A DNA stretch of 64,000 nucleotides, from the NCBI RefSeq assembly GCF_008629685.1, contig NZ_VWSF01000003.1, forward strand, positions 1 to 64,000. The letters are read 5' to 3'. This document shows, piece after piece, positions 1 to 64,000 of this stretch (within the stretch, counting starts at the first letter, position 1; each line of letters starts with the position of its first letter). A program made the translations under genes and the position numbers. The DNA is from Adhaeribacter rhizoryzae (GTDB lineage: Bacteria > Bacteroidota > Bacteroidia > Cytophagales > Hymenobacteraceae). The notes beneath the pieces are model-generated. The model was not told the origin of the DNA and did not search any database. It was given only the letters and a program-made list of their open reading frames with translations.

Positions 1-960
1 CCGGAAGACCTGCTCAATGTTCCAGCGTAAACTATACCAGTAGATTAGCTGGTGCGCCTGCTGTTGGGTTTGGACTACATGGGTCGTGAGCAAGCGCCAG
101 TAAATGGGCGCTTGCCCGGCGGGCGCATCTATTTCCTTGGCTTCTACCACATACAGGGCTTTGCCCACGCCTTTCATAACTAACCCCACTTTTGCCCAGC
201 GTAAAGCCACTACCGCTTGCCTGGCTACGCGGCCGCGGCGGGTTTCGCCCGCTAGTTGTAGCTGGTAGCGTCCCCCTTCCGGCAGGCTGGTCAGTAAAGT
301 AGAAAGCTTGCCGGCACCGTTGACCAGCAGGCGGTCCGCATTCGAGCGCACCAGCAAATGGGTCTGGTTGTCGGGCACTTGTAAAAACAACTCGCTAATG
401 TCGCCTTCCCGGTCACAGATAATGGTCAACGCGCTGGCCTTTGCCAACACCTGCTTACTGGCTTGAGCAGCCTGAATCCAGCGGTAGCTTTCTTTCTCTT
501 CTATGGGCTGCTTTTGATACTGCCTTTGCTTTCTATCTAGCGCCATTGCTTCTCTACTCCAGACCTGCACATGGCTGTAGCCCAGGCAGCGGCCAGTATC
601 CGCTTGCACCACCAGCGAAGGATGCAGGAAAAAGCCTAAGGACTGCTTATCTCCAATCACCCCGAGCTGCTGCTGGTCGGAAATGTTGCGCCGGTTGCGT
701 TCAAAGTTAGGCTGCGTCGTATCCTGAAATACTAAATAATGGGCGCCCACCTCCACTTGCCGCGCACAGTCCGCTTGCAAGTACGAAATGATTTGACTGG
801 TCTGCAAACGGGGGTTATGCAGCAGACGGTAGTAACTCCGCTGCTCGGCTTCGCTCGCACTTAGCTGATGTATCACCACACTTTGCTTTTCTATTATCTT
901 TTCTACTACTTGCTTGACCCGTCGCTCTATCCGAATGTTGCTAAATATTGCATCTGCCAT
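1..960 (-). CDS. IS4-family transposase, 3' end cut by window edge
   Basis: The frame is open from an ATG at 960 to base 1, giving 320 residues without a stop. Two DDE-type signatures are visible. One aspartate is in the motif DTTQPNF (about residue 105), and a second is in ICDREGDISELF (about residue 180). The last visible residues, YWYSLRWNIEQVFR, match the IS4-family Y-(2)-R-(3)-E signature that carries the catalytic glutamate. The family cuts and pastes its own element. The first residues (MADAIFSNIRIERRV) fit an IS4 N-terminal domain. The start is secure because it lies about 45 bases inside the inferred element end. The C-terminus is missing only because of the window boundary. Confidence 0.85.
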   Translation of the reverse strand, partial: MADAIFSNIRIERRVKQVVEKIIEKQSVVIHQLSASEAEQRSYYRLLHNPRLQTSQIISYLQADCARQVEVGAHYLVFQDTTQPNFERNRRNISDQQQLGVIGDKQSLGFFLHPSLVVQADTGRCLGYSHVQVWSREAMALDRKQRQYQKQPIEEKESYRWIQAAQASKQVLAKASALTIICDREGDISELFLQVPDNQTHLLVRSNADRLLVNGAGKLSTLLTSLPEGGRYQLQLAGETRRGRVARQAVVALRWAKVGLVMKGVGKALYVVEAKEIDAPAGQAPIYWRLLTTHVVQTQQQAHQLIYWYSLRWNIEQVFR

Positions 961-1005
961 TTACCCCCAACAGCTCCCCGCTCCATTTTGTGTCCTAATC
1001 GTAGC
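1..1005 (-). mobile_element. IS4-family insertion sequence, partial, inserted in mcrC
   Basis: The transposase reading frame runs off the left edge of the window, so only the 5' part of the element is visible. Its upstream end lies roughly between positions 1000 and 1013, inferred from where the McrC reading frame stops resembling McrC. The untranslated leader between this end and the transposase ATG (960) is only about 45 bases, normal for an IS. The exact terminal inverted repeat and target duplication cannot be fixed because the other end is outside the window. Confidence 0.75.
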
Positions 1006-1452
1006 TGTATAATGTGCAAAAATATAAATCAGCGCTTCCAGGAAGTCATCCGTTGGCAAGTCGTCGAGGGCCGTTTTAGAAACGGGAAAATTTATTCTTC
1101 GGCAATAACTAAGCCAATATAAAAGATGCTGAAAGTAGCTCTTGAAGTCGGGTTCTTTACAATCCTGAAAAATCTTCGGGTAAATTTCAATTCGGTGTCC
1201 TTCAAATTGCACCACGCCAACATAATTTCGAGCTTTAATTTTATTATGATAAAAGGTAAAGAAGCGCTGTTTGGCAGCGCTTCTGCCTTCATTTATTTTT
1301 TTGGATTCATCTTCTTTATACCAATTGCGGCTTTCCCATACGGTATTTAAATATTCCTGAAAATCCGAAATAAATTCAGGTTGCGAATAGGGCCAGGCAA
1401 GCGCTTTATTTTCAATTGCTTTCCATTCAAAGAGTCTAGTTAGAGCTTCCAT
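961..1452 (-). pseudogene. mcrC: McrC, 5-methylcytosine restriction subunit, truncated by the IS
   Basis: The first ~150 residues look like the N-terminal part of McrC, the nuclease partner that assembles on the McrB GTPase ring. The segment VGVVQFEGHRIEIYPKIF is typical of the McrC/LlaJI N-terminal domain, and FLEALIYIFAHYT is where the McrC helical region should continue. The frame then enters IS sequence and ends after about a dozen foreign residues. McrC proteins are usually about 350-450 residues and carry their PD-(D/E)XK nuclease site near the C-terminus, so this product would lack the nuclease. The ATG at 1452 overlaps the 3' end of mcrB by 17 bases, the normal coupled mcrBC arrangement. 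Any downstream part of mcrC would lie left of the window. Confidence 0.8.
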
Positions 1453-3871
1453 CCACAGAATTTATACTTACCGGAACATTGTCAAAAAGTACTTTATTAA
1501 ACCCGCTGGGTTCAGCCGTAGCTACAAATAATTGCTTCAAGGTGCTATCACTTATAGCCTGCTGAACGAGGGTAAGCATTTCCTGCTCTTTGTTATAAAA
1601 GTACTCGGCTAATAGCGGAAGTACCTTATGGTTCATAGTAAATATCAAGTCAACCTCATTATTGCCCGCATTCATAAAGTAAGAATGACCTATCAGGAAA
1701 TCTTTCCCCTTTTTCTTTAAAATCAATTGATTAAGCGCGGTAAAGAAAGATTGAATATTAGCATCCTTGATGGCAGTAACATCGGGCAATAATTCTTTAA
1801 AGACAAACCGGCGGCGTAAAGCAATATCCAGGAGGGCAATCGATTTATCTGCTGTATTCATAGTGCCAATAATATAAAGATTGGGGGGCACCGAAAAACT
1901 CTCTCCATTTGAAAGTTTAATTTCTAATTCTTGTAAGCCGCCTAATCGCTTATCTGGCTCTAATAAAGTAATTAATTCTCCGAGTACCCTGGAAATATTG
2001 GCTCGGTTTATCTCATCTATTATCAGCACGTAAGTTTGCAGCGGTTCATACTTGGCAGTGGCAGAAATGGCCTGAGCTGCTTCTTTCAGGTGTTTAACAA
2101 AAGGATGAATATAGACGCCTAATCCATTATTAAGGTAAGACCTGGTTCCTTCGTAAACATCTTTTAGGGTGCTGATAGATAGCTTATGGCTGGTACCACC
2201 ATTTTGCTTTTCAAAATCCAGATTAAATTCGTTTCGCTTGGTTATTTTAAAACTATAACCCTCTTTTCTATTCGCAATGACAACCGGATTATTGTTCTCC
2301 AGTGGCTTCAGTACCTCTTCAAATACTTCATCAAAAGAGACTTGGATTCTTTCGGGTTGTTTACTTGCCTTTAAATAGTTTTCCCGGGCTCGTTGGCAAA
2401 TTTTATAGAACACACCCTCATGTCGTTTAAAAGCCATGGAATCTCCATCCAACTTGGGTTTAATGCCTACTACAAAATCTTCGTATCCATAGCTCTGGTG
2501 GAAGGTGATAAATTCTGCCCGGCCATTCTTCAGGTAAGTATTAAATTTGTTTTGCAAAGCTCTACGTTTTTCAATTGCATCTTCACCGAAATTACTTTCA
2601 TAATCCTCAGGCTTTCCGCCTTCCAAAATACTCATCGCGTATTCTGTAGTTCTATAAGTTTTACCAGTACCAGGTGGGCCATATAAAATAAGATTTAAAG
2701 GTAATTCTACCTTCCTCATTTCCGGTTTTTCGTCTACTTCAATAAGGTCATCCGGTTCATCGTCTAAAGGTTCATCTGTGTTGAAGAAGATGGCTTGAAT
2801 GTGCTCGGGTTTAGTTACTTTATGTACTGTTGTCCAATAGCCGTTACTCGGTAGTACAAATGATTCGAAGTTTTCTTCCCATTTAACCTTTAAATTTTCG
2901 CCGTCATTGGCATTTCCCGTTACTTCCCCTCTGGCTTTAATTCTCATCACCGAATCGGTTCTGCGCTCTGTATAAACCGATTTAATAGCTATCATGCTGC
3001 CTACTGGAATAGATTTTACCTGCTCTTTAAACAGGCCGTTTGCGTTTTGCCATATACCTTCGGCCAGGAACCTTTCTGTCTGGTCCTCTTTATCCCAACT
3101 TGACCCAACTAAATAATAATTAAGCAACTCAACCTTGCTGTAAACTAATGCTGTTTTGTTGTGGATGATGTTGTAATAGCTTGAGAAAGATGAAAATTGG
3201 TACAAGTTCTTCCCATTCTCAAAATCAGTTCGTATCCGGTGTAATTGGGTTAGATTGGAGGAACCAGTCTTAAAAGTTTTCTTTGCGTTGGCTTGTTCAA
3301 ATATCTGAATAACCTCATAAATGGATTTTCCCTTTACATTAAATAAGTGTTGGTCTTGTTCCAAAGGAGCGAGGCTATCATTCTGGTAAACACCAAAGTT
3401 TTCGAAAACCAAGTCATCATTTAAAGTAATTACTCGGTCGTTATTATGGAAAGTGCTTGTATACTTTTCTAAAGCGACTGATTTAACGATATAGAATTTA
3501 ATAAAGTACTCGGCTAATGCAGCTTGCCGAAAATCCTCGTAATTTATTTCTCCCGAAAAAATATATGGTTGCTTTATCGCGCCTTTTAATTGAGCATTAA
3601 CTTCAGGGCTAATGGCGTGAATTGATAAAAAATTGTCTGACCTCAATTCAAATGGTTCTACTTCGCCAAAAACCAAAGTATCTCCTTCAACTACAGATTT
3701 TAATACTCCTAAATAAACAAACCCTTTACCTATAAAGAATCCTTTATCTCCTATTTGTAATTTGCTATAAGTTTTATTCCACCTTTCAGGTAAAGGATCG
3801 CGCCAGGTAATGGAAGCAGTTGAAGGGTCGTACTGGTCTTGAATAGTTATTTTAGCAAAGAAAGTTGGCAT
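1436..3871 (-). CDS. mcrB: McrB-type AAA+ GTPase of a McrBC restriction system
   Basis: This 811-residue protein is the motor subunit of a modification-dependent restriction system. In this family the C-terminal AAA+ domain hydrolyses GTP and the N-terminal domain reads the modified site. Visible motifs are Walker A LYGPPGTGKTYRT (about residue 394), Walker B LIIDEINRANISRV (about 614), and a sensor segment GTMNTADKSIALLD followed by ALRRRF (about 670), all typical of McrB. The ~390 residues before Walker A are long and do not look like the E. coli McrB DUF3578 reader. The segment WTTVHKVTKPEHIQ with acidic residues precedes the ATPase. The modification it recognises is unknown. It lies upstream of and overlaps mcrC, and without an intact McrC it probably does not restrict DNA. 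Confidence 0.88.
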   Translation of the reverse strand: MPTFFAKITIQDQYDPSTASITWRDPLPERWNKTYSKLQIGDKGFFIGKGFVYLGVLKSVVEGDTLVFGEVEPFELRSDNFLSIHAISPEVNAQLKGAIKQPYIFSGEINYEDFRQAALAEYFIKFYIVKSVALEKYTSTFHNNDRVITLNDDLVFENFGVYQNDSLAPLEQDQHLFNVKGKSIYEVIQIFEQANAKKTFKTGSSNLTQLHRIRTDFENGKNLYQFSSFSSYYNIIHNKTALVYSKVELLNYYLVGSSWDKEDQTERFLAEGIWQNANGLFKEQVKSIPVGSMIAIKSVYTERRTDSVMRIKARGEVTGNANDGENLKVKWEENFESFVLPSNGYWTTVHKVTKPEHIQAIFFNTDEPLDDEPDDLIEVDEKPEMRKVELPLNLILYGPPGTGKTYRTTEYAMSILEGGKPEDYESNFGEDAIEKRRALQNKFNTYLKNGRAEFITFHQSYGYEDFVVGIKPKLDGDSMAFKRHEGVFYKICQRARENYLKASKQPERIQVSFDEVFEEVLKPLENNNPVVIANRKEGYSFKITKRNEFNLDFEKQNGGTSHKLSISTLKDVYEGTRSYLNNGLGVYIHPFVKHLKEAAQAISATAKYEPLQTYVLIIDEINRANISRVLGELITLLEPDKRLGGLQELEIKLSNGESFSVPPNLYIIGTMNTADKSIALLDIALRRRFVFKELLPDVTAIKDANIQSFFTALNQLILKKKGKDFLIGHSYFMNAGNNEVDLIFTMNHKVLPLLAEYFYNKEQEMLTLVQQAISDSTLKQLFVATAEPSGFNKVLFDNVPVSINSVDGSSN

Positions 3872-4247
3872 AATGTAGGTCTATTAAAATTTTTTTAATA
3901 TACATGGAATGAAATATATTTTAATGCCTTTTTATTTATGAATTTAAATAATAGAATTTATAGCATAGATTTGGAGAAATGAGGAGTAGTTACAAACCAC
4001 TTATGGAAAAGAGCGCCAAAGGAGGGAATTAAAGTTTTTGGGATAAAAGTAATCGACTCACTGCACTCGGAAAAGGATTCAGTTAAATTTGTATGCTTAA
4101 TAGAGATAGCCGCTAAACGTTCTTCCCTGGGTCGTAGAGCACCCGCCATAACAAACTATCAGACGTTGTCTAGTGAGCAATTTTATTTTAATCCGGTACT
4201 ATTATCACTTTCATACACAATTAGGAACAAAGAGACACAAAGAATAA
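3872..4247. promoter_or_regulatory. Divergent intergenic region between mcrB and the helicase operon
   Basis: These 376 AT-rich bases separate mcrB (leftward) from the helicase operon (rightward), so both promoters should lie here. I could not place a convincing Bacteroidota promoter (TTTG / TAnnTTTG). A 63-codon leftward frame at 3958-4149 has no recognisable features and is not called as a gene. The helicase start is preceded by AAAGA-type purines rather than a classical Shine-Dalgarno sequence, usual for this phylum. Confidence 0.4.
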
Positions 4248-7200
4248 ATGTCAACTAAATTTTTTACAAATCAAGATAGTAACAGCTTATTGAAGAAATT
4301 CGAAGGTGTCTTTTCTAATATTGAGAGCATTAAACATTTTGATGCCTTGGTTGGCTACTTTAGAACTTCGGGGTACTTTAAAGTAAGAGCATTCCTGGAT
4401 AAAATTCCCAAAATCAGAATTTTAGTTGGAATAAATGTAGACCAACTCATTAAAAAATACCACGATAAAGGCCAGTTATATTTAGATAATCCGGATGAAA
4501 CGAAAGATAGTCTTTTAGAAGAACTTATTAAGAATATACAGGAGGCCGATTATGATGAGGTTACTGAAAAAGGAATTATTCAATTTATAAAAGACTTAAC
4601 CGAAGGAAAAATTGAATTAAGGGCCCATCCGAAAAAGAAAATTCATGCTAAAGTTTACATCTTTCGGCCAGTTCCATTTAATGAATATGCTCCATGTGAG
4701 GTAATTACCGGCTCATCTAACCTTACAGATGCCGGTTTAGGAGCAAACCCCGAGTCTAATTACGAATTCAATGTAAGTTTAAGGGACTACGAAGATGTAA
4801 AATTTGCGACCGAAGAGTTTGAGAGGTTATGGTTAGAATCAGTTCCTATACTACATGCAGAAGCTCAGAGGATTAAGGAAAATACCTATCTTAAAGATGA
4901 CTTTACTCCTTTTGAGCTCTATATAAAAATGCTTATTGAGTATTTTGGGAAAAGAGTAGATTACGACCCGTATAATATTGATTTATTATTGCCTAATAAG
5001 TTCATGCGCTTGAAATATCAGTCGGACGCAGCTAACCAGGGTTTTGCTATTATGATGAAACACAATGGTTTCATTTTGGCTGACGTAGTGGGTTTAGGTA
5101 AAACCATAATCGCCTGTATGGTGATTAAAAAGTTTATTTATGAAAACGGTACCCATTCTAAAATTTTGATGGTAGTGCCACCGGCATTACAAGCTAACTG
5201 GCGAAGAACAACAGAGGATTTCCAAATCAGAAATCACTTCGAGTTTATTAATATTGGCAGCTTGAACCGGGTCTTAGATGAAAATGATTACTCCTATTCC
5301 AATGCCGATAAATTTGACATGGTGGTGATAGATGAATCTCATAAGTTCAGGAATGATTATACCGATATGTATTTGGCATTGCAAGAAGTCTGCAAAAAGC
5401 CTCGCTCTAGGCCAGCCGAGAACGGGGATACCAGAAAAAAAGTGATCCTTATTTCTGCTACCCCACTCAACAACCGGCCACAAGATATAGAAAACCAGCT
5501 ATATTTATTTCAGGATAGAAGGAACAGCACTTTAGAGAATATTAAAAATCTACAGGATTATTTTAAGCCGCTTAATGAGCAATATAAAAAATTAGCCGCA
5601 GAGAAAACCCTAAACATTAGAAAGCTAAAATCTCTTTTCCAGAAATTGAGAGATGATGTAGTGGAACCCCTTGTAATTAGAAGAACTAGAACGGATATTG
5701 AAAACAACAAGGAGTATTTGGAGGATATGGCAAATCAAAAAATTATCTTCCCCAAGGTAGATGACCCTATTTCCCTGTATTATCAATTAGACGGTAAACT
5801 AGGCAAGCTTTTCTATGAAACGGTTTCCCTTATTACAGGCTTAGACGAAAACGGGCAAGAGTCTGATGGTCTGGGGTACTACCGGTACAGAGCTATTGAA
5901 TTCTTGACAAAAGAAGAAGATAAAAAAACATACGGTAATGTAAAATCAATTTCAGGCCGGTTAAGTGCCATTATGAAAACGCTTTTAGTTAAACGATTGG
6001 AAAGTAGCTTTTTTGCCTTTTCCCAATCTATAAAGCGGTTTCAGAAAGCTATTAACAACATGATTAGCATGTTTGAAGACGAACGAGTGTTTGTAGCACC
6101 AGCCTTGGATATTAACAAGCTGCTGGAAGAAGGATTGAGTTATGACCAGATTGAAGCAAAAATCAATGAGAAGGGTGGGAATAACAAAGAATTTAAACCG
6201 GGTGATTTTGATAAAAAATTTATTGGTTTCCTAAAAACAGACAAAGAAAAGATTGATGATTTAGTCGCCAGATGGGGCCGGGTAAAAGAAGACCCTAAGC
6301 TGGAAGAATTTTCAGAGCAGATTAAGAAAGAATTTTTTAAGAAGAAAAAAAACCATAGCGGGAAACTAGTTATTTTTTCAGAATCTAAAGAAACGGCCGA
6401 ACAATTATCCAAACACCTGTCAGAATCTTCGGAACATAGAATTCTAACGGTAAGCGCCGACAACCGAAGGGCAGTCGAAAATATTTTACTGCAAAACTTC
6501 GACGCAAACTTGGAAGAAGAAAAATGGCGAAATGATTACGATATAGTTATTACTACCGAAGTTTTGGCCGAAGGGATAAACCTGCATAGAAGTAATTTAA
6601 TTGTAAACTACGATGTTCCTTGGAATGCCACGCGTTTAATGCAGCGCATCGGGCGGGTTAACCGTATTGGTTCCCGGGCCGAGCAGATTTATGTCTATAA
6701 TTTTTACCCGTCAGCCCACGGCGACGAACAAATTAAATTAGTAAATAATGCACTCCGGAAATTGCAGGCATTCCATTCTGCTTTCGGCGAAGACAATAAA
6801 ATTTTCTCTTTACTCGAGGAGAAAGGCGAAGGAGCATTATTTGGGAATAAAATTCAGAAAGAAGAAAGCGAAATTTTAAAATATCTGAACGAACTCCGGG
6901 AATTTAAAAAGAAGTCCCCAAAGCGTTTTAATGAAATCAGCAAAATACCCAATAAAGCCAGGTGCGGCCGGCAAACCCAAGCAGGCCAGCAATTAACGCT
7001 ACTGGAAGCCGATTCTGGTATTATAAATTACCCGTTGCATAACACATCAGTTACTTATTTGAAAAGCGATAATCATCCGGGAATTTTTTGTTTAATTACA
7101 CCAGAACTGAACATTATTGAAATGAATTTTCTGCAAGCGATAAAAATTTACAAAGCAGATGAACAAGAAAAGGCCGTTGCCTTACACAAACAACACCATG

Positions 7201-7607
7201 AACAAACCGGAAAAGGGCTTGACTATTTTAAATCCGAAAAAAACCAGGCAAATATTCAAACTATTTCCCGGAAGAATTTAAGTCCGGCCGAAAACAAGGC
7301 AATAACAAACATTAATGCTATTTTAAAATTTGCACCTACCGAGCAGAAGAAAATGGCATTACAGCGGACTTTAGACTTAATTAAAAAGGGAACTTATGGT
7401 TCCAAGGGATTGCCAAAATCAATTAATGATTTTTTTACGATAAATGTAAAGCTGTTAAAAGAACCTACCGCCTTTATAGAACTCCTATTTATTGATGTGC
7501 TGGACCGTTACGACCTTTCTTCCAATGCCGACGAAGGATCAAAGGAAAATTTACGGCAAGGTGGCATTATTAATCCTAAAATTGTATTAACCCAAAGCTT
7601 TGTGTAA
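4248..7607 (+). CDS. PLD-domain SNF2-family helicase, probable defence protein
   Basis: This 1119-residue protein combines an N-terminal phospholipase-D-like domain with a superfamily 2 SNF2-type ATPase. The PLD part (about residues 10-220) shows KIHAKVYIF with the H and K of an HKD motif near residue 132 and the companion GSSNLTDAGLG near 154. Helicase motifs follow: ADVVGLGKTII (Walker A, about 280), VVIDESHKF (DESH, about 361), LISATPLNNRP (about 403), LVIFSESKETAEQL and the arginine-finger motif QRIGRVNRIGS (about 800). Proteins of this layout translocate on double-stranded DNA and are common in phage-defence loci; the DISARM protein DrmD is an SNF2-like relative by general class. It heads an operon with the KilA-N protein two bases downstream. 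All motifs look intact, so it may still be active. Its exact role here is inferred from context. Confidence 0.85.
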   Translation: MSTKFFTNQDSNSLLKKFEGVFSNIESIKHFDALVGYFRTSGYFKVRAFLDKIPKIRILVGINVDQLIKKYHDKGQLYLDNPDETKDSLLEELIKNIQEADYDEVTEKGIIQFIKDLTEGKIELRAHPKKKIHAKVYIFRPVPFNEYAPCEVITGSSNLTDAGLGANPESNYEFNVSLRDYEDVKFATEEFERLWLESVPILHAEAQRIKENTYLKDDFTPFELYIKMLIEYFGKRVDYDPYNIDLLLPNKFMRLKYQSDAANQGFAIMMKHNGFILADVVGLGKTIIACMVIKKFIYENGTHSKILMVVPPALQANWRRTTEDFQIRNHFEFINIGSLNRVLDENDYSYSNADKFDMVVIDESHKFRNDYTDMYLALQEVCKKPRSRPAENGDTRKKVILISATPLNNRPQDIENQLYLFQDRRNSTLENIKNLQDYFKPLNEQYKKLAAEKTLNIRKLKSLFQKLRDDVVEPLVIRRTRTDIENNKEYLEDMANQKIIFPKVDDPISLYYQLDGKLGKLFYETVSLITGLDENGQESDGLGYYRYRAIEFLTKEEDKKTYGNVKSISGRLSAIMKTLLVKRLESSFFAFSQSIKRFQKAINNMISMFEDERVFVAPALDINKLLEEGLSYDQIEAKINEKGGNNKEFKPGDFDKKFIGFLKTDKEKIDDLVARWGRVKEDPKLEEFSEQIKKEFFKKKKNHSGKLVIFSESKETAEQLSKHLSESSEHRILTVSADNRRAVENILLQNFDANLEEEKWRNDYDIVITTEVLAEGINLHRSNLIVNYDVPWNATRLMQRIGRVNRIGSRAEQIYVYNFYPSAHGDEQIKLVNNALRKLQAFHSAFGEDNKIFSLLEEKGEGALFGNKIQKEESEILKYLNELREFKKKSPKRFNEISKIPNKARCGRQTQAGQQLTLLEADSGIINYPLHNTSVTYLKSDNHPGIFCLITPELNIIEMNFLQAIKIYKADEQEKAVALHKQHHEQTGKGLDYFKSEKNQANIQTISRKNLSPAENKAITNINAILKFAPTEQKKMALQRTLDLIKKGTYGSKGLPKSINDFFTINVKLLKEPTAFIELLFIDVLDRYDLSSNADEGSKENLRQGGIINPKIVLTQSFV

Positions 7608-7609
7608 AA

Positions 7610-8443
7610 ATGTCCAAAGGCAAAAAAGCTGCTATTGAGGTAAAAGGCACTTCTATAACTGTTATTACCCACGGCAAAGAAGACTTTATATCATTGAGCG
7701 ATATGGTGAAAAGCTTTGATGGCGGCGCTGCTTTAATTGAGCAATGGCTTCGGAACAAAAATACCGTAGAGTTTTTAGGCATCTGGGAGCAGATTAATAA
7801 CCCGGATTTTAATTCCCCCGAATTCGAGGGAATTAAAAATGAAGCCGGTACTAACCGTTTTTACCTTTCTGCTAAAAAATGGATTGAAACTACCATGGCA
7901 AAAGGTTTAATTGCCAGTGCTGGCAGGTACGGCGGCACCTATGCCCACCGGGACATTGCTTTTGAATTTGGCAGCTGGCTCAGCCCAGAGTTTAAACTCT
8001 ACCTTATCAAAGAATTTCAGCGGCTGAAAGACGATGAGAATAGCCGCCTATCCTTAAATTGGGATTTGCACCGTACGTTAGCCAAAGTAAACTACCGCAT
8101 CCATACCGATTCTATTAAAGAAAATATCATTCCGCCCACCATTACAAAAGAACAAGCCAGGCTAATTTATGCCAATGAAGCCGACCTGCTAAATGTAGCT
8201 ATATTTGGTAAAACAGCCGCAGAATGGCGACAGGAAAACCCGGACTTAAAAGGCAACATCAGGGACTACAGCACCATTGAGCAATTATTGGTACTGTCTA
8301 ACTTGGAAAGTTTAAATGCAGAATTTATCCGAATGAACCTGCCCCCGGCTGAGCGACTTAAAAAACTTAATGAGATTGCTATTACCCAATTAAAATCTTT
8401 ACTGCCAACGCCGCAAATAAAAAAATTACCAAAGCAAAAATAA
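7610..8443 (+). CDS. KilA-N domain DNA-binding protein in the defence operon
   Basis: This 277-residue protein has a KilA-N-type domain in its first ~140 residues. The order of conserved pieces is ISLSDMVKSF, IEQWLRNKNTVEFLGIWE, the aromatic FYLSAKKWIE, then GRYGGTYAHRDIAFEFGSWL and FKLYLIKEFQRL. KilA-N is a DNA-binding fold found in phage and large DNA-virus proteins and, in bacteria, beside restriction-modification genes. The C-terminal half (residues 150-277) is helical with no motif I recognise. The gene starts two bases after the helicase stop, and its TAA overlaps the next ATG (TAATG), so the three are probably translationally coupled. A sequence-reading or regulatory role inside the system is inference. 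Confidence 0.8.
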   Translation: MSKGKKAAIEVKGTSITVITHGKEDFISLSDMVKSFDGGAALIEQWLRNKNTVEFLGIWEQINNPDFNSPEFEGIKNEAGTNRFYLSAKKWIETTMAKGLIASAGRYGGTYAHRDIAFEFGSWLSPEFKLYLIKEFQRLKDDENSRLSLNWDLHRTLAKVNYRIHTDSIKENIIPPTITKEQARLIYANEADLLNVAIFGKTAAEWRQENPDLKGNIRDYSTIEQLLVLSNLESLNAEFIRMNLPPAERLKKLNEIAITQLKSLLPTPQIKKLPKQK

Positions 8444-11400
8444 TGGCCGCTAACCGCATTCAATTACAAACCGCCTTAAATAAACCGTACGATAGAATTC
8501 TTTTTGGGCAAGAAATATTAAGACCTGTATTTGGCGCCAGTCTCTCCTTAAATACTTCTTTAATCCCGGCTTCGGTCCAGCCTAATAAATCGGAGCAGGC
8601 TGTAATCAATACAGTTTCCATTTATGGTAGCATTACTTTAGAAGATAACACCGAAATAACCTGTTACGAAATAACGTTGCAACCACAGGTTAGGCTGGAG
8701 CAGAATAAAGTTGCTATTCAGCGATATGTGAGAAAGCTGCTTACAGCCGGGCAGGCGGCTTTGGTAAATTTTATTGTACCTAAAAATAAAGATTTTTGGC
8801 GATTAACGCTGGTAGCTAAAGACAGTGAGCTAACCGAACAAGGCATAAAGGAAAAAACAACCCATGCCAAACGTTACACCTATATAATAGAAACGGGGGC
8901 TAACAAAACGAATAAAACCCTGGCCGAGCGGCTGGAAAAATTATCTATTTCTGACCTCTACTTCAAAGATATTACCGAAGCTTTTTCGGTTGAAAAATTA
9001 AGCAAAGCCTTTTTTGATGAATATACCTTGCACTACCAGAAGTTTTATGAGTATCTGCAAGAATCAAATTATCGAAAATCAGTTTTTAAGGTTTCCTTAC
9101 CTACCGATGCTACTAAAGAAGACAAGGATAAAGCGTTCAAACAAATCCGGGACTTTACAAAAAAACTATTAGGCCGGATTGTATTCTTATATTTTGTCCA
9201 AAAGAAATGCTGGTTAGGGGCAAGTAATATAAATTACCAAGATGGCAAGCAAGATTTTATAAAGTACTTATTTAAGCAATCTGGGGGAAACGAAACCTTT
9301 TACAGCAATTGGCTTTCAGTTTTGTTTTTTGAAACCTTAAATGAAGAACGTCCAAACGAAAATTTTACCATGCCAGATGGCTCAAAAGTGAAAGTGCCTT
9401 TTTTAAATGGTGGCTTATTTGACAGAGATGACTATGACGAATAATTATTAACATTTAAACCTAAGTTATTCCATAACCCTGATTTTGAGGAAACCATATT
9501 AACTAAAAAGAACAAGGAATACAGCCGGGGCTTCCTAGACTTTTTGGATGCCTTTAACTTTACCGTTTATGAAGACAGTCCCGACGACCACACAGTGGCC
9601 GTTGATCCCGAGATGTTAGGACATATTTTTGAAAACTTGTTGGAAGACAACAAAGACAAGGGTGCTTTTTATACGCCCAAAGAAATTGTGCACTACATGT
9701 GTCAGGAGAGCTTAATCGAGTTCCTTGCTACCCATTGCTTGAATTACAATTCTAATGATTTAGGAAAATTTCCCTCTTCTGGAAATTTAAAAGCGTTTCT
9801 TTCTGATTTGGTAAAACTTAAAATAGTTAACCAAGCACATTTAAATTCTGAGCAAGAAAATGAGGAATGGTTAAAAATGCTATTAAGTTTTATTGACGAA
9901 TTATTAACTACTGTAAAAATATGTGACCCAGCTATTGGGAGCGGAGCATTCCCAATGGGTTTATTGCAGGAAATATTTACGCTTAAAGAAGTAATTACTT
10001 ACGAAACCAAAGCTTCTTGGAACCCTGCCCAGGTTAAAGAAAACATTATACAAAATAGCATTTATGGAGTAGATATTGAGAAAGGCGCTGTAGATATTGC
10101 CCGGCTGCGTTTCTGGCTTAGTTTAGTTGTAAACGAAGATAAACCCAAAGCCCTGCCCAATTTAGATTATAAAATTGTGGTAGGTGATAGCTTGGTAAGT
10201 AAGTTTGAGGACAAGATTATTGAAGTAGATTGGGAAGTAAAGGAAGGCACCCAAACCACTATTTTTGGGAACGAAAACGTATTGAAACAGCAGGAATTAT
10301 TACAGAAAATTTCTGATAAACAATCTAAATTTTTTCACCCTAAAAGTAAGAACAAGCCATCGTTACATGCCGAAATAAGAGATTTGAAAATTGATATTTT
10401 GATTAACCAATTAGAATTGATGATTAAAACTAACGGCATTGAAAAACAACCATTATCTTCTAATAAAAAGTTTAAAGACCTAACTATATTATATAACCGA
10501 ACTCAAGATTGGAAAGAAACTATTAGTAAACTACGAAACTTAAGAAAAGATAAAGATAAAATTTTTAAACATTTCGATTGGAAATTAAATTTTCCAGAAG
10601 TATTAAATCCAAATTTGGTATTAGAAGAAAAACAAAGAGGTTTTGATATTCTAATTGGAAACCCGCCTTATGTTGACTCAGAAACAATGATGAAGTCATA
10701 TCCTTTAATCAGGGATGTTATCAATAGAAAGTTCAAGGCTGCAAAAGGAAATTGGGATTTATACATTCCTTTTCATGAATTAGCAATTAATCTAATGAGA
10801 GTAAATGGAGTAAAAGCTTTTATATCTCCAAATAAGTGGCTTTCAATAGCTTATGCTACTGAATTCAGGAGGTTGTACAAAAATAAATGTTATAAAATAT
10901 GTAATTGTAATGGTGTAAAAGTTTTTGAAGCAGGTGTAACCCCAGTCATCTCTTTTTTTAAGTGTAGTACAATATCCCAAATTTATATTGATAGAGTAAA
11001 CCAAAAATTTGAGTTCAGTACTAAAAATATAGTTGAATCAGAGCTTATTGATCAGAACTCATTAGGTCTATTATTATCTAATTCATCTTCTATTTTGCTC
11101 AAAATAAAAAGGATTAAAACCAACTTTAAAGATTATATTATTTGTGAAAATCCTTTTTCAACAAGTGAAGCTTATCAACTCTGTGATATTTTAATTGATA
11201 GCAACAATGAGAAAGAAGAATTCTTTAAGTTAATTAATACAGGAACTATTGACCCTTACATATCCCTATGGGGTACTAAACAAACTACTTATTTAAAATC
11301 CAGGTATCTACACCCAATTGCCAAATTAAATGATCTAAATAAACTATTTCCAAGGCGAGTTCAGCAAATCAAATCAAGAAAACTAATAATAACAGGAATG

Positions 11401-11982
11401 AGGTATTTAGAATGTTTTTTTGATATAGATGGAGAATATATAGCAGGCAAATCAACGCTAATTATTAAAGAAGTAAAAGAAGACAATTATCTTCTATTTT
11501 GTGCATTACTTAATTCTAAATTAATATCATTTTTTATAAAAGAATCATATAGTTCGCTTGGGATTGATGGAGGAGTAAATTTTACGAAATCAATTATTGA
11601 AGATGTTCCTTTGCCTACAGTTGATTCAACATTAATTGAAAAATTTTCTTGTTTTGTAGAATATATTATATTCCTAAAAAAAATAAATTTAATTCTTATA
11701 AGTGAACAACTAATGCCTGCTTATTTCCAACAAATAATAGATGGAATGGTATACGAACTGTATTTTCCTGATTTACTCAAAAATCATAATCGTGAAATTA
11801 TCTCACATTTAGGTGAATTACCTAGAATTACAGATAATATGAATGATGAGAAGAAGTTGAGCATTATTAAAACCGTATTTAACCGCTTAAATGACCGAGA
11901 ACACCAAATAAGGGTAAACATGTTTTATATTAATTCTATTCCTGAAATTGCTATTATTGAAGGCAAGCATGAGAATAACTGA
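8443..11982 (+). pseudogene. Eco57I-like DNA methyltransferase/restriction enzyme split by one in-frame stop
   Basis: Two frames (8443-9444 and 9544-11982) are in the same phase, separated by a TAA at 9442-9444. The bases after the stop translate without interruption as LLTFKPKLFHNPDFEETI and onward into FLDAFNFTVYEDSPDD, matching the family around GLFDRDDYDE. This is therefore one gene of about 1180 codons with a nonsense codon near residue 334. Methyltransferase motif I is CDPAIGSGAFPMG (about residue 494), motif II is IYGVDIEKGAVDIARLRF, and motif IV is ILIGNPPYVD (about 738), typical of N6-adenine enzymes of the Eco57I/type IIG-like group. The last ~350 residues are probably target recognition. 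An internal restart at 9544 could yield the methyltransferase half. Read-through or a sequencing error is also possible. Confidence 0.85.
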
Positions 11983-13528
11983 TATTCGGATAAAAAACTA
12001 CCGAGCCTTTTATGGCGAGCATCATTTTGAATTGGATAGAGATGGTAAAAACCTAATGCTGTACGGCGAGAACGGCAGCGGTAAGAGTTCTTTATTCACA
12101 GCCTTAAAAGATTTTTTTCTTTCGTCTGATGAAAAGTTAAAAGAAGTAGAAGAAAATATTTTTGTTCCTGCTTCACAAAAAAACACGGCAAGTATTAAAA
12201 TTACCCTTCGCGAAAGTGCTGAATCTTCTAAGAATATTGATTTTGAATTAAACTCAATCCAAAAAGAAATTATCAGTACGGATAAAGTTGTCATATCAGC
12301 AGCAAATAAAATTAAGGGCTTCTTCGATTATCGTAATTTACTAAAAACACACATCAATCACGAGCAGCAAGTAGACCTATTTAAAATAATAGTGCATGAA
12401 ATTCTTTATCATTCAGTTAATCGTTTTTCCAATAAAGAAATTGGTAAAGAGTGGGATGCCATTTATGAGGACACTCATGATAAAAAGCAAACAACTAGAT
12501 TAAAGGAGGCAACAAAGAATTACCTCAAAGATAAATTTAATCCTGGTCTTATCGAAATATTGCAATCTATAGAACAAGACACCAATACCTTTCTCAAATA
12601 TTTTGGAATTAACGTTAACATAAAACTTGATTTTGATAAAGTAGAATATTTAGGAAGGAGAGGTTTATCAGGTAATAAAACTAGCTTAAACATAGATTTT
12701 TATAAACAGCATATCCCTAAACATCAGAATTTCTTAAACGAAGCCAGATTAACTGCTTTAGCCATAAGCTTATATTTAGCATCAATAAAAATAAACCCGA
12801 CTAAAGGGGTTTTAAAAATTTTAGTACTCGACGATTTACTTATTGGTTTGGACATGAGTAACCGTTTGCCCTTACTTGATATTATTAAAGATCATTTTGT
12901 AGAAGTTAAAACTGATGACCGGTTTCAGATTATTATGACTACTTATGACAAAGTTTGGTATGAATTAGTGAAAAGCTACTTTGGACCCGAGCAATGGAAA
13001 TTTGTTGAGGTATATTCGAGATGCTTGCACGATGAAGATTTTGAAATCCCAATAATTAAGCATGATAACGGCTATCTTCCCCTTGCTAAAAAGCATCTGG
13101 CGGAGAAGGATTTCAAAGCATCTGCGGTATATATCCGGACAGAGTTTGAACGGTTAGTGAAAACAATTTGTGATAAACAACGCATTCCGGTATCTTATCG
13201 CAAAAATCAAAAAGAAGTAACGAGCGATGATTTCTGGAATGCTATTGAACTACAAACAGATTTAGACCCAGATTTAATAAAACAAATCAAAATTCACCGA
13301 GGCGTCGTTATGAACCCTTTCAGCCATTATGACTTAGAAAAGCCAGAATTTGAAAAAGAATTAAGAGATACAATAACATCAGTTGAAAGACTCAGTAAAG
13401 TACCTATAAAAAACTTAAAGAAAAGGACCTATAGTGATTTGTTGAAAGAAATATCAAGACTTGAGCTGCAACTAAAAAAACCAATAATTAGTAAAATAAT
13501 TAGCGCTTTAATTGACAAAAGTAAATAG
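11969..13528 (+). CDS. AAA/ABC-type (SMC-RecF-like) ATPase closing the defence operon
   Basis: Starting at the ATG at 11969, this is a 519-residue protein opening with ITDIRIKNYRAFYGEHHF, the classic N-terminus of RecF/SMC-like ATPases. Walker A is GENGSGKSSLFTAL (about residues 33-46). A Walker B with D-loop-like continuation, LKILVLDDLLIGLDMSNR, appears near 285. The insertion between the two is short for an SMC protein and shows no long coiled coil. The C-terminal third (from about residue 380) contains helical segments such as KHLAEKDFKASAVYIRTEF, seen in several bacterial defence ATPases. The gene overlaps the methyltransferase 3' end by 14 bases. A frame-compatible TTG lies further upstream at 11948, but the ATG gives the proper family start. 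The role may be sensing or signalling; this is inferred from context. Confidence 0.8.
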   Translation: MRITDIRIKNYRAFYGEHHFELDRDGKNLMLYGENGSGKSSLFTALKDFFLSSDEKLKEVEENIFVPASQKNTASIKITLRESAESSKNIDFELNSIQKEIISTDKVVISAANKIKGFFDYRNLLKTHINHEQQVDLFKIIVHEILYHSVNRFSNKEIGKEWDAIYEDTHDKKQTTRLKEATKNYLKDKFNPGLIEILQSIEQDTNTFLKYFGINVNIKLDFDKVEYLGRRGLSGNKTSLNIDFYKQHIPKHQNFLNEARLTALAISLYLASIKINPTKGVLKILVLDDLLIGLDMSNRLPLLDIIKDHFVEVKTDDRFQIIMTTYDKVWYELVKSYFGPEQWKFVEVYSRCLHDEDFEIPIIKHDNGYLPLAKKHLAEKDFKASAVYIRTEFERLVKTICDKQRIPVSYRKNQKEVTSDDFWNAIELQTDLDPDLIKQIKIHRGVVMNPFSHYDLEKPEFEKELRDTITSVERLSKVPIKNLKKRTYSDLLKEISRLELQLKKPIISKIISALIDKSK

Positions 13529-13666
13529 CTTTTCCATTTATTCAGTAAGTTACTCAAGTATTTAATTTAAAATGGTATCTTCTTTTCTTGATTGCATAAT
13601 ATGTGAAGGTTCAAGACATGCACTACAGTTTTACTTGTTGACATAATCACCAATAATTAACATTAT

Positions 13667-13718
13667 GGCTGTAGGTATGGGTAACTCGATAGAGTTATCC
13701 ATACCTACAGCCTTTTTT
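13667..13718 (+). terminator. Strong intrinsic terminator after the defence operon
   Basis: Arms of 21 bases, 13667-13687 and 13692-13712, pair with a single G-T wobble around a GATA tetraloop and are followed by six T residues. The hairpin lies 139 bases past the ATPase stop. It is long for a terminator and would also work as a barrier against read-through into the decayed region on its right. Confidence 0.85.
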
Positions 13719-13868
13719 CTACCTTTTGAGAAGATGCATAAGCAAGAGGATGAAAAGCTTCACTCAGCCGATTAGAAATAGTTTCCAGCTTCATATTTTC
13801 TTTACCAGGACAAAATCCCAAAACTTAAATAAATCATCTTCAATTTGTTTAGACAACTTCTAACCTAG

Positions 13869-14069
13869 TTAGGCTACCCCTGACAACATGAAGAGGCACA
13901 AATTGAAACCAGTCATATTAAGTAGAGAAGAAATCAGGCTGGCCGTTTTATAGGTCTGCCGGGCCATAAAATGCTTTCGGTCATTCAGCATTAGTAAGAA
14001 AGTTAAAATAACTACGATGGTGAGGCTGGCTGCTGTTATCTTTGCTATGACTTCTAGATCTTTTTCCCT
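13869..14069 (-). pseudogene. Fragment of a membrane protein, no complete gene
   Basis: The leftward frame reads QREKDLEVIAKITAAS, then a hydrophobic stretch (SLTIVVILTFLLML, a likely membrane segment), then NDRKHFMARQTYKTAS and SLISSLLNMTGFNLCLFML before a stop. There is no start codon before the membrane segment, and an in-frame TAG sits just upstream. An ATG at 13991 would give only 40 residues. On the opposite strand a short stretch KPVILSREEIRLAVL resembles the start of a tyrosine-recombinase core domain. Both look like remnants, and neither is assigned. The rest of 13719-14312 holds nothing I can support. Confidence 0.25.
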
Positions 14070-14312
14070 TTGCTAAAAAGTTAAACTGTTAGGAGTTTAA
14101 AATGTTGAGGTTGTTGGTAGGTGTAACAGACCTGGGCTCCAGGTGCTGGTAACTTTCTGGCTGGGTGATTTCCGTACTTCAAAATTTTGATTGCTCCTAA
14201 ATCGCTGGTGTAGGCTAATCAGCTAACTTACCTGGTGTTTTAGGTTTTTTTATTAGCTGCATGGAGCTATTTGCAGAGCCTACTTCTGGCAATTTACCCC
14301 AGCACCGTTCAT

Positions 14313-14875
14313 TTTACAAACCTTAAACGGACCATTAGAAATTGTAAAGTATGCCAGGCATTTTCGCTACTTCTCCCCTAGTACTAAATTTTCTAAATAA
14401 TATCTAATCTACCTAAAATTTATTAGATGAATTACAAGGCTTAAACGAGCCTTCTAAATTGTAAGCCGGCCACCGCATTATAAATAGGAGCTTATGCCGG
14501 GGATTTACCGGTTCGATTCCTTACCTGGTGTTTAAAGTATAAAATACTTAAAAGGTCAAGGGTAAGCCGGTGCTCTGGTACCCTGGTAACTCTACCCTTC
14601 CGACAGCTTACCTGATTTTAGGCTATTTAAAAATTTTTAAACCCGTTTACATGAGCTCTACGGACATTGTATAATTGTAAAGCGCGCAAGCTACCTCCGC
14701 TACACCCTCCCCTTTTGCTAAATTATCAAATTCATACCGCTGTTTACAATACCTCTACGTTCATTCTACAATTGTAAAAAAAGCATCAGCCTTTTTGTCA
14801 GGCCGCTACTTCCGCCATTTTATTAAAGAAGTTTAGTATTTTACAAACCATAAACGGTCATTTTAAGCTTGTAAA
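14313..14875. repeat. Five copies of a ~36-bp imperfect palindromic element
   Basis: Copies lie at 14313-14348, 14432-14464, 14646-14681, 14743-14778 and 14840-14875. Four are exactly 36 bases from TTTACA(A/T) to TTGTAAA. The second is 33 bases and ends TTGTAAG. Between the inverted ends there is a conserved ACGG or ACGA near position 15-18 and usually an ATT soon after. Copies 3, 4 and 5 are spaced exactly 97 bases apart. The spacers share a weaker motif resembling CGCTACTTCCGCC. None of the copies is inside a convincing gene. They could be recombinase sites, iterons for a replication protein, operator arrays, or small mobile repeats. They do not fit the integron attC consensus (GTTRRRY at the right end). 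Confidence 0.7.
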
Positions 14876-14941
14876 ATATCCCCTTCTTTACTCCCAGCCA
14901 CTCTGACTACTCCTTTTTTCCAATCTTTAGGAAGTCCTGAC

Positions 14942-15297
14942 ATTTTACATTATAAGCCGGAACAAATTACGCCTTACATTGAGCAGCTTTACGACGATGC
15001 CGAAATCTGGCTCATTAATCAGTGAGCTCCTTATCTGACATAGCAGTTTCAGGAACTCGACATACTTCATAACTCGGTATTGATGGTCTTGCCGCTGGTG
15101 CGCCGGAGGCCGTCGGGGTACGCTGCTCACCAATTTGACCTGTACCTGTTCATCAAATATAATCAGGTAATCGAGCTTAGATAACTGGATCCTACCGGGT
15201 GAAAGAATTAATCCGCCAGAAAGGAGATGACTCGTCGCACTGTTACAAATCAGAAATAGCCCTAATGGCCGTTGAACGGATGAAAACCAGGAATCAT
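14942..15297 (+). pseudogene. Decayed protein-coding fragment with several frame breaks
   Basis: Natural-looking peptide runs appear in successive frames of the same strand. One is ILHYKPEQITPYIEQLYDD followed by AEIWLINQ and a stop at about 15025. Next is QFQELDILHNSVLMVLPLVR followed by RRPSGYAAHQFDLYLFIK (about 15044-15180). The last is RVKELIRQKGDDSSHCYKSE followed by IALMAVERMKTR (about 15198-15290). Together they suggest one ancestral gene of at least 115 codons broken by frameshifts. I do not recognise the family. A leftward 71-codon frame covering 15262-15477 partly overlaps it and has no features of its own. Confidence 0.35.
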
Positions 15298-16093
15298 TAT
15301 ATCAGATAGTATTAATCTATTACCTGAGTGTGTTGGGTTGTTCAGGTAATTCCTCTCGTCAGGGAAATTGTCTATTTGTACTTGCAGCATTAAGCGCTTA
15401 TTCTCCATAATCCACTCCTCTGTAAAAACCTTTAGCTCATTGGCAAGGAAAGATGTTCCAATTATATGGCAGGTCATCTATCTTGAGTTTCTTGTAAGGT
15501 CGCCCGTAATCTTAATGTAGATCAAGGCAAAGTTCTTGGAGATGGATTTTATTTTGGTCAATCCTTCCAGTTTGGTCAAAGAAAAGCTTTATGCTGTATA
15601 TAGAAATGCGTGTTACTTTGACATAATACCTACCCTAATCGAACAATCCCCAGTTTTGGCCATCCATCATACAGTATACAGACGGTACTCATGCTAGAAG
15701 CTATTTCAAAGGCTATCAACTATGGGCATTCAGTTTAAAATACCGGATGATGATGGAACCTACCCTTTTAAATCTGACAAATCTATGGTTGCAAGTAACA
15801 GCTCCAGAGCCTTCCTGCTTTTAGAATCTCTTACCAATTCTATTTAGCTATCAGGTGCCTGGTACCATATTTCAGCAAAGAAGCTGCTTATGTGATATAG
15901 AACAATTCGCTAATCATCCTCCTGCCGGAAACAGATAAATGAACTATATTGCCAGCCAGACTAACGTTTCCCGTTTCTCATTGTTCTGAAAATTACACAG
16001 GTATAAATCCATTATCTGCTTAAATGGGTAAACTTTACTATAGTATTTTCTCAGAAGCAAACGAAAGCCTTAATGGTTTAATGCCAATAGTCA
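15298..16093. other. Gene-poor stretch with short coding remnants
   Basis: No full gene is visible. A rightward frame from an ATG at about 15542 gives MDFILVNPSSLVKEKLYAVY, then RNACYFDIIPTLIEQSPVLA, and stops after 54 codons. It is followed by a 41-codon frame starting MGIQFKIPDDDGTYPFKSD. Both read like pieces of decayed genes rather than complete ones. The stretch lies between the repeat array and a leftward operon of small accessory genes. Confidence 0.4.
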
Positions 16094-16336
16094 TTATAAT
16101 TCATGATCCCGCTCACCGGTATAATCTTGTTTAAGGGCAACCGTTTGTCGCATTACATGAGCATCCGGGACGTCTTTTAACAATTCTCTTATTTCTTCCA
16201 GACTGTAATTAGTTTTAAATTCCAGTTCGACATCCGAAAAAACAGGATGAGGTAAAATAGTATAAGAAGATAGCGCAAACATATCAATAACTAAGTCTAA
16301 GTCCTCCCGGGTTTCGGCTCTTAATTTGTATTGCAT
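16094..16336 (-). CDS. Small acidic hypothetical protein (80 aa)
   Basis: An 80-residue protein beginning MQYKLRAETREDLDLVIDMF and containing LEEIRELLKDVPDAHVMRQT. No family is recognised. The composition is soluble and acidic without a signal peptide or membrane segment. Its start is six bases from the end of the small HTH-like gene upstream, and three short genes here share one direction, so it is probably the last gene of an operon. Such short genes are common in the accessory regions of Bacteroidota plasmids and integrative elements. Confidence that it is a real gene comes from natural composition and spacing. Confidence 0.6.
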   Translation of the reverse strand: MQYKLRAETREDLDLVIDMFALSSYTILPHPVFSDVELEFKTNYSLEEIRELLKDVPDAHVMRQTVALKQDYTGERDHEL

Positions 16337-16342
16337 CTGTTT

Positions 16343-16531
16343 TTATTTGTTAAAACCAAATTTATTTAAAACCGGCAGCAGTTTGGCTTTTGTTTCTTCG
16401 CTCAGAGGCCGGGCTTCTCTCTTAATTTTATCCAAGTACCCGCGCGGTAAACCTGCTTCACGTTCTATCTTCCGAGCCGTAGGCAGGTTGTTCAGGAAAG
16501 TGGTTAAGGTTTCTTTATTGAGTTCTGCCAT
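16343..16531 (-). CDS. Small HTH-like protein (62 aa)
   Basis: A 62-residue basic protein. The segment ARKIEREAGLPRGYLDKIKR followed by EARPLSEETKAKLLPVLNKF has the pattern of a short XRE-like helix-turn-helix in which a recognition helix is followed by a terminal helix that scans to the end of a repressor. Similar mini-HTH proteins are frequent in Bacteroidota mobile elements. Two bases separate its start from the end of the upstream frameshifted gene and six separate its stop from the next gene, so they are co-transcribed. DNA binding is inferred from the pattern and not from a catalytic motif. Confidence 0.6.
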   Translation of the reverse strand: MAELNKETLTTFLNNLPTARKIEREAGLPRGYLDKIKREARPLSEETKAKLLPVLNKFGFNK

Positions 16532-16533
16532 AT

Positions 16534-17012
16534 TTAACTATTATAGTTAACCGGGGTTTTACAATTTTCTAATGCATAATCTACCCAATACTTTAGCCAT
16601 TCCATACTTACAAGCTGCCCATTTTCTTCTGGCCATTCCGGGTCCATATAAATACCCATTTCTTCATCTATATTAGGAGAATAACCCGCTACAGCGTTAG
16701 GATATTTAGACTTTAAAGTCTCGTATGCATTATCTATTATTTCTTTGTGCTCTTTAACTAACGGAACACATCCGGGATGTTCCCGCAACAACCCATAACT
16801 TTCATTATAGAATAAATCTACTAATCGGACGAACTCGGCGAATTCCCGCCAACTTGAATAACTAGGCCTCCGTTTAGAAGTCTGATCCGTAGGTTCATCA
16901 TATATAGGCAATGCTTATGTTTAAACACATCAGCTTCCCACTTGATAAAACTTTCCAAACCGTAATCATATACTTCTGTCCGAAGTTCTCCTATAATTAA
17001 GGTGTATCCCAT
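16534..17012 (-). pseudogene. Frameshifted hypothetical protein (~160 aa when joined)
   Basis: Two leftward frames belong to one protein. The upstream frame gives MGYTLIIGELRTEVYDYGLE and SFIKWEADVFKHKH from an ATG at 17012. The downstream frame gives PIYDEPTDQTSKRRPSYSSW and continues to EWLKYWVDYALENCKTPV. The join is at about 16915, where a shift of -1 (or +2) is needed. The TTTAAAC nearby is in the wrong phase for a canonical -1 slippery site, so a mutation or base-call error is more likely than programmed frameshifting. The joined protein resembles a hypothetical family I have seen in phages and mobile elements, with a conserved EHPGCVPLVKEHKE-like block. No function is known to me. Confidence 0.55.
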
Positions 17013-17137
17013 AGCATGGTGTTTAAATTTCTCAAACATACAAAAAGAACGACATATAGCGCACATATTTCAAAATACTTTTCAGTTACTCTTTACAGAT
17101 TAACCAAGCTTCCTATTTCATAGGATTCAATATATTT

Positions 17138-17171
17138 CTTGGTAATATGAATAATTTAAGTGTTAAATTTG
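17138..17171 (+). promoter_or_regulatory. Possible Bacteroidota-type promoter
   Basis: TAAATTTG at 17164-17171 matches the -7 consensus TAnnTTTG. A weak CTTG at 17138-17141 stands 22 bases upstream, a little further than the usual ~19-20 for a -33 TTTG. It would start transcription about 45 bases before the ATG at 17226. Confidence 0.3.
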
Positions 17172-17225
17172 GTAATATTCTGTATATTATACATCAATTT
17201 TGATTTTAAGCTATGGAGACTCAAG

Positions 17226-17744
17226 ATGGAGAAATATCTTATTTATTTTGAAAACGGGGAGCCAGGCGCAATAACTGCGATTTTCGCCAAAGATGTTGAA
17301 CAAGCTAAATACAAATATTGCTTAGAGCATGTTCTGCATGATTCCCTTTTTCTTTCTTATATCTATTCAGACTTAGGTCACGAGTTATTTAAGAAAGATG
17401 ATAAAGGTGAAATCTATGGCAGGAATGCTGAAGGGAAATGGAGTTTGCGGGAAGATGTAACGCCAGAACAGGCTAAAATTATTTTCGATAATAACGTAAA
17501 ACAGCTATTTAAAAATAACCCTGAATACGCTGAACTTTTGCTAAACTGGTGGTATACCGATGCTGATAAGGACCCAGTTTACCCTGAAACGAACCATGAT
17601 ATTACCTTACAGGAAGAGCAAGTGCTTTGGGATAAGTTTATTTCGGAAATGCATGAAAAATGGCAATTTCCGGAGGAAATGCTCCTAATACTCTTGGTTG
17701 CTTCCTGGCCTGAAAACAGAATGATAATACCTATAGCGCAATAA
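17226..17744 (+). CDS. Hypothetical soluble protein (172 aa)
   Basis: The start is placed at the ATG at 17226 (MEKYLIYFENGEPGAITAIF). A longer frame from 17160 would add a hydrophobic, low-complexity leader overlapping the proposed promoter, so I reject it. The protein is acidic and rich in aromatic residues, with blocks such as KDVEQAKYKYCLEH and LLLNWWYTDADKDPVYPETN. There is no signal peptide, no membrane segment and no catalytic motif I recognise. It stands alone between the leftward small-gene operon and the SRAP gene 54 bases downstream. Function unknown. Confidence 0.6.
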   Translation: MEKYLIYFENGEPGAITAIFAKDVEQAKYKYCLEHVLHDSLFLSYIYSDLGHELFKKDDKGEIYGRNAEGKWSLREDVTPEQAKIIFDNNVKQLFKNNPEYAELLLNWWYTDADKDPVYPETNHDITLQEEQVLWDKFISEMHEKWQFPEEMLLILLVASWPENRMIIPIAQ

Positions 17745-17798
17745 GCGTAGGGCCATCAGGCTATGTAAATCCATCACCTGCTTAAATGATTAAACTTT

Positions 17799-18560
17799 AT
17801 GTGCGGACGCGCTTCGATTGACAAAGAAAAGATTCCCAAGCAGCACCGGTTTGCGGCCAAACTGGAGGGCGTGGCCTTTGAAAAGAACTTTGATGCCCGC
17901 CCTTCCCAACAACTCCCAATTATTCTGCCTGACTTAGATAAAGCGATTATAGCTACCTGGGCTTCTCCCGAAAAAGAACCGGATGGAAAACCTACCCTGC
18001 CCTTCAATGTCCGGCAGGAAAACCTGTTGTTTATCGCTAGGTTTCGCAGCTTATTGCCCCGCAACCGCTGCATCATCCCGATTGACGGGTTCTTTGAGTG
18101 GAAAGAAATAGAAGCCGAACTGGATGAAAATATAGTTGAACCCGCAGTCGGCTTAGGGCTGGATATGTTTGGCAACCCTATTAGAAGCAGGGCGGAGAAA
18201 AAACGATTGAAGAAAGCCAAGCCGCAGAAACAGAAATACCGCTTTACCCTAAAAGATAAAGAACCATTCGGGTTAGCCGGGCTGTGGCGGGAAAGCCTGC
18301 TGCCGGCTACCGGGGAACTGCGCCGCTATTTTACCATTATTACCACCCAGGCCAATGCGGCCGTGATGCCTTACCACGACCGTATGCCCGTTATTTTATC
18401 GCCCGAAGATGAAGCTAAATGGATGAATAATCGGTTGCAGGAAAAACAATGGTATAACCTGCTCCAGCCTTACGATGCCAAACAAATGGCAGTGATGGCC
18501 ATTGATGATTACGAAAGTACGCTAGGTAATTATGTGGCCCCGCAACTAAACTCCAGGTAA
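17799..18560 (+). CDS. SRAP-domain protein (HMCES/YedK-like abasic-site shield)
   Basis: A 253-residue SOS-response-associated peptidase family protein. The family crosslinks to abasic sites in single-stranded DNA through the N-terminal cysteine and shields them during replication. Visible residues are catalytic Cys2 in MCGRAS (after Met removal), FDARPSQQLPII near residue 33 in place of the usual N-x-x-P, IIPIDGFFEWKE with the active glutamate near residue 99, and the histidine in MPYHDRMPVIL near 191. Compared with YedK there is a basic insertion at about residues 103-150, including SRAEKKRLKKAKPQKQ. It precedes a translesion polymerase pair about 1.1 kb downstream, supporting a DNA-damage tolerance role. 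Confidence 0.9.
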   Translation: MCGRASIDKEKIPKQHRFAAKLEGVAFEKNFDARPSQQLPIILPDLDKAIIATWASPEKEPDGKPTLPFNVRQENLLFIARFRSLLPRNRCIIPIDGFFEWKEIEAELDENIVEPAVGLGLDMFGNPIRSRAEKKRLKKAKPQKQKYRFTLKDKEPFGLAGLWRESLLPATGELRRYFTIITTQANAAVMPYHDRMPVILSPEDEAKWMNNRLQEKQWYNLLQPYDAKQMAVMAIDDYESTLGNYVAPQLNSR

Positions 18561-18693
18561 TTCAGGTTCGCTGAGCAACTTAGAAACTTGCCTAACCAAA
18601 TGAATGCTGGCATTCCGTAGCGGCAAAAAGGGAGCCTTGCGTATATAGTTTTTCGGCCTGGCATTTCTTTTCATAAAGCCGCAGAAACTCCTG

Positions 18694-19041
18694 TCAGAAG
18701 GCTAAATTATACCCTAAATACTCTAAATCTACTTTCACTTCCTGACTTTCAAGGATTGTTATTTGGATTTTGTTATGCACCGCCGCACCCTTATGGGGGA
18801 GCTGGTTTAGAACGCTTAAAAGTTGGTCTAATTTTTCTTCCCGGCTACTAGCGGATAACTCGACAACATCCGAAAAAATAATTTCTTCTACCTTTTCGCT
18901 CACCGCCGCTGAAACAGGTAAAGCGCCCGACTGGTAAGCGTTGATTAACTTTTCGTCTGTAATACCAAAGAACCAACGCATGTCCGCTAAGGTCAAGTGC
19001 CTTCCTTTACAAAATGCTGTAAATGCCTCCTTCGTCATCAT
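18694..19041 (-). CDS. Hypothetical protein (115 aa)
   Basis: A 115-residue protein starting MMTKEAFTAFCKGRHLTLAD. Its first half, LTLADMRWFFGITDEKLINA, could form a helix-turn-helix-like unit, but this is not a recognised family. The C-terminal half contains KIQITILESQEVKVDLEYLG, suggesting a small beta-rich end. The gene overlaps the upstream 132-residue gene by four bases (ATGA), so the two are translationally coupled and leave the divergent promoter region in front of the polymerase operon. Pairing with a TLS cassette is a positional observation only. Confidence 0.6.
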   Translation of the reverse strand: MMTKEAFTAFCKGRHLTLADMRWFFGITDEKLINAYQSGALPVSAAVSEKVEEIIFSDVVELSASSREEKLDQLLSVLNQLPHKGAAVHNKIQITILESQEVKVDLEYLGYNLAF

Positions 19042-19436
19042 AGGTACTGAATATGCAGTTCATTTTCGTTAGCCCCGGCTTTAGGCGCTTCGTAATAACT
19101 ATCCCGGACCTGAATCTCACCGTTATCCTTAATTTCACCGGTATTATATTCGGCCAGCATGACCCTGTTGGGGGTACCATAATCTAAATACAATCGTACT
19201 TTTCCCGGACTGTCTAAGAAATTAATGGAGGTGATTCTTTTCTTATTAAAGTCCACAAATGCTTTAGCCGAAGTAAAAGTAAAGCCCAATGCTTTTAAAC
19301 TTTCTTTTAGTTTACCTGCACGGAAGGCATCTATCTTTTGGTTTACTTCATCCAGGTAAGCCTGTGCTTCCTTCGATATTTTAGCCTTTCCTTTTAATTT
19401 ACCTGATTTCGATTGTAATGCATTAACATTTTTCAT
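19038..19436 (-). CDS. Hypothetical protein (132 aa)
   Basis: A 132-residue protein with a lysine-rich N-terminus (KSGKLKGKAKISKEAQAYL), a helical middle (VNQKIDAFRAGKLKESLKAL) and a tail that looks beta-rich (KVRLYLDYGTPNRVMLAEYN). No signal peptide, membrane segment or known motif is visible. It is the first gene of a two-gene leftward unit transcribed away from the polymerase genes, and its stop overlaps the next start by four bases. I do not recognise the family. Confidence 0.6.
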   Translation of the reverse strand: MKNVNALQSKSGKLKGKAKISKEAQAYLDEVNQKIDAFRAGKLKESLKALGFTFTSAKAFVDFNKKRITSINFLDSPGKVRLYLDYGTPNRVMLAEYNTGEIKDNGEIQVRDSYYEAPKAGANENELHIQYL

Positions 19437-19490
19437 AATTCTATTTTTAAAGGTTACTACTTATGCAGTCGTGGTTAATAGTAATATCAG

Positions 19491-19538
19491 CTTGACTAAT
19501 AGCTTGAATAATAGCCTGAATAGCAGCCTATATAAAGC
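19491..19538. repeat. 12-bp imperfect tandem repeat in a divergent promoter region
   Basis: Successive 12-base units at 19491-19502, 19503-19514, 19515-19526 and 19527-19538 read CTTGACTAATAG, CTTGAATAATAG, CCTGAATAGCAG and CCTATATAAAGC. Just to the right the sequence repeats GCTAATAT three times (19537-19590) and includes the 8-base palindrome AACATGTT (19562-19569). This is the whole space between the leftward hypothetical pair and the polymerase operon, so it probably contains their regulator site. Confidence 0.6.
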
Positions 19539-19667
19539 TAATATTATTGGCTAATATATAGAACATGTTAATAAATGCTAATATATGTGGATATTTATTT
19601 CTTATATATTTAGCTTATCCATATTAATTATGTGTATTTGCTAAAATTATTAGCTTTATGGATAACT

Positions 19668-20834
19668 ATGCTGCTAACAGAAAACCGGACCATTGCCCAC
19701 CTGGACCTGGATACTTTTTTTATTTCGGTAGAGCGCTTGCGTAATTCTCAGCTTGTTGGTAAACCCGTTATGGTGGGTGGTTCTTCGGACCGGGGGGTAG
19801 TGGCCAGTTGCAGTTATGAAACGCGGTATTTTGGGGTCCATGCGGGTATGCCCATGCGCCTGGCCCGGCAGCTCTGCCCCGAAGCTTTGGTGTTGCGGGG
19901 GGATATGGAAGCGTATAGTAAATATTCCCAGGACGTGACCCAGGTGATTGCGGCCCACGCACCCGTGTACGAAAAAGCTTCGATTGACGAGCATTACCTG
20001 GATGTAAGCGGCATGGACCGCTTCTACGGTACCTGGCAGTGGACGAAAGAATTACGCCAGAACATCATCAAAGAAACCGGCTTGCCCGTTTCCTTTGGTT
20101 TATCGGTGAACAAAACCGTTTCCAAGATTGCCACCGGACAAGCGAAGCCCAACGGGGAAATACAGGTTCAACCGGAACAGGTAAAGCCATTTCTGGCCCC
20201 CTTATCTATCCGCAAGATACCGGGGGTCGGGCAGAAGAATTACCAACTCCTTCGCAACATGGGTATTCCGACCATTGAGGTGCTGACCATGATTCCGGTA
20301 GAGCTAATGCAGAAAGTACTGGGCCAGGAAGGGGTGCATATCTGGGAAAAAGCCAACGGCATTGACCGCACCCCGGTTATACCCTATGCCGAGCAAAAAA
20401 CCATCAGTACCGAGCAGACCTTTCACACCGACACCACGGATATGGTGAAGCTCAACAACCTGCTCGTTTCCATGACCGAGAACCTGGCTTTTGAGCTGCG
20501 GAAGCAAGGCAAACTCACGGGCTGCATTACGGTTAAAATCCGTTACGCGAACTTCGATACCCACACCCAGCAATTATCTATTCCGTACAACGCCGCCGAC
20601 CATATTTTAATCCGCAAAGCCAAAGAATTGTTCGGCAAACTCTATAACCGCCGGCTGCTCGTGCGCTTACTGGGGGTGCGCCTGAGTAACCTGGTGCAAG
20701 GATTCCAGCAGATAGATTTATTTGAAGATACGGCCGAAATGGCCAACCTCTACCAGGCCATGGATAAAATTCGCTGCCGCTACGGCGAGGATGCCGTGAA
20801 GAGGGCGGTGGGTTTAAAATCAGGTTTAGCTTAA
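19668..20834 (+). CDS. dinB: Y-family translesion DNA polymerase (DinB/Pol IV type)
   Basis: Starting at the ATG at 19668, this is a 388-residue Y-family polymerase that copies damaged templates with low fidelity. Catalytic acidic residues are present: IAHLDLDTFFISVE near residue 10 and ASIDEHYLDVSGMD near residue 104. The steric-gate and substrate region VVASCSYETRYFGVHAGMPM is typical. The helix-hairpin-helix segment IRKIPGVGQKNYQLL and a little-finger domain follow. Because the carboxylates are intact it should be catalytic, unlike ImuB proteins. The extra 12 residues possible from 19632 are not conserved, so the later ATG is preferred. The dnaE-like gene starts four bases after its stop, so they form one operon. 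Confidence 0.9.
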   Translation: MLLTENRTIAHLDLDTFFISVERLRNSQLVGKPVMVGGSSDRGVVASCSYETRYFGVHAGMPMRLARQLCPEALVLRGDMEAYSKYSQDVTQVIAAHAPVYEKASIDEHYLDVSGMDRFYGTWQWTKELRQNIIKETGLPVSFGLSVNKTVSKIATGQAKPNGEIQVQPEQVKPFLAPLSIRKIPGVGQKNYQLLRNMGIPTIEVLTMIPVELMQKVLGQEGVHIWEKANGIDRTPVIPYAEQKTISTEQTFHTDTTDMVKLNNLLVSMTENLAFELRKQGKLTGCITVKIRYANFDTHTQQLSIPYNAADHILIRKAKELFGKLYNRRLLVRLLGVRLSNLVQGFQQIDLFEDTAEMANLYQAMDKIRCRYGEDAVKRAVGLKSGLA

Positions 20835-20838
20835 CCTT

Positions 20839-23790
20839 ATGCTGGCCTTTGTGCACTCCTACTATAGTTTGCGCTATGGCACGTTGTCGCCGGAAGAACT
20901 GGCGCTGGAAGCCAAAACCAAAGGCTACCAAGCCTTAGCCTTAACTGATATTAATTATACTTCCGGCGTATTTCCTTTCATCAAGGCTTGCCTGGCGCAA
21001 GGAATTCAGCCCTTGGTGGGCATTGAGTTCCGGCGCGACAACCAGTGGCTGTACACGGGTATTGCCCAAAACCAGCAGGGTTTTCGGGAGCTGAACCGTT
21101 TTTTAAGTACTTACCTGCTCCAGCACCAACCCTTACCTGATGTTCCGCCGGAATTTAACCACGCCTACATTATCTATCCTTTTGCCCGCTATAACCCCAA
21201 CCATAATAAAAACCCGCTGCGGGCGAACGAATATGTAGCCGTAGCACCGGCCGATGTTAACAAGCTGCATTTTTCGGATATAAGAAAACACCCCGAGAAG
21301 CTATTAATGTGGGGGCTTTTTACCTGTAAAAACCAGACGGGCTTGGAGTTGCACCAGCATTTACGGGCCATTGATAATAACATCCTGTTAAGCCAACTCA
21401 ACCCGGCGCATGGTCTTTCGGATAATAATTGTTTTTTGCCTAGTTCTGAATTACTAATTAAATACCAGCAATTACCGGCGCTTATCCGCAATGCCGAAAA
21501 ACTTGCTACGGCGGCAGCGTTCAGCTTTGATTTTACCAGCCGCAAAAACAAATTTACTTTCACCGGCACCGCCTCCGACGACAAAGAGCTACTGGAAAAG
21601 CTGGCCTGGGACGGGCTGCGTAACCGCTACGGGGCGAGCCACCAGGAAGCGAAACAACGGGTCGCGCACGAGCTGGCCATTATCCACAAACTGGGCTTTA
21701 GCTCTTATTTTCTCATTACCTGGGATGTTATCAGGTATTCTTTATCGCGCAACTTTTACCACGTGGGCCGGGGCAGCGGGGCCAACAGCGTGGTAGCTTA
21801 TTGCCTGCGCATTACCGATGTAGACCCGATACAACTGGACTTGTACTTTGAGCGGTTCCTGAACCCCAAGCGCACGAGCCCGCCCGATTTTGATATTGAT
21901 TACAGTTGGCTGGAACGCGACGAAGTGCTCGATTATATTTTCAAGCGCTACCAAAAAGAACATACGGCCTTGCTGGGGGCCATGAGCACCTTTCAGCCAA
22001 GTTCTATCCTGCGCGAACTGGGCAAAGTTTATGGGCTGCCTAAAGCCGAATTAGATGCGCTGGTCGAACAGCCCGCCGCGCCCGGTAATGCCAATCACCT
22101 GACCGGACAAATCTTCCGGTACGGGAAGCTGCTCACCGATTTTCCCAATCTGCGCAGCATCCACGCCGGCGGAGTGTTGATTTCAGAGGAGCCGATTACC
22201 AATTACACCGCCCTGGATATGCCCCCCAAAGGCATGCCTACTACCCAATGGGATATGTACACCGCAGAAGATATTGGTTTCGAGAAGCTGGATATATTGA
22301 GCCAGCGGGGCATTGGCCACATCAAGGAATGCGTGGATTTAGTGTGGCAGAACCAGCAAATTAAAATAGATGCCCACGATATAGAGCGGTTTAAGCAGGA
22401 CGAAAAAGTCAAGGCGCAACTTAAAGCCGGCAGTACCATTGGCTGCTTTTACATCGAGAGCCCGGCCATGCGGGGCTTGCTCAAGAAATTGCGGTGTGAT
22501 AATTATTTAAGCCTGGTCGCGGCCAGTTCGATTATCCGGCCCGGCGTTGCCCAGTCGGGCATGATGCGGACCTACATCCAGCGGTTTCACGCGCCAGATA
22601 AAATCCAGTACCTGCACCCGGTCATGGAAGAGCAGCTGAAAGAAACTTTCGGGGTCATGGTGTACCAGGAAGATGTCATCAAAGTAGCGCACCACTTTGC
22701 CGGCCTGGATTTAGCCGATGCCGATGTGCTGCGGCGGGGCATGAGCGGTAAGTACCGGTCCAAGACCGAGTTCCAGAAACTGGTGGATAAATTCTTTAGT
22801 AATTGCCAGGCCAAAGGTTACCCGGAAGCGCTAACCAAGGAAGTCTGGAGGCAGATAGAAAGTTTCGCGGGTTATTCTTTTTCCAAAGCCCACTCGGCCA
22901 GCTTTGCCGTGGAAAGTTACCAGAGTTTGTACCTGAAAACTTATTACCCGCTGGAGTTTATGACAGCGGTAATCAATAACTTCGGCGGTTTTTATAAAAC
23001 CTGGGTGTACGTGCAGCAGGCGCAGAAAGCGGGGGCCGTTATTCATTTGCCCTGCGTGAACCATAGCTTTCTGACTACCGCTATCTTTGGCCACGATATG
23101 TACCTGGGTTTGATTCACATCCAACACCTGGAGCAGAAACTTGCCCAAACGATGGTAGCCGCGCAGCAGCAAAATGGCCCGTATACCAGCCTGGAAAATT
23201 TTATTCAGCGGACCGGTATTACCTTAGAAGCGCTCTTAATATTAATCCGGGTACAGGCTTTACGCTTTACCGGCCAGTCTAAAAAAGCCCTGCTCTGGGA
23301 AGCCCATTTACTGCTGGGGTATCAGGTAAACCACCGGCATACTAACCTGTTGTTCCAGGCCCCGGCTAAAACGTTTACGCTGCCGGCGCTGACCCATACA
23401 TTGATTGAAGATGCTTACGACGAAATAGAGCTGCTGGGCTTTCCCGTTAGCTGTACTTACTTTGATTTACTGCAAACGAAGTTTCGCGGCGAGGTGCTGG
23501 CTACTAACCTGTTGCCCTATGTAGGTCAAAAAGTACGGATGCTGGGAATATTAGTAACCACCAAATACGTGCGCACAGTAAAAGGCGATATCATGCAGTT
23601 CGGCACCTTTCTGGATGTGGACGGATTTTTTTTTGATACGGTGCATTTCCCGCAATCATTGAAGCTGTGGCCCTTTAAAGGTTTTGGGGTGTATTTGCTC
23701 TACGGGAAAGTCGTTGAGGAATTTGGCTTCCCCAGCATTGAGGTGGAGAAGCTGGCGAAGATGCCTTTTCAGAAAGACCCCAGGTACTGA
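20839..23790 (+). CDS. DnaE-type DNA polymerase III alpha subunit, likely error-prone (DnaE2-like)
   Basis: A 983-residue C-family polymerase, shorter than replicative DnaE (about 1150 or more). It opens with a PHP domain: FVHSYYSLRYGTLSPEEL, then GYQALALTDINYTSG and GIQPLVGIEF. The polymerase core contains HVGRGSGANSVVAYCLRITD (written across residues ~305-325) and SPPDFDIDYSW with two catalytic aspartates near residue 349. GVMVYQEDVIKVAHHFAG and YSFSKAHSASFAVESYQSLY are further palm/finger blocks. An OB-fold-like C-terminal segment follows, without the tau-binding tail of replicative DnaE. Its tight linkage to a Y-family polymerase and an SRAP gene matches the mutagenesis cassettes (imuB-dnaE2-like) of other bacteria. 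The chromosomal replicative dnaE should lie elsewhere. Confidence 0.88.
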   Translation: MLAFVHSYYSLRYGTLSPEELALEAKTKGYQALALTDINYTSGVFPFIKACLAQGIQPLVGIEFRRDNQWLYTGIAQNQQGFRELNRFLSTYLLQHQPLPDVPPEFNHAYIIYPFARYNPNHNKNPLRANEYVAVAPADVNKLHFSDIRKHPEKLLMWGLFTCKNQTGLELHQHLRAIDNNILLSQLNPAHGLSDNNCFLPSSELLIKYQQLPALIRNAEKLATAAAFSFDFTSRKNKFTFTGTASDDKELLEKLAWDGLRNRYGASHQEAKQRVAHELAIIHKLGFSSYFLITWDVIRYSLSRNFYHVGRGSGANSVVAYCLRITDVDPIQLDLYFERFLNPKRTSPPDFDIDYSWLERDEVLDYIFKRYQKEHTALLGAMSTFQPSSILRELGKVYGLPKAELDALVEQPAAPGNANHLTGQIFRYGKLLTDFPNLRSIHAGGVLISEEPITNYTALDMPPKGMPTTQWDMYTAEDIGFEKLDILSQRGIGHIKECVDLVWQNQQIKIDAHDIERFKQDEKVKAQLKAGSTIGCFYIESPAMRGLLKKLRCDNYLSLVAASSIIRPGVAQSGMMRTYIQRFHAPDKIQYLHPVMEEQLKETFGVMVYQEDVIKVAHHFAGLDLADADVLRRGMSGKYRSKTEFQKLVDKFFSNCQAKGYPEALTKEVWRQIESFAGYSFSKAHSASFAVESYQSLYLKTYYPLEFMTAVINNFGGFYKTWVYVQQAQKAGAVIHLPCVNHSFLTTAIFGHDMYLGLIHIQHLEQKLAQTMVAAQQQNGPYTSLENFIQRTGITLEALLILIRVQALRFTGQSKKALLWEAHLLLGYQVNHRHTNLLFQAPAKTFTLPALTHTLIEDAYDEIELLGFPVSCTYFDLLQTKFRGEVLATNLLPYVGQKVRMLGILVTTKYVRTVKGDIMQFGTFLDVDGFFFDTVHFPQSLKLWPFKGFGVYLLYGKVVEEFGFPSIEVEKLAKMPFQKDPRY

Positions 23791-23940
23791 AGGGTTACAA
23801 ACTTTTCTCAAGGCAATAATCCAGTGGGGCTTTAAATATAAAAAACTTATCATACCCGGTTGACCTTTAATGCTTTTGGCTATAAACCAGCAAACCTGAT
23901 TAACAGCTGGTTCCTAATTTACTATAAAAGACTGTAGCTT

Positions 23941-23960
23941 GAAGGACAAACCTTCTTTTT
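23941..23960 (+). terminator. Weak hairpin with T-run downstream of the polymerase operon
   Basis: GAAGG (23941-23945), loop ACAAA and CCTTC (23951-23955) are followed by TTTTT. The stem is only five base pairs, 150 bases after the dnaE-like stop. The remaining part of the 311-base gap (23791-24101) shows no gene, only AT-rich sequence before the next start. Confidence 0.4.
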
Positions 23961-24101
23961 ACCAGTTTCCTACTTAGTAAGCTTGGTTTACTGCTTGTAA
24001 AATACTGATAAGTCGGTATTGCTTTAAACTCTTTAAATTAGAATCTTTATTCTATACTTTTTTCAAAAATCATCCATCATTTGGTTCTGTGAATATGTAA
24101 A

Positions 24102-24701
24102 ATGAAAGTCCTGGACAATCCCAAACACACTTCGGACGAGAAGCTTCATTGGGAAATTGAAAAATTAAAGGCTGAAGTTGATACCCATAAGCGAAGCCAT
24201 TATAAGAACCCTAGTCTGATAATTACAGCCTTGCTAGGAATTTTGGGTATTTGGCTGCAATATAAAAGTTCCAACCGCGAATATCAGTTAGCTGAGATAA
24301 AAAAAGAACAGGCTGAACCGGACATCGCAAATCTGGAAGTTAAGCGGACGCAAGTTACTCTTGACATTACCAATCTTAATAAAAAAAGAGCGGAGACCGA
24401 CCAGCTCTTAGCCCAAGCGCAACAAGACCTTAACACCACATTACAGCAGCGAAAATTAGAAGAACAGAAAATCGCGGATGCTTTTAATTCCCTGACTAAG
24501 GCCCAGGCTGCCTTAGCCAAAGGACAGTCCTCAACCGCAGTGGTGGCCGCTGTTAAAGATGCAACGGCTCTGATAAAAGATGCCAGTCAAACCAATCAAG
24601 TTAATGCGCAAAAATCTCGCGCAACCTTAAAACGGATAGAGCGACTCCGAAAGGAGGTAACTTCAAAGAAGAATCCTAAGTCAAAGCTTAATGGATTTTA
24701 G
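24102..24701 (+). CDS. Membrane-anchored coiled-coil protein of unknown function (199 aa)
   Basis: The N-terminal ~45 residues are charged (KLHWEIEKLKAEVDTHKRSH). One membrane segment follows, SLIITALLGILGIWLQY at about residues 39-55, and then some 130 residues of strongly heptad-like sequence rich in K, E, Q and A (for example VTLDITNLNKKRAETDQLLA and LEEQKIADAFNSLTKAQAAL). The predicted topology is a single-pass anchor with a cytoplasmic coiled coil. No catalytic motif is visible. It is isolated between the polymerase operon and the convergent coupling-protein gene. It may belong to the conjugative element, but no direct sequence evidence links it to transfer. Confidence 0.65.
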   Translation: MKVLDNPKHTSDEKLHWEIEKLKAEVDTHKRSHYKNPSLIITALLGILGIWLQYKSSNREYQLAEIKKEQAEPDIANLEVKRTQVTLDITNLNKKRAETDQLLAQAQQDLNTTLQQRKLEEQKIADAFNSLTKAQAALAKGQSSTAVVAAVKDATALIKDASQTNQVNAQKSRATLKRIERLRKEVTSKKNPKSKLNGF

Positions 24702-24797
24702 ATAAAAATACCCAAAAACAGGTATTTAGGTTGCCGATGTTGGAGATTTATTAAGTCGTATTCCAGAGATAACTAACAGCTTTATCAGCCGTTCAAT

Positions 24798-26792
24798 TTA
24801 ATAGTTGGCTTTTTTTATAAGCAAATATTCTAATGCTGGGTCGTTAATAATTCTATCCATTTCGGCTTGCATGAGTTGGGTTACTTCCTGCTTTATTTGG
24901 GAATAATTCTTTTGGACCGTAGCGTTATCGAGCTTGCGAATAACCGGAATTTCCTCGTAACTCCTCTCCTCTTTTTTTAATTGAGCGTGGTTGTTTTGTA
25001 TCTGGCAATGAAACGCCTTTAACTCTATTTTTTGGTTTGGGTCATCGGCTACCAGGCCCACAAATTCCCCTGAAGATAGGGCGGCAATCCGGGAAGGCGG
25101 AATCGCAGATTCCAATTGCTGGGAACGACTAATGGAGGTATCGGAGCTGTTGATGGAATAGCTGGCACGGTCCTGCATAATGCGCCCGAAGCGCTCCGAT
25201 AATTGCTTGGCCGTATCGCCGGTTACCTGGCCGCTGATAATATTGCCCGTTATATTCATCAGCACATCGGCCTGCTCGCGGCCATAATCTTTGCGGAGTT
25301 GGCTCAGGTCCTGCACCCCTAAAGTAGTGGCTACCTTATTCGAGCGGGCCGTGGCCAGCAGGTTATCCATGTTGCTCAGGTAAATGGTAGGAAACTCGTC
25401 AAAGATGAGGCTGCTTTTCTGTTTGCCTTTCTGGTTTACCAGCTTTACCAGCCGGGTAACGTACAAGGACAGCACCGCCCCATAAATCTGAATTTTCTGC
25501 GGGTTATTGCCCATGCAAACCAGCTTCGGTTCGTGCGGGTTGTTAATATCCAACGTAAAATCCTGGCCCGATAATACGTAGTACAACTGGGGCGAAGCCA
25601 GCCTTGCCATGGCTACTTTGGCCGAAGCAATCTGTCCTTCTAACTGCTCCATGGCCCCGTTCAGGTAAGCCGTGATAAACGGATTAATGAGCACCTCTAT
25701 TTCGGGTTCGGTTCGGAGTACGGTAAAGAGCGTGTCATACTCCACCTGCATTAATTCTATCACATGCGGCAGCGTGCAATACTCCCCGTTCTGGTACCGC
25801 CGCAAGAACCAAATAATGGCCGTTAAAAAGTTAATCGGCGATTCCACAAAGAAATCGCCCTGCCGTTTTATCCACTCCCGGTTCAGCCCCAGCAAAATCG
25901 TTCGAGCCGATTCCGCCGCATCGGTAATGTCGGTCATGGCGATTGGGTCCAGCGGATTGCAGCGGTGGCTACGACTTAAATCATCAAAGTTTATAATATA
26001 GAATTGGGGTTCTATTGCATACCGGTCCCGGTGCTTTAACCAGGTATTATAAGCAATCCGGCTCAGGTCATCAAACTTAAAGTCGTAGACAAACATGGTA
26101 AATCCTTTTTGAATGTGTTGAGTGATAACATGCCGGATTACAAAGTAAGATTTACCTGCACCCGGGGAACCCAGCACCAGCAAACCCCGGAAAGGATTAA
26201 TGATGTTCACCCAGCTTTGGCGCACCTTATTTTTCAACCGGTAAAGGCCCGGCAGGTTAATGGAATATTCATTTTCCAGTTGCCTTTCTTCCTGCGGAAA
26301 GGTCTCGTTCTGCTGGTTAAATATGTCGTTCTGGAGTTTGTTTTTAATAATTCGGGAAAGCTGGGTACCGCCTGCCAGCAAAAGCAAATAGCCCACTGCT
26401 ACCAGCCCCATATAAAGCATAACTACCTGGGTATCTTTTATTTCCAACAGCAAAACCAGGTAGCTACCATAGTATATCAGTAAGCCGGTAAACAGGTAAG
26501 CAAAAGCTACCTGGTAGCTTAGTTTTTCCGCTTTACGACCTTTCACTCCCAGTAAGGAAATGCTTAACAAAACCATAGCCAACAGCTTGGATAACTGGAA
26601 GAAAGAGAACAGTTGCGTGTTTTGAACAATGCCTAAGAACCGGTCCGTTAGCAAGCTCGTGAGTTGCCACTCCTCAAAAGCAGCATAACCATAAAAGTAA
26701 AAATGAAGTATTAAAATAGCCAGGCTCATGATTCTGGTCATATCCAGAATTTTGCGCAGCGCCTGTTCGTTCTCTCCGGTTTGCATAGCCAT
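24798..26792 (-). CDS. Type IV coupling protein (TraG/VirD4-like, Bacteroidota MobC type)
   Basis: This 664-residue ATPase links the relaxosome to the type IV secretion channel. Four hydrophobic segments occupy the first ~155 residues (for example LAILILHFYFYGYAAF and FLLAMVLLSISL-like stretches). The ATPase then carries Walker A VLGSPGAGKSYFVIRHVI near residue 208, with FVYDFKFDDLSRIAYNTW just after it, and Walker B SSLIFDEFPTIYLSNMDNLL near 460. QDLSQLRKDYGREQADVLMN is characteristic of VirD4/TraG proteins. It lies 14 bases after mobB, the last gene of the leftward primase-mobA-mobB-coupling unit. All motifs look intact, so the element could support conjugation. In Bacteroidota literature such proteins are called MobC or TraG; I leave the symbol empty to avoid confusion with VirB4-type TraG. 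Confidence 0.88.
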   Translation of the reverse strand: MAMQTGENEQALRKILDMTRIMSLAILILHFYFYGYAAFEEWQLTSLLTDRFLGIVQNTQLFSFFQLSKLLAMVLLSISLLGVKGRKAEKLSYQVAFAYLFTGLLIYYGSYLVLLLEIKDTQVVMLYMGLVAVGYLLLLAGGTQLSRIIKNKLQNDIFNQQNETFPQEERQLENEYSINLPGLYRLKNKVRQSWVNIINPFRGLLVLGSPGAGKSYFVIRHVITQHIQKGFTMFVYDFKFDDLSRIAYNTWLKHRDRYAIEPQFYIINFDDLSRSHRCNPLDPIAMTDITDAAESARTILLGLNREWIKRQGDFFVESPINFLTAIIWFLRRYQNGEYCTLPHVIELMQVEYDTLFTVLRTEPEIEVLINPFITAYLNGAMEQLEGQIASAKVAMARLASPQLYYVLSGQDFTLDINNPHEPKLVCMGNNPQKIQIYGAVLSLYVTRLVKLVNQKGKQKSSLIFDEFPTIYLSNMDNLLATARSNKVATTLGVQDLSQLRKDYGREQADVLMNITGNIISGQVTGDTAKQLSERFGRIMQDRASYSINSSDTSISRSQQLESAIPPSRIAALSSGEFVGLVADDPNQKIELKAFHCQIQNNHAQLKKEERSYEEIPVIRKLDNATVQKNYSQIKQEVTQLMQAEMDRIINDPALEYLLIKKANY

Positions 26793-26806
26793 ATAGCAGG
26801 ATTTTA

Positions 26807-28126
26807 TTAATGATTACCTAAGCGTCTTTGCCTTTTCTTTTTGCGGTAATTTTTCAGTTGTTGCGGCACGTAGTCGAACGTCTGCTCCGGCTGCAGAAAA
26901 GCTTCCAGAATTTTGTTTAGCTCGGATAACATGGTATTACTATCAGGTTCCTGCCTTTTCATGACCTCTTGCGGAGAAGATGATTTTTGATATTTTCTTT
27001 TCCTAGTTTCTGGCTGCTCCGACCCAATTCTTTCAGCTTGGCTTAAGGTTTGATTGGGAGCAGCAGGCAGCTGAATGCCACACCTTTCCTGGATACCGGG
27101 CGCACTATATTTTTTACCCAGGTCGCTGCCCTTGTATACGCCTTTGGTGCGGTGGTCAACGTACGTAATACCATAGATACGACCATCCTTACTTAGTTGT
27201 AAGACCAGGCTAATTCCTTCTTTTTTCAGGCGGTCCTTTAAACCAGCCAGCGAAATATTCGGTTGCTTTAAAAAAGTTAAATCTACAGCATTTTTCACCC
27301 GGACTTTACTTGGTTCCCGGGCGGTTTGGTTCAGTTTAAATTTACTTTCTAAATATTTCAGCGTGGGTTGCTGGTAAAAAGCACTGGCTTTAATGGGCAC
27401 CCCTACCCTATTTCCCTGTTCATCCAGGAGCCGGTACAGCAAGCCCCGGTGCTGGTACATTTTGGAATGCTCGCTGCCTCGGTCGGCTTCCACGTTGTAT
27501 TGCCTAAGCACGGCATTGAGCTCCGGCAAGGAGGTGTATTTATACTCCTGGAGTACCTTGTTTAACACTTGGCCAATGGCTCTTCTGGTTTCCGATTTGC
27601 CGTACTGAACCTTCTGAACGGAGACTGGTTCCAGGTCAGAAAGCTGCCTTTTTGAATGGTCTTTTGCCTTCACCAGCCCAAAACTTTGCTCGATTTCTTG
27701 GCGGGCTATTTCAGAAACATTTTTACCCAGGTTATGCAAGGAAATCCGTTTGCCATCCGGTTGAATATTAGTCGTTACCAGGTGCACGTGCGGGTGCGCT
27801 GCATCGTGGTGCTGGTAGACCAGAAAAGGCTGCTCCCCAAAGCCAATCTTCTCCAGGTAAGCCGTTGCTATCTCTTTTAACCTGTCGGTGGGTAGCTGTT
27901 CAGAGGGGTCAAAATTCAGGGAGATATGCACGCTGTTTACTTTTGTCCTTTCGTTTAAGCTTGCCTGTTTCAGCAATCGGTTAAGCTTCTGGGAAATAGT
28001 TAAGGCTTCCACCTGCTGCACATAATTCCCGGCCAAAATACATTCGGCTTTCCCTTCTTTCACCTTTTGTTCATTATAATTAAAAGCCCGCCGGAGGTTG
28101 CGGCTGGTATGAATTACTGCAACCAT
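26807..28126 (-). CDS. mobB: MobB-like relaxase, mobilisation nuclease
   Basis: A 439-residue relaxase that should nick the transfer origin and attach covalently to the transferred strand. The N-terminal relaxase domain has the metal-binding histidine motif AHPHVHLVTTNIQPDGKR near residue 113. An upstream block SVHISLNFDPSEQL and the N-terminal MVAVIHTSRNLRRAFNYNEQ are typical of Bacteroidota MobB relaxases, including a tyrosine at about residue 17. The C-terminal part (from ~270) is basic and low in complexity, ending YRKKKRQRRLGNH. Its start overlaps the end of the accessory gene mobA by 13 bases. The gene order of accessory protein, relaxase and coupling protein matches other Bacteroidota elements. 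Confidence 0.88.
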   Translation of the reverse strand: MVAVIHTSRNLRRAFNYNEQKVKEGKAECILAGNYVQQVEALTISQKLNRLLKQASLNERTKVNSVHISLNFDPSEQLPTDRLKEIATAYLEKIGFGEQPFLVYQHHDAAHPHVHLVTTNIQPDGKRISLHNLGKNVSEIARQEIEQSFGLVKAKDHSKRQLSDLEPVSVQKVQYGKSETRRAIGQVLNKVLQEYKYTSLPELNAVLRQYNVEADRGSEHSKMYQHRGLLYRLLDEQGNRVGVPIKASAFYQQPTLKYLESKFKLNQTAREPSKVRVKNAVDLTFLKQPNISLAGLKDRLKKEGISLVLQLSKDGRIYGITYVDHRTKGVYKGSDLGKKYSAPGIQERCGIQLPAAPNQTLSQAERIGSEQPETRKRKYQKSSSPQEVMKRQEPDSNTMLSELNKILEAFLQPEQTFDYVPQQLKNYRKKKRQRRLGNH

Positions 28127-28503
28127 ATTGCTTCTATTTTCGCCATCCTATTTTTGATTTCCGCCACTTTTTCCTGCAGTAATTTTTCCTCCATTTCCCA
28201 GGTTAGCAGCCAGCTCCGAAACTCGGGTAGCTGGCTCAAAGTATGCAGCTTTTTCACGGCCTGGTTGAAGTTGTTACCAATGCTGTTCAACTCCTTTCGT
28301 AGGGTTATCAACTCAGCCATAAACTCATCCAGCGATTGGTTGCGGTGATTAATGGTAACTGGTTTTTGCAGCAATATTTTGCGGGCGTAATCACTTATTT
28401 CCCGGCAAGTAGTCTGGTGAAAGTGGCGGTAAATTTGCTCCTGTTCCTGGGGCTTTAAGCGCAGGTGCAGCCACTTGGTACGGTTGTCATTTTTCGCTTC
28501 CAT
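28114..28503 (-). CDS. Relaxosome accessory protein (BacMobC/MobA-like)
   Basis: A 129-residue basic protein that should bind the transfer origin and recruit the relaxase. The first 50 residues (NDRTKWLHLRLKPQEQEQIY, REISDYARKILLQKPV) have the ribbon-helix-helix-like pattern of BacMobC-type mobilisation proteins. The block FMAELITLRKELNSIGNNFN followed by QAVKKLH is the usual conserved middle of the family. A helical C-terminus follows. It is translated just upstream of mobB, with which it overlaps by 13 bases. Naming of this family varies (MobA in Bacteroides elements, MobC elsewhere). Confidence 0.82.
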   Translation of the reverse strand: MEAKNDNRTKWLHLRLKPQEQEQIYRHFHQTTCREISDYARKILLQKPVTINHRNQSLDEFMAELITLRKELNSIGNNFNQAVKKLHTLSQLPEFRSWLLTWEMEEKLLQEKVAEIKNRMAKIEAIWLQ

Positions 28504-28534
28504 TACCTAACTTTCTTCACAATTTTAATCTTCT

Positions 28535-28723
28535 TTATACTTGGCGCTGCTCCGCCTCCGACTCTGGAGGAAAGGACTGAATTTCCTGGTGGTGATACAA
28601 CCATACATCTTGCCGATTGCACCAAAAACCGCAATCTTTCGGCCCGTAACTGGTGCTGCAGGCATTATCAGCGGAAATTAGCAGAAAGCGGCGATGCTTT
28701 AGTAATGCCCTTCGCCCTTCCAC
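28535..28723 (-). CDS. Possible small cysteine-containing protein (62 aa)
   Basis: This frame fills the gap between the primase gene and mobA. It starts with GTG 11 bases after the primase stop. The product contains four cysteines (CSTSYGPKDCGFWCNRQDVW) but no known motif. It is in the same direction as its neighbours, and this is the main argument for it. The same interval could instead be untranslated and carry part of the transfer origin, as oriT often lies just upstream of the relaxosome gene. Confidence 0.3.
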   Translation of the reverse strand: MEGRRALLKHRRFLLISADNACSTSYGPKDCGFWCNRQDVWLYHHQEIQSFPPESEAEQRQV

Positions 28724-28733
28724 AAAAGGTGTT

Positions 28734-29639
28734 TTAATGCAGGTTGTTTTTGAGACTTTTCCTTTGCGTTTTACCCTGGTTAATCAACCATTCATTTAAG
28801 TCTTTGCAAGGCCGGTATAAAGCACTTTTATCATGGTACTGGAGACTTATGTCTAAAGCTTTTTGCGTTATTTTTAGGCCGGCAGCATCCCGGTCCAAAT
28901 AAAGATTAATGGTCTGGTGCTGCTCCAAGAAAAGTCGTGCTTTTTCAAAAAAAGAGATCGAATTCAGCACCAGAAAATCCATTTGTCTTTGGGCAGATGG
29001 GGAAAGTACTTTCAGGTAAGATAGAAAGTCGAAAAAACCTTCGAAAACCGCCACTTGCGGGGCACCGTTTTGGAAGGTAGTAATGCCTTTGGGAGAGCTG
29101 CTGATTTTGAAATAAGGATGCCGTAATTCATAACCTCCAGCATCATTTCGAAACCCAATGGCTACGTATTCTTTATCTTTTAGCTGGTAGCTGATTTCCT
29201 GGCAATATTTTTTTGCCAGGTCCAGGGTAATGCAGCGTTGCTGAACGTAACGGCACAAAAAAAAGGACCAGAGCGGTCTTTCCTTTAAGATGCTAATCGA
29301 GTGTTCATTTGCTTCCCGGTTTACATTTTCCCGGATAATAGCCGGTCCTTGAACAGAGAGGGTTCCAGGTAAGTGGTGTAACAATTCACTTACGGTACAG
29401 CCATGATAACGAATGGCAAAGTCAATCAGGTTACCACCTTGCCCTAAGCCATGGTCGTACCAGCAGTTGTGCTTTTGGTTCACTTTAAAAGAAGGGGTTT
29501 TCTCCTCACGCAAGGGCGAAAGATACCAGTAATCCTGATTCTTTACTTTTACCGGGTGGTGGCCTAATTGAGCCAGATAGCCTACCAGGTCTATCTGCCG
29601 GGCTTCCGCGCAGGAAGCCGATTGCTTTCTTGTCTCCAT
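28734..29639 (-). CDS. DnaG-like primase with CHC2 and toprim domains
   Basis: A 301-residue primase of the kind carried by conjugative transposons (compare TraP of CTnDOT by general type), probably priming replacement-strand synthesis after transfer. The N-terminal zinc-finger-type region shows WYLSPLREEKTPSFKVNQKH followed by NCWYDHGLGQGGNLIDFAIR (about residues 38-80), the CHC2 pattern. The toprim part has AVFEGFFDFLSYLK near residue 198 and TINLYLDRDAAGLKI near 246, with the expected glutamate and DxD. It ends shortly after KDLNEWLINQ and lacks any helicase-binding domain. It is the first gene of the leftward mobilisation unit and is divergent from the small gene at 29797. Confidence 0.85.
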   Translation of the reverse strand: METRKQSASCAEARQIDLVGYLAQLGHHPVKVKNQDYWYLSPLREEKTPSFKVNQKHNCWYDHGLGQGGNLIDFAIRYHGCTVSELLHHLPGTLSVQGPAIIRENVNREANEHSISILKERPLWSFFLCRYVQQRCITLDLAKKYCQEISYQLKDKEYVAIGFRNDAGGYELRHPYFKISSSPKGITTFQNGAPQVAVFEGFFDFLSYLKVLSPSAQRQMDFLVLNSISFFEKARLFLEQHQTINLYLDRDAAGLKITQKALDISLQYHDKSALYRPCKDLNEWLINQGKTQRKSLKNNLH

Positions 29640-29725
29640 AACTTCACTTTATCCTGCTCTCAGACAACAGTGAAGTTAAACAGCGCCTATGACATTTACC
29701 TATCATGGCCGGATTTTGGCCATGA
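29640..29725. promoter_or_regulatory. Two inverted repeats, candidate oriT or divergent regulatory site
   Basis: AACTTCACT at 29640-29648 is inverted as AGTGAAGTT at 29669-29677 (20-base spacer). TCATGGCC at 29703-29710 is inverted as GGCCATGA at 29718-29725 (7-base loop). Both lie in the 157-base gap between the leftward mobilisation genes and a rightward small gene. Transfer origins typically combine such inverted repeats with a nearby nick site. A promoter-operator function for the divergent genes is equally possible. Confidence 0.4.
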
Positions 29726-29796
29726 CTGTTTTCTACCGGGAGCGTATATTTTCATAACCAAAAAATTAAGCTAATATTCATCTAAAGCAGAAAATC

Positions 29797-30111
29797 ATGT
29801 TAACCACTGATGATGTAGCCCGGGTGTATGATACCATACTGAGTATTCCGGGCATGAACGAGAAAGTAAAAATAGATTTAAAAATTACCCGTAAAAATGC
29901 TTTGCTACTAAATCGGATAATTCAGAGAGGGTTGAGTAGTAATAATGAAGAAGATTCCACCGACCTGCTGGATAAGGTTCCGCAAGATGCCTTACAGGAA
30001 CTAGCCTCTCTAGCAGAGGAGTGTTTAAAGAAAGCAGGATTAACTGAGTTTAGTGAAAAGTTAAAAATGTTGGATGGGAAACATTCAAGCCCTACAATCG
30101 GGAATGTATAA
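29797..30111 (+). CDS. Hypothetical protein of conjugative elements (104 aa)
   Basis: A 104-residue acidic, helical protein beginning MLTTDDVARVYDTILSIPGM and NEKVKIDLKITRKNALLLNR. I have an impression that similar short proteins accompany Bacteroidota transfer genes, but no function is known to me. It has no signal peptide or membrane segment. It is divergent from the primase and convergent with a lipoprotein gene 19 bases away. The start is the first ATG after a purine-rich stretch (AAAGCAGAAA). Confidence 0.6.
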   Translation: MLTTDDVARVYDTILSIPGMNEKVKIDLKITRKNALLLNRIIQRGLSSNNEEDSTDLLDKVPQDALQELASLAEECLKKAGLTEFSEKLKMLDGKHSSPTIGNV

Positions 30112-30130
30112 TAATCCGGTGTTTGCAAGC

Positions 30131-30661
30131 CTACTTTCTTTTCTCTAATTGCCACTGGTTACCTTCCAGGATAAAAAAAGCTTTATTGGTGGGTTTCCGG
30201 TTAAAGCGGGTAGGCTGAAGGGTGGCAAAGGGTGTTAGATTTATATAAGCAGTTGTATATTCTGCTACAGCACTTTTTCCATCAGGCTGGGTTTTCAAAG
30301 AGGTTATTTCCACCAGTTCTTCATCTGCTAATTTCACCTTTTGAATGTAAAGGTGTTTATCGGCTTCCGGGGTCTCTAACAAGTAAGGCTGCGCATTGGG
30401 AGTAAATTTAATCAAAGGTTTTCCAAGCTCACTTATTTTTTGAGTTTGGCTTATAATTACAACACCAGCTTTATCCAATCCGGCTTCTATCGTCTTTCGG
30501 GCATGTTGAGGGTCGCTGCAGTAAAGGTCATAGTCAATTACTTTAGGATATTGCTGGTCTTGCTGGACCAACTGAAAAGCCTTTTCTGAGGTTATTTCAT
30601 TGGAAGTACAACCTGCTAGTATTAAACAGGTTAACCCCAACATGGCAGTTACCTTTTTCAT
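30131..30661 (-). CDS. Putative lipoprotein (176 aa)
   Basis: The N-terminus MKKVTAMLGLTCLILAGCTS is a lipoprotein signal with lipobox LAGC, so the mature protein begins at Cys18 and is membrane-anchored. The mature part has a helical LQ-rich start and a region of alternating residues (LYIQKVKLADEELVEITSLK), and ends with FILEGNQWQLEKRK. The pattern suggests a small beta-rich fold, but I recognise no family. It stands alone between conjugation-associated genes. Many Bacteroidota elements carry lipoproteins near the transfer genes; a role in transfer or entry exclusion would be speculation. Confidence 0.7.
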   Translation of the reverse strand: MKKVTAMLGLTCLILAGCTSNEITSEKAFQLVQQDQQYPKVIDYDLYCSDPQHARKTIEAGLDKAGVVIISQTQKISELGKPLIKFTPNAQPYLLETPEADKHLYIQKVKLADEELVEITSLKTQPDGKSAVAEYTTAYINLTPFATLQPTRFNRKPTNKAFFILEGNQWQLEKRK

Positions 30662-30805
30662 AGCAAATGGATTTAGATTTCTATTCTAAAATACTTAAAT
30701 TTTACTTTATTGTAAAACATTAAAGATTAAAAGGGAGAAAACCGTTTACTTTTAGTTCATTTAAGATTCTTAAACCATCAGCGCCCGGTCGATTGGATGA
30801 ATGAA

Positions 30806-30836
30806 ATGGAAGGATGGAATGGAAGGATGGAATGAG
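30806..30836. repeat. 13-bp purine-rich tandem repeat
   Basis: ATGGAAGGATGGA occurs twice without mismatch (30806-30818 and 30819-30831) followed by a partial third unit. It lies just left of the inverted repeat at 30852-30915. A similar purine-rich stretch (GATGGGATGGGATGAGG, about 36522-36538) precedes another hairpin at 36564. Confidence 0.55.
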
Positions 30837-30851
30837 ACGGGGCGCCACCTT

Positions 30852-30915
30852 ACAGGTGTACGGGCTGCCAGCCCTTTTTATAGTTAATAAATTATCTGGC
30901 AGCTGGTACACCTGT
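30852..30915. promoter_or_regulatory. 20-bp inverted repeat in the lipoprotein-GNAT gap
   Basis: The left arm is ACAGGTGTAC + GG + GCTGCCAG (30852-30871), and the right arm is CTGGCAGC + TG + GTACACCTGT (30896-30915). All but about one of the base pairs match. The 24-base loop begins CCCTTTTTA, and the smaller hairpin GGGCT/AGCCC with T5 (30862-30879) overlaps it, so alternative structures are possible. It lies in a 520-base gap between a leftward lipoprotein gene and a rightward acetyltransferase, with no other gene in the gap. Confidence 0.6.
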
Positions 30916-31183
30916 TCTGATGAACATTCTTGCAATCTGTTATAATTAAACCATCATAAAAAAATCATAATTTTTAACAAATAAATGATTGTTACCAATT
31001 TTTCAAAGGAACCAATGTTTATGCCATTTAGTTGTCATCCAAACACATATAAACCACCCCAGCTTTCCTGACTCTAATGATAACGCAAATTTTACTTCGT
31101 TGTAATTTACCTAAAGCCTTGGTGTGGTAGTTAATGATATAAGCTACGGTGAAAAAACTTCTTTAACTTTTATTAGAACACCT

Positions 31184-31750
31184 ATGATAAAAGCAACCTA
31201 CAACGATAAAGATTTGGTGGTGGATATTCTTACCAGGTCTTTTGAATCTAACCAAAGTGTTAACTACATCGTGAAGCAGGATAAGGAACGACTAAAGAGA
31301 ATTAAATACTTAATGGATTATTCTTTTGAGGTTTGTTATTTATTTGGTAATGTCTTCCTTTCGTCAGATAAAAAAGCCTGTGCTTTGGTTTTGTACCCCG
31401 ACAAAAAAAAGACCACCTTCAAGACCGTTTTATTAGATGTAAAGCTTATTCTTAATACGGTAGGCTTCCAGAATATAAAAAAGACGCTTTCCCGGGAAAG
31501 CCTCATAAAAGGAATTCAGCCAAAAGAACACATGTATTATTTATGGTTTATTGGTGTCGATCCTAAATTTCAGCAGTCGGGCATTGGAACTTCCCTTCTA
31601 AACGACCTTATCCAGGATAGCAATCTTAAAAAAAGGCCAATTTATTTAGAGACCTCCACCTTAAAAAATTTGCCGTGGTACCAAAAGTTCGGCTTCCAGG
31701 TTTACCATGAAGCTTATTTAGGATACAAATTATTTTTTCTAAAAAGATAA
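31184..31750 (+). CDS. GNAT-family N-acetyltransferase
   Basis: Beginning at the internal ATG at 31184 (MIKATYNDKDLVVDILTRSF), this is a 188-residue acetyl-CoA-dependent acetyltransferase. The acetyl-CoA binding motif A is WFIGVDPKFQQSGIGTSLLN, with Q-x-x-G-I-G near residue 134, and the C-terminal core segment PWYQKFGFQVYHEAYLGYKL is normal for the family. The 20 residues possible upstream (from 31124) are not typical of GNATs. The substrate is unknown. The regulator gene begins 19 bases downstream, so they may be co-transcribed. Such enzymes are common cargo on mobile elements. Confidence 0.8.
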   Translation: MIKATYNDKDLVVDILTRSFESNQSVNYIVKQDKERLKRIKYLMDYSFEVCYLFGNVFLSSDKKACALVLYPDKKKTTFKTVLLDVKLILNTVGFQNIKKTLSRESLIKGIQPKEHMYYLWFIGVDPKFQQSGIGTSLLNDLIQDSNLKKRPIYLETSTLKNLPWYQKFGFQVYHEAYLGYKLFFLKR

Positions 31751-31769
31751 ATTATAAAATTTTGATGTG

Positions 31770-33959
31770 ATGTTGGTATTTGGGACAGAAATGCACCTGG
31801 TAACATTCGTTTTCCTGGTTTTAGAAATCGCGATGTTCTTTTTTCAGTTTATTTACTTCTTGTCCAGGCCTCAGGAAAAAAACAGATTCTGGTACCTGGT
31901 ATTACTATTTCTTCTGATTCTTTATAATGTAACCGGCGGTTTATTCCCGGATAAAAATTTGCCACTACCTATTATTGCCCAAAATATAATGGCCTATGGC
32001 AGCGGGTTTATAATGGCCTCCTATATTCCTTATTACTTCTATAAGGCCTTCAACTTACAACAACTGCGCTTCCATGCCTTATATGGGATTTACCTTTTCT
32101 TGATATTACCGTTTCTGGTATTCTTTGTAGTAGAGTATTCCATAAATGGTAATCTGGATTTGGCAAGACAACACGGAATTATTATTCCATTTTTCTACAC
32201 CATTGTACTACTTCTTAGCATTTTAAAAGCTACTCGGGCAAAATATAAAAGCAACCCAACAAAAAGCAATCTAACAGAAGTTGTAATAGTTTGCTGCGCT
32301 GTAATTCCATGGGCATCTATGCCCATTATGGCTTATTTTAACGCCAGTCAGCTATTGGAAGTAAGTGTATGTAACGGAGGGTTTATTATAATTACCATTA
32401 TATTTATCAGGCAATCAATACATAAGTCCAGAGAAGAATTTAGAAAGCTGCAGGAGTTAAATACTAAACTTTCCGAAAAAGTAAAGGAGAGAACCCAACA
32501 GTTGGAAGCCCTGCATGAGCAAAGAACTCATAATTTTGTAAACTTGGTTCATGAGACTAAAACACCGCTCACCCTAGTTAATAATTATCTGGATGACTTT
32601 TTACATAAGCATGGTTCAGGCGAAGAAATGGATATTATTAAAGGAGGGATACATAAACTCACAAAAGATATTACCAGCCTTTTTGATATTGAAAAGTTTA
32701 ATAAAGGAGTTAGCATTTATAATCACCACCAGATTTCAAATTTTAGCACTATTTTGAATGAAAGCTTAATTCTATTCGAACCTTACTGCCAAAAACACAA
32801 TTTAAACTTAATTAAGAATATTACTGAGGAGGTATTCATTAAGGCAGACCCCAATGCTATTAATAGAATTGTATACAACCTGATAGAAAATGCAATAAAA
32901 TTCTCCTACCCTGGCGGGATGCTAGAAGTTACTTTAAAAACTATAGAAGATAAAATATTCTTTTCGGTTCAGGATACCGGCCCAGGTATTAGTACTCATT
33001 TCCACAAAAAGATTTTTGAACCTTATTTTCAAATTAACAGAGAAACGACTAGCCTGCAAGGAATGGGTCTAGGTTTGCCAATCGTTGCGAAGGTAACCGA
33101 TAGTTTAGGCGGGCAAATACTGATTGACAGTAACCCCGAAAGAGAACCCGGAACTAAAATCAGCATCATACTCCAACGTCATTATTCAGTGCCGGGTCAT
33201 ATTACCGCGGCACCCTCCGAAACCGGAGCCCCTACTTATTACCTGGAGGATTTTACCATTAATGACACCCCTTATATGGCTAACCGCCAAACAATCTTAC
33301 TTGTAGAAGACAATAAAGCTATGTTGAACTTCCTTATAAAGAAACTAAGCTTAAAATACAACATATTCTGTTCTTTAAATGGGGCGCAGGCTTTAAAAAA
33401 ATTGCAGGACTTACCCGTAATTCCGGACCTGATTTTAACCGATATTATGATGGACAAAATGGATGGGTTTAATTTTGCGAAGGCTTTATCGGAACAGAAA
33501 CTGTTTAATCATATTCCCTTAATTTTTTTATCGGCCAAATCAACTTCGCTTGACAAAATTAAGGGTCTTAGGTTAGGCGCTATTGATATGATTCAGAAAC
33601 CCTTTTCTTCCGAAGAACTGATACAGAAAATTGACTCAGTGCTGCAGAATATAAAAAAGCAAAAAAGCGCCATACTACAAGCTGCTATTTCTAACCTGAA
33701 GATATCCCTGTTGCCGGAGGAAAATCCTATAAATCAGAATGCTCCTTCCGTTTTTGAACAAAACTGTAAACTATATAATCTAACCGACCGGGAAATTGAT
33801 ATTGTAAAACTTATCCGACAGGGTTCAAAATATAAGACAATAGCCGAAAGTTTATTTATTTCGGAACGAACCGTTAACAAACACGTGCAGAATATCTTTG
33901 AAAAAGTGGGTGTCTCGAATAAAGTAGAATTGTTAAACAAACTGGACCTGAATTCCTAA
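31770..33959 (+). CDS. Hybrid sensor histidine kinase/response regulator with LuxR-type output
   Basis: A 729-residue single-polypeptide two-component system. The N-terminal ~225 residues hold about seven hydrophobic segments (7TM-like sensor). A coiled region ELNTKLSEKVKERTQQLEAL leads to the H-box NLVHETKTPLTLVNNYLDDF with the phospho-accepting histidine near residue 260. The kinase N-box is RIVYNLIENAIKFSYPGG and the G-boxes are VQDTGPGIS and GMGLGLPIVAKV. A receiver domain follows, ILLVEDNKAMLNF to LTDIMMDKMDGF, with the phospho-aspartate near 557. The C-terminus is a LuxR-type HTH (TDREIDIVKLIRQG, FISERTVNKHVQNIFEKVGV). An in-phase GTG precedes the ATG by three bases; the ATG is preferred. 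It probably regulates nearby transfer genes, by analogy with RteA/RteB of CTnDOT, but that is inference. Confidence 0.88.
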   Translation: MLVFGTEMHLVTFVFLVLEIAMFFFQFIYFLSRPQEKNRFWYLVLLFLLILYNVTGGLFPDKNLPLPIIAQNIMAYGSGFIMASYIPYYFYKAFNLQQLRFHALYGIYLFLILPFLVFFVVEYSINGNLDLARQHGIIIPFFYTIVLLLSILKATRAKYKSNPTKSNLTEVVIVCCAVIPWASMPIMAYFNASQLLEVSVCNGGFIIITIIFIRQSIHKSREEFRKLQELNTKLSEKVKERTQQLEALHEQRTHNFVNLVHETKTPLTLVNNYLDDFLHKHGSGEEMDIIKGGIHKLTKDITSLFDIEKFNKGVSIYNHHQISNFSTILNESLILFEPYCQKHNLNLIKNITEEVFIKADPNAINRIVYNLIENAIKFSYPGGMLEVTLKTIEDKIFFSVQDTGPGISTHFHKKIFEPYFQINRETTSLQGMGLGLPIVAKVTDSLGGQILIDSNPEREPGTKISIILQRHYSVPGHITAAPSETGAPTYYLEDFTINDTPYMANRQTILLVEDNKAMLNFLIKKLSLKYNIFCSLNGAQALKKLQDLPVIPDLILTDIMMDKMDGFNFAKALSEQKLFNHIPLIFLSAKSTSLDKIKGLRLGAIDMIQKPFSSEELIQKIDSVLQNIKKQKSAILQAAISNLKISLLPEENPINQNAPSVFEQNCKLYNLTDREIDIVKLIRQGSKYKTIAESLFISERTVNKHVQNIFEKVGVSNKVELLNKLDLNS

Positions 33960-34002
33960 AATAGGCCTCTATTTACTCCTAAAACCCATTTTAGCCTTAT
34001 TA

Positions 34003-34018
34003 TACGCAATTTTGCGTA
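34003..34018. promoter_or_regulatory. Perfect palindrome TACGCAA-TT-TTGCGTA, possible operator
   Basis: TACGCAA (34003-34009) and TTGCGTA (34012-34018) are inverted around TT, within a larger near-palindrome ATTATACGCAA / TTGCGTAGGATAAT. It lies in the 139-base space between the LuxR-type regulator and the unknown 401-residue gene, 81 bases before the latter's ATG. Size and symmetry fit a dimeric LuxR-type HTH target. Confidence 0.5.
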
Positions 34019-34098
34019 GGATAATAGTATATAATAAGTATATGAAAAAACCCCTCAGATAGTCAAATTTGGATATGTAGAATATTCAAATTATTAAA

Positions 34099-35304
34099 AT
34101 GCAGTGCGGATATACTTTAGAGTGGTTGGAATCATTAATAAATAATTCTCTTAACCTTACAAAAACAGAGCTAGCCCCGGAATCAATAGCACCTGACCAA
34201 ATCAGGTTCCTGGTATCAAAAATTGAAGAAGAGAAGAACCGGCATCAATCTTTCCTGAACCAACAGGTATTTCTTCTGTTAGAAGAGGAGAAAATTGAGG
34301 TACTTATAAATCAGTATTATGCTTCCCTGGTATTTTTACACCACCAGGCCAGGCATAATAAAGGCAACCTGATTCTCAAACACCCCCTCCTGAAAGAGGT
34401 TCATTCAGCGCTTATTCTAAGTTTAGAGGAATTGACTTCTTTCCTTGAGGCTCGATTTTCAAATTATTTAAACCCGAACCAGGAGGCTTCCGGTATTCGG
34501 TTAAAAGCATTCAAAAAAGAAATAAAATCATTTTTAGCTACGGTATGGCCAACTTTAGAGAAGAAGGTAGGTGAAAAGCGCCTGACGGATATTATTTTCG
34601 TGGGTTTACAAACAGTGCTTGACAATATTAAAAAGGAAAATCCAATTTCTTTACTGGAGGTTTCTTACATAATGGATTTAATGATGGAATTAAAGAAACT
34701 TTCGGAACCAAGTACCACTACCTGTCCGGTTGCCGGCTTTAATGAAATTCTTATCAAATTAAATTATAACAGCCAAGCTTATATAAACTATTACATCCTT
34801 AGTATAACCCAAGAAATTAATGCCATTGTTGAACTGGCAGAAAAACTGGAAAAACTACTTTTTCTAAGAAAAAACTTTAACCAGATAAACAGCAAACCCG
34901 GCATAATTTTACATGTTGAAGGCAAGAATCTAATAACAACCATTAGTAACTGGTTTAACCAGGAAATTAAATTCCTGGAAAAGAAAAACCAACTAAGGTT
35001 AACCTCCCCCAAAAACGAAGCCAACAATACTAAACAATTACCTCAAGAATCGCTTAAAATCGTCAGTACTTTATCCGTCGACCAAATGAGTTTGATTTTA
35101 CGGGCAGCTGATGAATTAAGAGTTATCAAGGCTCGTTCGCTAAATGCGGTTTTTAAACAAATTGTACCCTATTTATCAACTTTGTCTAGAGAAAACATTT
35201 CATTTGATAGTATGCGCAGCAAAGCGTATACAGTTGAAGAAAAAGACAAGGAAATTGTAATTAAAACGCTTCAGCAAATGGTAAATAAAATAAAGGAGTA
35301 TTAA
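34099..35304 (+). CDS. Large helical protein of unknown function (401 aa)
   Basis: I do not recognise this 401-residue protein. It has no signal peptide or membrane segment and looks almost entirely alpha-helical, with LLEEEKIEVLINQYYASLVF and SILLEVSYIMDLMMELKKLS-like blocks. A C-terminal segment VDQMSLILRAADELRVIKAR and SLNAVFKQIVPYLSTLSREN is notably more conserved-looking. By position it follows a two-component regulator, as rteC follows rteA/rteB in CTnDOT. The N-terminal part contains a QYYASLVFLHHQARHNKG block vaguely reminiscent of RteC, but this is a weak impression and no homology is claimed. It could be a regulator of excision or transfer. A 16-base palindrome sits 81 bases before its ATG. 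Confidence 0.55.
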   Translation: MQCGYTLEWLESLINNSLNLTKTELAPESIAPDQIRFLVSKIEEEKNRHQSFLNQQVFLLLEEEKIEVLINQYYASLVFLHHQARHNKGNLILKHPLLKEVHSALILSLEELTSFLEARFSNYLNPNQEASGIRLKAFKKEIKSFLATVWPTLEKKVGEKRLTDIIFVGLQTVLDNIKKENPISLLEVSYIMDLMMELKKLSEPSTTTCPVAGFNEILIKLNYNSQAYINYYILSITQEINAIVELAEKLEKLLFLRKNFNQINSKPGIILHVEGKNLITTISNWFNQEIKFLEKKNQLRLTSPKNEANNTKQLPQESLKIVSTLSVDQMSLILRAADELRVIKARSLNAVFKQIVPYLSTLSRENISFDSMRSKAYTVEEKDKEIVIKTLQQMVNKIKEY

Positions 35305-35351
35305 AAACAAGCAAATAGGTTAAGGGGATTAAAGAATAAAATTATAATTGA

Positions 35352-35516
35352 GACTACTCCCTTTTCTCGGAACACAAGGCTTTAAGAGATAAGGTGATTG
35401 ACATGCTGGAAGAAAAGCCCAAGACTCCGGGAAGGAAAGCTATCGAAGAAAGGGAAATAGATAAGGTGGTTGGATACGTGGACACCTTTATTTATGGTAT
35501 AGCCGCCAGAGTTTAA
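35352..35516 (+). pseudogene. Short C-terminal fragment of an unknown gene
   Basis: Between a stop at 35349 and TAA at 35514-35516 the frame reads LFSEHKALRDKVIDMLEEKP then KTPGRKAIEEREIDKVVGYV and DTFIYGIAARV. An ATG at 35403 would give 37 residues. The text is protein-like but too short to classify. Confidence 0.25.
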
Positions 35517-35559
35517 AGCCTAACTAATTTTATAAGTATTTACCACTGCAGAACCTTTT

Positions 35560-35890
35560 GTATAAATTGACCCTCCCTTTTTGGAATCTGTTCAGAAAGG
35601 TCTTTACGTTCCGGCCAAGTTCCAACCGTAATATTTTTCCCTCCCGCAAAACTTATCCTTAATGTATTTCACTAAATTAACAATCATTGCCGGGTTGGCT
35701 TCCGGTACTTCCTTCACGAATTCCAAGATTCAGAACTTACTTTAAAACCTCATTTTTGGGGTCCAGGAAGGGTCCAACAAAAGTTGGACTTGAATTGCGC
35801 ATTCTGAAAGTATTCCTTTGAGAGGTAATTGTAAGCAATCTGGTTCTGGCGCAAATAGTGGCTGGACCGGCTGAAATCGTGAAGAAAGGA
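35560..35890 (-). pseudogene. Remnants of a leftward gene, possibly coupling-protein-like
   Basis: Reading leftward, 35885 to 35750 gives LHDFSRSSHYLRQNQIAYNY then LSKEYFQNAQFKSNFCWTL before a stop, and 35723 to 35623 gives EFVKEVPEANPAMIVNLVKY then IKDKFCGREKYYGWNLAGT before a stop. The first fragment loosely echoes DDLSRIAYNTW of the coupling protein at 24798-26792. No intact gene can be built. This accounts for most of the 597-base gap in front of the tra operon. Confidence 0.25.
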
Positions 35891-35901
35891 AAGAAAAGAC
35901 C

Positions 35902-36450
35902 ATGTTTACAAACATCTCCTGGGCTAACTACCTGTTGGTAGTAACCCTCCTCCTAATAATTTACTATCTGGTAATTGGATTCAGGTTTTATTTCTACGAA
36001 TTAAAGGCCTTCATTTCCGGTTTGCGGAAGCCTAGTATTAGTCCGGAGCACACCAAAACATCCCGTCTTCCGGCAGATAACCATTCCCCTGGTGGATTGC
36101 TAGAGGATTGGCCAGAGGCCTTCGAAATCCCTAACTCTCCCGGAAACCAGCTACATAACCCTCCTACAAAGGAGACATGGATATCCAGCGAACAAAAGTT
36201 TGCCATTGCCGAAGCTGCCCAAAAGGCAAAAAATAAAGAAGAATTTATTCAAATTATCCAATTGATCCTGGTAGCCTATCCGGGTTTAAAAGTAACAACT
36301 TTCCGCTCTGCTATTCAAGACCTGATAATGGCAGAAACTGAAATATTCAGTTCATTTTCACTTACCGAAGCAGATTTTGAAGAATTGTGGCTGGCAGCGG
36401 ATACCCCTTCCGACGCAGAACGGTCGGAGGAGAGTATTCCGGTTGAGTAA
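35902..36450 (+). CDS. Single-pass membrane protein at the head of the tra operon (182 aa)
   Basis: One N-terminal membrane segment (NYLLVVTLLLIIYYLVIGF, about residues 9-27), a proline-rich linker (residues 40-95), then a helical domain with EQKFAIAEAAQKAKNKEEFI and IIQLILVAYPGLKVTTFRSA. It resembles in layout the small TraD-type genes that often start Bacteroidota transfer operons, but I cannot confirm the family. It is preceded by a purine-rich GGAAAGAAAAG ribosome-binding region. It is probably co-transcribed with traE 187 bases downstream, although a hairpin lies in between. Confidence 0.6.
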   Translation: MFTNISWANYLLVVTLLLIIYYLVIGFRFYFYELKAFISGLRKPSISPEHTKTSRLPADNHSPGGLLEDWPEAFEIPNSPGNQLHNPPTKETWISSEQKFAIAEAAQKAKNKEEFIQIIQLILVAYPGLKVTTFRSAIQDLIMAETEIFSSFSLTEADFEELWLAADTPSDAERSEESIPVE

Positions 36451-36563
36451 ATAATTGTTAAAAAAGTTACATATGTAAAATTCTAAATACGGCTGTATCT
36501 ACCTCGGGGCTGAAGAGCAATAGATGGGATGGGATGAGGTAATGAGATAATAGCCGCTTCTCT

Positions 36564-36589
36564 GCCTCTCTGCCAGTTGGCAGAGAGGC
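36564..36589. promoter_or_regulatory. 11-bp perfect hairpin upstream of traE
   Basis: GCCTCTCTGCC (36564-36574) and GGCAGAGAGGC (36579-36589) pair perfectly around AGTT, and CTTCT/AGAAG outside add further pairs with a bulge. No T-run follows, so it is not a classical terminator. It stands 49 bases before traE, where an mRNA hairpin could modulate or process the transfer transcript. Confidence 0.45.
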
Positions 36590-36637
36590 CAGCAGAAGAA
36601 TCAGGATGCTAATGTTTAATTCTAAATAAGGTGAAGT

Positions 36638-36976
36638 ATGAAAACGAAGCAATTGAAATTTAAAAAATTAGGTAGCAGAATAGGTTCAACCCTGAGCCTG
36701 ACTCTGGCTTTAGCTTTGCTGGCACCCGCTGCATGGGCCCAGGATGGTAATGCCGGCATTAATGAAGCTAATGAACAAGTACGGAGCTATTTTGACTCCG
36801 GAACCGACCTGATGTATGCCGTGGGCGCGCTGCTTGGTCTTATTGGCGCGGTAAAAGTTTACCAAAAATGGAATGCCGGCGACCCCGATACGAGCAAAGT
36901 GGCCGCTGCTTGGTTTGGCAGCTGTGTTTTCCTGGTAGTGGTGGTTACCGTTATCAAGTCTTTCTTCGGGATATAA
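36638..36976 (+). CDS. traE: TraE-type conjugation protein (DUF4134)
   Basis: A 112-residue small membrane protein. The N-terminus is a signal-peptide-like segment ending in LAPAAWAQDG (cleavage after AWA likely). Two hydrophobic segments follow: LMYAVGALLGLIGAVKVY (about 63-80) and FGSCVFLVVVVTVIKSFFGI at the C-terminus. The QKWNAGDPDTS block between them is a hallmark of the Bacteroidota TraE/DUF4134 family, thought to be a pilin- or VirB2/3-like component of the type IV secretion system. It precedes traF and traG in the standard order. Confidence 0.88.
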   Translation: MKTKQLKFKKLGSRIGSTLSLTLALALLAPAAWAQDGNAGINEANEQVRSYFDSGTDLMYAVGALLGLIGAVKVYQKWNAGDPDTSKVAAAWFGSCVFLVVVVTVIKSFFGI

Positions 36977-37009
36977 GAGTGGTTATTTTAATTACAAAAG
37001 AAGAAAGCA

Positions 37010-37330
37010 GTGGAAAACAGTGTATACACCCTGAACAAAGGAATTAACAAGCCCCTGGAATTTAAAGGCCTAAAAGCCCAATACATCTGGTACCTGGGTG
37101 CCGGTTTGGTGGCTCTACTTTTTCTGTTCGCTATGCTTTACATTGTGGTGGAACTGGATGCTTTTAGCTGCGCCGGCATAATCCTGGTAATGGGTGCTGG
37201 TCTGGTTTTAAAAATCTACCAGTTAAGTCACCAATATGGTCAACACGGCCTGATGAAAAGCCTGGCCCGCCGCCAAGTGCCACTAGTTGTAAAATCCTAT
37301 TCCCGGCTAATTTTTAAGCTAAATTCATAG
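37010..37330 (+). CDS. traF: TraF-type conjugation protein (DUF4133)
   Basis: A 106-residue inner-membrane protein with two adjacent hydrophobic segments (YLGAGLVALLFLFAMLYIVV and FSCAGIILVMGAGLVLKIY). It belongs to the VirB3-like TraF/DUF4133 family of Bacteroidota elements. The conserved N-terminal block is YTLNKGINKPLEFKGLKAQY and the C-terminal block is HGLMKSLARRQVP. The start codon is GTG at 37010, preceded by AGAAGAAAG; no ATG is available nearby. It sits 33 bases after traE and 3 bases before traG, so translation is probably coupled. Confidence 0.88.
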   Translation: MENSVYTLNKGINKPLEFKGLKAQYIWYLGAGLVALLFLFAMLYIVVELDAFSCAGIILVMGAGLVLKIYQLSHQYGQHGLMKSLARRQVPLVVKSYSRLIFKLNS

Positions 37331-37333
37331 AAC

Positions 37334-39811
37334 ATGGAAAAGCAACTCGATGAACTGCTCCCTCTGATGGGGGTGGAACAGGACTGCATCCTCTCCAAGC
37401 AAGGCGATATTACCGTGGTATTCCAAATTTACCTGCCGGAGATCTTTACCCTATCTGACCAGGAATACGAAGTGTTACACCATACTTGGGTAAAACCTCT
37501 TAAATTACTACCCTCTCACACCGTTTTTCACAAGCAAGATTGGTTTATCCAGGACCACTTTCAACCAGACTTTACCCGGGAAGATACTAGTTTTCTTTCC
37601 CGCTGCAGCGAACGCTTTTTTAACGAACGGCCTTTTCTCGATCACCGGTGTTACGTGTTGCTCACCAAAAAACCCGCGGGCCGACCGCTTGCCACGTCCT
37701 TGTTCTCTAATTTGCTGCGCCGCACGATTGTACCCCAGCAGGTGTTAAGTCCGCTTTTGTTGCAAGATTTTCTGGACCAGGCCGGGCAATTCAAACGTAT
37801 CCTAGAAGACAGCGGACTGGTTAAGTTAAAAAAACTACAGGAGAAGGATTTACTCAGCCACCAGCACCGGTTGGGCATTATTGAACAGTATTGCTATTTG
37901 GCAGAGCGGGATAATGCCTGTTTAGTAAAAGATATAACCTTTGGCGATAGCATCCGGATAGGCGACCAGCTTTGCCAGCTCTACACCCTCGGAGATGCCG
38001 AAGATTTGCCGGCTTTATGCGGCTCCCGGATTAATTATGATAAATATTCCACCGACCGATCTAAATTCAGCATCGGCTTTGCCGCAATCCTGGGCCAACT
38101 CCTGCCCTGCAACCACCTGTACAACCAGTACATTTTTCTGGAGGACGTCCGACATACGCTGCAGCAACTGGAACGCAAAAGACTACGGCTGCAATCCTTA
38201 TCGGCCTATTCCCGCTCCAACACTTTGGCCCGGGATGCTACGAATGATTTTCTGAATGAGGCCATCCAGCACCAACGTTTACCAGTCAAAGCCCATTTTA
38301 ACCTGCTGGTCTGGACCGATAACAAAAAAGAAGAAAAAGATTTAAAGAATAAGGTTTCCTCGGCCCTTGCCCAGCTAGACACTGCCGCTAAACAGGAAAC
38401 CGTTGGGGCCCCGCAAATTTTCTGGGCCGGTATTCCGGGCAATGAAGCGGATTTTCCCATGAATGACACCTTCGATACATTCGCCGAACAGGCTACCTGC
38501 TTTCTAAACCTGGAAACCAGCTACCAATCTTCTTTAAGTCCGGTGGGCATCCGCTTAGGCGATCGTTTAACCGGCCGGCCCCTGCACGTAGACTTATCGG
38601 ATGAACCGGTTAAAAATGGTATCTGTACTAACCGCAACAAGTTTATTCTGGGTCCTAGCGGCAGTGGCAAATCCTTTTTCACCAACCACCTAGTGCGCTC
38701 TTACTACGAACAGGGTACCCACATTGTCCTGGTAGATGTTGGTCATAGTTATAAAGGCTTGTGTGATTTAGTAAAAGGATATTATTTCACCTACTCCGAA
38801 CAACACCCTATCCGGTTTAATCCTTTTTTCATTGGACCGGGCGATAACTTGGACACCGAAAAAAAAGAAAGCATAAAATCGTTGTTGCTGGCGCTCTGGA
38901 AGAAAGACCATGAAACATTCGCCCGTTCAGAGTACGTGGCCCTGTCGAATGCTTTACAGCTATATTACGAATGGCTGCCAAAAGAAGAACAGATATTTCC
39001 GGGGTTTAACAGCTTTTATGAGTTTCTGCGGGACCAATTTACCAAAACACTTGCAGCCGATAACGTTAGAAATAAGGATTTTGATATCAACAATTTTCTC
39101 TACGTGCTCCGCCCCTATTATCAGGGCGGTGAATTTGATTATCTGCTCAATGCCACCCAAAATTTAGATTTGTTGCAGGAACGTTTCATAGTCTTTGAAC
39201 TGGACAACATCAAAGACCATCCCATTTTGTTTCCGGTAGTAACCATCATTATCATGGAGGTGTTTATTTCCAAAATGCGCAAGCTCAAAGGCGTACGCAA
39301 AATGATTCTCATCGAAGAAGCCTGGAAAGCCATTGCCAAAGAAGGCATGGCTGAATACATTCGGTATTTGTTTAAGACAGTTCGGAAATTTTATGGAGAA
39401 GCCGTGGTAGTTACCCAGGAGGTAGAAGATATTATTTCTTCGCCTATCGTAAAACAAGCCATTATCAATAACAGCGATTGTAAAATACTGCTAGACCAAA
39501 GCAAGTACCTGAACAAGTTCGACCAGATTCAGCAGTTGCTGGGTTTAACCGAGAAAGAAAAAGCTTTGGTCTTATCGGTTAATAAAGCCAACGACCCCAC
39601 CCTTAAGTACAAAGAAGTTTTTATCAGTTTGGGCGGGACCTTAGCCAAAGTTTACCGCACCGAAGTATCGCCGGAAGAATACCTGACTTACACCACCGAA
39701 GAAACCGAAAAGATGATAGTACTGCAGTATGCCGACCGCTATGGGGATATCCGGAAAGGCATTGCGGTGCTGGCTAATGAAATAAAAACCCAGGGATTGC
39801 AGCATAAATAA
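37334..39811 (+). CDS. traG: TraG, VirB4-type ATPase of the type IV secretion system
   Basis: An 825-residue ATPase that should power substrate transfer and pilus assembly. Walker A is FILGPSGSGKSFFTNHLVRS near residue 438 and Walker B is MILIEEAWKAIAKEGMAEYI near 658. The downstream VVVTQEVEDIISSPIVKQAI, with NNSDCKILLDQS, is the strongly conserved VirB4/TraG tail. The N-terminal 400 residues include the family block GVRPL-like PVGIRLGDRLTGRPLHVDL just before Walker A. It starts 3 bases after traF. The length and motifs look complete, so the channel could be functional. Confidence 0.92.
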   Translation: MEKQLDELLPLMGVEQDCILSKQGDITVVFQIYLPEIFTLSDQEYEVLHHTWVKPLKLLPSHTVFHKQDWFIQDHFQPDFTREDTSFLSRCSERFFNERPFLDHRCYVLLTKKPAGRPLATSLFSNLLRRTIVPQQVLSPLLLQDFLDQAGQFKRILEDSGLVKLKKLQEKDLLSHQHRLGIIEQYCYLAERDNACLVKDITFGDSIRIGDQLCQLYTLGDAEDLPALCGSRINYDKYSTDRSKFSIGFAAILGQLLPCNHLYNQYIFLEDVRHTLQQLERKRLRLQSLSAYSRSNTLARDATNDFLNEAIQHQRLPVKAHFNLLVWTDNKKEEKDLKNKVSSALAQLDTAAKQETVGAPQIFWAGIPGNEADFPMNDTFDTFAEQATCFLNLETSYQSSLSPVGIRLGDRLTGRPLHVDLSDEPVKNGICTNRNKFILGPSGSGKSFFTNHLVRSYYEQGTHIVLVDVGHSYKGLCDLVKGYYFTYSEQHPIRFNPFFIGPGDNLDTEKKESIKSLLLALWKKDHETFARSEYVALSNALQLYYEWLPKEEQIFPGFNSFYEFLRDQFTKTLAADNVRNKDFDINNFLYVLRPYYQGGEFDYLLNATQNLDLLQERFIVFELDNIKDHPILFPVVTIIIMEVFISKMRKLKGVRKMILIEEAWKAIAKEGMAEYIRYLFKTVRKFYGEAVVVTQEVEDIISSPIVKQAIINNSDCKILLDQSKYLNKFDQIQQLLGLTEKEKALVLSVNKANDPTLKYKEVFISLGGTLAKVYRTEVSPEEYLTYTTEETEKMIVLQYADRYGDIRKGIAVLANEIKTQGLQHK

Positions 39812-39822
39812 ATATATACGGT

Positions 39823-40500
39823 ATGAAAAAGCTATTTACCGGATTGGGAATTGTACTGGTGGTAATGGTTACACCCGTTCCGCCCACCCAAGCCCAGGAT
39901 CCCATTACCCTTATTATCAAGGCAGGCATTATCAAAGCCATTAAAGCCATGGACTTGCAGATTCAACGGTTACAAAACCGCACCATCTGGCTGCAGAATG
40001 CGCAGAAAGTATTAGAAAATACCATGTCGCAGGCAAAGCTCACCGAAATTTCCGATTGGGTAGAAAAACAACGGCAATTGTATAGCGATTATTACCAGGA
40101 ACTCCGGGAGGTAAAAAACATAATTGCTTATTACCAGCGAATCCGGGATATAACGCAGCAACAGGTACGCCTGGTGGCGGAATACAAAAGAGCCTGGGGC
40201 TTATTTAAACAGGACCAACACTTTTCGCCGGAAGAACTGGAATACATGAGCAACGTTTACACCGGTATTTTGGCGGCCAGTTCCCAGAATCTGGATTATA
40301 TTTTAAAGGTTATTAATGCTTTTTCTTACCAGATGAGTGATGCCCAGCGCCTGGCCATCATCAACGCAACGGCCGACCAATTAGAAATTAATTACCGGGA
40401 CTTAAAGGCTTTTAATGAGCAAAATATGCTACTCAGCCTGCAGCGGGCCCGCAGTAAGCAGGAAGTGGAAGTAATAAAACAGTTATACGGAATTCAATAA
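39823..40500 (+). CDS. traI: TraI-like conjugation protein, copy 1 (DUF4141 type)
   Basis: A 225-residue exported protein. The signal peptide (LFTGLGIVLVVMVTPVPPTQ then AQ) is followed by a helical body. Conserved blocks are ITLIIKAGIIKAIKAMDLQI near the start, YYQELREVKNIIAYYQRIRD in the middle and SLQRARSKQEVEVIKQLYGI at the C-terminus. It belongs to the TraI family that accompanies the VirB4-like TraG in Bacteroidota conjugative transposons, probably periplasmic and VirB5-like in role, although the function is not established. It is the first of three adjacent related genes. Confidence 0.8.
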   Translation: MKKLFTGLGIVLVVMVTPVPPTQAQDPITLIIKAGIIKAIKAMDLQIQRLQNRTIWLQNAQKVLENTMSQAKLTEISDWVEKQRQLYSDYYQELREVKNIIAYYQRIRDITQQQVRLVAEYKRAWGLFKQDQHFSPEELEYMSNVYTGILAASSQNLDYILKVINAFSYQMSDAQRLAIINATADQLEINYRDLKAFNEQNMLLSLQRARSKQEVEVIKQLYGIQ

Positions 40501-40507
40501 GAAAATA

Positions 40508-41146
40508 ATGAAACGCATAATTCTCCTATTAATAGCCGGGTTAGGTTGTGGGTACGTTCAGGCGCAAACCCCGGAAGAATGGATGAATCAGAAAAGCACT
40601 CAAACCAAATACCTGCTCCAGCAGATAGCGCTTTTTCAGGTGTACCTGGGCTATGTTCAGAAAGGCTATAGTATTACACAAGGCGGCTTAAGTGCCATAG
40701 GGCATCTTAAAAATCAGGAGCGACAATCACACGCTGATTATTTTCTGGCATTAGAAAAAGTTAATCCAAAAATCAGGTACTCTTCCCGTGTAGCAGCCAT
40801 CCTGGCAATCCAGATTAACCTGATGCAAACCTGGCAAAGTGCCTTCCGTGAGCTACAACAAAATAGCCAGTTGAACCCGGTCGAAAAAGACTATCTCACC
40901 CGCACGCTAAAGAACCTGTTGCAGGAAAATGCCGCAGATTCAGAAGCCTTGGTAGGGATAATATCGGACCACCATTGGGCAATGAAAGATGATGAACGGC
41001 TACAACGAATTAATGCCCTTTATTTGACAATGCTGGATAAATATGCTTTTGTCCAAAACCTGATGAAGGAAGCAAAAACACTGGCCATGCAACATTTCCA
41101 GGCGCAGAAATCCATTCAGACCAGCCGAGCCTTATATGGATTTTGA
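40508..41146 (+). CDS. TraI-like conjugation protein, copy 2
   Basis: A 212-residue protein with a signal peptide (LLLIAGLGCGYVQA then QTP) and the same helical layout as its neighbours. Shared blocks are YLGYVQKGYSITQGGLSAIG, ALEKVNPKIRYSSRVAAILA and the ending AMQHFQAQKSIQTSRALYGF, which aligns with the copy 1 and copy 3 ends. The gene is seven bases after copy 1 and twelve before copy 3, so they are one operon. It is more divergent from copy 1 than from copy 3. It is probably a periplasmic component of the secretion system. Confidence 0.75.
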   Translation: MKRIILLLIAGLGCGYVQAQTPEEWMNQKSTQTKYLLQQIALFQVYLGYVQKGYSITQGGLSAIGHLKNQERQSHADYFLALEKVNPKIRYSSRVAAILAIQINLMQTWQSAFRELQQNSQLNPVEKDYLTRTLKNLLQENAADSEALVGIISDHHWAMKDDERLQRINALYLTMLDKYAFVQNLMKEAKTLAMQHFQAQKSIQTSRALYGF

Positions 41147-41158
41147 AAGCAGATAATT

Positions 41159-41788
41159 ATGAAAACCCAATTTATTTTCCTGCTCTTCCTGCCACTAGGT
41201 GTTTCGGCCAACCTATCGGCTCAAAACCAGGAAGCTCAACAACTACTGCTAAACGTAGAAAAACTGGCTCAACTAAAGCAGATACTAAGTGATATGAAAA
41301 AAGGATATACCATTCTTAGTACCGGCTACAACACCATAAAAGACCTGTCCGAAGGCAATTACCGTTTGCACCAGGCTTTTCTGGATGGGCTGCTGGCCGT
41401 AAATCCCACGGTTCGCAATTATCAGAAAATTTCGGGCATAATAAATTACCAGGTGTTCATCCTGCAAGAGTACAAAAAAGCTTATAACCGCTTCCGGCAG
41501 GATAAAAACTTTAACCCTAAAGAAATTAAATACCTCCAGCGGGTTTACACCAACCTCTTTCGATTGAGCCTGCAAAACCTGGATGAGCTGGCCTCTATTA
41601 TAACGGCTAACCAGCTCCGGATGTCCGATGAAGAAAGGTTAAATGCTATTGATAGAATTTACCAGGACATGCTGGATAAATTAATTTTTCTCCGGCATTT
41701 TAATCACACCACCACCCTGCTGGCCATCCAACGGGCCCGGGAACAAAAAGATGTGCATACCCTTCAGAAAATCTATGGCTTAAATTAA
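41159..41788 (+). CDS. TraI-like conjugation protein, copy 3
   Basis: A 209-residue protein with a signal peptide (FIFLLFLPLGVSANLSAQ). Its KQILSDMKKGYTILSTGYNT segment parallels copy 2, and MSDEERLNAIDRIYQDMLDK followed by LAIQRAREQKDVHTLQKIYG parallels both other copies. It precedes traJ by 11 bases. A third tandem copy is not part of the minimal CTnDOT set as I know it, so this lineage seems to have expanded the family. Function as for the other copies is inferred. Confidence 0.75.
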   Translation: MKTQFIFLLFLPLGVSANLSAQNQEAQQLLLNVEKLAQLKQILSDMKKGYTILSTGYNTIKDLSEGNYRLHQAFLDGLLAVNPTVRNYQKISGIINYQVFILQEYKKAYNRFRQDKNFNPKEIKYLQRVYTNLFRLSLQNLDELASIITANQLRMSDEERLNAIDRIYQDMLDKLIFLRHFNHTTTLLAIQRAREQKDVHTLQKIYGLN

Positions 41789-41799
41789 TATAAACTATT

Positions 41800-42984
41800 A
41801 TGGTAATGTGGCGAAGAGCTGCTTTTGTAGCAGCCGTGGGAATGTTATGGCCCTTTTTTACCCTGGCCCAGGGTATGGGTAACCAGGTTCAGGGCCTGCA
41901 AGGCGTTTTAAACCAACTCTACGAAGAAATGCTGCCGATGTGCAGCAAACTGATTAGCGTAGGTCAGGGCATAGCCGGTTTTGCGGCAATCTGGTATATC
42001 GCCGCCCGGGTTTGGCGGCACCTGGCCAATGCCGAACCCATTGATTTTTACCCTTTGTTCCGGCCCTTTGTGATTGGTTTGGCCATCCTGCTGTTTCCTT
42101 CGGTGCTGGCCATCATGAATGGGGTGATGCAGCCGACCGTTACTGCCACGGCTAACCTGGTTCAGAACTCAGATAAAGCTATTTTGGCCTTGCTGAAGCA
42201 AAAAGAAGAGGCTATTAAGAATACCAGTGCCTGGCAAATGTACGTCGGGGAATCCGGCAGCGGTAACCAGGAACGGTGGTACCGGTACTCCCACCCTGAA
42301 AACCCGGCGGCGGAAAATGAAGGAGTGATGGAAAGTATTGGCAATGACCTGAAGTTTGCCATGGCCAAAGCTTCTTACAATTTCCGTAACTCGGTAAAAG
42401 AATGGATAAGCGAAGTGCTGCAAGTCCTCTACCAGGCCGCTGCCCTTTGCATCAATACCATCCGCACGTTCCAGTTAATTGTGCTGGCCATTCTCGGGCC
42501 ACTAGTCTTTGGCTTGTCAGTTTTTGACGGCTTCCACCATACGCTTACGGTTTGGATGGCCCGGTATGTCAATATTTATCTCTGGCTACCGGTGGCTAAT
42601 CTTTTTGGCGCTATCATTGGGCAGGTGCAGGAGAAAATGTTGGATCTGGATATTCAGCAGGTACAATCCACTGGCGATACCTTTTTCAGCCCCACCGATA
42701 TGGCCTATCTCATCTTTCTGCTCATGGGCATTGTCGGGTATTGTACGGTTCCTTCAGTGGCAAATTACATTGTGCAAGCCGGCGGTAGTAACACCCTGCT
42801 CTATAAAGTAACCAGTCTATTCAGCAATGCTTCCCGTGGTACTATCAACACCGTAGCCGGTGGTACCGGAATGGTTACGAATACCTTCAGCCATGCTGCT
42901 GACCGCATTCACCAGGGTTTAACCGGAAACCACTCCCAGGCAGGCCACGCCCACTATATGGCCGACAAACTCTCCGGCAAATAA
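41800..42984 (+). CDS. traJ: TraJ, VirB6-like membrane protein
   Basis: A 394-residue polytopic protein. A signal/anchor segment (FVAAVGMLWPFFTLAQ) is followed by several hydrophobic segments: SVGQGIAGFAAIWYIAARVW, FRPFVIGLAILLFPSVLAIM, the central FQLIVLAILGPLVFGLSVFD and MAYLIFLLMGIVGYCTVPSV. The motif RYVNIYLWLPVANLFGAIIG is typical of Bacteroidota TraJ. Proteins of this type form the inner-membrane pore of the type IV secretion system. It is 11 bases after the TraI triplet and 31 before traK. The C-terminal tail contains several histidines and is variable in the family. Confidence 0.88.
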   Translation: MVMWRRAAFVAAVGMLWPFFTLAQGMGNQVQGLQGVLNQLYEEMLPMCSKLISVGQGIAGFAAIWYIAARVWRHLANAEPIDFYPLFRPFVIGLAILLFPSVLAIMNGVMQPTVTATANLVQNSDKAILALLKQKEEAIKNTSAWQMYVGESGSGNQERWYRYSHPENPAAENEGVMESIGNDLKFAMAKASYNFRNSVKEWISEVLQVLYQAAALCINTIRTFQLIVLAILGPLVFGLSVFDGFHHTLTVWMARYVNIYLWLPVANLFGAIIGQVQEKMLDLDIQQVQSTGDTFFSPTDMAYLIFLLMGIVGYCTVPSVANYIVQAGGSNTLLYKVTSLFSNASRGTINTVAGGTGMVTNTFSHAADRIHQGLTGNHSQAGHAHYMADKLSGK

Positions 42985-43015
42985 AAGCTATCCCTTATCC
43001 TAAACCAGTTGTTTT

Positions 43016-43633
43016 ATGTTTAAAAAGATGCAAAATATTGACACGGCTTTCCGGTATGTTCGCAGCTTTACCCTGGTGGTGGTTACGGGTAGCCTAGCGC
43101 TTTGCGGCTTCACGCTCTATAAAAGTTACCAGTGGGTAGCCGGCGCGCAGAGCAAGGTGTTTGTTTTGGCCAACGGCAAAGTACTGGAAGCCTATGCGGC
43201 TGACCGAAAAGATAACCTGCCGGTAGAAGCCCGAGACCATGTCAAAACATTTCACCAGTACTTTTTCTCACTGGACCCGGATGAAAAAGTAATCCAAACC
43301 AATATCAACAAAGCCTTGTACCTGGCAGATGCCTCGGCCAAACGGGTATATGATAACCTGAAGGAGAAAGGTTTTTATGCCGAAATTATATCGGGCAACA
43401 TCAGCCAGCATATTACCATCGACAGTGTCTGGCTAGATATGAACCAATATCCATATGCTTTCCGCTGTTATGCTACCCAAAGCATTACCCGCACTACCAG
43501 CCAGGTATTTCGAAGTCTTTTAACCGCAGGTTACCTGCGCAATGTCAGTCGGTCGGATAATAATCCTCATGGCTTTTTAATCCAACGCTGGACCATCCTG
43601 GAGAACCAAGACCTGAAAAGCCAATCGCGCTAG
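43016..43633 (+). CDS. traK: TraK, VirB8-like conjugation protein
   Basis: A 205-residue bitopic protein with one N-terminal membrane segment (FTLVVVTGSLALCGFTLY, about 19-36) and a periplasmic domain. Conserved blocks are SKVFVLANGKVLEAYAADRK, KTFHQYFFSLDPDEKVIQTN and RTTSQVFRSLLTAGYLRNVS, as in Bacteroidota TraK. The VirB8-like fold links inner membrane and core complex. The gene lies between traJ and traM, the standard order. TraL, when present in related elements, follows traK; no traL-like gene is visible in the 49-base space here. Confidence 0.88.
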   Translation: MFKKMQNIDTAFRYVRSFTLVVVTGSLALCGFTLYKSYQWVAGAQSKVFVLANGKVLEAYAADRKDNLPVEARDHVKTFHQYFFSLDPDEKVIQTNINKALYLADASAKRVYDNLKEKGFYAEIISGNISQHITIDSVWLDMNQYPYAFRCYATQSITRTTSQVFRSLLTAGYLRNVSRSDNNPHGFLIQRWTILENQDLKSQSR

Positions 43634-43682
43634 ACCCTGTACTCGACCATTTAAACAAGTAGCTACCTTAAACAATTTTAAA

Positions 43683-45023
43683 ATGAAAACGAATCATTTG
43701 CCCCGGTTTTTACAACAACGCAAATTTTTTCTGGCTCTCCCCCTGTTAACAATCCCCTTTATCACGCTGATATTTTGGCTCCTGGGTGGTGGTCAAGTCA
43801 ACCAAATGCAGGCGCAGTCACCTACTGCCCATAAAGGGTTTAATTTAGAACTACCAACGGCATACCTGCCAGAAGAGCAACCCTTAAATAAGTTAAGCTA
43901 TTACGAAAAAGCAACCCAGGATTCGGCCCGGCTGGAGAAACTCTTAAAAAAGGACCCTAACTGCCAGCCGCCGCTAAAACCAACGGGAGAAGAAAACGAC
44001 CTGGCAGGTATCGAACAAAAATTACACCTGACTTCAAACAGTCTAAACACCACTCTGCTAAACCCAGCGGATGATGTCACTACCCAAGAAGCCCAAATTT
44101 ACCAAAAGCTGCAACAGGTAAATACGGCGCTCAAGAAAGCGGAAAAGCAACCCAATATTAAATCACAGATTGGTACAGGTCTTTTAAATCACCCGGGTAC
44201 TTTCCTGAACCAGGCAGATATGGACCGCTTGGAACAAATGATGGGAATGATGAAAAACGGAAATCCCGATGAAGACCCAGAAATGAAGCAGATAAGTGGC
44301 ATGCTGGACAAAATATTGGCTATTCAGCATCCCGAGCGAGTACGGGATAAAGTCCTCCTGACTCAGCCTCATTACCCAAGGCAGGTTTTATCGGCTGGTG
44401 TCCTTCCGGCAGAGCCCATATCTTTAGTAGAGAATATTCCTGATGTCAGGAATTTGGGGATTGCCTCAGCCAAAGCATCGTTAACCACCAAAGGCTTCCT
44501 GTCTCTGGAAGAACCTAAAAATAGCCTAAACGCGGAGCAAAATACTATTCCGGCCGTCCTGCACGAAACCCAAACCCTGGTAGAGGGAGCGGTGGTTAAA
44601 CTAAGATTAATGGAAGTTATATACCTGAACGGCGTAACGGTTCCGGCCGGCACGCTGGTTTATGGAACGGCTTCCCTACAGGACGAACGGCTACACATTA
44701 AGATAAACCACATAACTTACCAGCAATCTCTAATTCCGGTAGACTTAACCGTGTGGGATTTGGATGGGATGAACGGCATTCACATGCCCGGCACCCTTTC
44801 CCGGGAAGTTGCCCGCCAATCAACGAATCAGGCACTACAAGGTATTGGCCTGCCCACTTACGACCCTTCGTTTGGCACCCAGGCCGCTGGTGCTGGCATC
44901 GAAGCAGCTAAAACACTCCTCAGCAAAAAGACCAAACAGGTTAAAGTGACGGTGAAAGCTGGTTACCAAGTGTTGCTCCGCGATGGCCGGCAAAAGAACT
45001 TCACCAGCCCCACCAGAACTTAA
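43683..45023 (+). CDS. traM: TraM, VirB10-like core-complex protein
   Basis: A 446-residue protein with one membrane segment near the N-terminus (FFLALPLLTIPFITLIFWLL, about 15-34), a long variable linker and a conserved C-terminal domain. The C-terminal blocks include VIYLNGVTVPAGTLVYGTAS, IPVDLTVWDLDGMNGIHMPG and VTVKAGYQVLLRD, diagnostic of Bacteroidota TraM and related to the VirB10 beta-barrel. It spans the periplasm and contacts TraK and TraN. The linker contains MEQMMGMMKNGNPDEDPE-like methionine-rich sequence (about 180-205). Position between traK and traN fits. Confidence 0.88.
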   Translation: MKTNHLPRFLQQRKFFLALPLLTIPFITLIFWLLGGGQVNQMQAQSPTAHKGFNLELPTAYLPEEQPLNKLSYYEKATQDSARLEKLLKKDPNCQPPLKPTGEENDLAGIEQKLHLTSNSLNTTLLNPADDVTTQEAQIYQKLQQVNTALKKAEKQPNIKSQIGTGLLNHPGTFLNQADMDRLEQMMGMMKNGNPDEDPEMKQISGMLDKILAIQHPERVRDKVLLTQPHYPRQVLSAGVLPAEPISLVENIPDVRNLGIASAKASLTTKGFLSLEEPKNSLNAEQNTIPAVLHETQTLVEGAVVKLRLMEVIYLNGVTVPAGTLVYGTASLQDERLHIKINHITYQQSLIPVDLTVWDLDGMNGIHMPGTLSREVARQSTNQALQGIGLPTYDPSFGTQAAGAGIEAAKTLLSKKTKQVKVTVKAGYQVLLRDGRQKNFTSPTRT

Positions 45024-45071
45024 AACCAATTAGTAAAATAAACCTCACTTGAACTTTAAAAAGCTAAGAAA

Positions 45072-45917
45072 ATGAATCGTACCATGCTCCTTACCGGATT
45101 ACTGCTATGCTGCTGTACCATTTTAACTATGGGTCAAGCCAGCCTGGATGTTCCCGCTGTCACTATAATAAAACCTTATCAATTAGCTATTTCTACAACA
45201 AAAACAACCCACCTGATATTTCCGCATACGATTAAAAGTGTGGACCGGGGGAGCCGGGAAGTGCTTGCTGAAAAGGCTAAAGGCGTAGATAACATCTTAC
45301 TGGTGAAAGCCGGCAGCCTGAACTTTCCCGAAACAAACTTAAGCGTTATCACCACCGATGGCCGGTTTTATTCCTTCCGGGTGGTTTATGTTAGCCAACC
45401 GGCCGCGCTTTCCTTTTCATTTTCCAATGATACCAGTTCCTCAAGCCATCTATCCTATTTCCCTTTAAGCGCGAATAAAGCTATCCTGGAACAGTTAGCA
45501 GAAAATATTGCCCAGAAGAAAAAAATGAACTTGGGGGTAAAAAATTCTAAAAACAAAGTCCGGCTTCAGTTGAATGGGCTTTACATCCGGGACGATGTAG
45601 TTTTCTACCAGTTGGCAATCCAAAACCACTCCCCTATCCGGTACGATACCGACCTGCTGCGCATTTTTATTCGGGATAAACAACAAGCGCGCCGGACGGC
45701 TAGTCAGGAAATTCCACTGACGCCCTTACACCTTAAGGGTAATGCTTCTATCATACCTGGTCAATCCCAACAGGTATTGGTATTAGCTTTACCTAAACTT
45801 ACCATTCCGGACCAGAAATTTCTGGCCATCCAACTGATGGAGAAAAATGGCGGCCGCCATTTAATGCTAAAGGTGCATAACCCAACGTTGCTTAAAGCCC
45901 AGCCTATTATAGACTAA
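45072..45917 (+). CDS. traN: TraN, VirB9-like outer-membrane-proximal protein
   Basis: A 281-residue exported protein with signal peptide (LLTGLLLCCCTILTMGQ). Conserved blocks are KTTHLIFPHTIKSVDRGSRE near residue 45, NILLVKAGSLNFPETNLSVI near 77 and a C-terminal LKGNASIIPGQSQQVLVLAL. This is the pattern of Bacteroidota TraN (DUF4138), the VirB9-like partner of TraM. It is the last recognisable secretion-channel gene. No traO, an outer-membrane protein of CTnDOT-type elements, is seen after it. Confidence 0.87.
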   Translation: MNRTMLLTGLLLCCCTILTMGQASLDVPAVTIIKPYQLAISTTKTTHLIFPHTIKSVDRGSREVLAEKAKGVDNILLVKAGSLNFPETNLSVITTDGRFYSFRVVYVSQPAALSFSFSNDTSSSSHLSYFPLSANKAILEQLAENIAQKKKMNLGVKNSKNKVRLQLNGLYIRDDVVFYQLAIQNHSPIRYDTDLLRIFIRDKQQARRTASQEIPLTPLHLKGNASIIPGQSQQVLVLALPKLTIPDQKFLAIQLMEKNGGRHLMLKVHNPTLLKAQPIID

Positions 45918-45968
45918 TCAAACTGCTTTACCCTCATTATAATTTTATAACCTTAACTATTGTCAATC

Positions 45969-46772
45969 ATGAACCAACAAAACTTTGACTACCTGAAAGA
46001 CCAGGTAAAATATACCGGTTTTGGGGATGGCCTGGAAAAGGATTTAAAAGAACAACTCCAAAAGCAAGCCTCCGAATTCCAGCTCGCCTACCGCATAAAA
46101 ATAGGTCAGGATATGGCCGCTGTAACTTTGCACTTTAAAAAATCAGACCAGAGCGACCTGTACTTTTTTAACCGGTATCAACTAACCTTAAAACCCGACC
46201 AAGACCAGCAGCAGATAAACCAAACCTTTTATATTCATAAAGGCCAGAACATCACCCTCAAGGAAGCTTATAATCTATTGAACGGCCGGGCGGTGAATAA
46301 GGACTTGCTGAATAAAGAGGGCCAGATATACAATGCCTGGCTACAACTTGATTTTAAACAAACAGAACCAAACGGCAACTTTAAGATAAAACAATTTCAC
46401 CAGAATTATAGCTTTAATTTGGAAGCAGCACTGGCTAAATATCACATCAAAGAATTAAAGGAGGAGCCGGAAAAAAGCCGCTTACTGGAGTCTTTGCAGA
46501 AGGGTAACCGCCAGGCGGTTACCTTAATCCAGGAAGGCAGAGAACAAAAGCATTATATTGAGGCCAATCCCCGGTTTAAAACCATGAACCTTTATGATGG
46601 TAACCTGCAGCGACTGAATCATAACCAGTTGAAGGCAGAAAGTCAAACCACTAAGCATTCGGAAAAGCAGGAGATGCAAAAAACCAATGTTAAGCCAGTC
46701 CAGGAACCAGCCGGTGAATCTACAACGCCGGCTCAGAAAAGAGGGAAAAAGAATGGCGCGACCTTACACTAA
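45969..46772 (+). CDS. DUF3945/DUF4099-like protein of conjugative elements (267 aa)
   Basis: Starting at ATG 45969, a 267-residue soluble protein. The C-terminal block HYIEANPRFKTMNLYDGNLQ matches the motif of DUF3945/DUF4099-type proteins, which are near-universal companions of Bacteroidota conjugative elements. The middle segment INQTFYIHKGQNITLKEAYN followed by LLNGRAVNKDLL is also characteristic. The function is not known; an association with DNA processing is suspected. The tail is polar and ends RGKKNGATLH, overlapping the next gene by 20 bases. A TTG nine bases upstream is an alternative start. Confidence 0.75.
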   Translation: MNQQNFDYLKDQVKYTGFGDGLEKDLKEQLQKQASEFQLAYRIKIGQDMAAVTLHFKKSDQSDLYFFNRYQLTLKPDQDQQQINQTFYIHKGQNITLKEAYNLLNGRAVNKDLLNKEGQIYNAWLQLDFKQTEPNGNFKIKQFHQNYSFNLEAALAKYHIKELKEEPEKSRLLESLQKGNRQAVTLIQEGREQKHYIEANPRFKTMNLYDGNLQRLNHNQLKAESQTTKHSEKQEMQKTNVKPVQEPAGESTTPAQKRGKKNGATLH

Positions 46773-47094
46773 TGGAGAATTCATCATGTCATCGGCAGAA
46801 GTCTTATCCTCGTTTTTTACCAGAATTGCCCGGGACCCGCGCATCAGTCTGAACCATATCGGGATGTATGCCGCCCTGGTGCAATTCCGCCTGGAGCATG
46901 GTTTTGATAACCCGATATGTGCCTTTAGGTATGAGTTGATGCAGTTGGCTAAAATTTCCGGGAAATCCACCTACCACAAACTCATCAAAGATTTAAGTGA
47001 CTTTGGCTATATCCGCTATGCACCTTCCAGGAGAAGGAACCAAGGCAGTACCATTTATTTCCCGGTCGATTTAGCCCTTGAAAGTATAAAATAA
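46753..47094 (+). CDS. Small wHTH-like protein, paralogue of the 47389 gene (113 aa)
   Basis: Starting at ATG 46753 (MARPYTNGEFIMSSAEVLSS), which overlaps the upstream gene by 20 bases. A longer in-frame start at 46687 is unlikely because it lies deep inside that gene. The protein has the block ISGKSTYHKLIKDLSDFGYI then RYAPSRRRNQGSTIYFPVDL. The STYHKxIKxLxxFGYIRY pattern recurs in the gene at 47389-47682. It looks like a winged-helix DNA-binding domain in which the conserved block is a recognition region. Together with the HTH protein between them it forms a three-gene cassette next to the integrase, possibly regulating excision. Confidence 0.6.
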   Translation: MARPYTNGEFIMSSAEVLSSFFTRIARDPRISLNHIGMYAALVQFRLEHGFDNPICAFRYELMQLAKISGKSTYHKLIKDLSDFGYIRYAPSRRRNQGSTIYFPVDLALESIK

Positions 47095-47117
47095 AACACG
47101 CTGTAAATACGAAGTTT

Positions 47118-47378
47118 ATGCAGGTAGAATTGATTACAAAGGAAGATTTACAAGCCTTCCGTTTACAACTCGTAAATGAATTGAAAGAACTATTACGTTC
47201 CCACCAACCCACCACCCCGGAATGGCTGCGTAGCAGTGAAGTTAGGAAGAAGCTGAAAATATCAGCCAGTACCTTGCAAAACTATCGGATTAGCGGGAAG
47301 TTAACGGCTTCCAAGGTTGGCAGTATTCATTTTTATCGGAGTATGGAGGTGGAAAGATTATTAGATAATAACCGATGA
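47118..47378 (+). CDS. Excisionase-like HTH protein (HTH_17)
   Basis: An 86-residue protein with an HTH_17/excisionase-type domain. Residues 40-80 read EWLRSSEVRKKLKISASTLQ, then NYRISGKLTASKVGSIHFYR, the canonical pattern of a MerR-like helix-turn-helix with wing. The N-terminal half is helical (QAFRLQLVNELKELL). Such proteins act as recombination directionality factors or small regulators in Bacteroidota elements. It lies 342 bases from the end of the integrase gene, with the two genes convergent, an arrangement also seen in other elements. Confidence 0.8.
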   Translation: MQVELITKEDLQAFRLQLVNELKELLRSHQPTTPEWLRSSEVRKKLKISASTLQNYRISGKLTASKVGSIHFYRSMEVERLLDNNR

Positions 47379-47388
47379 TCTAGTTTCC

Positions 47389-47682
47389 ATGAAGCAGGTA
47401 ACAGAACTAAAGAGAGGCTATATCACCCTAATTCGTGATGAGCGCATCAACGTCTGGCATATTAGCATTTACATAGCCTTCTTGTATTTGTGGGTTCGAA
47501 AAAAGGGTATAAACCCGTTGTATATTACGCGTAAAAAAGTCATGAAACTGGCCCATATCAGTAGCATCGCCACCTACCACAAATGCATCAAACAATTGCA
47601 GGAATTTGGGTACATTCGTTATGTACCCTCCTACAATCGTTTCTTAGGAACCCAGGTTTTTCTGGTAGCAGTTCCAGATTAA
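47389..47682 (+). CDS. Small wHTH-like protein, paralogue of the 46753 gene (97 aa)
   Basis: A 97-residue basic protein. The block ISSIATYHKCIKQLQEFGYI then RYVPSYNRFLGTQVFLVAVP is clearly related to STYHKLIKDLSDFGYIRYAP of the 46753 gene. The N-terminal half (SIYIAFLYLWVRKKGINPLY) is more hydrophobic, forming a different first helix. It is 10 bases after the HTH_17 gene and convergent with the integrase gene 38 bases away. Its function is not known; DNA binding is inferred from the winged-helix pattern. Confidence 0.6.
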   Translation: MKQVTELKRGYITLIRDERINVWHISIYIAFLYLWVRKKGINPLYITRKKVMKLAHISSIATYHKCIKQLQEFGYIRYVPSYNRFLGTQVFLVAVPD

Positions 47683-47720
47683 ACCAAAGCTCAGTTTAAT
47701 TATTGTTAACCGACTTTAAA

Positions 47721-48944
47721 TTACCTAACCTTTTTAGCTAATTTACTTTTCAGAAGGTTCATATCCTCACTAATCTTTTTGTCCAGTATTTTAGCGTAGT
47801 GCTGGGTCTGTTTCATGGATTTATGGCCCAGCATTTTAGAAACTGTTTCCATGGGCACCCCATTGCTCAGGGTAATCGTAGTGGCAAAGGTATGCCGGGC
47901 AATGTGAAAAGTTAAGTTTTTGTTGATGCCACAAACATCAGCAATCTCCTTCAGGTAGGCATTCATCTTCTGGTTACTTAACACCGGCAACACCTTGCCA
48001 GTATTACAACATTGCGGATGGTCCTGGTAGCGCTTGATAATCTCCAAAGCCATAGGTAATAAAGGCATCCGGGAGACAGTTTCAGTTTTCTGCCGCATGG
48101 TCAGCAGCCACTGCTCACCATCCATACCAACTGCTATCTCCGAGCGTTTTAACTTTTTTACATCGGCATAGGCCAATCCGGTATAACAACTGAACAGAAA
48201 AATATCTTTAACCTGATTCAGCCTTTCGATGGTAAAGGATTTGACCGCAATGATTTGCAGTTCCTTTTCCGTCAGGGCGGTTCGCACCACCTCCCTTTTA
48301 TTCATTTTAAACCCCAGGAAAGGATCCCGATTAAGCCAGCCATTCCGCACACAGTGTAATATCACTTTTTTAAAGTTACTTAAATATTTCATGGTAGTAT
48401 TGTGGCTGCAATGCCGTACACTTTTGAGCCAGAAAGCATATTCGGATATAAACTCATAATCAAGTTGCTGAATAGCCATATCAGCTACCCCGTATTTCCA
48501 TTGGATAAACGAACGGGTATGGGCTAAAGAGGTTTGATAACGCTCTAGGGTACCGGGAGCAAATTCCCGGCCAACCAGCGCTTTCATTTGCTGATTATGC
48601 TGCTGAAAGACTGCCAGCACAGTCCTTTTATTTTCTTCCTTTCCGGTAAGTTCCTGCTTGAGAGCTTCTGCCGTTATTAGCTTATCCGCTTCCAGTAAGG
48701 TTCTCCGGGCTTCATGCACTTTGGTGCGTAAAGTTTCCAGGTACTGATTGAGGGACTTGGCATCCTCTTTCGAGCCGGTAGCCCGGCCGGCTTCTGCACT
48801 CCAACGGGCAGGTTCCCACAATCTTTTGGTAGATATTTCTCGGGCAGCACCATCTACGGTGAGGCGCAGGTAAACGTACTTTGGACCGGTAGTGTAATTT
48901 TTAGGTTGTTTTAGAAAGAAAAACAACCCGAAGCTCTTTTCCAT
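47721..48944 (-). CDS. int: Tyrosine recombinase (conjugative-element integrase)
   Basis: A 407-residue tyrosine recombinase. The N-terminal AP2-like arm-binding region (KNYTTGPKYVYLRLTVDGAA) and SAM-like core-binding domain precede the catalytic domain. The catalytic histidine-arginine pair is in NLTFHIARHTFATTITLSNG near residue 332, the second histidine is in MLGHKSMKQTQHYAKIL, and the tyrosine is about residue 378. The first arginine, normally in TGLRxxE, is replaced: FLFSCYTGLAYADVKKLK has an alanine there, as in CTnDOT-type IntDOT recombinases. Its start faces the tRNA-Ser gene 250 bases away. This suggests that the element's attachment site is between them or in the tRNA 3' end. Confidence 0.92.
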   Translation of the reverse strand: MEKSFGLFFFLKQPKNYTTGPKYVYLRLTVDGAAREISTKRLWEPARWSAEAGRATGSKEDAKSLNQYLETLRTKVHEARRTLLEADKLITAEALKQELTGKEENKRTVLAVFQQHNQQMKALVGREFAPGTLERYQTSLAHTRSFIQWKYGVADMAIQQLDYEFISEYAFWLKSVRHCSHNTTMKYLSNFKKVILHCVRNGWLNRDPFLGFKMNKREVVRTALTEKELQIIAVKSFTIERLNQVKDIFLFSCYTGLAYADVKKLKRSEIAVGMDGEQWLLTMRQKTETVSRMPLLPMALEIIKRYQDHPQCCNTGKVLPVLSNQKMNAYLKEIADVCGINKNLTFHIARHTFATTITLSNGVPMETVSKMLGHKSMKQTQHYAKILDKKISEDMNLLKSKLAKKVR

Positions 48945-49135
48945 TTTTATTCCTCCATTTTAAATTAAATTTCGGAATACAGCTCCATTGATACAAGATG
49001 TTTACGCCGTGAACTACTGTATACCAACAACTAACCACCATTTTCTAGCGTCTTTTTTATACCTAAAAAGACGCCACGAATTACGCTGGTAAATTATGTG
49101 TTTAAATGCATGATTTAGCGGAGCAGGCAAAATAA

Positions 49136-49168
49136 AAAGGCCTTTAAATCATTGATTTAAAGGCCTTT
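49136..49168 (-). terminator. 15-bp perfect terminator of the tRNA-Ser gene
   Basis: Arms 49136-49150 and 49154-49168 form a perfect 15-base palindrome around ATT and on the leftward strand are followed by T-rich sequence (CCTTTTTATTTT). It lies 25 bases from the tRNA 3' end and would end leftward transcripts. T residues on the right side make some bidirectional activity possible. Confidence 0.75.
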
Positions 49169-49192
49169 GCTGCTTTTTGGTGAAGCAATCAG

Positions 49193-49280
49193 CAGAGAGG
49201 ATGGGATTCGAACCCACGATACCCTTTTGAGGTATACACACTTTCCAGGCGTGCTCCTTCAACCACTCGGACACCTCTCT
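49193..49280 (-). tRNA. tRNA-Ser (anticodon GGA)
   Basis: A leftward tRNA of 88 bases with a class II long variable arm. The acceptor stem AGAGAGG (49280-49274) pairs with CCTCTCT (49200-49194), with G at 49193 as the discriminator base. The anticodon loop holds CTGGAAA, giving anticodon GGA. The T-loop is GGTTCGAATCC. CCA is not encoded (GCT follows the stem). A candidate promoter of the form TTTG / TAATTTG lies upstream (to the right, about 49285-49325). The adjacent integrase suggests use as an integration site. Confidence 0.95.
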
Positions 49281-49349
49281 GTAATTGGCTTGCAAATTAA
49301 AGGATTAATACCGCACTTTGCAAATATTTAAATTTTAAAACCATTTAGT

Positions 49350-50426
49350 TTACAAAGGTTCTAAAGATATCTCGCCGCGCAAATTACTTTCAAGCATTTT
49401 CCGGCTTTGTTCCGGAGGTAAATCCTGGCCCAGCACAAACATTAATTTGGTAACAGCGGCCTCGCTCGTAATATCGTAACCGCCAATTACACCTAAATCG
49501 CTTAAATATTTACTCGTCTGGTACATTCCCTGCTCTACCCGCCCGCCATCGCACTGGCTCACGTTTAAAATAAAGGTACCCCGGTCTACGGCTTCCTTAA
49601 TAGCATTTAAAAACCAGGGAGCCGTTGGGGCATTGCCCGATCCGTAACTTTCCAGCACTACGCCTTTCAACCCTTTGGTTACCAATAAATTCCGGATTAC
49701 ACGCTCGGCCAAGCCTGGAAACAACCGTAACCTTACAATATTTTTTTCGAGTTTCTGGTGCGCTTTAAAGGTGCCCGTTGGGAATTGCAGCAACATCATG
49801 GAATGATACTCAATATTTACCCCGGCGTGTGCCAGCGGCGGGTAATTAGACGACCGGAAAGCGTTAAAATGCCGGCTTTCTACTTTTTTAGAGCGATTGC
49901 CCCGCAACAATAAACGGCCAAACATAATACACACTTCCGGCACAATACACCGGCCTTTGCGGGTAGATACAGCCACTTCCAACGCGGTAATCAGGTTTTC
50001 ACGGGCATCGGTGCGCATTTTGCCAATAGGTACCTGCGCCCCCGTAAACACCACCGGCTTTTGTAGGTTTTCGAGCAAATAACTCAAAGCCGAAGCGCTG
50101 TAAGCCATGGTATCGGTGCCGTGCAGAATTACAAACCCATCGTAGTCGTTGTAATTTTCCTGAATAATGGCGGCCAGCTTAATCCAGTCTTCGTCGGTTA
50201 CGTTAGAAGAATCAATGGGCTCTTCGTAACTGATTAGCGATAAAGCAATATTTAATTGCCGGAGCTCGGGTACCCGGAATAATATTTCTTCGAAATTAAA
50301 AGGCACCAGATGGCTACCCGTCCGGTCGTAAATCATACCAATGGTACCACCGGTATAAATGAGCAGCACCGAGCCTTCAGGTTCGAGGGTTAAAGCTGTA
50401 TTAAGATTTACTTTACGTAAGGCCAT
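49350..50426 (-). CDS. ansA: Type I L-asparaginase
   Basis: A 358-residue enzyme converting L-asparagine to aspartate and ammonia. The first threonine active site is in VLLIYTGGTIGMIYDR near residue 27, and the second in FVILHGTDTMAYSASALSYL near 105. Both motifs of the family are intact, and there is no signal peptide, so it is cytoplasmic type I. It starts two bases after the TatD gene stop, so the pair belongs to the leftward operon beginning at 54088. Confidence 0.93.
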   Translation of the reverse strand: MALRKVNLNTALTLEPEGSVLLIYTGGTIGMIYDRTGSHLVPFNFEEILFRVPELRQLNIALSLISYEEPIDSSNVTDEDWIKLAAIIQENYNDYDGFVILHGTDTMAYSASALSYLLENLQKPVVFTGAQVPIGKMRTDARENLITALEVAVSTRKGRCIVPEVCIMFGRLLLRGNRSKKVESRHFNAFRSSNYPPLAHAGVNIEYHSMMLLQFPTGTFKAHQKLEKNIVRLRLFPGLAERVIRNLLVTKGLKGVVLESYGSGNAPTAPWFLNAIKEAVDRGTFILNVSQCDGGRVEQGMYQTSKYLSDLGVIGGYDITSEAAVTKLMFVLGQDLPPEQSRKMLESNLRGEISLEPL

Positions 50427-50427
50427 G

Positions 50428-51204
50428 CTACAAATTAAATAGTTTTTTAGTATTAGCTGTACACGCCTCTACCAACTCCGCTAACGGCACGTTTTTTATT
50501 TCGGCTACCCGTTTAGCCACCAGAGGCAGGTAAGCCGGCTCGTTCCGTTTACCCCGGTGCGGCACGGGCGCCAAATAAGGGCAATCCGTTTCGAGCATTA
50601 AATATTCTAAAGGCACTTCGGGCAAAACTTTATCTAAGCCGCCGTTTTTAAAGGTAGCTACGCCGCCAATGCCCAGGTAAAAACCGGTTTTAATTACTTT
50701 TTGTGCTTCTTCGGCGGTGCCCGAAAAACAATGAAACACGCCTTGCAAGGTACCATCCTGGCTACGTTCTATTATTTCGTAAACTTCGTTAAAAGCTTCG
50801 CGGGTGTGCAGCACAATCGGAATATTATATTTTTTTGCCCAGTCTACCTGAATTTGTAAAGCTTCCTGCTGCTGCGGCAAAAAAGTTTTATCCCAGTACA
50901 GATCAATGCCGGTTTCACCGATGGCAATAAATTTACGTTGGTTCAACCAGTTTTCAACGGTATAGAGTTCTTTTTCAAAATGCTTCTGTACCGAACACGG
51001 GTGTAAGCCCATCATAGCCAGACAAACTGCCGGATGGTCGGCTTCGGTTTGCAACATTACATCAATGGATGTATGGTCTACGTTGGGCATTAAAATTTGC
51101 GCCACGCCCGCTTCGGTAGCTTTCCGGATTGTTTCGTCCCGGTCGGGCTTAAATTGCTCCGAATAAATATGAGCGTGCGAATCTATATAATTTAAAACAG
51201 ACAT
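50428..51204 (-). CDS. tatD: TatD-family metal-dependent deoxyribonuclease
   Basis: A 258-residue TIM-barrel hydrolase. Metal ligands are visible in YIDSHAHIYSEQF (about residue 8), the glutamate of FIAIGETGIDLYWD near 93, IVLHTREAFNEVYEII, GVFHCFSGTAEEAQ, and the aspartate of LMLETDCPYLAP near 207. These match TatD/YcfH 3'-5' exonuclease-type proteins. It is between a glycosyltransferase (25 bases upstream) and L-asparaginase (two bases downstream), as often happens in Bacteroidota genomes. Confidence 0.93.
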   Translation of the reverse strand: MSVLNYIDSHAHIYSEQFKPDRDETIRKATEAGVAQILMPNVDHTSIDVMLQTEADHPAVCLAMMGLHPCSVQKHFEKELYTVENWLNQRKFIAIGETGIDLYWDKTFLPQQQEALQIQVDWAKKYNIPIVLHTREAFNEVYEIIERSQDGTLQGVFHCFSGTAEEAQKVIKTGFYLGIGGVATFKNGGLDKVLPEVPLEYLMLETDCPYLAPVPHRGKRNEPAYLPLVAKRVAEIKNVPLAELVEACTANTKKLFNL

Positions 51205-51229
51205 ACCGGCAGCATAACGTTACTCCAGA

Positions 51230-52324
51230 TTAATATTTTCGCGCTTTCCAGTTTACCTTTAATGGCAACAGAAAGAACAAAATGGTAACCAGGGACACAA
51301 ATATCGTATAAAACTCAAATAAAATTAATTTATCCAGCCGGTATCTTAACCCCAGCTTGGCTAAGCACCTGTAAATGAACCAGGTTTGCAGAAATAATTT
51401 AGCCAAGAAAATACCCAGCACTACCCACCCCGAGGTATAAGCCACAAACGGCAGGCAAAAAGCATAAAACGAGGCGTATATCACTAAAACCAGGCTCATG
51501 TACCAGGGTAAATGCCAGATTCCCTGCATCCAGCGTTTGCGCTGGTGCAACAGTTGCCCCAGGTTTTGGGCCGGGGCCGATAAAGCTAATACCCCCGGAT
51601 GGAAAATATTAAGGGTGCGAAATTTTTGCTTGGTAACTGCTTTAAATAGCTGCACATCTTCGGTTACCGAAAAAGGCATGTTTTCGTAGCCGCCCGTAGC
51701 TTCGTAAGCCGCGCGGGTAACCAGCATGTTATTGCCCATGGTACTCACCGGCAGTTTTAAATTTGCTACTATTTGCATCAGGCCCAGGGCATTTACCCAA
51801 TCTATGGCCTGGAGTTCCGGAAACAAGCCTTTGCCGGTAACGGTGGTAATGCCCGTAATTATGCCAATATTGGGTTGGCGGGTACCGGCCAACATATCCC
51901 GAATCCAAGTACGGGGTACTTCTATGTCGGCATCGGTAATAAAATAAATATCCGAAGTAGCCAGCCGGGTTAGGTGGGCCAGTACATTGGCTTTGCCCCT
52001 CGCCTGTCCTAAGTTTTCTTTAATCTGCACGCAGCGGTAAAAGGGCTTGTGTTTAATATATTGCCGAATTACTTCGTAGGTATTATCGGTAGAGGCATCA
52101 TCGCCCAGCAATATTTCAATTTTGTTTTGCGGGTAATCTAACCGCCCAATGGCCTCCAGGCATTTTAGAATGGTATGCTCTTCGTTGCGGACCGCAATTA
52201 AAATACTAACGTAGGGTTGTATGCCCAACGGGGCAGGCGCTTTGGGTTGGTTAACCGCTTGCAGCACCACCACGAGTATAAATATCCCGAAAAAAATACT
52301 GAAATAAATAAGCGATACAATCAT
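51230..52324 (-). CDS. Membrane glycosyltransferase family 2
   Basis: A 364-residue GT2 enzyme. One N-terminal membrane segment (YFSIFFGIFILVVVLQAV) is followed by the GT-A domain: ISILIAVRNEEHTI-like start, LLGDDASTDNTYEVI with the first acidic motif, YFITDADIEVPRTW (DxD) near residue 133, and the acceptor motif QRKRWMQG near 262. Three to four membrane segments follow at the C-terminus. It is coupled to the upstream deacetylase by a 4-base overlap. Together with the deacetylase and the GT4 gene it probably makes or modifies a cell-surface polysaccharide or glycolipid. Confidence 0.88.
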   Translation of the reverse strand: MIVSLIYFSIFFGIFILVVVLQAVNQPKAPAPLGIQPYVSILIAVRNEEHTILKCLEAIGRLDYPQNKIEILLGDDASTDNTYEVIRQYIKHKPFYRCVQIKENLGQARGKANVLAHLTRLATSDIYFITDADIEVPRTWIRDMLAGTRQPNIGIITGITTVTGKGLFPELQAIDWVNALGLMQIVANLKLPVSTMGNNMLVTRAAYEATGGYENMPFSVTEDVQLFKAVTKQKFRTLNIFHPGVLALSAPAQNLGQLLHQRKRWMQGIWHLPWYMSLVLVIYASFYAFCLPFVAYTSGWVVLGIFLAKLFLQTWFIYRCLAKLGLRYRLDKLILFEFYTIFVSLVTILFFLLPLKVNWKARKY

Positions 52325-52950
52325 AAAGCGCTGAACCGGTAACCCAAAGCGGTAAAGTGCGCCAGTAATCGCGGCAAAACATATTGCATATTACGGCTGG
52401 CTTTCTGGCTATCGTGAAACACAACGATAGAACCGGGTTTCGTGTTTTTGATTGTTTTATTTAAACACGCCTCTTGCGTTAAACTTTTATCAAAGTCGTA
52501 GGTTAAAACATCCCACATAACTATTTGATAATCTGATTTTAATAAATAATACTGCTGTGGCGTAAATTTACCGTATGGCGGCCGGAATAATTTATTTTTT
52601 TTTGCCGGAATAATTTTATCCAGTTCCTGCTGACATTGCTCAATATTAGCCAGGTAAGCCGCAGATCGGGTTTGCCAGCCTTTTAAATGGTGGTAAGTAT
52701 GGTTGGCCAAGGTGTGGCCGGCGGCGGCAGTTTGCATAACCAGCTCCGGGTATTTCCGGAGGTTATCACCAACGCAGAAAAAAGTAGCCTGGGCTTGGTA
52801 TTGCTGTAGCTGGTCGAGTACAAAAGGCGTGAATTCAGGCACCGGGCCATCGTCGAAGGTAAGGTAAATAATTTTTTCGGAGGTAGGCCGGTGCCAGGTT
52901 AAGCCGGGCAGCAAAGTTTTTACCAGCCAGGGCGTACTAAACAGGCGCAC
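52321..52950 (-). CDS. Polysaccharide deacetylase (NodB/CE4)
   Basis: A 209-residue CE4 esterase-type deacetylase. Motif 1 is YLTFDDGPVPEFTP with the catalytic base and metal aspartates near residue 32, motif 2 is HTLANHTYHHLKGW with both histidines near 80, and motif 3 is LFRPPYGKFTPQQ. Motif 4, IVMWDVLTYDFDKS, and motif 5, SIVVFHDSQKA, are also visible. There is no signal peptide, so it may be cytoplasmic or periplasmic-facing only by other means. It overlaps the upstream GT4 gene by 14 bases and the downstream GT2 gene by 4, indicating an operon. Confidence 0.88.
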   Translation of the reverse strand: MRLFSTPWLVKTLLPGLTWHRPTSEKIIYLTFDDGPVPEFTPFVLDQLQQYQAQATFFCVGDNLRKYPELVMQTAAAGHTLANHTYHHLKGWQTRSAAYLANIEQCQQELDKIIPAKKNKLFRPPYGKFTPQQYYLLKSDYQIVMWDVLTYDFDKSLTQEACLNKTIKNTKPGSIVVFHDSQKASRNMQYVLPRLLAHFTALGYRFSAL

Positions 52951-54088
52951 GGGATTTAGCTTGCGTGTTTAAAACTTCTTCGAGTACGCGCATTACTTTT
53001 TCGGCGCTATGCTCCCACGAAAACCGACTGGCATTTTGCAAACCGGCCTGCACCAGTTGCGTCCGCACTTCTAAGTCGTGGTACACTTGTATAAGCGCGT
53101 GCGTAATTTCTTCTACGACCAACGGATTAACCAGCATGGCACCGTTACCGGCCACCTCGGGCATCGCACTGGTATTGGCAGTAATAATCGGGCAGCCGCA
53201 TTGCTGCGCTTCCACAACGGTAATTCCAAAGCCTGTTAGCGCAGGCACGTACACGTTAGCCACAGCCGCTCCGTAAAGTTGTATTAGTTCGGCATCGCTC
53301 ACGCGCCCGGTAAATATTACTTCGGATTTAAACTGCATTTGGTTGTAAGCTTCCTTTATACCCTTGCCCGACCATTTTTTTCCGCCCACCATGAGCAATT
53401 TTACTTCGCTGCCGGTTTTAAGCTTAAACATATCAAAAGCCTGGAAAAGATTAATTAGATTTTTACGCGCTTGCAGACCTCCCACAAACATAAAGAAAGC
53501 TTCGCCGTGCGCGTATTTTTGCCGGATGGCTACTTGCTGGCCAAAATTTACTTTCCGGAAATTAGCTCCGGCAGCATTATGTACCACTCTAATTTTATCC
53601 GGATTTATATTGTATTGCTGTATTATATCCTGACGGGTAAACACCGATACCGCAATTATTTTATTTGAGGCTTGGGCAAAGCGTGGGCCATAATAATTTA
53701 AATATTTCCGGTTAAGATAATCTTCATCCTGCGGATAATGTTCGTAGGCCAGGTTGTGTATAACGGTTACCCGCGGTACCGTCGTATTAAGCGTAGTCAT
53801 GCCATCCGGGGATAGAAAAATATCGGGCTGCAGCTTTTTTAAGGCTTTGGCTAAACTTACCTGATACCACCAGTAAAACAAAAATGGGTGCCTGGCCGAT
53901 GGATACACAACTATCGGCTTTACGTTGGCACTATAAATAAATTGCTTATCGTAAGCCCGATCGAAGAAAAAGTAGAACTCGTGCTCTGGGTATTTCACCG
54001 TTAGCCGGCGCAATATTTCGTGCGTAAACCTGCCGATGCCTGCTAACCGGTTGGGTAATAAAAAGCGTGTATTTACGGCTATCTTCAA
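52937..54088 (-). CDS. Glycosyltransferase family 4 (GT-B fold)
   Basis: A 383-residue GT4 protein. The N-terminus MKIAVNTRFLLPNRLAGIGR shows the glycine-rich loop for the acceptor domain. The donor domain contains FMFVGGLQARKNLINLFQAF near residue 200, then VIFTGRVSDAELIQLYGAAV and the EX7E-type region PALTGFGITVVEAQQCGCPI near 290. These are standard GT4 signatures using nucleotide-sugar donors. It is the first gene of a leftward operon continuing through the deacetylase, GT2, TatD and L-asparaginase genes. The sugar specificity cannot be told from sequence. Confidence 0.9.
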   Translation of the reverse strand: MKIAVNTRFLLPNRLAGIGRFTHEILRRLTVKYPEHEFYFFFDRAYDKQFIYSANVKPIVVYPSARHPFLFYWWYQVSLAKALKKLQPDIFLSPDGMTTLNTTVPRVTVIHNLAYEHYPQDEDYLNRKYLNYYGPRFAQASNKIIAVSVFTRQDIIQQYNINPDKIRVVHNAAGANFRKVNFGQQVAIRQKYAHGEAFFMFVGGLQARKNLINLFQAFDMFKLKTGSEVKLLMVGGKKWSGKGIKEAYNQMQFKSEVIFTGRVSDAELIQLYGAAVANVYVPALTGFGITVVEAQQCGCPIITANTSAMPEVAGNGAMLVNPLVVEEITHALIQVYHDLEVRTQLVQAGLQNASRFSWEHSAEKVMRVLEEVLNTQAKSRAPV

Positions 54089-54591
54089 CGGTAATGCAAT
54101 AATATTTTAAATTAATCTGCTGCCTTTTTTAGGAGCAACATGGAAGGGGTCAGAAATATACCCAAAATGGCATGCTTTGGTTTTGCGTCCGGTTTTCTAC
54201 TACCAGCTCCGAGTTTATCAGCAGGTTAAGCCAAACCATAAAATCAATATTTCCGGGCAATTTTTATTAAGCTTGAATTTGCGGCAAAATAACGAAATAA
54301 ACAGAAGCTTTCGTGATTCCATTTTGGTACCCCAAAAAATCTACCGAAACAGGACGGTACTAATAGCAGGCACCCATTAATAAGGTAAGCCAGAAGTAAC
54401 TACCTGTTAAATATAAGGCTGAGGCATTTTTTCTATTCCTTTATCCTGCTTACTGAAGCAATATTGCATTAATATTTAAGATAACCGGGCAGATAAAAGG
54501 TTAGGGCAATATTTAACTAATATTTATTGCATTTAATCTATAAATTTTGTAATTTAAATTATTCTTTATCAACCTGTTAAACCCAGACGTT
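54089..54591. other. Gap between divergent transcripts, no gene called
   Basis: These 503 bases hold the leftward GT4 promoter and the rightward protease promoter. A 67-codon rightward frame at 54177-54380 has no signal, motif or plausible neighbour and is probably a chance frame. The last 100 bases are AT-rich, with TATAAATTTTG about 40 bases before the protease ATG, which is near but not an exact match to TAnnTTTG. Confidence 0.4.
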
Positions 54592-55740
54592 ATGGAAAAT
54601 GCAACCGCAATAGACCCCGCCAATGTAACGGCTAATGGTGCCGGCACCACGCATTATTCTTACTGCAATTTACCAGTTGCTCCCGAACGCATACTGGGTC
54701 CCGAAATTCATGAAAACCGCGCTAGTTTAATTTTGCTTTTTAGTAATAAATGGGTAAACGGCACGGTACTCCGCTATTATTTCTTCGATAAAGAAACCGA
54801 CGGCAATAATGTGATGCTGACCAACGGCACCAAGCAATGGCGAACCTTTACCACTTCCGAAGCCGAAAAAGAGGTGGTGCGGAAAGCTTTTACAACCTGG
54901 AAAAACTTAGGCATTGGGTTAGAATTTAAAGAAGTAAGGTCGCGCGACGAAGCCGAAATACGGATTGGTTTTATGCGGGGCGACGGGGCTTGGTCGTACA
55001 TTGGCCGCGATATTATTGATTTAAATATTGGCCGCGACGATCGCACCATGAATTTTGGCTGGGATTTAACCCGCCACCCACGCGAACTCGATACGGCCTT
55101 GCACGAAATTGGCCATACCCTGGGGTTTCCGCACGAACACCAAAATCCGTACGCGGGTATAGTCTGGGACGAAGAAGCCGTTTATGCTGCCCTGTCGCAG
55201 CCACCTAACAGCTGGAGCCGCGACAAAACTTACCACAATATTATTCGCAAGATTGCGGCCGATACCGTACAGGGTTCTAACTGGGACCCGGATTCCGTGA
55301 TGCATTATCCGTTTGAGCCAGGCTTAATAAAAGAACCGCCCCAATACCGCAATGGCTTAACCCCGGCCGGCGGGCTTTCGGAACGGGACCAGAATTGGAT
55401 TAAAAACTTTTACCCGCCCCTAGAACCTGATAAAGAAATTGAGTTAAAAGTAGCTGAATCTGTTAAGCTAAACTTAAATCCGGGAGAACAGAAAGATTTT
55501 ATTATTAAGCCCAAAGCTTCCCGCAATTACGAAATCCGGACTTTTGGTTCTTCCGACACGGTAATTGTACTCTTCGAGAACGTAAAAGGCGAACTACGCT
55601 ACTTTAAAGGCGATGACGACAGCGGGGAAGACCGGAATGCCCTTATTAAAACCAGATTACGCAAAGGCCGCTCGTATGTACTGCGGGTAAGACTTTATTA
55701 CGCCAACCACGCCGGCGAAACCGCCGTGATGTATTATTAA
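54592..55740 (+). CDS. Metzincin-type zinc metalloprotease with C-terminal beta domain
   Basis: A 382-residue protein. The zinc-binding motif is HEIGHTLGFPHEHQNPYAGI near residue 168 (HExxHxxGxxH), as in astacin/matrixin-like proteases; the preceding TWKNLGIGLEFKEVRSRDEA and ADIRIGF-like EIRIGFMRGDGAWSYIG fit the family. VMHYPFEPGLIKEPPQY supplies the met-turn region (SVMHYPF). The last ~100 residues (from about 285) look like a beta-rich domain of the PPC or lectin type. There is no N-terminal signal peptide, unusual for this class, so it may be cytoplasmic, released by lysis, or exported by another route. Confidence 0.88.
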   Translation: MENATAIDPANVTANGAGTTHYSYCNLPVAPERILGPEIHENRASLILLFSNKWVNGTVLRYYFFDKETDGNNVMLTNGTKQWRTFTTSEAEKEVVRKAFTTWKNLGIGLEFKEVRSRDEAEIRIGFMRGDGAWSYIGRDIIDLNIGRDDRTMNFGWDLTRHPRELDTALHEIGHTLGFPHEHQNPYAGIVWDEEAVYAALSQPPNSWSRDKTYHNIIRKIAADTVQGSNWDPDSVMHYPFEPGLIKEPPQYRNGLTPAGGLSERDQNWIKNFYPPLEPDKEIELKVAESVKLNLNPGEQKDFIIKPKASRNYEIRTFGSSDTVIVLFENVKGELRYFKGDDDSGEDRNALIKTRLRKGRSYVLRVRLYYANHAGETAVMYY

Positions 55741-55840
55741 ATATTACAAGCTGCCTTATTAACTGCAATGTAAAATCAAGCATCATTCAGGCTTAACCGA
55801 TATTACGCAAAATTTTCCAGTAAACAGTTTTTTTAAGACT

Positions 55841-55925
55841 AAGCAGTCCACACTTGTCATTCAGGAGGAACCTATTTAGCAAGTAACCAAATAGGTTCCT
55901 CCTGAATGACAAGTGTGGATTGCTT
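55841..55925. repeat. 37-bp near-perfect inverted repeat
   Basis: Arms 55841-55877 and 55889-55925 match in 36 of 37 positions (one G-T type difference) around an 11-base loop. It lies between the rightward protease and leftward cobA genes, 101 bases after the protease stop and followed by TCTTTTT. It could be a bidirectional terminator, but 37 pairs is far longer than needed. The arms contain GGAGGAACC in a palindromic context, so a miniature mobile element is also possible. The other bases of this 297-base gap look featureless. Confidence 0.8.
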
Positions 55926-56037
55926 AAACCTCTTTTTATATTAAGTCACTTCAATTTCTATTATTCAGCTAAAAAGTAATAATAGCCAACTTAAAATTGA
56001 AAACAAGACAGCACATGGTGTAAGCCATACATTCGGT

Positions 56038-56763
56038 TTAAAACTGCAAATCCACCACCTTACCAATTATAATTATAGCCGGTGAACCAAAGTGCTGCTC
56101 CTTTACCAGGGCTTCAATGGTATCTACAGTACCCGCTACCATCCGCTGGTTGGGGCGGGTACCGTTCTGAATAACAGCCACGGGGGTTTGGCTTTTGCCC
56201 ACGGCTTTAAATAATTTGGTAATTTCGCCCAAATTATTCATGCCCATTAATATTACCACTGTAGCCGTAGATTGCGCTGCCAGTTGTAAATCGCTGGAAA
56301 TATGACCTTGGGTAGTGGCACCGGTAATAACCCAGAAACTCTCCGAAACCCCGCGGCTGGTAAGCGGAATATTGAAGGCCTCGGGTACGGCTACGGCACT
56401 GCTAATACCCGGTATTACAACGGTTTCTATCCCAAAAGAACTGGCATAAACTATTTCTTCGTATCCCCGGCCAAAAACAAAAGGGTCGCCGCCCTTCAGG
56501 CGCACAATATGGCCGTAATCCTGGGCGTACGATACAATCAACTGGTTTATTTCGGTTTGAGAATATTCGTGGTTACCCGAGCGCTTGCCCACAAAAATGC
56601 GGGGAGCGGTAGCCGGAGCCAAATCCAGCAACTCGGTGTTAACTAAGGCATCGTAAAGAACCGCGTTGGCTTGCGACAGGGCTTGCGCACCCCGTAAGGT
56701 AATTAAATCGGTAGCTCCCGGGCCTGCGCCAATCAGGGTTACTTTCGGCTTTTGAACTTGCAT
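56038..56763 (-). CDS. cobA: Uroporphyrinogen-III C-methyltransferase
   Basis: A 241-residue SAM-dependent enzyme that methylates uroporphyrinogen III at C2 and C7 to precorrin-2, leading to siroheme. The family blocks are KVTLIGAGPGATDLITLRGA, VRLKGGDPFVFGRGYEE near residue 91, VVIPGISSAVAVPEAFNIPL and VVILMGMNNLGEITKLF. The start is set at the ATG at 56763 (MQVQKPKVTLIG); the longer frame from 56817 adds non-conserved residues. The neighbouring ABC-ATPase-like gene and cobA together suggest a nitrate or sulfite assimilation context, where siroheme is needed. Confidence 0.92.
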   Translation of the reverse strand: MQVQKPKVTLIGAGPGATDLITLRGAQALSQANAVLYDALVNTELLDLAPATAPRIFVGKRSGNHEYSQTEINQLIVSYAQDYGHIVRLKGGDPFVFGRGYEEIVYASSFGIETVVIPGISSAVAVPEAFNIPLTSRGVSESFWVITGATTQGHISSDLQLAAQSTATVVILMGMNNLGEITKLFKAVGKSQTPVAVIQNGTRPNQRMVAGTVDTIEALVKEQHFGSPAIIIIGKVVDLQF

Positions 56764-56899
56764 GAAATAAGTGGCCGGTTTTTGAAAAGAGTGGCAATAT
56801 AAAGCAAAATCGGGCACGCTTGCAAACGTACCCGATCTGCGCCTACGCGAACGCTCTTCTTTTCCGGTTCAAACGGCGGTAATTAAATAAACCAAAGCT

Positions 56900-57715
56900 T
56901 TAGTTGGCAAATTGCTTTAATAAATGCTGGTCTTCTACGGCCAAGGCATCGGTAAGTAAATAATGCAACAATTTTAACAAGGCTTTATAGGTGGGCAAAT
57001 TTTTTAACGTTTGGCGGTTACGCGGGCGGGGCAGCCAAACCGAAAGATTTTCGGCAATTGCCCCTAACTTAACCGGGTTCATAATTAATATCCGGTCGGC
57101 CATAAAAACAGCATCTTCCAGGTGCTGCGTAGCATATATTACTGTGCGGGGCTTTTCTTCCGAATCCATTAAATTTAACAAACTCATGTGGAGCAGTCCT
57201 TTTTCTGAGGCATCCAGCGAATCGAATAAATAATCGAGTAGTACCACCGCGTGGCCGGCGGCAAACCGCAAAGCCAATTTAGTTTGCTGAATTACCAAGC
57301 CCGGCACCTGCAAAGGCGTTAAATCGCGGTAAGCCTGTAAGCCGGCTGCGGTTAAATATTGCTCGGTTAAGGTTTTCTTTTGATTTACGCCTAAATAAGA
57401 TTGGTAATAATGAATAACCTGGTAAACCTGGTGGTAAATACTGTGTACTGGTGAAAGATTCCGGTAATAAAATTCGGCTTCGTTGGTGGCGGCAGCAATG
57501 GCGCGGCCACCCGCATAGGTTCTTTTTTGAATGTCGTGCTGTTCCTGGAAAACCTGGTGCAGCCAGGCCACACAACTACTACGCCCACCCATTAACACCA
57601 CAATCTCGCCCTGGCAGTTCTGCAGATTAAAAGCTGGATTTAATTTATAGCGGCCTTTGATAGTAGATAAATACGGGTCCATTTCTTTGATTTGGTGGTA
57701 ACGCATGATTCTCAT
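56900..57715 (-). CDS. Degenerate ABC-ATPase-like protein
   Basis: A 271-residue protein laid out like an ABC transporter ATP-binding subunit of the nitrate/sulfonate type, with key residues lost. The Walker A position reads VVLMGGRSSCVAWLHQVF instead of GxxGxGKS/T, lacking the lysine. The signature region near residue 148 reads LTPLQVPGLVIQQTKLALRF rather than LSGGQ. Walker B is AVVLLDYLFDSLDASEKG, with tyrosine where the catalytic glutamate should be. A switch-like PRTVIYATQHLEDAVFMADR keeps the family histidine. It lies 136 bases upstream of cobA in the same direction. It probably binds a partner rather than hydrolysing ATP, and may be regulatory. Confidence 0.75.
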   Translation of the reverse strand: MRIMRYHQIKEMDPYLSTIKGRYKLNPAFNLQNCQGEIVVLMGGRSSCVAWLHQVFQEQHDIQKRTYAGGRAIAAATNEAEFYYRNLSPVHSIYHQVYQVIHYYQSYLGVNQKKTLTEQYLTAAGLQAYRDLTPLQVPGLVIQQTKLALRFAAGHAVVLLDYLFDSLDASEKGLLHMSLLNLMDSEEKPRTVIYATQHLEDAVFMADRILIMNPVKLGAIAENLSVWLPRPRNRQTLKNLPTYKALLKLLHYLLTDALAVEDQHLLKQFAN

Positions 57716-57771
57716 AAGGCAGCTATTTTATAATATTATAATTTTTTACATCCAGATTAACTTGATTTGTG

Positions 57772-57855
57772 CCTTTCCGTGAAAGCTGGGCAATAGCAGT
57801 TATGTTTGTTAGACGATAATATTTCGTATCTACTGCTCAGCTTTCACAGGAAAGG
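57772..57855. repeat. Long inverted repeat in the 514-base gap before the membrane protein gene
   Basis: Arm 57772-57799 (beginning CCTTTCCGTGAAAGCTG) is inverted at 57833-57855 with a one-base bulge near its 5' end and a gap near GGGCAAT. About 20 of the bases pair around a 33-base loop. It lies roughly 60 bases upstream of the leftward ABC-like gene and 375 bases before the rightward 58230 gene. The rest of the gap is AT-rich with no gene seen. Confidence 0.6.
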
Positions 57856-58130
57856 GCTTAATATTTTTAGTTTATACCATCTGATAAGAAAAGTATAACT
57901 GATTTAATTTTTAAGGCTACAAAACTCAATTTAAATATCTTCATTATTATAGGTAATTGTTTGAATTTTATATATCAAACATACACAAACACCTTAAAAT
58001 TAACAACACACATTCTAAAAAATATTTATTTTTCAAAATACCCCTTCAAATTTAACCACCTTTAAAGTTAATTTAAGTATTTAGATTGTTTTGTATTAAA
58101 TTTTTAAAGCAGTCTTTTTTGTCTTTGCTA

Positions 58131-58138
58131 TACTTTTG
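58131..58138 (+). promoter_or_regulatory. Possible Bacteroidota -7 promoter element
   Basis: TACTTTTG matches TAnnTTTG. A TTTG -33 box at the right distance (about 19 bases upstream) is not present in exact form. It would start transcription about 90 bases before the ATG at 58230. Confidence 0.3.
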
Positions 58139-58229
58139 CAGATTTCACCTAGCATTAAGCTGGCAAGTTTTCATTTTACAATCTGGGTATTGGTTTTAAT
58201 AAGTAAATTGCGGCCCTTATTTCAGGTAC

Positions 58230-59267
58230 ATGGGCAGTAGAAAAAAGAATATTTCAGACTTAAGTTGGTTACTGCTTAAGCTCTTTATTCTGGCGGGTAC
58301 ATTTTATTATTTATACCAAACAATTATTGGCGAAGGGCAAAAGCCGGAAACCTGGTTTTTAGAGTTGCTGCGCACCTTACAAAAAGGTCGGGGCGCTTTC
58401 ATTTTTCTAGCCTTGGGCCTTATTACTTTAAATTGGGGGCTGGAAGCCCGCAAGTGGCAAAAATTGGCGGCTAAAGTAGAGCCGCTCACCTTTTGGCAGG
58501 CCTACCGGTCGGTATTAGTCGGCATTTGCCTGGGCTTTATTACCCCCAACCGGATGGGCGACTACGCCGGGCGCATTATGGAACTGCAAAGCCGGCAACG
58601 GCTGGAAGCCCTGGGAGCCATTTTTCTAGGCCGTTTTTGTCAACTAATTATTACGGTAGCAACGGGTTCGGTTGGTATATTTTATTTTCTGGCCAGTTTT
58701 CTTAATCCTGGTTTTGGTATTCTGGCCGGTGTTGCTACTACCCTGCTTTTAATTAATGGAGGTATTTTCCTGTTATTATTCCGGCCTGGCATATTGTTAA
58801 CGGCCGCCGCCGCTATACCCATTTTAAACCGGTTTATGCAATACGTAAATATTATAGATACTTATACCGTGGCCGAAATACGGCATTTGCTTTGGCTATC
58901 GTTTTGGCGCTACGGTGTTTTTCTGGGGCAATTTATGTTGTTGTTGTATGCTTTTGGCGTCAAAGTGCCCTGGTACCAGATGGCCTTGGGCATAAGCGGC
59001 ACTTTTCTCTTAAAATCAGTGGTACCATCGGTGAGCGCCCTCGCCGATTTAGGGATGCGTGAATTATCGGCTATATATTTTTTTAGTTTACTCGGGCAAA
59101 GCAGTTTTTTGGTAATGAGCGCCAGCTTAAGTTTATGGTTTATAAATATTGGCATTCCAAGTTTAGTAGGCTTATTATTTATCTGGCGACTGAAATGGAA
59201 AATCAAAACTAAAAAAAAGAAAAGTAAAATTAATAGCTTGGTACTGCAAGAAGAAGAACAATACTAA
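58230..59267 (+). CDS. LPG_synthase_TM/UPF0104-type flippase-like membrane protein
   Basis: A 345-residue polytopic protein with about eight hydrophobic segments, including WLLLKLFILAGTFYYLYQTI, GAFIFLALGLITLNWGLEAR and GIFYFLASFLNPGFGILAGV. The signature LTFWQAYRSVLVGICLGFIT then PNRMGDYAGRIMELQSRQRL matches the LPG_synthase_TM (UPF0104) family, also found as the membrane domain of lysyl-phosphatidylglycerol synthases. There is no soluble aminoacyl-transferase domain, so it is the short family form. SVVPSVSALADLGMRELSAI is the second conserved block. The C-terminus is basic. A transport or lipid-flipping role is known only for relatives. Confidence 0.85.
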   Translation: MGSRKKNISDLSWLLLKLFILAGTFYYLYQTIIGEGQKPETWFLELLRTLQKGRGAFIFLALGLITLNWGLEARKWQKLAAKVEPLTFWQAYRSVLVGICLGFITPNRMGDYAGRIMELQSRQRLEALGAIFLGRFCQLIITVATGSVGIFYFLASFLNPGFGILAGVATTLLLINGGIFLLLFRPGILLTAAAAIPILNRFMQYVNIIDTYTVAEIRHLLWLSFWRYGVFLGQFMLLLYAFGVKVPWYQMALGISGTFLLKSVVPSVSALADLGMRELSAIYFFSLLGQSSFLVMSASLSLWFINIGIPSLVGLLFIWRLKWKIKTKKKKSKINSLVLQEEEQY

Positions 59268-59270
59268 ACT

Positions 59271-59301
59271 AAAACGGGCAGCCTGCTAGGCTGCCCGTTT
59301 T
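59271..59301. terminator. 14-bp bidirectional terminator between convergent genes
   Basis: AAAACGGGCAGCCT (59271-59284), loop GCT, and AGGCTGCCCGTTTT (59288-59301) form a perfect 14-base-pair stem flanked by A and T runs on both sides. It starts four bases after the membrane protein stop and lies 29 bases from the convergent oxidoreductase stop, so it serves both. Confidence 0.9.
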
Positions 59302-59329
59302 ACGTTTTAATTAGGAGCATACAAATTAT

Positions 59330-60835
59330 TTAAACATTTAAGCCCCACCCCTGGCGGTATTCGCGGGTTACAAATTGGGTAGCTTCCGGCGAATTGGTAA
59401 ATTTAAGGTTAGCCGAATCCCACGATAATTTTTTACCGGGGAACCGCGGTGCAATCATACCCAGCAACATGGTTTCGGTTAGCGGGCCGGCGTAGTCGAA
59501 GTTAGAAGAAGGCTGTTTTTTGCCGTCTTTGCAGCAGCGTACCCAATCCATTTCGTGACTCACATCGATCCGCGGAATAGTTTTAGCCGGTTGTTTGTAG
59601 CTTTCCATGCGGCTTTTGGGTAATAACCGCGGGTTAGAGCCGTACGTGTCGTGCATCAGTTTGCCTTTATCACCAACCATTATCACGCCACCCCCAGTGT
59701 TCATATTTTCCGAAATATCCAGTTCTTCGGGGCGCGGCGGCATAATACCCCCATCGGTCCAGATAAGTTTAACCGGCGGCATATTTTCACGGGCCGCAAA
59801 CTCATAAGTAATTTGGGTAGCCAACGGATAACTTACCCGCGGGTCTTCTTTGGTACCACCCCATGGGGTACTAGAGGCTTCTACGCTAACCGGCGGACCT
59901 AATTTTAAGGCCCAATTCGGATGATCGAGTAAATGCGCGCCCATATCGCCCAAAGCGCCTACGCCAAAATCGGTCCAGCCACGCCAGGCAAACGGGTGGT
60001 AATCGGGATGGTAAGGCCGCATCGGGGCCGGACCTACAAATAAATCCCAGTTTAAAGTAGCCGGTACCGCCACCGTGTTAGTAGGTCGGGCTTGGCCTTG
60101 CGGCCAATACGCCATGGGCCGGTTGGTCCAGGCAAAAACGGTATGCACACTGCCAATCGCGCCATCCCAAATCCATTCGTTTATGAGTCGGGCGCCTTCG
60201 CTGGAGTGGCCCTGGTTACCCATTTGGGTAATAATTTTAGCTTTACGGGCAGCTTCGGCCAAGGTGCGGGCTTCGTGTACGGTATACGTAAGCGGTTTTT
60301 GCACGTACAAATGCTTCTTCCGCCGAATGGCTTCCATGGCAATTACTGCGTGGGTATGATCAGGCGTGGCGATTACCACCCCATCAATATCCTTTTTCAT
60401 TTTATCAAACATTTCGCGGTAATCCTGAAATTGCTTGGCTTTGGGATATTGCTCTTTTAACTGCCGGAAATTGGTAATCTGGTCGTTTATACTTTTGCGT
60501 TCCTGCTCGGTTTTAGCTGAACTTAAGCGGGTTTGGGCACGGCTGAGGTCATCGTCTAGCTTGGTAAAAGCTTTATTCGCATATTCTTTATCTACATCGC
60601 ACAAGGCCACAATATTCTGGCTCGACAGGTTTAACAGGTTAGCTCTCCCCATACCGCCTACGCCGATGCCGGCCACATTAAATTTATCGCTGGGCGCTAC
60701 AAAGCCCGGCCCGCCTAATACGTAACGCGGAAAAATGTAAAAAGAAGCGGCAGTTAAGGCGGCTCCTTTAATAAAATCCCGTCTTCCTAGTGATTTTTTT
60801 TCTTCTTTATTGGGCGTTGGTTTTTTATCTGACAT
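59330..60835 (-). CDS. Gfo/Idh/MocA-family oxidoreductase, Tat-exported
   Basis: A 501-residue NAD(P)-binding oxidoreductase. The twin-arginine signal SLGRRDFIKGAALTAASFYI at residues 15-34 indicates folded export. The Rossmann motif is FNVAGIGVGGMGRANLLNLS near 53, and the family block VVIATPDHTHAVIAMEAIRR then KKHLYVQKPLTYTVHEARTL is near 156. The catalytic-type lysine lies in VQKPL. HPFAWRGWTDFGVGALGDMG is found in the glycoside-related Bacteroidota subgroup with C-terminal extension. The substrate is unknown, but this subgroup often acts on sugars or sugar acids. Confidence 0.9.
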   Translation of the reverse strand: MSDKKPTPNKEEKKSLGRRDFIKGAALTAASFYIFPRYVLGGPGFVAPSDKFNVAGIGVGGMGRANLLNLSSQNIVALCDVDKEYANKAFTKLDDDLSRAQTRLSSAKTEQERKSINDQITNFRQLKEQYPKAKQFQDYREMFDKMKKDIDGVVIATPDHTHAVIAMEAIRRKKHLYVQKPLTYTVHEARTLAEAARKAKIITQMGNQGHSSEGARLINEWIWDGAIGSVHTVFAWTNRPMAYWPQGQARPTNTVAVPATLNWDLFVGPAPMRPYHPDYHPFAWRGWTDFGVGALGDMGAHLLDHPNWALKLGPPVSVEASSTPWGGTKEDPRVSYPLATQITYEFAARENMPPVKLIWTDGGIMPPRPEELDISENMNTGGGVIMVGDKGKLMHDTYGSNPRLLPKSRMESYKQPAKTIPRIDVSHEMDWVRCCKDGKKQPSSNFDYAGPLTETMLLGMIAPRFPGKKLSWDSANLKFTNSPEATQFVTREYRQGWGLNV

Positions 60836-61079
60836 GGTGGATGAATATTTTTAATATATAATAAGGTTAAGCCGCTCCTGCTTTGGGCGCTTCCGGGATT
60901 TAATGTATTAATTTTATATTTAAAATGCACCTTTTAAGGCATTTTTTAACTATGTTGGAATAAATATTCACTAACATCTAATCTAAAATTAGCCACGAAC
61001 TGCTACCCCGCCGCTTTTTTATAAAGTAAGAATTAAGATACCTTTGCTAAGCGTAAAGGACTTTCCAGAACGCTTATGT

Positions 61080-62201
61080 ATGCTGATACTGCTTTTAGGA
61101 TTAATATTTTTATACGGATGGGTTATGCTGCGGCGGCTGTGGGCCTGGCAACAAATGCCACCCGCAATACTGCCACCGGATTTTAAATCAAAAACCAAAA
61201 TATCGGTAATTATTCCTATCCGCAACGAAAGACAGAATATTTCCCGGCTCCTTCAGGATTTAAGCAACCAAAACTATCCGGCACAATTATTCGAAGTATT
61301 GGTGATAAATGATCATTCCGAGGATAATTCAGAAGAATTAGTTAACCAGTTAGCCGGGCAGGTTCCTTTTACTTTGCGGTGCTTAAACCTGGCAGAACAA
61401 ACCGGAAAAAAAGCGGCCGTAGCGCTGGGGGTAGCCGCCGCCACCGGGGAGTTATTGGTTTTTACCGACGGTGATTGCCGGGTGCAGCCAAACTGGCTAA
61501 CTTATTTCGCCTTTTGTTACGTTACAAAGGAGGCAAAATTTATTAGTGGCCCGGTTTGTTACGCGCCTACGCCTACGTTTTTCGAGAAAATGCAGTTGGT
61601 AGAATTTGCCAGCTTAATTGGTACCGGCGGCAGCTCCATTGCCTTAGGCAAACCCAACATGTGCAACGGGGCCAACTTAGCGTACCCGAAAGAAATATTT
61701 ACCCAGGTTAATGGTTTTGCCGGCAACGCGCACCTGCCCTCCGGCGACGACGAATTTTTGATGCACAAAGTACACCAACAATATCCAGGCTCGGTTTACT
61801 TCCTGAAAGCCTCGGCGGCTACAGTTTTTACCCAGGCCAAACCTACATTAGCCAGTTTTTTTGCCCAACGGGTGCGTTGGGCCAGCAAATGGCCGGCTTA
61901 CCAGCAAATAGGCGTAAAACTGCTGGCGGTGCTGGTGTTTGGCGTAAACTTTATGTTGTTCTTAGGTCTGCTGTTGGCCTTAACGAATAATTTTTCCTGG
62001 TTTGCGCTAAGCTTAGCCTTTGGCCTTAAAATCCTTATCGATTTTCTGTTTTTAAAGCCCGTACTTAAGTTCTTTAATAAATTAAAATATTCCTATATTA
62101 TATTACCTTTACAGTTTATCTATGTGCCCTACGTGGTAATAACGGCTTTAACTGGTTTACGGGGTTCTTACCACTGGAAAGGAAGAAAAATAAAACCATA
62201 G
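61080..62201 (+). CDS. Membrane glycosyltransferase family 2
   Basis: Starting at ATG 61080 (an in-frame TTG at 61044 would add 12 residues), a 373-residue GT2 enzyme. An N-terminal hydrophobic segment (LILLLGLIFLYGWVML) precedes the GT-A domain with SVIIPIRNERQNISRLLQDL, EVLVINDHSEDNSEEL, VFTDGDCRVQPNWLTYF (DxD near residue 139) and the QRVRWASKWPAY acceptor motif near 267. Two or three C-terminal membrane segments follow. It is a different gene from the 51230 enzyme, but of the same family. It probably works on a surface or membrane-associated glycan. Confidence 0.88.
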   Translation: MLILLLGLIFLYGWVMLRRLWAWQQMPPAILPPDFKSKTKISVIIPIRNERQNISRLLQDLSNQNYPAQLFEVLVINDHSEDNSEELVNQLAGQVPFTLRCLNLAEQTGKKAAVALGVAAATGELLVFTDGDCRVQPNWLTYFAFCYVTKEAKFISGPVCYAPTPTFFEKMQLVEFASLIGTGGSSIALGKPNMCNGANLAYPKEIFTQVNGFAGNAHLPSGDDEFLMHKVHQQYPGSVYFLKASAATVFTQAKPTLASFFAQRVRWASKWPAYQQIGVKLLAVLVFGVNFMLFLGLLLALTNNFSWFALSLAFGLKILIDFLFLKPVLKFFNKLKYSYIILPLQFIYVPYVVITALTGLRGSYHWKGRKIKP

Positions 62202-62339
62202 TACTGCTTATTCACAAACTTTTAAGGCCTTAAAATTTTATTCGGAATAATTATTTAATATAAAATAATACTGAAAAAATAATAAATCAGCTAAAAAACA
62301 GTTTTAACCGAATAGTAGCGGTACCTGAACAATGTTAGT

Positions 62340-62597
62340 ATGAACGAAATTGAGTACGACATTATTGATGAACTATACTTTGTAACAGCTTACAAAGACA
62401 TAGCTGCAACTTTAAACCTATCGGACGAAGACCTGGGCCGGCACCTGGCTGCTTTGGCTAAAAAGGGCTATGTTAAAACCTTGTACCCCGACCCCGATAC
62501 CGAAGTAGCTTTCGACGAAAATATATTCCAAGCGAATTACCGGCAATATTTTTATTTGGCTACTAAAGCCGGCCTGATTACGCATAATTCTCGCTAA
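62340..62597 (+). CDS. Small wHTH-like protein before oppC (85 aa)
   Basis: An 85-residue acidic protein with a winged-helix-like pattern: YDIIDELYFVTAYKDIAATL, NLSDEDLGRHLAALAKKGYV, then KTLYPDPDTEV. The DLGRHLAALAKKGYVKTL stretch resembles the recognition helix and wing of MarR/ArsR-like proteins, but no close family is recognised. Its stop is at 62597 and the oppC-like ATG is at 62598, so the two are translationally linked. It may regulate the permease gene. A perfect TTTTAAGGCCTTAAAA palindrome lies ahead at 62220-62235. Confidence 0.65.
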   Translation: MNEIEYDIIDELYFVTAYKDIAATLNLSDEDLGRHLAALAKKGYVKTLYPDPDTEVAFDENIFQANYRQYFYLATKAGLITHNSR

Positions 62598-63773
62598 ATG
62601 GCTGTAACCCAAGCACCAGTTACTGTTTCGCGGCCACCCGCTTATTATATCCGGTTACGTTTATGGCGCAACAAACCGGCTATGCTGGGTTTACTATTTA
62701 TTTTGGCGGCCACGGTAATTGCTATTTTGGGTTATTTAATTTTACCCGATGCCACGCCAAATGCCAACAATAGTTTTGTAGCGTTGCAAAAGAAAACACC
62801 CGGCTTTGCGGTGCAGGTTTTACGCGTTCCGGTTAATACCGAGGCCGCGCCTGGGGTTAATATATTTTATAAAATGCTGTTCGGCCAGGAAGATTCTTAC
62901 CAGGAATACCCCATCCGGAGTTACCAGGTAAACGGCAGTTGGGTAATAGCCCAGCCTTACGAACAAAATAAAGCGTTGCCACAAGAAGATTTAAAATTTG
63001 CCATCTCGGCATTAACACCCCCGGGTACAATCCCCAATACTACCAAACAATTGCCAGGGCAGGTGGTTTATACAAAACACTTTTGGCTTGGCACCGATAA
63101 TGCCGGACGGGATGTGCTGAGTAGATTATTGTTGGGTACCCGTATTTCACTCGGTATTGGCCTGGTGGCGGTATTAATTTCGGTATTTGTGGGTATTGTT
63201 ATTGGTGCCATAGCCGGGTATTTTGGCGGGTTCATAGATAGGCTCATGCAGTTCCTGATGACCGTGGTTTGGTCGGTGCCGAGTATTATGCTGGTTATTG
63301 CTATCTCGCTGGCCCTGAATAGCAAAGGCATTTGGGTTTCGTTTGTGGCCGTGGGTTTAACCATGTGGGTTGACGTAGCCCGGGTAATACGCGGCCAATT
63401 TTTAAGTTTAAAAGAAAAAACGTATATTGAAGCTGTGCGTGTTCTGGGTTTGCCCCGGCACCGCATTATTTTAAATCATTTATTGCCCAACATGACCGGG
63501 CCGCTAATTGTAATAGCCACTGCAAATTTTGCCTCGGCTATTTTAATGGAAGCGGGCCTGAGTTTTCTGGGGTTGGGTGTGCAGCCGCCGGCTCCCTCCT
63601 GGGGAATGATGGTTAGCGAAGGTTTTCAGTTGATAGGAGCAAAAGCAGGATTCTACCTTGTTTTACTACCCAGTGTTCTCATCAGCTTATTGGTGTTGAG
63701 TTTTAATCTGCTCGGAAACGGGCTTCGTGATGCGTATGACCCTAAAATCCTCCTTACCAATACCCCTGGCTGA
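62598..63773 (+). CDS. OppC-like peptide ABC transporter permease
   Basis: A 391-residue inner-membrane permease. The N-terminal segment MLGLLFILAATVIAILGYLI is the first membrane helix, followed by a large extracytoplasmic loop (about residues 50-150) unusual in length for OppC but seen in Bacteroidota relatives. TRISLGIGLVAVLISVFVGI and GYFGGFIDRLMQFLMTVVWS are the family core. The EAA loop that contacts the ATPase is EAVRVLGLPRHRIILNHLLP near residue 275, and GLSFLGLGVQPPAPSWGMMV is the conserved C-terminal block. No OppB, ATPase or binding protein is visible in this window, so the rest of the transporter is elsewhere. Confidence 0.88.
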   Translation: MAVTQAPVTVSRPPAYYIRLRLWRNKPAMLGLLFILAATVIAILGYLILPDATPNANNSFVALQKKTPGFAVQVLRVPVNTEAAPGVNIFYKMLFGQEDSYQEYPIRSYQVNGSWVIAQPYEQNKALPQEDLKFAISALTPPGTIPNTTKQLPGQVVYTKHFWLGTDNAGRDVLSRLLLGTRISLGIGLVAVLISVFVGIVIGAIAGYFGGFIDRLMQFLMTVVWSVPSIMLVIAISLALNSKGIWVSFVAVGLTMWVDVARVIRGQFLSLKEKTYIEAVRVLGLPRHRIILNHLLPNMTGPLIVIATANFASAILMEAGLSFLGLGVQPPAPSWGMMVSEGFQLIGAKAGFYLVLLPSVLISLLVLSFNLLGNGLRDAYDPKILLTNTPG

Positions 63774-64000
63774 TGCCACGGATATTAAGAAGGAATTAAA
63801 CCTGAAAAAGCTGGAGCTTTCGGCTCTGCTGGAAGTTACCCAGGCAATTAATAATAATTTGCCCGAGTACTCCCTGTACAAAATATTTCACTTTACGCTA
63901 CTAGCCCAGTTGCACATAAACCGGCTTACCCTGTTTGTAGTCGACGACGATTGGGAGTGTAAAATTTGTTTTGGCACCAGCTACAACTTTAAAAAGCTCG
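63736..64000 (+). CDS. Probable PP2C-family serine/threonine phosphatase, 5' part
   Basis: The frame opens at an ATG overlapping the oppC end by 38 bases and continues through the window edge (88 codons seen). The sequence ELNLKKLELSALLEVTQAIN then NNLPEYSLYKIFHFTLLAQL and HINRLTLFVVDDDWECKICF matches, from memory, the GAF-like N-terminal region of SpoIIE/RsbU-type PP2C phosphatases in Cytophagales. The catalytic domain lies beyond the window, so the assignment rests on the N-terminus only. Confidence 0.6.
   Translation, partial: MTLKSSLPIPLADATDIKKELNLKKLELSALLEVTQAINNNLPEYSLYKIFHFTLLAQLHINRLTLFVVDDDWECKICFGTSYNFKKL

Follow-up and report, generated by a model that had tools for sequence, protein, structure and literature searches.

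A PLD-SNF2 helicase and an Eco57I-like methyltransferase form the conserved pair of a putative ATP-dependent restriction-modification-like operon in Adhaeribacter rhizoryzae

We analysed a stretch of 64,000 nucleotides from Adhaeribacter rhizoryzae (contig NZ_VWSF01000003.1, positions 1 to 64,000; hereafter the window), which carries an operon at positions 4248 to 13528. The list of open reading frames and the sequence itself show that this operon is real, with all genes pointing in the same direction on the (+) strand. Profile searches assigned its modules to a PLD and SNF2/Helicase_C protein, a KilA-N protein, an Eco57I methyltransferase (MTase) and an SMC_N/AAA_23 ATPase, as a preliminary description had proposed from the sequence. 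The close junctions given there were likewise borne out by the coordinates: a 2-base gap before 7610 between helicase and KilA-N gene, a TAATG overlap at 8441-8445 between KilA-N and MTase gene, and a 14-base overlap at 11969-11982 between MTase and ATPase gene. The same description counted four genes, which holds for the modules but not for intact genes: because a TAA at 9442-9444 splits the MTase, the operon consists of five open reading frames. The strong terminator said to end the operon corresponds to a terminator-like stem-loop (13667-13712, + strand) whose stem has 20 pairs and is followed by a T tail; as the terminator scan overall returned 10 sites compared to 8.1 expected, it is this single stem that stands out and not the scan.

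The first gene (4248-7607, + strand) encodes an open PLD-SNF2 helicase-nuclease of 1119 aa with matches to Pfam PLDc_2, SNF2 and Helicase_C. Its HxK motif is located at 4644-4652 and its Walker A lysine at 5100-5102 (both + strand). In an alignment of 48 helicases including that of the window, the residues H133, K135, N158, E173, K285, D362, E363 and H365 are invariant. The AF2 model (mean pLDDT 80.6) matched RapA and, at rank 3, the PLD-helicase restriction enzyme SauUSI in Foldseek searches, although the superpositions at ranks 1-4 fit loosely, with query-length TM-scores of 0.19-0.27. SauUSI is a type IV enzyme that acts on modified DNA. It resembles the window's protein in joining PLD and an SF2 motor in one chain (PDB 7clg), but differs from the present arrangement, where an MTase gene follows the helicase gene in most loci. 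Among the PADLOC-DB 2.0 profiles, the helicase matched DrmD (118 bits), HmaA (94 bits) and BrxHI (85 bits).

The MTase is present in two pieces. The N-terminal piece of 333 aa (8443-9444, + strand), which matches the N-terminus of type IIG enzymes, stops in frame at the premature TAA on the (+) strand. The C-terminal piece (9445-11982, + strand) spans 845 codons in the same frame, has its first listed start at a TTG at 9544 and bears the Eco57I catalytic domain (Pfam Eco57I, 110.9 bits); the PADLOC-DB 2.0 profile matched by the MTase is DrmMI (90 bits). By contrast, 61 of the 70 MTases counted among the relatives are single open reading frames of at least 950 aa. Due to this nonsense codon, the system in the window is probably inactive, barring a sequencing error at the stop or pieces that still work. 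The helicase is still open despite the broken MTase, which would be consistent with a restriction activity that depends on a complex of the two, and equally with a stop of recent origin or an error in sequencing. We also looked for an active type IIG nuclease in the N-terminus of the MTase; the lysine position of the ExK-like motif in question is, however, unconserved among the aligned relatives, and we do not propose such an activity.

A region of the MTase resembling a target-recognition domain (TRD) became apparent by comparison with the operons of Flavobacterium caeni (L091) and a Cytophagaceae MAG (L097). At the DNA level, the alignment of the window with both is lost near 10676-10689 and regained near 11704-11707, delimiting an approximate hypervariable, specificity-like part at 10690-11703 (+ strand). 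Correspondingly, the window's MTase shares only 10-25% identity with that of L097 across L097 residues 781-1080. The MTases of L091 and L097 are 82-100% identical to each other over residues 1-600 and only 22-32% over residues 781-1080, while their helicases are 92-100% identical in every 100-aa window. Thus, an exchangeable specificity-like region lies within operons that are otherwise about 92% identical. This pattern suggests that target choice most likely resides in the hypervariable C-terminal half of the MTase. Variation in specificity seems to be confined to the MTase, which makes it unlikely that the helicase reads the site itself.

The preliminary description had assigned target choice to the KilA-N protein (7610-8443, + strand; 277 aa; KilA-N domain, 77 bits). 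Our findings disfavour this role. The protein is already catalogued as the PADLOC single-gene candidate PDC-S22, whose profile it matches along its length (434 bits, E 3.6e-131, profile positions 3-275 of 281). L091 and L097 are about 92% identical on either side of the slot between the helicase stop and the MTase start and are separated there by an 862-bp KilA-N insert, with the slot filled in L097 and empty in L091. The KilA-N copies occupying such slots are polyphyletic: six changes are needed on the tree, and a single clade is rejected (p-AU 5e-59). KilA-N also occurs within type I and type III restriction-modification (RM) operons. Of 20 KilA-N loci, 11 have RM or helicase-core genes adjoining KilA-N, and the other nine have no recognised RM neighbour. 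The helicase-MTase slot holds KilA-N in three of 70 counted loci, and elsewhere YhcG (DUF1016), RhuM or Schlafen-like genes. The YhcG of one locus (L032) matches PADLOC PDC-S02, so that the slot genes tested correspond to PADLOC profiles; there they are listed as single-gene candidates, whereas here they are exchangeable cassettes of an RM-like operon. Together with the hypervariable region in the MTase, the polyphyly argues against KilA-N as a specificity subunit and for an optional cassette of RM operons.

The last gene (11969-13528, + strand) codes for an SMC/Rad50-like ABC ATPase of 519 aa with a helical C-terminal domain and matches to SMC_N and AAA_23. Its AF2 model (mean pLDDT 75.4) led Foldseek to cohesin and Rad50 heads, and all 50 matches listed out of 515 were of the ATPase-head type or retron ATPases. 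The C-terminal domain contains a conserved signature reaching from RxxxE (R390, E394) to SH (S452, H453) at 13136-13327 (+ strand). The R, E, N449 and H are present in 31 of 31 sequences (30 distinct) and the S in 28 of 31; the signature was also examined in a subset of 17 sequences. In this signature and in being an RM-linked ABC ATPase, the protein resembles the PrrC/RloC anticodon nucleases (PMC2610378, PMC3710099). It differs from them in its longer E-to-H spacing (58-115 compared to 36-52 in RloC) and in the absence of a CxC or CxxC hook from the window's ATPase. The comparison of C-terminal profiles gave no significant match to RloC-like proteins (hhalign E 0.12). Among the 31 ATPases, the one peptide with a CxC, close to its C-terminus, is a protein shared by L043 and L154. 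With 24 of 70 counted loci bearing it downstream of the MTase, the ATPase is an optional partner.

Upstream, the operon was described as divergent from mcrBC, the usual setting of a defence island. This is correct for mcrB (1436-3871, - strand; AAA_5; NCBIfam McrB 133 bits, under the cut-off of 637), but mcrC is not intact. It is reduced to a 163-aa remnant (961-1452, - strand; Pfam McrBC, profile positions 1-74 of 318), and tblastn matches of McrC from four relatives end between 1018 and 1111. The gene is cut by an IS-like open reading frame that runs off the contig end (1-960, - strand; open-ended, 320 aa), which we take to be transposase-like, in part from a weak Tnp_DNA_bind match under the cut-off (E 0.00089). 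The close relatives L091, L092, L093 and L097 have a small HTH gene upstream of the helicase. One family of such genes occupies this position in 15 of 135 loci, most of which are without it, and the window gave no convincing match at 3872-4400 (smallest E among the matches listed, 0.046).

Which of these genes belong together was assessed in 80 loci selected on helicase similarity alone and spanning 11 named phyla. In 74 of the 80, an Eco57I-like MTase gene lies within 3.5 kb downstream of the helicase gene and on its strand, linking an MTase gene to a motor-nuclease gene as in RM systems, and the gap is at most 30 nt in 50 of these 74. When the count is restricted to loci with 1500 nt or more of downstream sequence, the MTase is present in 70 of 74. 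Among control ORFs of at least 300 aa, MTases made up 6 of 210 upstream of the helicase (a range that the helicase itself mostly fills), 0 of 116 in KilA-N regions and 1 of 87 beyond the core MTase. No MTase was recognised in six of the 80 loci, four of which have enough room for one (L130, L150, L155, L165). All four genes occur together in only one of the 80 loci (L097); L107 and L156 terminate too early to be judged. The conserved unit is therefore the helicase-MTase pair and not the exact four-gene set of the preliminary description, which had staked its novelty on the homologues co-occurring: they rarely do so as a foursome, but the two-gene core stays together. The broader notion, a helicase- and methylase-based operon of the defence type, is supported.

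We then compared the operon with known systems. As the preliminary description had held, it has no obvious name: PADLOC-DB 2.0 profiles by themselves give no one system covering it, and we found no paper naming the helicase, Eco57I MTase and KilA-N jointly, a weak indication with subscription journals mostly outside the coverage of the search. Still, the operon might belong to DISARM class 1, Hma/BR-2 or BREX in a reduced or divergent form, which we consider improbable. The profile matches to DrmD, HmaA, BrxHI and DrmMI speak for such a membership. DISARM class 1 (DrmD, DrmMI, DrmA, DrmB, DrmC) shares the SNF2 helicase and adenine MTase, and its DrmC has the PLD chemistry found in our helicase. 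Here, however, PLD is fused to the helicase, the NCBIfam scores lie far under the curated cut-offs (DrmD 145 bits compared to 610), and the MZB domain (PF09369; the MZB/DUF1998 region of DrmB) has no match in the genome, so that DISARM membership was rejected; the missing marker domain agrees with the reported absence of drmB. BREX was rejected as well, with BREX-1 PglX at 63 bits under a cut-off of 500 and no PglZ in the locus, the only PglZ-domain hit of the genome lying about 109 kb beyond the operon. PMC12839542 describes BR-2 helicases as HKD-SWI2/SNF2 fusions adjoining an N6-MTase, and with PMC8565338 portrays Hma/BREX-related type 2 systems as having an RM-like logic, all of which resembles the operon. 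It nevertheless differs in its Eco57I/type IIG-like MTase and optional SMC/Rad50-like ATPase, and the DUF499 ATPase (PF04465) has no match in the genome, which argues against Hma/BR membership. DUF499, DUF3780 and MZB were also not among the families matched by at least two of 124 operon neighbours, a set that left out ATPases and for which one-member families were listed in part. The CxC ABC-ATPase/PbeABCD systems, as presented in PMC10853773, share HKD with an SF2 helicase, an ABC ATPase and sometimes methylases. The latter are described as cytosine enzymes, and ATPases are found in a minority of our loci. Since the window's ATPase is without the CxC motif, membership was rejected here too. 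The operon is best read as related to DISARM-1, Hma/BR-2 and Pbe, yet with at least one tested feature of each lacking.

The reading of the locus as a degenerating collection of mobile defence genes that are unrelated and do not act together is very unlikely. The broken MTase, the mcrC remnant and the HTH gene not found in the window would fit, as would a presence at E <= 1e-100 in 16 of 197 genomes searched, the window's own included, and in none of the seven same-genus genomes among those listed. Nevertheless, the core pair persists across phyla with mostly short gaps, and helicases and MTases are long and open in other loci, so this reading suits the family less well than the copy in the window. 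A fixed four-gene system in which KilA-N gives target choice, as first described, is even harder to defend: L097 carries all four genes in order and the junctions look co-transcribed, but this full set is all but unique among the loci, KilA-N and ATPase come and go, L091 retains a near-identical operon without KilA-N, and KilA-N is a polyphyletic gene of type I/III RM operons while the hypervariability sits in the MTase.

The best explanation, which we regard as probable, is an ATP-dependent RM-like system with a two-gene conserved core. The adenine MTase would recognise its site via the hypervariable C-terminal half and mark self DNA. The PLD-SNF2 protein would translocate along DNA and cut where the mark is missing. 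It would not recognise the site on its own but would form a complex with the MTase and take its specificity from there, similar to type I/III RM or BREX/DISARM. KilA-N would represent an accessory cassette that moves among RM operons and here sits in the helicase-MTase slot; any function of its own is a matter of speculation. The ABC ATPase would be an optional second-line partner and, equally speculatively, perhaps a PrrC/RloC-like RNase freed upon restriction failure. More tentatively, and rather doubtful in its full extent, these operons might constitute a distinct, widespread unnamed class of ATP-dependent RM systems. Its PLD-SNF2 motor would be devoid of specificity, and the Eco57I-type MTase would hold the sole target-recognition region for marking and cutting. 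The junction slot would trade RM-linked cassettes (KilA-N as shown here; YhcG, RhuM and Schlafen-like genes by analogy) with type I/III RM operons, and an ABC ATPase with a PrrC/RloC-like triad would act as a fail-safe RNase in about one third of the loci.

With the filled site of L097 and the near-identical empty site of L091, the effect of a KilA-N cassette can be tested between operons that otherwise match closely. The C-terminal half of the MTase has been exchanged independently, from which a change of motif is predicted. If the core restricts phage, it would represent a two-gene ATP-dependent RM layout that is found in 11 named phyla and corresponds to no single system in the PADLOC-DB 2.0 profiles. 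A cassette pool common to this core and to the operons of type I/III RM would go some way towards accounting for the recurrence of such genes beside methylases.

The operon at 4248-13528 carries, in a single direction and in this order, genes for a PLD-SNF2 helicase (1119 aa), a KilA-N protein (277 aa), an Eco57I-like methyltransferase (MTase) and an SMC/Rad50-like ATPase (519 aa); a terminator-like stem of 20 pairs lies at 13667-13712. Gene order, shared direction and junctions agree with the preliminary description, whereas the MTase is not the single open gene proposed there: an in-frame TAA at 9442-9444, absent from that description, splits it into two same-frame stretches, one of 333 codons and one of 845. 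Equally absent from it was the finding that mcrC is a 163-aa remnant, terminating at the start of an IS-like ORF that continues past the contig end (1-1452 covers both). As the Pfam match of this ORF is weak (E 0.00089, below the cut-off), its label as a transposase is presumptive. Because the ORF abuts the mcrC remnant, McrBC is probably non-functional in this 6.5-Mb genome. A third point beyond the preliminary description is that no convincing match to the small HTH gene preceding the helicase in close relatives was present at 3872-4400. Two neighbouring ORFs at 19632-23790 are, we assume, Y-family polymerase-like and DnaE-like polymerase subunit-like.

In an initial survey, relatives of the helicase and the MTase were frequently found side by side; KilA-N relatives occurred in 64 of 395 sampled genomes of the phylum, short matches counted. 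The pairing was counted independently in 80 loci selected from genome contigs by helicase similarity alone. As only the best 80 of at least 571 relatives were kept, they represent the near end of the helicase family. A same-strand MTase of the same family as that in the window followed within 3.5 kb downstream of the helicase in 74/80 loci, with a gap of at most 30 nt in 50 of these 74. As controls, other ORFs of 300 aa or more were scored for an MTase of this family and gave 6/210 upstream of the helicases (biased low, because the helicase itself occupies most of that range), 0/116 in 20 KilA-N regions (L071-L090) and 1/87 beyond the core MTase. Where at least 1500 nt were available downstream (74 loci), the MTase was present in 70, the exceptions being L130, L150, L155 and L165. 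The first MTase ORF reached at least 950 aa in 61/70 and was shorter in the remaining nine, some truncated by contig ends.

The 80 loci span 11 named phyla, with 53 in Bacteroidota and two unassigned. Among 27 IMG/VR loci, 22 had a helicase ORF and 14 a downstream MTase. Near home the distribution is patchy: matches at E <= 1e-100 occurred in 16 of 197 searched relatives, the window's own genome included, and in none of seven same-genus genomes among those listed. H133, K135, N158, E173 and the Walker A and DEAH residues of the helicase are invariant in an alignment of 48 sequences. With its structural model (mean pLDDT 80.6), Foldseek ranked RapA first and SauUSI third, with long alignments and loose superposition.

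The interval between helicase and MTase lacked a gene of at least 100 aa in 54/70 loci and held one in 16/70. These slot genes encode KilA-N (L092, L097, L107), YhcG/DUF1016 (L110, L118, L126, L138), Schlafen AlbA_2/HATPase-like proteins (L144, L168) and, in seven loci, others, among them Pfam RhuM (L096, L123), AlbA_2 (L133) and Uma2 (L106). KilA-N also follows the helicase in L156, a locus too short beyond it to show any MTase, and in L160 a KilA-N fragment of 181 aa precedes the helicase. The clearest view of the slot is the pair from Flavobacterium caeni (L091) and a Cytophagaceae MAG (L097): their DNA is 91.6% identical up to the helicase end and 92.0% from the MTase start, and KilA-N is present in L097 only.

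We also built a KilA-N tree from 30 sequences, namely 20 from L071-L090, five from L002-L030, those of L092, L097, L107 and L156, and the window's; fragments below 225 aa were excluded, and a rough filter on duplicates and motif took out the rest of L002-L030. The seven helicase-slot copies required 6 changes; shuffled labels averaged 6.4 and needed no more than 6 in 237/500 shuffles, so the slot label shows no clustering beyond chance. A single clade of these copies was rejected (p-AU 5e-59). KilA-N of L097 clusters with a type III operon copy (L079), and that of L073 with a type I operon copy (L080). In 11/20 regions (L071, L073-L080, L085, L087) KilA-N adjoins a gene of a type I system, a type III system or the helicase core; no such neighbour was recognised in the other nine. 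L073 itself contains, at 5935-13494, a diverged helicase-KilA-N-MTase operon (helicase 27%, MTase 25% and KilA-N 63% identity to the window's). Further relatives of the window's KilA-N protein (44-53% identity) were seen in Staphylococcus phage EW (NC_007056.1:28337-29155) and Streptococcus satellite phages.

Between L091 and L097, helicase identity never falls below 92% in any segment compared, while MTase identity falls from 82-100% (residues 1-600) to 39-62% (601-780) and 22-32% (781-1080), returning to 69% in the last segment; alignable DNA resumes at 93.6% some 1.5 kb further on. Against L097, the window's MTase pieces are 66-80% identical over 1-300, mixed (33-98%) over 361-600 and 10-25% identical over 781-1080, with 67% in the terminal part. 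In five other relatives, identity is 6-37% across 781-1080; in the terminal part it rises to 74% in one, reaches about 40% in three and stays at 12% in L099. The slot is usually without KilA-N. On the simplest reading, drawn from the parallel with restriction-modification (RM) systems, target recognition would reside in the MTase and be borrowed by the helicase. One locus carries a second, different Eco57I-type MTase about 126 bases after the ATPase (L042:11548-14490).

In 15/135 loci (131 distinct helicases), including L091, L092, L093 and L097, the helicase is preceded by an HTH gene belonging to a single family (65-118 aa, mostly 92-99), at a distance that rarely exceeds 30 nt; RM controller genes usually occupy this place, and the HTH gene may be one. 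Two other HTH types occupy this position in nine further loci. A McrB relative was observed within three genes after the MTase in 5/70 loci (L114, L116, L128, L132, L159), and McrBC may recur as a partner of the core.

An ATPase relative follows the MTase in 24/70 loci. R390, E394, N449 and H453 are kept in 31/31 ATPases (30 distinct) and S452 in 28/31, a signature first noticed in 17 of the 31; in these 17 the distance from E to H ranges from 58 to 115, and its upper extreme may reflect the alignment. For RloC the reported pattern is Arg-X3-Glu-X36-52-His, often with Ser preceding His (PMC2610378), and ABC-HEPN proteins of this type are described as linked to RM (PMC3710099). A comparison set of 12 RloC-like proteins likewise conserves the N, R, E, S and H residues. 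In hhalign, the RxxxE elements of ATPase and RloC-like proteins fell in register over 12 columns (E 0.12), and the PADLOC mad3 profile matched 17/17 ATPases, the window's at residues 2-132 only. The hhalign similarity is far from significant, and a fail-safe RNase role of the ATPase is therefore a lead rather than a result.

With PADLOC, the closest match was C3a139 (HKD+Snf2, 128 bits) for the helicase, type IIG enzymes (176 bits) for the MTase and PDC-S22 for the window's KilA-N protein. For DISARM, Hma/BR, BREX and CxC/Pbe, a tested defining feature failed in each. The helicase-MTase pair is not named as a system in the accessible parts of PMC12839542, PMC10853773, PMC8565338, PMC2292703, PMC3710099, PMC2610378, PMC12813430, PMC11090510 and PMC12458937; BR type 2, however, is similar in concept. 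The proposal that all four genes form a novel defence unit fails, and a two-gene core with a cassette slot stands out instead. The system is RM-like, modular and broken in the window's genome, and its interest lies in this core and its slot.
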